In this document: one piece after another, positions 1 to 32,816 of the stretch
Position numbering within the stretch: position 1 is the stretch's first letter
Layout: the number at the start of each line of letters is the position of its first letter
Source: Methylotenera sp.
Lineage (GTDB): Bacteria; Pseudomonadota; Gammaproteobacteria; Burkholderiales; Methylophilaceae
Direction of reading: 5' to 3'
NCBI GenBank assembly: GCA_025359405.1
Contig: JANYGD010000001.1
Location: forward strand, 1 to 32,816
DNA: 32,816 nt
Notes under the pieces: model-generated
Databases searched by the model: none
Told to the model about the DNA's origin: nothing
The model's input: the letters and a program-made list of their open reading frames with translations, nothing else
Translations under genes and position numbers: made by a program

Positions 1-389
1 TTCATGGCTGCAATAAATGGCTGAAATGTATGCATCATGCCCATGACGTTAATATCAAAAATTGCTTGAAATGCAGCAATGTCTTCTTTTAGTTCAGTGA
101 GCGTGCCGCGGCTTACACCTGCGTTGGCAATGACGATATTAGGTGTGCCAAAACGTGCGATAAAATCTTGCGCTGCAGCATCTAGCGCTGTAGCGTCGCG
201 TACATCGAGCGCATAAATGGCGCAACTAACTTGGTATTGATTTTGCAGCTCGGCTGCGAGTTTTTGTAAGTGCTCACTTCGCCGCGCAACCAGGCCTATT
301 GCAGATTGTGTGTTGGCATAGCGTTTGGCGTATTCGTGCGCGAGTGCATTGCCAATGCCGCTGGAGGCGCCTGTGATAAATAGATTCAT
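1..389 (-). CDS. SDR family oxidoreductase (truncated at the left window edge)
   Basis: Minus-strand reading from ATG at 389: MNLFITGASSGIGNALAHEYAKRYANTQSAIGLVARR...VIANAGVSRGT; TGxxxGIG and NAG motifs. Confidence 0.88.
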   Translation of the reverse strand, partial: MNLFITGASSGIGNALAHEYAKRYANTQSAIGLVARRSEHLQKLAAELQNQYQVSCAIYALDVRDATALDAAAQDFIARFGTPNIVIANAGVSRGTLTELKEDIAAFQAIFDINVMGMMHTFQPFIAAM

Positions 390-430
390 AGCTATATAGT
401 GTACTAGGTTTTGGAAAAATAAGTTTTAGG

Positions 431-464
431 AAAAAATAAACCCGCTGAATGCTTTCAGCGGGTT
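431..464 (-). terminator. Rho-independent terminator downstream of dsbA
   Basis: 11-bp perfect stem AACCCGCTGAA/TTCAGCGGGTT with 4-nt loop, followed on the minus strand by TTTATTTTTT. Confidence 0.85.
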
Positions 465-482
465 GCCATAAATTAATTAACT

Positions 483-563
483 TTATTTGACAGCGTTATC
501 TTTTGACGGTGCTAATTTTTTAGGCAAAACTTTATTTTTAGTTTTTGCCTTTAATACTTTTTT
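483..563 (-). other. Candidate -1 frameshift extension of dsbA: slippery A_AAA_AAG (557-563) plus 24-aa extension VLKAKTKNKVLPKKLAPSKDNAVK ending at TAA 483-485
   Basis: Minus strand reads GCA AAA AAG TAT TAA in frame 0; in the -1 frame AAA AAA GTA TTA AAG GCA ... GTC AAA TAA is open. Stem AGGCAAAAAC (550-541)/GTTTTGCCT (530-522) starts 6 nt after the heptamer. Confidence 0.45.
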
Positions 564-1207
564 GCTGCGGGTGCCGCTTTTGCAGCTTTATCCTTGCGCA
601 CATTGTCGATAACGTAATCAGCTACTTTTAAGGCTTGTTCGTTACCTCCAGCTTGTGTTGCTGAAGTAAAGTATTTGCCGTCGATTACCAAGGTAGGTAC
701 GCCGGTTGCGCCTGAGGCACGGAAAATCTGTGCGGCGCGGTTAAGGTCGGTGTTAATGGTGAATGATTTAAACGCTTGCTCAACTTTTAATTTATCCAAA
801 CCACTTTGTAGGGCAATCCAATCAATCGCAGCATTTTCATCTGTTGGATTCAAAGTTTTTGTTTTATGAATTGCTTCAAATAATTTCGTATGTAGTTTTT
901 CGCCCACGCCCAAAGTTTCCATGGCGTAAAATGCTTTGGCCATCGGCGCCCAGCTCGGGTTTGGCAAACCTGGCACGCGTTTAAAATAAACATCTTTCGG
1001 CAATATTTTTACCCAAGCATTCAATGGTTCTTCCATGTGATAACAGTGCGGACAACCATACCAAAAAATCTCCATCACCTCGATTTTGGCGGGGTTATCA
1101 GTGGAAATGGGTTGCACAACTGTATCAAACTCGGTGCCTACTTTGGGGGCATCGGCAAAAGCTAATGTACTTAGTGCAAACATTAAAATGGCTAAAAACT
1201 TTTTCAT
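551..1207 (-). CDS. dsbA: Thiol:disulfide interchange protein DsbA
   Basis: Signal peptide MKKFLAILMFALSTLAFA, FWYGCPHCYHMEE (CPHC active site), GVPTLVIDGKY cis-Pro loop. Confidence 0.95.
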   Translation of the reverse strand: MKKFLAILMFALSTLAFADAPKVGTEFDTVVQPISTDNPAKIEVMEIFWYGCPHCYHMEEPLNAWVKILPKDVYFKRVPGLPNPSWAPMAKAFYAMETLGVGEKLHTKLFEAIHKTKTLNPTDENAAIDWIALQSGLDKLKVEQAFKSFTINTDLNRAAQIFRASGATGVPTLVIDGKYFTSATQAGGNEQALKVADYVIDNVRKDKAAKAAPAAKKY

Positions 1208-1318
1208 TATTGATTCCTTATTTCATTCGTAAAAATACCATTTGCAAAATAACAATTTATGGCTAATAACGTTAGTTGAGTATAAAAGATGACAACTACG
1301 ACTAAATTTATGACCAAG

Positions 1319-1921
1319 TTACTGCGGTTTTGTTTCAGTATGCACCTTGATAAGATCCGTATTAAAGCCGTTAGTTGTAAGCTCGCCGCGCACTTTGTTG
1401 ATTTGCGTAATGTCGTTTAATGGCCCCACGCGCACACGATGCCAAATGCCTTTTTCAGGAATTGTAGCAGTTTGTACCAAGGCTTCAAAGCCTTGCAAAG
1501 CCAGCTTGGCCTTCATGTTGTCAGCTTCGGCCTCGCTTTGAAACGCGCCAACTTGCAAAAAATAATTATCTTTTTTTGTGGTTTGCGAATTATCTTTTAT
1601 TTCTTGCTCAGTCACGGTACTTTCAGTTTCTGGCAAAATGGTATAAAAATCAAACTTATTGTCGGCTTTATCCGGGTTTTCATCCTTCGGCAAAGCGCTT
1701 TCAGTTGCAACTTTGTCTTTTGGTAGTTTTTCAGAAGCACTATCGATATTTGGCTTGCTGACTTTTTTTTCTGCAAAAGGGCTATCAGCCCCTTTTAGAT
1801 ACATAGTAACCCATAGTGATGCGCCCACGCCAAGCAACAAACCCACCAACAAGCCTGTGAAAAACGGGCTGCCTTTGCTATTGCTGGCTTTTTGTGGCGC
1901 AGGTTTGTAATCTTTACTCAT
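1319..1921 (-). CDS. SPOR-domain (FtsN-like) membrane protein
   Basis: Single N-terminal TM (GLLVGLLLGVGASLWVTMYL) and C-terminal SPOR motif YFLQVGAFQSEAEADNMKAKLALQGFEA...WHRVRVGP. Confidence 0.9.
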   Translation of the reverse strand: MSKDYKPAPQKASNSKGSPFFTGLLVGLLLGVGASLWVTMYLKGADSPFAEKKVSKPNIDSASEKLPKDKVATESALPKDENPDKADNKFDFYTILPETESTVTEQEIKDNSQTTKKDNYFLQVGAFQSEAEADNMKAKLALQGFEALVQTATIPEKGIWHRVRVGPLNDITQINKVRGELTTNGFNTDLIKVHTETKPQ

Positions 1922-1961
1922 TGATAAATCCTCTAAATCTTATTGTTTTTTATTTTGAAAA

Positions 1962-3632
1962 CTACATTTTTTGCGGCGCACTTACGCCCAATAAATTTAA
2001 GCCATTTTTTAATACTTGCTGCGTTGCGACAATTAACGCTAGTCGCGCCAATTTGGTTGGCTCGTCTTCCACTAAAAATTTTGTATCATTGTAATAGCTA
2101 TGCAAATCACTTGCACATTCTTTTAAATAATTGGCTATTGCGTGTGGCGCCAAATCAGCTGCCGCATCGCTCACCACTTCTGGGAACTCGCTTAAACGTT
2201 GCATCAATTTCGTCTCGTTTGGCATGTTGAGCGGGCTTAAGTTCACGGTTTTTAAGCTTTTAACATCGCCGCCCCATTGCGCTAAAACGCTGCAAATACG
2301 CGCGTGGGCATATTGAATATAATACACAGGGTTATCATTGGTTTGCGCACGCGCCAAGTCGATATCAAACACTAATTGTGAATCGGCACGCCGTGCAGCG
2401 AGAAAATATCTAGTTGCATCACACCCTACTTCATCAATTAAATCACGCAAGGTGATATAACTGCCAGCACGTTTAGAAAGCTTTACCTCTTCGCCACCAC
2501 GCATTACCGTCACCATTTGGTGCAACACATATTCAGGCCAGTTTTTTAATGGGATGCCAACGTTCATTGCTTGTAAACCTGCGCGAACGCGCGTGATGGT
2601 GCTGTGATGATCGGCACCTTGTTCGTTAATCACACGATCAAAGCCACGTTCAAATTTATCAAAGTGATACGCTACATCAGGTACAAAATAAGTATAACTA
2701 CCATCGGCTTTTTGCATCACACGGTCTTTGTCATCACCATATTCCGTTGTTCGTAACCATAGTGCACCATCTAGCTTGTAGGTTTTACCACTTGACATAA
2801 GCTTATTTACAGTATTTTCAACTTTGCCATTTTTATATAGAGCGCTTTCTAAGGAAAACACATCGAATTTAATTTGAAACGCTTGTAAGTCCAAATCTTG
2901 CTCATGGCGCAAGTAAGCAACAGCAAAGTTGCGTATTGCTTCTGTATCATTGACATCGCCATTCGCAATTTCAGCTGTATCTGCTGCTCTTACAGTTTCT
3001 TTCGCCAAGAATGCTTTAGCTATATCTACAATATATTCACCCCGATAGCCATTTTCAGGAAAACTTGGAGCATCTACCGAAATGCCTTTGCAACGCGCTT
3101 GTACTGAAAGAGTAAGGTTATCAATCTGTACCCCAGCGTCGTTGTAGTAAAACTCGCGTGTGACATCCCAACCATTTGCTTCTAACAAGCGTGCTAAACA
3201 ATCACCCACCGCTGCGCCGCGCCCATGGCCAACATGCAACGGGCCGGTTGGGTTGGCAGATACAAATTCCACTTGAACTTTTTGATTTTGACCCGAATTG
3301 TTACGCCCAAATTCTGCGCCTTGTTGCAAAATTTCGCCTATGATGGTTTGCTTAGATTGCGCATTTAAAAAGAAATTGATAAACCCAGCACCCGCAATTT
3401 CCACTTTTGCGATATATTCGCTTTGTGGCAGCGCTTTGATTAAACTTGTCGCAATATCACGCGGATTTTGCCGCAAAGGTTTAGCCAACATCATGGCCAA
3501 ATTAGTAGCAAAATCGCCGTGTTCTGCAGATTTTGGGCGTTCAAGTACAATGTTAATTTGTGTGGTATCCGCACCAATGCTAGCGGCGGATCGGGTCAGT
3601 AAATCGGTAATGTGAGCTTTCAAAATAATCAA
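1962..3632 (-). CDS. argS: Arginine--tRNA ligase
   Basis: [24 protein letters not shown] (HIGH-like), [22 protein letters not shown]-terminal DALR-type helical domain. Confidence 0.97.
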
Positions 3633-3692
3633 CAGTTGTGCAAAAACAGTATTTTAACCTAAGCAGGCACTAGTCACCTACAACCATAATTT

Positions 3693-5903
3693 ATGTCACA
3701 AACCATTTTCAATATCGCGCTAGATGTGCCGCTTAATCGCACTTTCGATTATTTAAGCGGCGGTTTCATTGCGCGTGTTGGCAATCGTGTGGTGGTTCCA
3801 TTTGCCGGCCGCAATTTGGTGGGTGTGGTGCTGGAAATTAAACAAACTTCAGATTATCCTATCGAAAAATTAAAGCCCGTCAGTCATGTGTTTGATGATG
3901 TGGTTTTTGATAGCCATACCTTAAAGTTACTTAAATTTTGTGCAGATTATTATCATTATCCACTTGGTCAGGCGTTAATTTCTGCGTTGCCGCTACGTTT
4001 GCGACAAATTAAACCCGCTGTTTCTCGCAAGCAGTTTGCCTATCAGCTGCTACCAAATGCGGACATTAGCCAAATACCTGCGCGTAAAGTAGTTTTACAT
4101 CGAGTAATAGCTGCCCTGCAAGCCACACCAGTATTGGCTGCTAGCGAGCTTGCTTTTATCACTTTTGGCTGGCACAAAGCGATTTTGGAACTCAAAAATT
4201 TAGGTTTGGTGAGTGAGCATGAAGTGGTTGCGGTTAAGGCTTTCATGCCAATTTCAACGACAGAGCCAATATTGAATGACGAGCAAGTATCTGCCATACA
4301 AAATGTGTTAGTGCTTACTCACATTTTTAAACCTTGGTTATTACATGGAATTACGGGCAGTGGCAAAACCGAAGTGTACATACAAATACTGCGGAAAATT
4401 TTGCAGCCAATTTTAAAACAGCCACAAGCGCAAGTGCTGGTATTAGTACCAGAAATCAACTTAACTCCACAGCTAGAAGCGCGATTTAGAAGTCGCCTAA
4501 GTCAATATCCCTTAGTGACATTACACAGTAATTTAAGCGAAAGTGAGCGCTTACAAAATTGGCTGGCAGCTAGTACTGGTGCGGCTAAAATCGTGATTGG
4601 TACGCGTTTGAGCGTATTCACGCCGATGCCGCATTTGAAATTAATTGTGATGGACGAAGAGCATGATGGCTCGTATAAACAGCAAGACGGCATGCGCTAC
4701 CACGCGCGCGATGTAGCGATGGTGCGCGCCAAGCAGTTGAATATTCCCATTATTTTGGGTAGCGCAACGCCCTCTTTAGAAACCTGGCACAATTCAACAC
4801 AAAACAAGACACAGAAAAACCAATACGGTTTGCTGAGTCTGAAACAGCGCGCGGTTGAAAACGCCGCTTTGCCGAATATTTTTTGCATCGATACCGCAAA
4901 ATCTCCGACTGAAAATGGCTTATCACCTTTGCTGGTAAACGCTTTGCGCGAACGCCTAAAACGTGGTGAGCAAAGCTTATTATTTATTAACCGCCGTGGC
5001 TACGCACCCGTGCTGTATTGCAACGCTTGCCAGTGGGTGGCACCGTGCATGCGTTGTTCGGCAAGGCTGGTGGTGCACTTAAGCAAAAAACGCCTTGAGT
5101 GTCATCATTGTGGGCACGAGCAAAAAATTCCGCTGCAATGCCCAAGTTGTGGCAATGCAGATTTGCACCCTACTGGACAAGCCACGCAGCGCCTGGAACA
5201 AACTTTGCAAACTTTGCTGCCAACAGCGCACATTGCGCGAGTAGATCGCGACAGCATGCGCAACAAAGATGCACTGACCGATTTGCTCACGCAAGTACAC
5301 AATCAAGAAATCGACATTTTGGTGGGCACGCAAATGTTGGCGAAGGGACATGATTTCCCACATCTTACGTTGGTTGGCGTGATTGATACCGATAGCGCGC
5401 TGTACAGCCCCGATTTTCGCGCCAGCGAGCGACTCTTCGCGCAGCTGATGCAAGTTTCTGGCCGCGCAGGGCGTGCTAAAAAAGCGGGTGAGGTGCTTAT
5501 ACAAACTGCATTTCCGCAGCACGCTTTATTTGATGCGCTTCGCAGTCAAGATTACGTGAGCTTCGCCAATGCGCAACTGCAAGAACGTAGTGTGATGCAG
5601 TTTCCACCCGTGAGCTATTTTGCACTACTACGCGCCGAGGCCAATGATTACGCCCAAGTACAACAGTTTTTGAATCTTGCTGGCAATTTGGCGCGCGAGC
5701 TTAAACAAGATGTGATGATTTACGACCCAGTGCGCCCGCAAATGGAGCGCTTAAAAGGTATGGAGCGTGGACAGTTATTGTTGCAAGCCAATAGTCGAGT
5801 GGCTTTACAGCGATTACTTAAAAATTGGATGCCGCAATGTCGCGAGCTTCCAATTGCCACAAAAGTGCGCTGGAGTTTGGATATTGATCCACTAGAGTTT
5901 TAA
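3693..5903 (+). CDS. priA: Primosomal protein N' (replication restart helicase PriA)
   Basis: GITGSGKTEVYI (Walker A), DEEH box, paired zinc-binding Cys (CNAC, CMRC, CHHC, CPSC), VSGRAGRA. Confidence 0.97.
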   Translation: MSQTIFNIALDVPLNRTFDYLSGGFIARVGNRVVVPFAGRNLVGVVLEIKQTSDYPIEKLKPVSHVFDDVVFDSHTLKLLKFCADYYHYPLGQALISALPLRLRQIKPAVSRKQFAYQLLPNADISQIPARKVVLHRVIAALQATPVLAASELAFITFGWHKAILELKNLGLVSEHEVVAVKAFMPISTTEPILNDEQVSAIQNVLVLTHIFKPWLLHGITGSGKTEVYIQILRKILQPILKQPQAQVLVLVPEINLTPQLEARFRSRLSQYPLVTLHSNLSESERLQNWLAASTGAAKIVIGTRLSVFTPMPHLKLIVMDEEHDGSYKQQDGMRYHARDVAMVRAKQLNIPIILGSATPSLETWHNSTQNKTQKNQYGLLSLKQRAVENAALPNIFCIDTAKSPTENGLSPLLVNALRERLKRGEQSLLFINRRGYAPVLYCNACQWVAPCMRCSARLVVHLSKKRLECHHCGHEQKIPLQCPSCGNADLHPTGQATQRLEQTLQTLLPTAHIARVDRDSMRNKDALTDLLTQVHNQEIDILVGTQMLAKGHDFPHLTLVGVIDTDSALYSPDFRASERLFAQLMQVSGRAGRAKKAGEVLIQTAFPQHALFDALRSQDYVSFANAQLQERSVMQFPPVSYFALLRAEANDYAQVQQFLNLAGNLARELKQDVMIYDPVRPQMERLKGMERGQLLLQANSRVALQRLLKNWMPQCRELPIATKVRWSLDIDPLEF

Positions 5904-5993
5904 ACAATTAGAATTTTAAGATTGTTTTTACTATGCATGCCATGCCCAACAAAAAAGACAGTAAAATAGCGTTTTAGCTAAAACGGACAATTT

Positions 5994-6067
5994 GCGGGAT
6001 TGGTGAAATGGCATCACGAAACTTTCCCAAAGTTTAGTCGCGGGTTCGATTCCCGTATCCCGCTCCA
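5994..6067 (+). tRNA. tRNA-Gly (anticodon CCC), CCA encoded
   Basis: Acceptor GCGGGAT/ATCCCGC, anticodon loop TTCCCAA between AAACT/AGTTT, T-arm GCGGGTTCGATTCCCGT, terminal TCCA. Confidence 0.93.
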
Positions 6068-6079
6068 AAGAGAATTTTT

Positions 6080-6955
6080 ATGACACCAACACCACCAACC
6101 GTTCTTACCTTCGCCGCCACAGACCCTTGCGGCGGCGCGGGTTTGCAGGCCGATATTCTGGCGCTGGCAAGCATTGGTTGCCATCCTTTGTCTGTGGTCA
6201 CCGCCATTACCGTGCAAGATACGGTGGGGGTTGAAAGTGTGATGGCGCTGGACGCGGATTGGATTAATGAACAAGCGCGCACTATTTTAGAGGATGTGCA
6301 GGTTGCGGCCTTTAAATTAGGTCTTTTAGGCAGTATAGAGAATGTAGCCGTCATTGCAGAAATTATGGCCGATTACCCTGATGTGCCTTTGTTGATTGAC
6401 CCGATTTTAACCTCAGGCCGTGGCGATGAGCTGGCCAACGAAGAAATGCAAGCCGCATTATGTGATTTACTGTTTCCGCAAGCCACGTTGATAACGCCTA
6501 ATAGCCTGGAGGCTCGCCGCTTGGCGTTTTACGAAGAGGCAGAAGAAATTCAACATACTTCGCTTGACGAAGCCGCTATACGTTTGCTGGAGTTAGGTAG
6601 CGAATATGTGTTGATTACGGGTACCCACGAACGCTCAACAGATGTGGTGAACTCACTTTATGGTTCAAGCCCTTCTGGTGCTAGTGGACTCATTAAAGCC
6701 TACCATTGGGAACGGCTTGCGGGGAGTTATCATGGCTCTGGCTGTACGCTCACGAGTGCGATTGCAGCTTGTTTAGCACATGGCTTAAGCATGGAAGAAG
6801 CGATTCAAGAAGCGCAAGAATACACTTGGCAAACGCTTAAAAATGCTTTCCGCCCAGGCATGGGGCAGTTTGTACCAGATCGCTTTTTTTGGGCACGTGA
6901 AGAAGACGATGTTGCGGAAGCGACGAATGACAAAACGCCACTCATTCAACACTAA
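6080..6955 (+). CDS. thiD: Hydroxymethylpyrimidine/phosphomethylpyrimidine kinase
   Basis: TDPCGGAGLQADI, DPILTSGRGDELA, GSGCTLTSAIAACLAHG ribokinase-fold motifs. Confidence 0.93.
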   Translation: MTPTPPTVLTFAATDPCGGAGLQADILALASIGCHPLSVVTAITVQDTVGVESVMALDADWINEQARTILEDVQVAAFKLGLLGSIENVAVIAEIMADYPDVPLLIDPILTSGRGDELANEEMQAALCDLLFPQATLITPNSLEARRLAFYEEAEEIQHTSLDEAAIRLLELGSEYVLITGTHERSTDVVNSLYGSSPSGASGLIKAYHWERLAGSYHGSGCTLTSAIAACLAHGLSMEEAIQEAQEYTWQTLKNAFRPGMGQFVPDRFFWAREEDDVAEATNDKTPLIQH

Positions 6956-7559
6956 TGGTTTATATGCGATTACACCCGATATTGCTGATACTGATTTATT
7001 AATTACAAAAGTAGAAGCTGCGCTGCAAGGTGGGACGAGCATGCTGCAATACCGCAACAAACAAGCCAACCATAAGTTGCAAACAGAACAGGCGCGCGCC
7101 ATTTTGCCCTTGTGCAGGCAATATCAAGTGCCATTAATCATTAATGATTCTGTAAAGTTATGTTTAACGTTAAATGCAGATGGCGTACATTTAGGTGCAG
7201 ATGACGGAAATTTAGCAGAAGTTAGAGCAAGACTGGGGAAAGACAAAATATTGGGCGCTTCGTGCTATAACCGTTTTGATTTAGCAAAACAAGCGCATCA
7301 AGCAGGTGTAGATTATGTGGCATTTGGTGCCTGTTTTGCCTCATCCACCAAGCCCAACGCGCCTGTAGCAGATTTGAGTTTATTTGCAAAAGCGCAAAAT
7401 GAGTTACAAATTCCTGCTGTTGCAATTGGCGGCATTACTTTGCAAAATGCACCCTTGGTGATTCAAGCTGGGGCAAGCGCGATTGCAGTTATTAATGCTA
7501 TTTTTAATGTGGATGACGTAAAATCTACCTGTTCTCAATTTTCGAAGCTATTTATTTAA
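6927..7559 (+). CDS. thiE: Thiamine phosphate synthase; start trimmed to ATG 6927 (29-nt overlap with thiD)
   Basis: [65 protein letters not shown]. Confidence 0.92.
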
Positions 7560-7561
7560 TC

Positions 7562-8860
7562 ATGACCTCACAAAACCAAATTTTATTTGAAAAATCTTTA
7601 AAACTTATTCCCGGTGGCGTCAATTCGCCGGTGCGTGCGTTTCGTAGCGTGGGCGGCACGCCGATATTTTTTAAAAAGGGCTTGGGTTCTAAATTGTGGG
7701 ATGCCGATGGCAAAGAATATATCGATTACATCAACTCGTGGGGCCCGATGATTGTTGGTCACGCACACCCAGAAATCATCGCAGCGGTGCAAGCGGTTGC
7801 TGCCAATAGCCTTTCATTTGGCGCACCTACTGGCTTAGAGCTAGAAATGGCGGAAATGATTAACAAGCTTGTACCAAGCATAGAGCAAGTACGGCTAGTA
7901 AGTAGCGGCACAGAAGCTACTATGAGCGCCATCCGCGTGGCGCGAGGGTTTACTGGCCGCAATAAAATTGTGAAATTTGAAGGTTGCTACCACGGTCATG
8001 CCGATGCGTTATTAGTAAAAGCGGGTTCTGGACTGCTGACATTTAATGATGCAAATGCTAAGGGCGCCCCAAGCTCAGCGGGCGTTCCAGCCGAGGTAGT
8101 TGCCGATACACTCACTTTAGAATACAACAATACGCAAGCGCTTGAAGATTTATTTAGCAAAATTGGCGATCAAATTGCCTGCGTGATTATTGAGCCAGTG
8201 GTTGGCAATATGAATTTAATTGTGCCGAAAATGGAGTTTTTGCAAACGCTACGTGCTCTTTGTACTAAACATGGCGCGGTGCTGATTTTTGATGAAGTGA
8301 TGACTGGTTTTCGCGTGGCTTTGGGCGGCGCACAAGCGCTGTATAACATCAAACCAGATATGACAACGCTAGGCAAAGTCATCGGTGGCGGCCTGCCAGT
8401 GGGCGCGTTTGGCGGGCGCAAAGATATTATGCAATGCCTTGCCCCGCTTGGTGCGGTGTACCAAGCGGGCACGTTGTCAGGCAACCCAGTGGCCGTTACT
8501 GCGGGTTTAACCACGCTCAAAATTATTCAAGAAAAAGGTTTTCACGAAAAACTTACTGCACAAACCAAAAAACTTGTAAATGGGCTAGTGCAAATGGCTA
8601 AAGATGCGGGTGTAACTTTTAGCGCACAAAGTGTAGGCGGCATGTTTGGCTTATATTTTATGAAAACCTGCCCTGCTTCTTTTAACGAGATTATGCAATC
8701 TGATAAAGAAGCTTTTAATAAGTTTTTTCACAGCATGCTTGATAGCGGCATTTATCTTGGGCCATCGGCATTTGAGGCGGGTTTTGTCTCGGCTGCGCAT
8801 AGCGATGCCGATATTGCATTTACGATTGAAGCTGCTAAAAAAGCATTCTCTGCGATTTGA
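7562..8860 (+). CDS. hemL: Glutamate-1-semialdehyde 2,1-aminomutase
   Basis: [77 protein letters not shown]. Confidence 0.97.
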
Positions 8861-8946
8861 TGTATTATTTTGCCCTATGTGATTGATAGCTAGGCGTTTT
8901 AACGGTATTATTGAGGGTTCCGCTAAATGTTTTGTGATTAGATAAT

Positions 8947-11900
8947 ATGGCATCAGATTTAAGTAACACAAGCAACACAAATTTCCGCAAACCAAGCAAG
9001 CAAGGTTTATACAATTCGACTCCAGTTAAGCAGGGCTTGTACAGCCCTGCTAACGAGCACGATGCTTGTGGCGTGGGCTTTGTGGCGCATATTAAGGGCA
9101 AAAAAAGCCACGAGATTGTGCAACAAGGATTAACGCTTTTAACCAATTTAACGCACCGTGGCGCTACAGGTTATGACCCAAAATTGGGCGATGGTGCGGG
9201 CTTGCTCATGCAAATGCCCGATGCGTTTATGCGCAGTGAAGCTGCAAAGCTTAATATCAATTTGCCAGAAGCAGGCAAGTATGCTGTTGGCAATTTGTTT
9301 TTACCACAAAATACTAAAAATCGTGCTGCTGTTGAGGCAGTAATTAGCAAAATCATCGCGGAAGAAAATCAAACATTGCTCGGCTGGCGTGATGTGCCAG
9401 TGGATAACAGCAATATTGCCGATGCTGCGCGTGATGTAGAGCCTTTTATGCGCCAAGTTATTGTTGGCCAATTACAGTCTGGTTCGCAGGCCGCTGACCA
9501 AAACACGTTCGAGCGCAAATGCTTTGTGATTCGCAAACGTATTGAGCATGCTGTTCGCAAGTTAAATTTAAAAGATAACGCTGCATTTTATGTTCCTTCT
9601 TTTTCCAGCAGAACCATCGTTTATAAAGGTATGCTGCTGGCTAACGAAGTGGGCATTTACTATCGTGATTTGCAAGATGAAAGTGTAGTTTCTGCATTAG
9701 CTCTCGTACATCAACGCTTTTCCACTAACACTTTCCCCGCTTGGGATCTTGCCCATCCTTTCCGCATGATTGCGCACAATGGCGAAATAAACACTGTTCA
9801 AGGCAACGTGAATTGGATGGCAGCGCGCCACGAGACCATGAAATCTGCACTTATTGGCGAAGATTTAGATAAGCTTTGGCCGTTAATTGCACAAGGCCAA
9901 TCAGACTCAGCCTGTTTTGATAATTGCTTAGAATTATTGGTCGCGGGGGGTTACAGTTTACCACACGCCATGATGATGTTGATTCCAGAGGCGTGGAATA
10001 ATAATGCCTTGATGGATGAAGAGCGTCGCGCTTTCTATGAATATCACGCAGCGCTGATGGAGCCATGGGATGGCCCGGCTGCTGTGGCATTCACCGATGG
10101 CAACATGATTGGCGCAACGCTGGATAGAAACGGATTGCGGCCAGCGCGCTATTTGGTCACAGATGATGACATCGTGATGATGGCATCCGAAATGGGCGTG
10201 CTGACTTTTCCGCAAGAAAAAATCATTAAAAAATGGCGTTTGCAGCCAGGAAAAATGCTGCTTATCGATATGGTGCAAGGCCGAATTATCGACGACAATG
10301 AAGTGAAAAAGCAACTTGCCACGGCCAAGCCATATAAAGCTTGGATTGAGCAATCGCGCTATTTATTGAGCGATTTGCCAGAAGTGGATAGCCAATTTGA
10401 ACTAATTGAGCCATTGCTTGATACTCAGCAAACTTTTGGTTACACGCAAGAAGACATTAAATTTATTCTTCAACCAATGTTTGCTAATGGCGAAGAAGGC
10501 GCAGGCTCAATGGGCAACGACGCAGCCTTGCCAGTGTTATCCAATAAGCCAAAATTACTTTACAACTATTTCAAACAGTTGTTCGCGCAAGTGACTAATC
10601 CGCCAATCGACCCAATTCGCGAAGAGTTGGTGATGTCTTTGGTCACATTTATTGGCCCCAAACCCAACTTATTGGGCGTGGATGAAACCAACCCAATATT
10701 GCGTTTAGAGGCCAGTCAGCCTGTGCTAACTGAAGATGATTTGGCAAAATTAAAAGTGATTGGCGCGACAACGCAAGGTGCTTATCGCTCGATGACGCTA
10801 GACATCACCTACAGCGCATCTGAAGGCAGGCGTGGCATGAAAGTGGCCATTGATAAGCTTTGTTACAGCGCCCAGCAAGCAGTAAAAAACAAGTTTAATG
10901 TGTTGATTTTGTCAGATCGTACCGTTTCAAAAAATCGCATTGCCATTCCAGCGCTTTTAGCATGTTCTGCTACGCATGAGCACTTGGTGAAAGCAGGCTT
11001 GCGCACCAGCACTGGCTTGGTTGTTGATACTGGTTCTGCGCGTGAAGTGCATCATTTTGCCTTACTTGCGGGCTATGGCGCAGAGGCTGTTTGCCCATGG
11101 TTAGTTTTCAAAACGATTAATAGCATGAATGGCGATAGTTATTTAGCAAGTAAGAACTTTGTTAAAGCGATTGGCAAAGGCCTGTATAAAGTCATGTCGA
11201 AAATGGGTATTTCTACCTATCAATCGTATTGTGGTGCGCAAATTTTTGAGGCTATTGGCTTAAATAGTACCTTTATAAATCAATACTTTACAGGCACTTC
11301 TACGCAAATTGAAGGTATTGGCTTGGATGAAGTGGCAGAAGAAACCTTGCGCTTGCATAATATGGCGTTTGGCAGTGACCCTGTGCTGATGAGCCAGCTT
11401 GATGCGGGTGGTGAATATGCATTTCGTGTGCGTGGTGAAGAGCACATGTGGACGCCTGAATCAATATCCAAGCTGCAAAACGCCACGCGCACTAATAAAT
11501 TTGATACTTACAAAGAATACGCCAAACTGATTAACGATCAAACGCGCCATCACAAAACCTTGCGTGGACTGTTTGACATTAAACCTGCGGGTGCTGCAAT
11601 TGATATTAACCAAGTAGAATCCGCTAAAGAAATCGTGAAACGCTTTGCTACAGGCGCAATGTCACTAGGTTCTATCTCGACCGAAGCGCATGCAACGCTA
11701 GCGATTGCCATGAACCGCATTGGTGGAAAATCTAACACTGGCGAAGGTGGTGAAGATGCCAAACGTTTTATTGCAGTAGCCAAAGATACCACCATGGCCA
11801 ATGTTATCGGCAGCAATTTGGTATTTAGCAATATTCCACTTAAAGCGGGCGATTCCATGCGTTCGCGCATTAAGCAAGTGGCCTCTGGTCGTTTTGGTGT

Positions 11901-13629
11901 TACTGCGGAATACTTAGCGAGTGCAGATCAAATCCAAATTAAAATGGCGCAAGGTGCAAAACCGGGCGAAGGTGGACAATTGCCAGGCCATAAAGTCAGT
12001 GAGTATATCGCCAAATTAAGGTTTTCTGTGCCTGGCGTGGGTTTGATTTCACCACCACCACATCATGATATTTATTCAATTGAAGACTTGGCGCAGCTGA
12101 TTCACGATTTGAAAAACGCTAATCCAAAAGCGTCAATTTCAACCAAATTAGTTTCGGAAACAGGTGTTGGCACGGTTGCGGCAGGTGTAGCAAAAGCCAA
12201 ATCTGATCACATTACCATTGCGGGTCACGATGGTGGCACAGGTGCATCACCCATTTCGTCCATCAAGCATGCGGGTACGCCGTGGGAGCTTGGCTTGGCA
12301 GAAACCCAGCAAACGCTGGTGTTGAATCAATTAAGAGGTAGAGTCGTAGTGCAAGTGGATGGTCAAATAAAAACGGGTCGCGATGTGTTGGTTGGCGCTT
12401 TGTTAGGCGCGGACGAATTTGGTTTTGCAACCGCACCGTTAGTGGTAGAAGGCTGCATTATGATGCGTAAATGTCACCTAAATACTTGCCCAGTTGGCGT
12501 GGCGACGCAAGACCCTGTGTTGCGTAAAAAATTTACTGGTCAGCCTGAGCATGTGGTGAATTTCTTCTTCTTTATCGCGGAAGAAGTACGTGAACTGATG
12601 GCTTCAATCGGCATTGCGAAATTTGATGATTTAATTGGGCGCAGTGATTTGTTAGACATGAAAGCAGGTATCGATCATTGGAAAATTCATGGTTTGGATT
12701 TCAGTAAAGTTTTCCACCAAGTAGATATGCTAGCCAGTGTGGCGCGTAGAAATGTCGAAAAACAAGATCACAATTTAGTGAGTGCGCTGGATAATAAGCT
12801 CATTGAACTTGCAAAACCAGCGCTAGAAAATGGCAAAAAAGTTGTTATCGATATGCCAATTACTAACACTAATCGCACCGTTGGTACGATGTTGTCAAAT
12901 CAAATCGCGGTGCGCTATGGCAATATTGGCTTGAAAGATGACACCGTTCATGTGAATTTTAGCGGTACATCTGGCCAAAGTTTTGCAGCATTTTTGGCCA
13001 AAGGTGTCACCTTTGATTTAACCGGCGAGGGCAACGACTACGTGGGTAAAGGCTTATGTGGTGGCCGCATTATTATAAAGCCACCGACTGCATTTAGAGG
13101 CGTTCCGCACGAGAATATTATCATCGGCAACACCGTGATGTATGGTGCGACGACGGGCGAGGCTTATTATAATGGCGTCGCAGGCGAACGTTTTTGTGTG
13201 CGAAATTCTGGTGCCAGCGCAGTAGTAGAAGGCGTAGGTAACCACGGTTGCGAATACATGACTGGTGGTACGGTGGTTGTTTTGGGCTTAACTGGGCAAA
13301 ATTTCGCAGCGGGCATGAGCGGCGGCGTGGCTTATGTGTATGACGAGGATAGTATGTTTGCCAAACGCTGCAATATGAGCATGGTAACACTAGAAAAAGT
13401 GGAAGTCGCTGAAGCGGACATTGGCAAGGTGCAACACTTAAATCGGCCAGATGAAATTACGCTTAAAACCATGATTGAAAACCATGCAAACTACACCAAT
13501 AGTTCGCGCGCAAAAACTATGTTGGCAGATTGGACAAATTATCGTACTAAATTTGTAAAAGTGATGCCAAACGAATATAAACGCGCGTTAATTGAACTTG
13601 CTGAAGATAAAGTATTGGTGGCCGCATAA
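8947..13629 (+). CDS. gltB: Glutamate synthase large subunit
   Basis: Pro-region then [12 protein letters not shown] (N-terminal nucleophile Cys); FMN/3Fe-4S region [17 protein letters not shown]-terminal GXGXG repeats. 1560 aa. Confidence 0.97.
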
Positions 13630-15056
13630 TGGGCAAAGTAACTGGTTTCATGGAATTTGAACGTCTGAGCGAGGCAAACTTGCCTGTACCAGATCGCGTT
13701 AAAAATTACAAAGAATTTGTTTTGCATCTCACCGACGACCAAGCTAAACAGCAAGGCGCACGCTGTATGGATTGCGGCATTCCGTTTTGTACCACGGGTT
13801 GCCCAGTCAACAATATTATCCCCGATTTTAATGATTTGGTGTATAGCCAAGACTGGAAATCAGCCATCGATGTGTTGCATTCTACAAATAACTTCCCTGA
13901 GTTTACTGGTCGACTTTGTCCAGCGCCTTGCGAGGCAGCATGTACGCTTAACATCAATAACGACGCGGTGGGTATTAAATCGATTGAGCACGCCATTATT
14001 GATAAAGCATGGGAAAACGATTGGGTAACACCACAAATTAACCCAAATAAAACTGGAAAAAAAGTTGCCATTGTTGGCTCTGGCCCGGCTGGCTTGGCAA
14101 CCGCGCAGCAGTTGGCGCGCGCAGGTCATAGCGTTGTAGTGCTAGAAAAAAATAGTCGCATTGGTGGCTTGTTGCGCTATGGCATCCCAGATTTCAAAAT
14201 GGAAAAATCGCATATTGACCGCCGCATGGCGCAAATGCAGGCAGAAGGTGTGGAGTTTCATGTGAATCAACATGTTGGTAAAAATGTTGAAGCTAAAGCT
14301 GTGATGGATGAATTCGACGCAGTGGTGTTGGCGGGCGGCGCAGAGTTTCCACGCGACTTGCCAGTACCGGGTCGAGAGCTTGATGGTGTGATGTATGCGA
14401 TGGATTTTTTACCGGCACAAAACAAAGTGGTGGCGGGTGACACAGTACCCAATCAAGTGAAAGCAAGCAACAAACACGTCGTGGTGATTGGCGGCGGCGA
14501 TACTGGCTCGGATTGCGTGGGCACATCAAATCGTCATGGTGCGCTAAGCGTTACGCAGTTTGAATTGATGCCGCAACCGCCCGAAAAAGAAAATAAAGAA
14601 CTGATTTGGCCAAACTGGCCGCTTAAATTACGCACTTCAAGTTCACATGAAGAAGGCGCAAACCGCGATTGGTCAATTACTACCAAAAAACTTATTGGCG
14701 AAAACGGTAAAGTGACGCATTTGGTGGGCGCCAAAGTCGAGTGGAAAGAAGGCAAAATGAGCGAGATTGAAGGCTCTGAGTTCACCATTCCTGCTGATTT
14801 GGTGTTGTTAGCCATGGGCTTTGTTTCACCCGTGCAAGCGGTTATGGAAGCGTTTGGTGTGGAAAAAGACGCCCGTGGCAACGCCAAAGCCAGCACTGAT
14901 GGTGAAGGTTGCTATAAAACCAATATCAACAAAGTGTTTGCTGCCGGCGATATGCGCCGCGGGCAATCGCTGGTAGTGTGGGCGATTCGCGAGGGTCGCC
15001 AAGCAGCGCGGGCTGTGGATGAGTATTTGATGGGCTCTTCTACGCTACCAAGATAA
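13629..15056 (+). CDS. gltD: Glutamate synthase small subunit
   Basis: [51 protein letters not shown]; start overlaps gltB stop by 1 nt (TAATG). Confidence 0.97.
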
Positions 15057-15066
15057 AAATTAAAAA

Positions 15067-16131
15067 ATGCAAACACTACAAAACGATACCTTTTTAAGGG
15101 CGCTATCGCGCCAACCCACAGACTACACGCCGGTGTGGATGATGCGTCAAGCTGGGCGCTATTTGCCAGAATATCGTGAAAGCCGCAAAACCGCTGGTAG
15201 TTTTTTACAGCTCTGCAAAAGTCCAGATTTCGCGACTGAAGTTACGTTGCAGCCGCTAGATCGTTACCCGCTACTAGACGCATCTATTCTTTTCTCAGAT
15301 ATTCTCACCGTGCCGGATGCGATGGGTTTGGGGCTGTATTTTGAAGAAGGTGAAGGTCCAAAGTTTGAGCGCACAGCTTCAGATGAGGCGTCGATTCGTG
15401 CACTGAAGGTGCCCGATATGGCGAAGCTCCAATACGTGTTTGATGCGGTTGGTCAAATTCGTAAAACCATCAATGGTAAAGTACCTTTGATTGGCTTCTC
15501 TGGCAGTCCTTGGACGCTAGCGACTTACATGGTAGAAGGCAAAGGTGGCACCGACTTTTTGAATATCAAAAAAATGGCTTATGCACGGCCTGATCTGTTA
15601 CACCATATTTTAGAGACCACTGCGCAAACGGTTATTCAATACCTTAACGCGCAAATCGCTGCTGGCGCACAAGCGGTGATGATATTCGATTCATGGGGTG
15701 GCGCGCTATCACATAATGCCTATATTGAATTTTCGCTCAGTTACATGCAAAAAATTGTGGCGGGTTTAACTAAAAATAATGATGCTCGAAAAGTACCTAG
15801 TATTGTGTTTACCAAAGGCGGCGCAATGTGGTTAGAAGCGCAGGCTGAAATTGGTGCAGATGCGCTGGGGTTGGATTGGGCGGTAGATATTGGGCAGGCT
15901 AGAAATAGAGTGGGCGATAAAGTGGCGCTGCAAGGTAATTTGGACCCAGCTATTTTGCTCAGTATGCCTGAAGCAATCGAAAAAGAAGTTGCGAATATTT
16001 TGGCAAGTTATGGCAAAGGACACGGTCATGTGTTTAACCTAGGCCATGGCATAACACAATGGACGCCGCCAGAAAACGCGGCTGTGATGCTAGAAGCGGT
16101 ACGAGAACATAGTAAACAATATCACCAGTAA
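15067..16131 (+). CDS. hemE: Uroporphyrinogen decarboxylase
   Basis: [63 protein letters not shown]. Confidence 0.97.
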
Positions 16132-16135
16132 AATA

Positions 16136-16160
16136 AAAAGGCCCTCAAACGAGGGCTTTT
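16136..16160. terminator. Bidirectional terminator between convergent hemE and cytochrome b561 gene
   Basis: aaaag-GCCCTC-aaac-GAGGGC-tttta: stem with A-tract upstream and T-tract downstream. Confidence 0.8.
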
Positions 16161-16162
16161 AA

Positions 16163-16762
16163 TTACTTAAGCGACATGCGCTTTAAGGTCTCGTCTTTAT
16201 CAATAAATTTATGTTTTAGCGCCGCTAAAATATGAATCGCTATTACAGCTACAAGAATGAGGCCAATAATTTCGTGTGCCTCTTTGTAAAAATCGCGCAC
16301 GCCTTTGTCATCTACGCCTGTAATAAAATCCATGCCAAACCATTTCACGCCGTATTTGCTATAGATAGCTGTTTTTAAGCCAGTAAAAGGCAAGACAAAC
16401 ATGAGTATATAAAGTAAATAATGCACGCCGCTGGCGAGTTTGCGTTCTATGGCTTTGTAGTTGCTTAGTAGCGCGGGTGGCTTGTGGGTAAAGCGCCATA
16501 AAATGCGGATTAAGATTAAAGCGAAAACAGTGACGCCGATGGATTTATGCAAATTGAAGTAGAACGCACGTGGGCTAATCGCCTCTGGTAATTGCCAACT
16601 GTAAAAGCCCAAATCAAATAAATCAAAGGCCGCTTGTTTGGGCGCTTCTTTGGGTAAATCGGCCATGAACCAACCTATCCCAAACATAATAAAAATCCCA
16701 ATGGCGATGAGCCAATGCAATACCACGGCGGTTTTAGTATAGCGTGTTGAGGCCTGATTCAT
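16163..16762 (-). CDS. Cytochrome b561 family protein
   Basis: RYTKTAVVLHWLIAIGIFIMFGIGW, FNLHKSIGVTVFALILIRILWRF, HYLLYILMFVLPFTG, EAHEIIGLILVAVIAIHILAALKHKF; multiple TM and conserved His. Confidence 0.9.
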   Translation of the reverse strand: MNQASTRYTKTAVVLHWLIAIGIFIMFGIGWFMADLPKEAPKQAAFDLFDLGFYSWQLPEAISPRAFYFNLHKSIGVTVFALILIRILWRFTHKPPALLSNYKAIERKLASGVHYLLYILMFVLPFTGLKTAIYSKYGVKWFGMDFITGVDDKGVRDFYKEAHEIIGLILVAVIAIHILAALKHKFIDKDETLKRMSLK

Positions 16763-16793
16763 AGTAATATCCTTGAAGTATTAAAAACGCTTA

Positions 16794-16809
16794 TGTGACA
16801 AGTGTCACA
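16794..16809. promoter_or_regulatory. CRP/FNR-family-like operator in divergent promoter
   Basis: TGTGACAAGTGTCACA = TGTGA-N6-TCACA, 7-bp arms, between divergent genes starting at 16762(-) and 16870(+). Confidence 0.5.
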
Positions 16810-16869
16810 GCGAAAAATTGCACAGAATTGCTACATTGTAGTTAATAAGCTTACAAGAAGGAACAAGCA

Positions 16870-17793
16870 ATGCGGATTTTAATGATAAGCCTTAGTATTT
16901 TGCTGCTAATGGGTTGTGTGCATGCCCAAACTACCAAGGATGTTTTTGCAATTGAGTCTTTGGGCGATGGCATGTATGTGCATCACGGGGCGCATTTGGA
17001 TATTGACATAGGCTATCAAGGTGATATTTGCAATATTAGCTTTGTGGTCGGTAGTAAAGGCGTGGCTGTAATTGATACAGGTGGCAGCCTAAAGGTTGGT
17101 AATCAACTACGTGATGCGATTAAAAAAGTCACTACTTTGCCAATTTTATATGTAATCAACACGCATGTGCATCCAGACCACATTTACGGCAATGCGGCAT
17201 TTATAGTAGATAAACCAGAATTTGTGGGGCATGAAAAATCGGCCGTAGCCATGCAATTACGCAAAGAAGCTTATGATAAGCTCAATATCAAATATTTGGG
17301 CGAAGACGCCAAAGGTAGCGAAATGGTGAAACCGACGATTTCTGTAAAAGATACGTTGGAGCTAGATTTGGGCGATAGAACGCTTAAAATTAATGCATAC
17401 GCGGTAGCACACACCAATACGGATATTACGGTGATTGACTCTAAAACTAGCACACTATTCACGGGCGATTTGTTGTTTATTGAGCGTACACCAGTGCTGG
17501 AGGGCGACATCAAAGGCCTAATTGCTGCGATAGATATTTTAAAAACTTACCCTGTGAAGCAAGTAGTGCCTGGCCACGGTCCATTTGCTAAAGATTGGGT
17601 GGCTGCGCTCAATAACGAACAACGTTATTTGAATGCGCTACTGACAGATATTCGTGCGAATATCAAAAATGGCGTCAGTATGGAATCCACCATGAATACG
17701 GCGGCGGCAGGCGAAAAAGACAAATGGCTACTGTTTGATATTGCCAACAGACGTAACGTGAATATTATTTATCCCGCGTTAGAGTGGGAGTGA
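16870..17793 (+). CDS. MBL-fold metallo-hydrolase, quinoprotein relay system zinc metallohydrolase / SoxH-like
   Basis: Signal peptide; NTHVHPDHIYGN (HxHxDH), FTGDLLFIERTP, VPGHGP. Confidence 0.8.
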   Translation: MRILMISLSILLLMGCVHAQTTKDVFAIESLGDGMYVHHGAHLDIDIGYQGDICNISFVVGSKGVAVIDTGGSLKVGNQLRDAIKKVTTLPILYVINTHVHPDHIYGNAAFIVDKPEFVGHEKSAVAMQLRKEAYDKLNIKYLGEDAKGSEMVKPTISVKDTLELDLGDRTLKINAYAVAHTNTDITVIDSKTSTLFTGDLLFIERTPVLEGDIKGLIAAIDILKTYPVKQVVPGHGPFAKDWVAALNNEQRYLNALLTDIRANIKNGVSMESTMNTAAAGEKDKWLLFDIANRRNVNIIYPALEWE

Positions 17794-17798
17794 AAAAG

Positions 17799-18194
17799 TT
17801 ATTTCTTAAGATTATCGAGACTACAAGCCATTTTGTCGTGCAAGGCCACCATGATTAAGCCGCCCGCAATGGCCAGGTACTGCAAGGTTAAAATAAGGCC
17901 GTTAATTTCTTGCAGCTTCATAAATAGTGCGATAAAAATGGCATACGCGGCTAACACGTAAGCACAAATTTTGGTTTTAAAGCCGAGTAATAAGCCTAAA
18001 CCAAATACCAATTGAATAAAAATGGTGAGTGGCGCAAAAATACCTACTAAGCCATGCGCTGCCAAGTAGGCGGTGTAGACTTGATAACCTTCGGGGTTGC
18101 TGGTAATTTGTGAAAGCGTGATAAATACCGCGATTAAAAAAATCTGTGCGAGTAAAATTCTAGCGAATACTTCAATATATTTGTTCATAGACAT
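17799..18194 (-). CDS. DoxX family membrane protein
   Basis: Four predicted TM segments; IEVFARILLAQIFLIAVF and PLTIFIQLVFGLGLLLGFKTKICAYVLAAY. Confidence 0.8.
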   Translation of the reverse strand: MSMNKYIEVFARILLAQIFLIAVFITLSQITSNPEGYQVYTAYLAAHGLVGIFAPLTIFIQLVFGLGLLLGFKTKICAYVLAAYAIFIALFMKLQEINGLILTLQYLAIAGGLIMVALHDKMACSLDNLKK

Positions 18195-18240
18195 ACCTTC
18201 TTAACGTTTAAAGCAGGCGCTATTATAAAGTGTTTATTTC

Positions 18241-18666
18241 ATGCTAGCTAATATTCAAATTTATCAAGTCAATTGGCGCGATGCAGAACATGATTTGCGT
18301 GCCATTAGAACGCCAGTTTTTATTGAAGAGCAGCAAGTTGCGCCTGATTTTGAGTGGGATGAAATAGACGCTAGCGCGGTACATTTACTGGTAATGCGTG
18401 AAAACGAGGCCATTGCATGTTTGCGCATTATTGATTTTCAAAAAATTGGCCGCATGGCTGTGCTTAAAAAATATCGAGGCTTAGGCCTAGGAGCCGCTCT
18501 ATTGCTAGAAGCAATTAAAATTTGCAAATCGCATGGTAGTAAAAGCATTTATTTATCTGCGCAAACGCACGCGATTGGTTTTTATAGCAAAGCTGGGTTT
18601 AAACAAACAAGCGGCGAATATTGTGATGTGCATATTCCGCATGTGGATATGCAACTGGATTTGTAA
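18241..18666 (+). CDS. GNAT family N-acetyltransferase
   Basis: RTPVFIEEQQVAPDFEWDEIDASAVHLL, IGRMAVLKKYRGLGLGAALL, LSAQTHAIGFYSKAGFK. Confidence 0.9.
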   Translation: MLANIQIYQVNWRDAEHDLRAIRTPVFIEEQQVAPDFEWDEIDASAVHLLVMRENEAIACLRIIDFQKIGRMAVLKKYRGLGLGAALLLEAIKICKSHGSKSIYLSAQTHAIGFYSKAGFKQTSGEYCDVHIPHVDMQLDL

Positions 18667-18725
18667 TTAAATTGAAACAGTGACTAAGCATTTGGTAAAA
18701 TAACGTTTTATTTTGAGAGAACATC

Positions 18726-19268
18726 ATGTCTAAAATCATTTTTAAAGCAGGTGAGGCTACCGTTTACACCGAAGGCAAAGACGTTACTGCAGCCATGCCA
18801 GAAATTTTAATCGGCAGCGTGGATGGCCCAGTGGGCGCGGCATTTGCCAATTTAATGGCGCAAAGCAAAGGCCACACGGCCATGTTTGCGGTGCGCGACA
18901 TCAATCAACTGGTGCGCCCTGCTTGCATGATGGTGCCAAAAGTCACGCTGAAAGACAGTGCAAATATCACGCTATTTGGTGGTTTGGTGCAAGCGGCAAC
19001 GGCCGATGCGATTTTAGATTGCGTGATCGAAGGCATTATCCCTAAAGATCAAGTCAACGATTTATGCATCATCAGCTTGGTGTGGATTGACCCAGGTGCG
19101 GCTAAGGAAGCCAATCTGGATAAAGCCGATATGTATAAAAATAACTATGATGCGACCAAATTAGCAATTAAACGCGCTTTGAATGATGAGCCTAGTATTG
19201 ATGAGCTGATTGCCAATCGCCACAAAATTAAGCATTGTATGTGGGAAGAAAGCTGGGAACAAAAATAA
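18726..19268 (+). CDS. Formaldehyde-activating enzyme (Fae) homolog, divergent
   Basis: Fae-like layout: ILIGSVDGPVGAAFANLM, VPKVTLKDSANITLFGGLVQAATADAILDCVIEGIIPKDQVNDLCII, NNYDATKLAIKRALNDEP. Confidence 0.85.
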   Translation: MSKIIFKAGEATVYTEGKDVTAAMPEILIGSVDGPVGAAFANLMAQSKGHTAMFAVRDINQLVRPACMMVPKVTLKDSANITLFGGLVQAATADAILDCVIEGIIPKDQVNDLCIISLVWIDPGAAKEANLDKADMYKNNYDATKLAIKRALNDEPSIDELIANRHKIKHCMWEESWEQK

Positions 19269-19334
19269 CATAACTCTTGCCAAAACGCTTAAAGGTTTTT
19301 AATATAAATCAATAAGATAAATTTGGAGGCCAAA

Positions 19335-19565
19335 ATGACAGAACGCAATGTATGTATGGAAGCATTCGAGCGGCTTTGTGAAGAGGTGAATGCGGATAAA
19401 AAGTCAGCGATAGACAAAGCGGATTACTGGCTATTTGAGTTAGGTTTTAGGTCGGCGATTGAAGAGTTGTTGTCTATTGCCGATACAGGTGCGCAAACGC
19501 GACAATTTGTTTCGCCGCGTTTTCAAATGTTGGCAGACAAGATTCTGCAATCTCGCTTGCACTAA
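19335..19565 (+). CDS. Small hypothetical protein, 76 aa
   Basis: GGAGG at 19325-19329 is optimally placed for ATG 19335; ORF followed by a terminator-like hairpin. Confidence 0.7.
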   Translation: MTERNVCMEAFERLCEEVNADKKSAIDKADYWLFELGFRSAIEELLSIADTGAQTRQFVSPRFQMLADKILQSRLH

Positions 19566-19566
19566 A

Positions 19567-19592
19567 TAAAGGCGACTTAGGTTGCCTTTTTA
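19567..19592 (+). terminator. Terminator-like hairpin overlapping the mutY 3' end
   Basis: AAAGGCGAC-TTA-GGTTGCCTTTTT imperfect stem with T-tract; also covers the last mutY codons. Confidence 0.5.
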
Positions 19593-20614
19593 TTTTTTAA
19601 ACTTAGCAAAATCTTGCGCACTGGTGTGGGTATTGCTGCGCCAATTGCATCATCTAAGCTCAGCCATATAGTACGTGGCTCTTGGGCCAGTGCCTTTTTA
19701 GTTGTGTGAACAAGTTGTGGCTGAATGTGCAATTTAAAGTGCGTAAATGTGTGCGTTAGCTTAGTGAGCGACTCTGCCTTTTGCAGATTAAATTCATCGC
19801 TATTTTCATCAATATTGACTTCTGGAAAACTCCATAACCCACCCCAAATGCCCACCGGTGGGCGCTTTTCTAACATCACTTCATCGCCAATCATAAACAC
19901 CAGCATAGTCGTGCTTTTTTCGGGAATTACTTTGCGAGGTTTAGGCGCTGGCAATTGGTTCACGAGATCTTCTGCAAAAGCTTGGCAACTAGTATTGACA
20001 GGGCAAGTAGCGCATTTTGGCTTGGTGCGGGTGCAAAGTGTTGCACCTAAATCCATCAAGCCTTGCGTGTAAGCAATTGCATCATTGGTTGCGTTTTCAC
20101 GGGCTGCAATTGCCCACAATTGTTGCTCAATTTTTGGTGTGCTTGGCCAACCGGCAATGTTGAAATGTCTTGCAAATACACGCTTCACATTGCCGTCTAA
20201 TATGGGTTGCGGCGCGTTTAAGGCAAAGGTAGAAATGGCGGCGGCGGTAGAACGGCCAATGCCGGGCAAGCTTAAAATATCATCGAATTGGGTAGGAAAA
20301 ACGCCAGAAAATTCGTCCACAATTTTTTGCGCGGCATTGTGCAAATTACGCGCGCGCGAGTAATAACCCAGGCCGCTCCAACTTTGCAAAACCTCTTCTT
20401 GTGTAGCATTTGCAAGCACGGTAATAGTTGGGAAGCGTTGTATAAATTTGGTGTAATAGCCAATAACAGCGGTCACTTGCGTCTGTTGCAGCATAATTTC
20501 AGAAACCCAAATTTCGTATGGATTTTTGGCAAGATTGTGAGTGGGTTGCCAAGGTAAATCGTGGCGTCCGTGCAGCTTTTGCCAAGCAATAATTGCATCA
20601 GCAAAAGTAGCCAT
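19577..20614 (-). CDS. mutY: A/G-specific adenine glycosylase
   Basis: WVSEIMLQQTQVTAV, LPGIGRSTAAAISTFA (HhH), CTRTKPKCATCPVNTSC Fe-S cluster, C-terminal NUDIX-like domain. Confidence 0.95.
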   Translation of the reverse strand: MATFADAIIAWQKLHGRHDLPWQPTHNLAKNPYEIWVSEIMLQQTQVTAVIGYYTKFIQRFPTITVLANATQEEVLQSWSGLGYYSRARNLHNAAQKIVDEFSGVFPTQFDDILSLPGIGRSTAAAISTFALNAPQPILDGNVKRVFARHFNIAGWPSTPKIEQQLWAIAARENATNDAIAYTQGLMDLGATLCTRTKPKCATCPVNTSCQAFAEDLVNQLPAPKPRKVIPEKSTTMLVFMIGDEVMLEKRPPVGIWGGLWSFPEVNIDENSDEFNLQKAESLTKLTHTFTHFKLHIQPQLVHTTKKALAQEPRTIWLSLDDAIGAAIPTPVRKILLSLKNKKAT

Positions 20615-20616
20615 AT

Positions 20617-23600
20617 TTAGAATTTAAGTAATTTTTTAAGTTTTGCCGCAGCCTTATCTTTGGCTTGGTCTTCTAGTGATTTTGGCGGTTCAGCTGTTGC
20701 GGCAGGTTGTGCGCTTGTATCCGTAGGTGCGGCTGGAGCAGCTGTGGGTGCTGTAGCGTCCGCAGGTTTGTTCTTACCTAATAAACCTTTTATTGCATCC
20801 ACTTTATCGCCGCCGCCAATCAGTTCCTTTACCGCAGCGCCCTTTTCGCCACCTACTTTATCGAGTAATTTTGATTGCGCCAATGCAGTACCAATTGCGG
20901 TAAAGTCCATACCGTATTTAGGGTCTGAGAAGGTGCCTGTAATTTTTACAGGAATCGTTATCCCACTCAAATTATCTAGCTCCGCACCACCTTGGCCTTT
21001 AAGTGATTTCACAACAGTAGGTTTGGCGAGATAGTTAATTCTCTCGTTACCAATGTCTATATCACCGTGGCTATCGCCTTTGGCGAGGCGCAATACAGGC
21101 GCTTTCATGGCTAAATCTTCGTTGTGCGCAACACCGTTTTTAATGTCAAAAGCAGCTGTGAGTTCGCTAAAATCGGTTTTTTTGGTTTTATCGGCATTTG
21201 CGTCTTTGGTTTTAAATACGTTCACTTTACTTTTTAGGTCACGAATACTACCCGCAATATCCACGCCCTTTAGCGCGCCATCTGCCAAGTTAAGTGAGGC
21301 GTTGCCAAGCAAGCCTCTTTTAAGCGCGCCAACGCTATTGCCCTGTGTGGTCACGTCCACATTCACGGTGCCAGTACCAGAGAGCATGTCGTTATGAATG
21401 GCATCTACCAGTAGCGGCCCAACAGAAACGCCTTTCATGCTTTGTTTAAAGGTGATACTGGGCGTGGTGCGCGCATCTACCTTGAGTACGCCACCCATGC
21501 TGCCTTGATATAAATTGGCAGAAAATGGAGATAGTGTTGCAATGCCCCCGCCTGCCTTTAAGCCCAAGTTCACGTTTTCAGTTTTAACATTAGCGAGTTT
21601 AAGCCAGCCAATTTTGGCCTCGCCCGTGGCATTCAACTTTTTTAGCGCGCTCAAATCAATAGGCGTGTCACCAGTGCTTTTTGCGCTACTTTTGGTGATG
21701 TATTTATCAGCGTCTAACTTATCAATTTTTATATCGAAATTATAAGCAGGGTTGCTAAATTGGCTAATGCCCAAATTAGCATTGATTTGACTGTCATCCA
21801 CTTTGGCGATAAGCGGATTTAAGCTCAATTTTTGGCCGTCCGCTTTTAAACCGGCTTTAAGGTTGGATATTTGATATTTGTCGTATTTCAAGCTGCCAAT
21901 GCGCAAATCGCCGTCGACCAGCAATGTTTTAAGCCCCTCCAAGCTTGTGGGCTTATCACTTTTTTGTGCTCCACTGCTAGCGCTCATGTATTTATTGGCG
22001 TCTAGCTGGTCAACATCTAAGTCAAACAAAAATTTAGGTTTGGCAAACTGTGTAATGCCGAAGCTACCTTTTACTTGGCTATCATCAATCTTGGCACTCA
22101 GCGGGTTCAGGCTTAGTTTTTCACCATCACCTTTTAAGTTGATATTGACGTTGCTGGCTCTAGTTTTGCCATATTTCAGGTTGCCAATACGAATTGTGCC
22201 GTCGGCATTTAAGGCTTTTAGTGCGCTTAAATCGAGTGGCTTGTTACTGGCCTCTTTTTGAGCGGGCGCAGGGGTGATGTATTTGTCTACATCCACGTTA
22301 TCAATATCTAAATCAAAGGTATAGAGCGGTTTGGCGAAATGGCTAATGCCAACATTGCCTTTAATTTGGCTGTCGTCCACTTTTACATTGAGGCCGCTCA
22401 GCGCCAGTTTATCGCCATCGGCTTTAATGCCAACATTTAAGCCAGACACATGATATTTTTCATATATCAAACTACCTACGCTGAGTTTGCCATCCAACGT
22501 CATATTTTTTAGCACAGACATATCGGCAGGCTTTCCGCTGCTTTTGGTAGAGGTACTAGATTTTCCAAGTAGTTTGTTTAAATCTAATTTATCGGCATTT
22601 AAGTTAAATTTGATATTCGCTTTTTTAAAGCCAGTCACTGCAATATCGCCTGTAAGCTTGGTTTCAGCTATGTTTAAGTTAAATTTGCTGTTAGCTGTTT
22701 CATTTTTAAGGTCGGTATGCGCACCCAAATTAAAGGTGCCTTTCATGCCACCATTGGGCAAGCTCGGGTCTTTAATATCTAAATTACCCGCGAGTTTTGG
22801 TATATCAAAAATCAAGTTCTCAATACTGCCGCTAAATGGTGATGAAAACGTACCAGTTACCGTGCGCTTACCTTGCACGGCGGATAAATCGCCAGTAATG
22901 CCGCTACTTTGTAATGCTTTGGGCGAGCCTTTCATGTCCGCCAACACCATATTGGCTTTGAAAATGTCGCCGCCCTTTTCTTGGCCAATGCTCATCGTTA
23001 CTTTTTTGCTAGTCACTTCGTCTTTTAGAATAGTGAGTGCAGGCGCACTTAAATCGATGCTTTGTTTAGCGTCACCAAAATTGCCAGAAGCGACCAATTT
23101 TAAGCCATCAATCAAAAATTCTTTTTGCTCAGGTTTAGCATCCATATCACCGCTTGCAACAATATCCATGCCTTTGCCGCTCAGCATGTCGCCCACAATG
23201 TGGCTATCTAAGCCTTTCACCTTAAAGTGCTTGGTTTTAGGGTCAACCAAAAAATTGCCTTTAAGATTCACATTGGCGGCAGTTTCCGGCTTGTTTGATG
23301 TCAGTGTAAAATTGGTATCTAAATCAACCGGTTCTGCCAAGGCGATATGGCCGGACTGCAGATTGAGCTTGGTGATGTTGTAATTCGCGTCGGCGGCTTC
23401 ATCTGTGTATTTCACTTCAGAATTGCTAATATTTACGCCGTCAATATCAAATTTAATCTTAGACTCTTCTTTGCTCAATAGATCATCAAAGTTAAAGGTG
23501 CCGTCTTTGTATTTCACCACATTGGCTTTGGCGCCATCCACATAAACGGTATCAACCACCAGCTCTTTTTTAAGCAAAGGCATCACCGCTAAAGCCACTT

Positions 23601-23868
23601 TTACACTTTCGACTGAGGCGAACTCTTTGTCTGAATTGTGTTCTGAAATGGAAAGTTTTCCAAGATTGGCGCCTATTTTGGGCCAGTAGCTTAGTTTGAT
23701 GTCACCATTGATATGCAGCGTGCGTTCTTTTTTATCTTTAACTAATTTAACGATTTCGTCTTTATAGTCATTGGGGTTGAAGGTGGCGGCAAAATAACTT
23801 ACCACCAACAGCATCAAAACAATAATGCCAGCAATGCTGTAAAGCGCGTATTTAATAAGTTTTGACAT
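20617..23868 (-). CDS. AsmA family protein, 1083 aa
   Basis: N-terminal TM (YALYSIAGIIVLMLLVVSYFAATFNPNDYKDEI) then a long beta-rich region and AsmA-like C-terminus; tandem ~96-aa repeats. Confidence 0.88.
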   Translation of the reverse strand: MSKLIKYALYSIAGIIVLMLLVVSYFAATFNPNDYKDEIVKLVKDKKERTLHINGDIKLSYWPKIGANLGKLSISEHNSDKEFASVESVKVALAVMPLLKKELVVDTVYVDGAKANVVKYKDGTFNFDDLLSKEESKIKFDIDGVNISNSEVKYTDEAADANYNITKLNLQSGHIALAEPVDLDTNFTLTSNKPETAANVNLKGNFLVDPKTKHFKVKGLDSHIVGDMLSGKGMDIVASGDMDAKPEQKEFLIDGLKLVASGNFGDAKQSIDLSAPALTILKDEVTSKKVTMSIGQEKGGDIFKANMVLADMKGSPKALQSSGITGDLSAVQGKRTVTGTFSSPFSGSIENLIFDIPKLAGNLDIKDPSLPNGGMKGTFNLGAHTDLKNETANSKFNLNIAETKLTGDIAVTGFKKANIKFNLNADKLDLNKLLGKSSTSTKSSGKPADMSVLKNMTLDGKLSVGSLIYEKYHVSGLNVGIKADGDKLALSGLNVKVDDSQIKGNVGISHFAKPLYTFDLDIDNVDVDKYITPAPAQKEASNKPLDLSALKALNADGTIRIGNLKYGKTRASNVNINLKGDGEKLSLNPLSAKIDDSQVKGSFGITQFAKPKFLFDLDVDQLDANKYMSASSGAQKSDKPTSLEGLKTLLVDGDLRIGSLKYDKYQISNLKAGLKADGQKLSLNPLIAKVDDSQINANLGISQFSNPAYNFDIKIDKLDADKYITKSSAKSTGDTPIDLSALKKLNATGEAKIGWLKLANVKTENVNLGLKAGGGIATLSPFSANLYQGSMGGVLKVDARTTPSITFKQSMKGVSVGPLLVDAIHNDMLSGTGTVNVDVTTQGNSVGALKRGLLGNASLNLADGALKGVDIAGSIRDLKSKVNVFKTKDANADKTKKTDFSELTAAFDIKNGVAHNEDLAMKAPVLRLAKGDSHGDIDIGNERINYLAKPTVVKSLKGQGGAELDNLSGITIPVKITGTFSDPKYGMDFTAIGTALAQSKLLDKVGGEKGAAVKELIGGGDKVDAIKGLLGKNKPADATAPTAAPAAPTDTSAQPAATAEPPKSLEDQAKDKAAAKLKKLLKF
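21400..22540 (-). repeat. Tandem ~96-aa (288-nt) protein-level repeat within the AsmA-like gene: 3 full copies and 1 diverged copy
   Basis: Copies aligned on 'L..L...G.L.IG.LKY.K...SN....LK.DG.KLSL.PL.AK.DDSQ......I..F..P...FD...D..D.DKYI'; copies 2 and 3 count to 96 aa, copy 1 to 97. Confidence 0.85.
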
Positions 23869-23958
23869 ATTATTTCTCTCTGCGAGATAGCTATTAATTG
23901 TATTCTAAGTCAATCAACATAGGATTTACAGCTTAGTAGATAGTTCAAAGCTCTATCA

Positions 23959-24756
23959 TCACCAAAAATACAGAAACACCGCCACACCAAAAACAATGCG
24001 ATACCAAGCGAAGCCAGTAAAGTCATGTTTTGCCACGTAGCGAATGAATATTTTAATGACCAATAGTGCCGATATAAATGCGGTAATAAAGCCAACTGCA
24101 AACAGATCAAAATCTTGCCAGGAAAGCAGATTGCGATAAGAAACCATTTCAAATGCAGTTGCTGCAAACATAATCGGGATCGCCAGAAAAAAAGAAAATT
24201 CTGTGGCGGCTTGGCGCGATAAGCCAAATATAACACCACCTAAAATGGTTGCGCCAGAACGAGATACGCCAGGGATAAGCGCTAGTGTTTGCGCAAAACC
24301 AATTTTAAGCGCGTGCTTCCAATCCATGTTATTGACTGTTGTGGTATCGGCTTGTGGCGCAAATCGTTCAATAATTAAAATGGTAATTCCGCCTAGAATC
24401 AATGTACATGCAACCGTGAGTGGTTTGAAAAGATAATCATTAATTTGATGGTGAAATGTTAGCCCGAGCACAGCGGCAGGTAAAAAAGCCAGCGTTAGAT
24501 TTATTAAAAGTCGTTGTGATGTTTTTTCGCTAAAGGCAGTGACAGTCACGTGGCCGATTTTGGCGCGATACTCCCAGCACACTGCAAGTATCGCTCCGAG
24601 CTGAATCACGATCTCGAACACCTTGCCTTTTTCATCGTTAAAATTGAGTAAATCGCCTGCGATAATTAAATGCCCGGTACTACTAATGGGTAAAAATTCT
24701 GTTACGCCTTCAACCAGCCCTAAAATAAAGGCTTTTAATAGTAGTATTAAATCCAT
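23959..24756 (-). CDS. uppP: Undecaprenyl-diphosphatase
   Basis: GLVEGVTEFLPISSTGHL and PGVSRSGATILGG signature motifs; polytopic. Confidence 0.96.
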   Translation of the reverse strand: MDLILLLKAFILGLVEGVTEFLPISSTGHLIIAGDLLNFNDEKGKVFEIVIQLGAILAVCWEYRAKIGHVTVTAFSEKTSQRLLINLTLAFLPAAVLGLTFHHQINDYLFKPLTVACTLILGGITILIIERFAPQADTTTVNNMDWKHALKIGFAQTLALIPGVSRSGATILGGVIFGLSRQAATEFSFFLAIPIMFAATAFEMVSYRNLLSWQDFDLFAVGFITAFISALLVIKIFIRYVAKHDFTGFAWYRIVFGVAVFLYFW

Positions 24757-24785
24757 ATATTTATTTTAACAGTTTATAAAAAATT

Positions 24786-24810
24786 AAAGGGCAACAATGC
24801 GCCCTTATTT
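24786..24810 (-). terminator. Terminator downstream of the yidB-like gene
   Basis: AAGGGC-GCATTGTT-GCCCTTT then AATTTTTT on the minus strand. Confidence 0.7.
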
Positions 24811-24828
24811 TTGTGATGTATAGTGATA

Positions 24829-25218
24829 TTATTTAAACATACCCAATACGGTTGAAAGCATATTACCAGAATCGGCCGTAACCTCACCGTGTGGTGTCAT
24901 TTTATCTATTACAGCCGGCAAATGTTGTGCAATTTGCGCGCTCAAAGTTTCGGGTGAAATGCCAAATTTAGCGGCCATTTCAGCGATAGCACCACTGCCC
25001 AAAACGCTAGAAATTTGGTCGGCAGAAATAGGTAAATTTTCACCTTTTCCAACCCAAGATGCGGCCACATCGCCCAAACCACCCGCTTTAAATTTTTCTA
25101 AAACGCCAGCTAAACCGCCATTTTGGTTAAACATTTCCGTAGCCATTTGCGCCATTCCACCTTGCTGTCCACCAAGTTTCCCCAAAACCGCACCTGCTAC
25201 ACTGTCTAATAAACCCAT
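24829..25218 (-). CDS. YidB family protein (DUF937-like)
   Basis: MGLLDSVAGAVLGKLGG..., ISADQISSVLGSGAIAEMAAKFGISPETLSAQIAQHLPAVIDKMTPHGEV. Confidence 0.88.
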   Translation of the reverse strand: MGLLDSVAGAVLGKLGGQQGGMAQMATEMFNQNGGLAGVLEKFKAGGLGDVAASWVGKGENLPISADQISSVLGSGAIAEMAAKFGISPETLSAQIAQHLPAVIDKMTPHGEVTADSGNMLSTVLGMFK

Positions 25219-25268
25219 GATTTATCCTTAAATTAAATTAATAAAAATTGCTGGACCGATAGCGTATC

Positions 25269-26474
25269 TCAAAAACGTTCATTGTTGCGCAAATATCGCC
25301 ATTGCCCAACTGGTAATTTACCTAAATTTACACTGCCAATGCGGACACGTTTTAGACCAACCACCCGTAAACCCACCATTTCGCACATACGGCGGATTTG
25401 GCGCTTTTTGCCTTCGCGCAACACAAAACGTAATTGGTCTTCATTCTGCCAGCTCACTTTGGCTGGTTTGAGTCTTTCGCCATCTAAGCTTAGGCCATGA
25501 TTTAAGCGCTGTAAATCGGCATCAGACAATGTGCCCTCTACCCGCACCAAATATTCTTTTTCAACGGATGAGTCTTCACCAATCAAATGACGCGCAACAC
25601 GACCATCCTGTGTAAGTACTAACAAACCTGTCGAGTCAATATCCAAGCGCCCTGCTGGTGCTAGGCCATGCAAAAACCCACGTTGAAACTCCTTGGCATT
25701 ATAATCATTCAACTCAGGGTCATCTAGCCATTCGTTATCGGGGTGCACCAACACAATCGCAGGTTGGTAACCATCTTCTGCCTGTCCACTCACATAACCC
25801 ACAGGCTTATGCAGCAAAATCGTCACTTGCTCTGCTTGTTGCTCGTAAGCATAACCACTAATAATAATCTCGGCATCTGGTTTAATGCGTGTACCCAGCG
25901 TATCCATAATTATGCCATCTACTTTTACCCAGCCGTTAATAATCCATTCATCCGCTTCACGGCGCGAGCAGATTCCGCGCTCTGCCATCACTTTAGACAA
26001 GCGCGGCTGCTCTACATTAACAGGCGATGATTTATAAGCCGCTTTCGCCGCCGCACCATATTGAGGACTAGCAACAGAGTCGTAACCATCTCGTACCTTA
26101 CCTCCCCGTCGTGGCGCTTGGCGGTATTGTGGTTCATCTCTATTAGGTCTTAGCGTGGTACGCGTATCAATGCCTGCGGGCTTGGCGCGTTTTACCTCTA
26201 CAGGCTCTGAACTAAATTCGCTTCTTAGCTCACTTCTAAGAGCTCTATTTGCAGCTGGCTTATTTTCAGTAGATTTGCTTTCAATCGCCGGCTCTACAAA
26301 AGGATCGCCATGTGCCTTGCCATCAAAACGATGATTGCGCTGAGAGGTAGCAGGTATAGTCTTTGGCAGCGCAACACTGCGGTCGCGCCTTGACGGATCG
26401 GCGCGGCGAATAGGTGATTTGGCCATGCTAGGCGTTGCGCCAGTTTTATCTTTATTAATTTTTAAGGTTGCCAT
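25269..26474 (-). CDS. rRNA pseudouridine synthase (RsuA/RluB/RluF family) with long basic low-complexity N-terminus
   Basis: S4 domain [39 protein letters not shown] catalytic motif; [27 protein letters not shown]. Confidence 0.92.
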
Positions 26475-26513
26475 AAGGCTGTCAAAAAGCTGGGTTTAAA
26501 AAATAATTAAACA

Positions 26514-28406
<1,893 letters not shown>

Positions 28407-28438
28407 CTATGCAATAAAATTATAGGAAAGCATGAAGG

Positions 28439-28531
28439 CGCTTCCCTACGGCGGCATGACCCGCATCAGGTTCGAAGGGTGATTCTCACTGCCTTAACTG
28501 TAAATCTTTCAGAAAAAGCAGACCCCTAGCA
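28439..28531 (-). promoter_or_regulatory. TPP riboswitch (THI element) upstream of thiC
   Basis: Minus strand: GCTAGGGGTCTGC...GCAGTGAGAATCACCCTTCGAACCTGATGCGGGTCATGCCGCCGTAGGGAAGCG, matching the THI-box consensus. Confidence 0.93.
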
Positions 28532-28698
28532 ATGCACAGAATCTACGCGAAATCGACTAAAAATGCAAGAAAGCATTTCGAAATAAATGCTAAAAAAGTG
28601 CGATTAAGATCTTAAAATTTTAGGTATTTTTAATAAAAAATGTTATAAATACACTAAACTACATAAATATTTATGCAACTCTAACTTAGGCTTAACTT

Positions 28699-28839
28699 AT
28701 GGTACTCATTGCAATTTATTACGCGCTGGCGATTGCGGTACTCACCCTTCATTTCACGGGACATCTTGAGCGTTGGAACATGGAGTGGTTGGTGTTTGTA
28801 TTTGCATTAACGGTATTCCCTGCTGTTCTGTACCTTTAA
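28699..28839 (+). CDS. Putative small membrane protein, 46 aa (not in supplied ORF track)
   Basis: MVLIAIYYALAIAVLTLHFTGHLERWNMEWLVFVFALTVFPAVLYL*; two hydrophobic segments; strong terminator 17 nt downstream. Confidence 0.55.
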   Translation: MVLIAIYYALAIAVLTLHFTGHLERWNMEWLVFVFALTVFPAVLYL

Positions 28840-28855
28840 TTTCTACCCAACTTTT

Positions 28856-28892
28856 AAAAGCGATGTTTGCACTAATGGCAGCATCGCTTTTT
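28856..28892 (+). terminator. Rho-independent terminator after the 46-aa ORF
   Basis: AAAAGCGATG-N16-CATCGCTTTTT: 10-bp stem and T-tract. Confidence 0.85.
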
Positions 28893-29042
28893 GTCTAATT
28901 TTCATTTAATCTTTGTTGCTTATCTGCTATTTTGTTTGCGTATCGTCAATGCATTGCTCCGTAATATATAAACTTAATTAATCGAACAATGTCCTAATTT
29001 GCAATAAAAAACTTCGAACTATAATTACAATTTTTGGAATAA

Positions 29043-29579
29043 ATGAACATGGCAAAATCCTCAACTAAAAAGGTAAAAAAGCTTTCTGAAAAAACTTGGA
29101 GCGAGCTCTCTAAAGCTGAGCGTGAAGAGATAGCCGAAATGCTTCTGCACATGGATAGTGTGCGTGACGTTAACGAAGAATACGTTGAGCAGAGAACCTT
29201 TGGGCAGCGCGCGGCTGATGGTGTTGCTAGAGTGGCAGGTTCTTGGTCTTTTATTATTATATTTATTTTGTGGTTGCTGGTTTGGGCGTATCTCAACACA
29301 GAAGTGCTTGGCCCTCGTAAAGAAGCATTTGACCCATATCCCTACGTTTTCCTTAACTTAATACTTTCTATGCTGGCTGCGGTGCAAGCACCTATTATTA
29401 TGATGTCGCAAAACCGCCAAAGTGCGCGTGATAGGCTAGATGCGGAAATTGACCACGAGGTGAATCTGCGTGCAGAACTAGCGATTCATAGTTTAGATGA
29501 GCGCATAGAAGCATTAGAACAAAAGTTAGATGAAGTAAAATTGCTGATTTTAGCAGACCAAAAACAACTAGTTCATTGA
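29043..29579 (+). CDS. DUF1003 domain-containing membrane protein
   Basis: FGQRAADGVARVAGSWSFIIIFILWLLVWAYLN...FDPYPYVFLNLILSMLAAVQAPIIMMSQNRQSARDRLDAEIDHEVNLRAE; alternative start 29049. Confidence 0.92.
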   Translation: MNMAKSSTKKVKKLSEKTWSELSKAEREEIAEMLLHMDSVRDVNEEYVEQRTFGQRAADGVARVAGSWSFIIIFILWLLVWAYLNTEVLGPRKEAFDPYPYVFLNLILSMLAAVQAPIIMMSQNRQSARDRLDAEIDHEVNLRAELAIHSLDERIEALEQKLDEVKLLILADQKQLVH

Positions 29580-29594
29580 ATGAATTGAGAAAAA

Positions 29595-30017
29595 ATGGAA
29601 CGCTGGGTTTTATATGCAATTATTTCGATGCTATTCGCAGGGTTTACTGCTGTTGTCGCTAAGCAAGGTTTGGCAGGCATTTCAGCCGAGTTGGGCCTAA
29701 CGGTTCGTACGCTATTTGTGTGCGCGTTTGTGTTGGTTTTTGCCGCGCTATCAGTATCACCCAGTGAAATTAAATCGCTACAAAAAGTGAATTATATTTG
29801 GCTTGGCTTATCAGGTATCACCACCGCTGGTTCTTGGATTTTCTACTATAAAGCGCTAAAAATGGGTGATGTTGCCACCGTTGCCCTTATCGATAAAGGC
29901 AGCGTGGTTATTGCGATATTGCTCGCTTGGTGGCTACTTAAAGAAGCCATTACTTTACAAATAGCCCTTGGTGCGATGCTGATTGTGGCTGGCTTGTTCG
30001 TCATAGCAAAAAAATAA
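29595..30017 (+). CDS. EamA family single-domain (half-size) transporter
   Basis: 140 aa, 4-5 TM; WVLYAIISMLFAGFTAVVAKQGL, YYKALKMGDVATVALIDKGSVVIAILLAWWLLKEAI. Confidence 0.87.
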   Translation: MERWVLYAIISMLFAGFTAVVAKQGLAGISAELGLTVRTLFVCAFVLVFAALSVSPSEIKSLQKVNYIWLGLSGITTAGSWIFYYKALKMGDVATVALIDKGSVVIAILLAWWLLKEAITLQIALGAMLIVAGLFVIAKK

Positions 30018-30045
30018 CCTTCAAAATTTTTTCATAAAAAATTTG

Positions 30046-30086
30046 TTGACAAGTGTTACTTAACAATGTTAATTTAACAATGTTAA
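30046..30086 (+). promoter_or_regulatory. Putative promoter (-35 TTGACA 30046-30051) overlapped by tandem operator TTAACAATGTTAA x2 (30060-30072, 30074-30086)
   Basis: Two identical 13-bp palindromes (TTAACA-A-TGTTAA) at 14-bp spacing in the predicted -10 region. Confidence 0.6.
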
Positions 30087-30210
30087 GTATTGGTTATATT
30101 CGGATTAAGTGAAGCTCGTGGGTATCTTTGGTGTCATCGTTACTTTGCTAACACTTTGAGCCATTATTGGGTGGTACTAAACCGCAATAAGTAAAAAAGA
30201 GGAGAACATC

Positions 30211-31020
30211 ATGGAATATGCACTCATTACAGGCGCATCAAGCGGAATAGGGTTTGAATTAGCAAATATAATGGCTGAAAAAGGCCACAATTTGATTTTG
30301 GTTGCACGTAGAGAAGCGGCTTTGCTAGATTTAAAAACCCACTTAGAAAAATCATATCAGGTTATGGTTGATGTAGTTACAATGGATTTATCAAAGCCAG
30401 GGCAGGCGCAGGCTTTATATCAGCATTGTGCTAATCATCAGCTCACAGTGAATTGTTTAATTAATAATGCGGGTTACGGTGACTATGGCAAGTTTGACTT
30501 GAGCAAATTAGAAATTTACCAAAATATGCTACAACTTAACATTATGGCCTTGACAGAGCTAACGGCGCTATTTTTAGATGAAATGAAAAAGCGTAAATCT
30601 GGGCGTATATTAAATGTGGGTTCTACTGCAGCATTTCAACCAGGACCTAATTTTGCAGTCTATGCCGCAAGTAAAGCTTATGTAATGCAATTTACCGAAG
30701 CATTGAATTTTGAACTACGTGGAACAGGGGTAAGAGTTACGCTGCTTACTCCGGGTGTGACAAAAACTGGATTTGTGAGTCGTGCCAACATGAGTGCAGC
30801 AGCTAATACAAAAAGTGGGGTAATGGCTGCAAAAACTGTTGCTTTGGCTGGATACAAGGCAATGATGGAAGGTAAGCTCAATACTATACCAGGATGGAAG
30901 AATCAGATACTAGCCTTGGGTAGTAAAACCATGCCATCACGAGAGTTACTGTTACAAATTACAGGAAGAATACTTAGAGACACCAGAGAACCTCAAAAGA
31001 AACTAGAAAATGCCGCCTAA
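30211..31020 (+). CDS. SDR family oxidoreductase
   Basis: GASSGIGFELA, NNAGYGDYG, YAASKAYVMQF; RBS GAGGAGA upstream. Confidence 0.93.
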   Translation: MEYALITGASSGIGFELANIMAEKGHNLILVARREAALLDLKTHLEKSYQVMVDVVTMDLSKPGQAQALYQHCANHQLTVNCLINNAGYGDYGKFDLSKLEIYQNMLQLNIMALTELTALFLDEMKKRKSGRILNVGSTAAFQPGPNFAVYAASKAYVMQFTEALNFELRGTGVRVTLLTPGVTKTGFVSRANMSAAANTKSGVMAAKTVALAGYKAMMEGKLNTIPGWKNQILALGSKTMPSRELLLQITGRILRDTREPQKKLENAA

Positions 31021-31642
31021 ACCAAAAACAGACGCAGAACGCCAACAACTACGTACATTGATTATCGATGCCGCGCGCGAGTTATTTGTGTCAAGAGGTG
31101 TAGAGGCGGTGACCATGCGCGAGATAGCCAAGCGCATTGGCTATTCGGCCACCAGTATTTATTTGCATTTTGCTGACAAAGAAGCCTTATTGCGTGCAAT
31201 TTGCGATACCGATTTTTTAGCACTAGCAACCAGTTTAAAAGACATTTTACAAATTGCTGACCCAGTTGAACGCATGCATGCGCTAGGCCGCGGCTACGCA
31301 CAGTTTGCGTTAACGCACCCCAATCATTATCGCCTGATGTTTATGGCAGAGCGCACACCCTGCGACCCAGCAGAATCAAGTTTGCAACAAAATAATGCAG
31401 AACAAGATGCCTATTTTCAACTAAAAAGCGTGGTGAGTGATGTGCATATGGCAGGGCATTTTAGGGCTGATTTACAAGATGTAGATTTAATCGCGCAGAC
31501 CATATGGGCGGGTACACATGGTGTGTGCTCGCTACAAATTAATATGGCACAATATAAATGGGTGAATTGGAGCGACATTTCGGCTCGATTGCAGTTAATG
31601 GAAGTAGTAATGATGCGCGGACTTTTGAAAGAAAAAACATGA
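31010..31642 (+). CDS. TetR/AcrR family transcriptional regulator (WHG-type C-terminal domain)
   Basis: HTH AARELFVSRGVEAVTMREIAKRIGYSATSIYLHFADKEALLRAI; C-terminal AQTIWAGTHGVCSLQI. Confidence 0.94.
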   Translation: MPPKPKTDAERQQLRTLIIDAARELFVSRGVEAVTMREIAKRIGYSATSIYLHFADKEALLRAICDTDFLALATSLKDILQIADPVERMHALGRGYAQFALTHPNHYRLMFMAERTPCDPAESSLQQNNAEQDAYFQLKSVVSDVHMAGHFRADLQDVDLIAQTIWAGTHGVCSLQINMAQYKWVNWSDISARLQLMEVVMMRGLLKEKT

Positions 31643-32694
31643 AAAAAATAATCACTTTTTTAGCATTAATTAGCCTATTGTCGGCTTGTCAAAAGCCCGT
31701 AGAGTCACCGCCACCGCCACGCCCAGCATTAGTCACAATTGTAGGCAAAACGTCTGCCAATAACGCGATGGTGTTGGTGGGCGAGGTGAAATCTCGCTTT
31801 GAATCGAATCAAGGTTTTAGAATTAAAGGCAAAATTATTGAGCGTAAAGTGGATGTAGGCAGTTCGGTTAAAAAAGGTCAAGTACTTGCCCGCTTAGATG
31901 CTGCTGACACTAATTTAAGCGCCGCTGCGGCTTCGGCAGATGTGCGTGCTGTGGAGGCAAGCCGTGCGCTGGCTAATTCTGAAGTAGAACGCCAACGCCA
32001 ACTTGTTGATAAAAAGTTTATTTCACAATCAGCCTTAGATAAATACGAGGCGGAACTAAAAACTGCGGATGCGCGCGTTAATCAAGCCAAAGCGCAAGCA
32101 GCAGTTTCGGGCAACCAATCGCGCTATACCGCGTTGGTGGCCGATAGAGATGGTGTGGTTACGCAAATACACGCCGAGCCAGGACAAGTGGTAGATGTCG
32201 GTGAAATGGTGGCGCAAGTTGTGGATACCAAACAAATTGAGGTGCTGGTAGCGGTGCCAGAATCGCGCATGGCTGGTTTGAAAGTTGGTGATAAGGTGAC
32301 GATAAAGCTGTGGGCTGACCGTGAAAAAACTTACAACGGCAAAGTGCGCGAAATAGCGCCAGCAGCCACTTCCACCACGCGTGCGTTTGATGTGCGGGTA
32401 GCAATTACTGATACGGATGAGGCAGTCAAGCTGGGTATGACAGCAGGTGTGCGGTTTGCACAAATTGAAGCAGATGAAATCATTATTCCATCGGGCGCAC
32501 TCACGCAATTAAACGGCAAAACCAGCGTTTGGGTGATTGATAAAAAAGGAGTAGCAAATCCACGCGAAGTCACTGCTGGCCAATATACAGAAAATGGTGT
32601 GATGATTACCAGCGGCTTGCAGGCAGGCGAAATGGTGGCGATTGCGGGCGTGCATACGCTGTTAAAAGGCCAAAAAGTACAAGCAAAGAATTGA
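31639..32694 (+). CDS. RND efflux periplasmic adaptor (MFP) lipoprotein
   Basis: Start trimmed to ATG 31639 (ATGA overlap with tetR); lipobox LLSAC; GFRIKGKIIERKVDVGSSVKKGQVLARLD, DGVVTQIHAEPGQVV. Confidence 0.93.
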   Translation: MKKIITFLALISLLSACQKPVESPPPPRPALVTIVGKTSANNAMVLVGEVKSRFESNQGFRIKGKIIERKVDVGSSVKKGQVLARLDAADTNLSAAAASADVRAVEASRALANSEVERQRQLVDKKFISQSALDKYEAELKTADARVNQAKAQAAVSGNQSRYTALVADRDGVVTQIHAEPGQVVDVGEMVAQVVDTKQIEVLVAVPESRMAGLKVGDKVTIKLWADREKTYNGKVREIAPAATSTTRAFDVRVAITDTDEAVKLGMTAGVRFAQIEADEIIIPSGALTQLNGKTSVWVIDKKGVANPREVTAGQYTENGVMITSGLQAGEMVAIAGVHTLLKGQKVQAKN

Positions 32695-32703
32695 GACCGC
32701 TCC

Positions 32704-32816
32704 GTGACCGAAAATCAGCCGCAACTAGAAAAATCGCGCTTCAATCTCTCTGAGTGGGCGCTAAACCATCAAACATTAGTGTTGTATTTAATGTTGATGC
32801 TGACGGTTTCCGGCCT
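32704..32816 (+). CDS. RND efflux transporter permease (N-terminus only, truncated at window edge)
   Basis: GTG start 9 nt after the adaptor: (M)TENQPQLEKSRFNLSEWALNHQTLVLYLMLMLTVSG. Confidence 0.75.
   Translation, partial: MTENQPQLEKSRFNLSEWALNHQTLVLYLMLMLTVSG

Follow-up and report, generated by a model that had tools for sequence, protein, structure and literature searches.

The question raised by this locus is whether the dsbA gene of a Methylotenera species (Methylophilaceae) ends in a programmed -1 ribosomal frameshift site that gives part of the protein a C-terminal tail. To our knowledge, few chromosomal bacterial genes use -1 programmed frameshifting. The best-known chromosomal cases, such as dnaX, encode cytoplasmic machinery, and many of the other cases belong to IS elements and phages. 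A conserved case in dsbA, if true, would add a periplasmic folding enzyme to the genes with a -1 frameshift, and frameshifting would be seen to give some copies of an enzyme, and not others, an extension at the C-terminus. From the comparisons in this work, we consider it very probable that dsbA of this lineage has a programmed -1 frameshift at the gene end that yields a tailed product.

The dsbA locus

The window is the whole stretch of DNA that was analysed, 32,816 nt of Methylotenera sp. (GCA_025359405.1, contig JANYGD010000001.1, positions 1-32,816), and belongs to a 202-contig draft assembly. The 0-frame ORF of dsbA is located at 551-1207 on the minus strand and encodes 218 aa. The protein is assigned as DsbA based on the ORF listing, the DSBA thioredoxin domain (Pfam PF01323, E=2e-13, above cut-off), the CPHC active site, the signal-peptide-like N-terminal stretch MKKFLAILMFALSTLAFA, and the nearest solved structures, which are DsbA (3h93, E=2e-41). 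The DsbA equivalogs of NCBIfam matched only below their cut-offs.

The 3' end of dsbA on the minus strand reads GCA GCA AAA AAG TAT TAA. The heptamer A_AAA_AAG (557-563, minus strand) is in the X_XXY_YYZ phase, and the 0-frame stop TAA (551-553, minus strand) is one codon (TAT) past the heptamer. The -1 frame stays open for 24 codons past the heptamer (486-557, minus strand), encodes the basic tail VLKAKTKNKVLPKKLAPSKDNAVK that runs from VLK to AVK, and ends at TAA (485-483). The predicted products are 218 aa in the 0 frame and 217+24 = 241 aa in the -1 frame. A hairpin, AGGCAAAAAC...GTTTTGCCT (522-550, minus strand), which is a probable frameshift stimulator, is located 6 nt past the heptamer and folds with -9.6 kcal/mol alone. 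The hairpin lacks a U tract. The only good terminator, an intrinsic one with a U tract (431-464, minus strand, with 464-439 as the narrower span), is located past the -1 stop. The first-pass annotation of the window had described the in-phase heptamer, the open -1 frame, both product sizes, the stem-loop, its missing U tract, and the position of the true terminator, and all of these, with the coordinates given, agree with the sequence.

Distribution of the heptamer and the open -1 frame

AAAAAAG occurs 27 times in the AT-rich DNA of the window versus 20.8 expected. The bare heptamer is common there and a single genome proves little, therefore the dsbA genes were compared across the family. One genome per species was sampled, and 49 loci were taken from named contigs. 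A dsbA gene was found in 178 of 187 family genomes, and 120 regions were fetched. After duplicates were removed, 140 family loci were scored, and 20 dsbA loci from other families of the same order served as the outgroup.

A_AAA_AAG is in phase at the stop codon in 54 of the 140 distinct family loci. The stop codon follows the heptamer immediately in nearly all relatives, and TAT lies between them in the window. The -1 frame, which was defined independently of the heptamer, runs on without a stop for 13 or more codons beyond the 0-frame stop in 51/54 loci with the heptamer versus 14/86 loci without it (Fisher p = 3e-21). Of the 14 open frames without A_AAA_AAG, two are A_AAA_AAA loci whose tails are recognisable, and 12 are stretches without the tail motif. 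In most relatives without a tail the heptamer is missing too, as expected of a functional pair. Among 462 other ORF ends, which were taken from the sampled loci, one ends with A_AAA_AAG and a stop, and none also has a -1 extension of at least 13 codons. The surprise is the position of the heptamer, not its occurrence. Neither the heptamer nor the tail was found in the 20 outgroup loci. A locus from a distant genus (L189, g8) reads GCA AAA AAG TAA, followed by a -1 frame of 22 residues that differs in sequence, which is either an independent gain or chance.

The main alternative in the first-pass annotation was a one-base loss (A7 to A6) through mutation or sequencing error, in which case the tail would formerly have been in frame. 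Homopolymers are prone to such errors and the window comes from a draft of 202 contigs. However, A_AAA_AAG with an open -1 tail is kept in 51 distinct loci from several genera, and the A6G run followed by a stop recurs in dozens of independent assemblies, closed genomes included. None of the dsbA genes of the family encodes the tail in frame. Judged by the genome sequences, none of the observations that the first-pass annotation named as refuting turned up. Therefore, sequencing error is rejected, and an error or recent loss in the window genome is hardly credible.

The predicted tail peptide

Two main types of tail were identified. Type A tails are basic and rich in Lys and Pro, and they are found in g1 (the genus of the window) and g7. 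Type B tails are aromatic and amphipathic, and they are found in g19. The type A tails, which include the tail of the window, are Lys-rich and often have LP, such as VNQAKTKNKVLPKKVALPKKVK in L057 and VNKAADKIKLPSKLK in L121. The type B tails, such as VTASTHWFKALYQKLFNW and VVEESNWFKTFFAKIFSW, have a conserved peptide. In a few g19 loci the tail is basic but resembles neither type. Clear sequence likeness was not found between type A and type B. The tails are basic, with a mean net charge of +5.3 in type A and +1.4 in type B. Type B has a high helical hydrophobic moment, z=+1.9 versus shuffles of the same residues, with no beta signal.

Selection on the tail was tested with 15 independent pairs of close relatives that have equal tail length (two were trimmed) and that were picked regardless of amino-acid similarity. 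The null placed an equal number of nucleotide changes randomly in 1000 simulations for each frame. In the -1 frame, 72 amino-acid differences were counted versus 104.8+/-4.5 expected (z=-7.2), and 0/1000 simulations were as low. The depletion stays at z -6.7 with a higher transition rate in the null. The same 15 pairs exhibit no depletion in the other frames (0 frame z=-1.1; +1 frame z=+0.8). The differences at -1 codon positions 1, 2, and 3 number 55, 37, and 77 (p=8e-4). Judged by these pairs, purifying selection acts on the amino acids of the -1 frame only, which is the pattern of a translated tail. Nucleotide conservation is 0.70 in the tail versus 0.63 in the stretch past the -1 stop and is higher in the tail in 12/23 pairs; this drop is weak and is not the main evidence.

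A translated tail might also come from a separate small gene downstream that is translated by re-initiation. Two loci (L074 and L075) have overlapping TAATG starts and L053 has a nearby ATG, but ATG, GTG, or TTG is present within the first six -1 codons of only 6/53 tails, so re-initiation cannot be general. Re-initiation also leaves the retention of A_AAA_AAG unexplained, and we regard this explanation as most implausible.

The downstream hairpin

The 88-nt region that includes the hairpin of the window folds with -14.7 kcal/mol (z = -3.0 versus shuffles). Tail-less genes have terminators at the equivalent place (mean shuffle z -2.2), so the shuffle z is unsuited to comparison between classes and synonymous recoding was used. 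The tails were recoded synonymously with codons of their own class, and the first 40 nt past the heptamer were refolded.

The tail of the window folds better than its synonymous recodings (z=-2.8, p=0.027). The combined z (Stouffer) of type A is -5.8 versus recodings, with related rows counted separately although they are not independent. The strongest type A folding z values are from L121 (-3.8), L158 (-3.5), the window (-2.8), L052 (-2.7), and L180 (-2.7), and the excess of hairpin stability in type A is greatest in g1 and g7. The arms of the hairpin co-vary and still pair, with GGCAAAAAC/GTTTTGCC in the window, GGCAAC/GTTGCC in g7, and AGCAGGT/ACCTGCT in L055. No hairpin near the site was found by the recoding test in four type A rows (L054, L059, L060, and L062), and none was detectable by that test in type B (combined z +0.45). 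A probable stimulatory element within 5-9 nt downstream is present in the window and its lineage and was not detectable in the type B relatives.

The folding and pairing patterns indicate that the hairpin is a real but lineage-bound part of the site (g1 and g7). The first-pass annotation had read the locus as a candidate programmed -1 frameshift with a stem-loop. The frameshift reading is supported by the heptamer-tail association and by the frame-specific selection, whereas the hairpin appears to be lineage-specific and absent in type B.

The hairpin also bears on the proposal that no tail protein exists, and that the region is kept as RNA (attenuator, terminator, or sRNA) or that slippage is incidental. 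The type A hairpin exists, and an incidental frameshift that extends a protein is known from Bacillus cdd (PMC5009743). However, selection acts on the amino acids of the -1 frame and not on those of the other frames, the hairpin carries no U tract, termination proper being placed past the -1 stop, and type B has a conserved peptide without the hairpin. The Rfam search gave no family at threshold and only chance matches. An RNA role or incidental slippage is therefore very unlikely.

Codon choice, A run, and lysine tRNA genes

The last two lysine codons are AAA AAG in 51/53 tailed genes versus 9/71 tail-less genes with a terminal Lys-Lys. Genes were counted as tailed only with A6 followed by A or G, which leaves the last base (AAG over AAA as the last codon, 51:2) as the one part of this contrast that does not follow from the definition. 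Together with the association with the open -1 frame, the contrast indicates that the heptamer is kept across species more than codon choice accounts for. The tail-less genes that end in Lys-Lys have AAA AAA (47), AAG AAA (12), AAA AAG (9), and AAG AAG (3). The A run of the 53 tailed genes is A6 in 49, A7 in two, A8 in one, and A9 in one. A Shine-Dalgarno-like tetramer upstream, counted regardless of spacing, is present in 29/53 tailed and 32/96 tail-less genes. In E. coli, A_AAA_AAG has been reported to rank in the top three heptamers by efficiency (PMC4066793).

The same protein would result from transcriptional slippage, where RNA polymerase adds an A in the run and the A7 mRNA is read in frame. 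The run is longer in two tailed loci (L178, A9G; L077, A8G), and most type B genomes encode both lysine tRNAs, a set that has been linked to polymerase slippage in Thermus dnaX (PMC5009743). However, 49/53 runs are exactly A6, which is short compared to the An runs (n>7) of a published survey (PMC3711429) and below the homopolymer of about eight or more expected for transcriptional slippage. A7 should also slip better, yet AAG is preferred over AAA by 51:2, and the type A hairpin is under selection at the spacing of a ribosomal stimulator. The A6 run and the choice of AAA AAG thus favour ribosomal over transcriptional slippage. We infer from these patterns that the ribosome slips, not RNA polymerase, and transcriptional slippage is unlikely as the general source of the tail. 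The runs of L178 (GCAATACCAAAAAAAAAGTAG) and L077 (GCTAAAAAAAAGTAA) are long enough for polymerase slippage, and a switch of mechanism is possible in these two loci.

It has been suggested that tRNA-Lys(CUU) pairs tightly with AAG and disfavours ribosomal slippage (PMC5009743). Only tRNA-Lys(UUU) was found in the window genome, which is an incomplete draft, and the closed g1 and g7 genomes agree. The tRNA-Lys(CUU) pattern is absent in 13/15 g1 genomes and in all g7, g15, and g2 genomes, and it is present in most g19 genomes (type B) and in many other genera. Its presence is not sorted with the tail, as it is absent in most g1, in g7, and in the tail-less g15 and present in most g19. Most g19 genomes have tRNA-Lys(CUU), therefore the efficiency in type B may be low or the mechanism there is less certain. 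The tRNA-Lys(CUU) gene exhibits repeated loss within this one family. The lineages differ in both the lysine tRNA set and the hairpin, which makes the family a natural experiment on the requirements of A_AAA_AAG.

Gain and loss of the tail

The tree was constructed from the body of dsbA, with the last 15 codons excluded. The heptamer and tail are clustered on the tree, where tail presence requires about 18 changes. Among tree-independent pairs of which one member has the heptamer and the other does not, tail and heptamer go together 7:0 (median p 0.016). With about 18 changes on the tree, the tail is evidently not essential. The tree fits both a single origin followed by many losses and a history of several gains.

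Five g19 loci (L124, L167, L131, L140, and L174) exhibit apparent recent loss of the tail, the heptamer, or both, and may serve to date this decay. L167 has kept the heptamer, and its -1 frame now ends with KKVT. In L124, which reads AAAAAGG, the heptamer is gone and only KKVTEPTH is left of an apparent type B tail. Two loci in the genus of the window (L064 and L066) have A7 and short -1 frames. The gains, losses, and swaps of tails across about 180 genomes are material on how such sites evolve.

Proposed mechanism and role of the tail

The compared sequences themselves show four things, namely the heptamer, the conserved -1 ORF, its frame-specific selection, and its association with the heptamer. 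In the mechanism that we propose from them, most ribosomes would end at the 0-frame stop and yield plain DsbA. A fraction would slip back one base on A_AAA_AAG, where both lysyl-tRNAs would re-pair to AAA AAA. The slippage would probably be aided by the nearby stop and, in the lineage of the window, by the hairpin 6 nt downstream. The slipped ribosomes would add about 15-30 residues up to the -1 stop. A minority of DsbA would thus carry a C-terminal tail that is basic here and both basic and amphipathic in the sister lineage.

The slippage efficiency and the role of the tail are what we infer beyond the sequences. In the simplest reading, the tail would hold DsbA on the periplasmic face of the membrane, so that soluble and tethered forms would come from one gene; we give membrane tethering of the tailed DsbA about an even chance. 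The tail may instead be a degradation tag, or it may bind anionic polymers of the cell envelope, above all in type A. Since type A and type B tails have no clear sequence in common, to assume one function for both would be guesswork. The wider idea that one dsbA provides soluble and tethered oxidases through a conserved frameshift, with the slippery site as the fixed device and the tail interchangeable between lineages, is put forward tentatively, as slightly less probable than its opposite.

Comparison with known systems

Full-text literature searches gave no relevant paper on dsbA, or on Methylotenera, with ribosomal or programmed frameshifting. In the portions of text available, dsbA is not mentioned in the GeneTack survey, whose supplementary tables may hold it as an unlabelled cluster, or in the 2016 review.

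The -1 frameshift of E. coli dnaX is similar to that of dsbA in its heptamer A_AAA_AAG, the hairpin about 6 nt downstream, the presence of only tRNA-Lys(UUU) (as in the lineage of the window), and its location in a chromosomal gene. However, the shift in dnaX occurs mid-gene and shortens the protein (gamma), whereas the shift in dsbA bypasses the stop and lengthens it. As a positive control, dnaX of the family was negative: no in-phase A_AAA_AAG was found in the gene from five genomes (L277, which is the dnaX of the window's genome, L276, and L278-L280), and judging from these five genomes the bacteria of this family seem to be without the E. coli dnaX shift. The dnaX of L278 has an A-rich run with an early -1 stop. 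In phage T7 gene 10A/10B, a -1 shift at the 3' end produces a minor form that is extended at the C-terminus, but unlike dsbA the gene encodes a capsid protein and has a different site.

The IS3-family transposases use the same class of heptamer (A_AAA_AAG or A_AAA_AAA) and also produce a longer -1 fusion (PMC4066793). There, two ORFs within a mobile element are fused, whereas the shift in dsbA puts a tail of 15-30 residues on a housekeeping enzyme. Bacillus subtilis cdd is similar in having a -1 shift in a metabolic gene that extends the protein (PMC5009743). The site of cdd is CGA AAG and has been called incidental (PMC5009743), whereas the site and tail of dsbA are conserved and under selection.

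Two systems are comparable with the proposed product and not with the recoding. Neisseria meningitidis, a betaproteobacterium, has the membrane lipoproteins DsbA1 and DsbA2 beside the soluble DsbA3 (PMC3526765). Membrane-bound and soluble DsbA are thus present in one cell, as proposed for the dsbA frameshift, but they come from separate genes and have a lipid anchor, whereas here one gene would provide the C-terminal tail by recoding. PBP5 of E. coli is a periplasmic protein that is held on the inner membrane by a C-terminal amphipathic helix of 18 residues (PMC2909392). This anchor is a model for the type B tail, although it is encoded in frame and is present on every PBP5 molecule.
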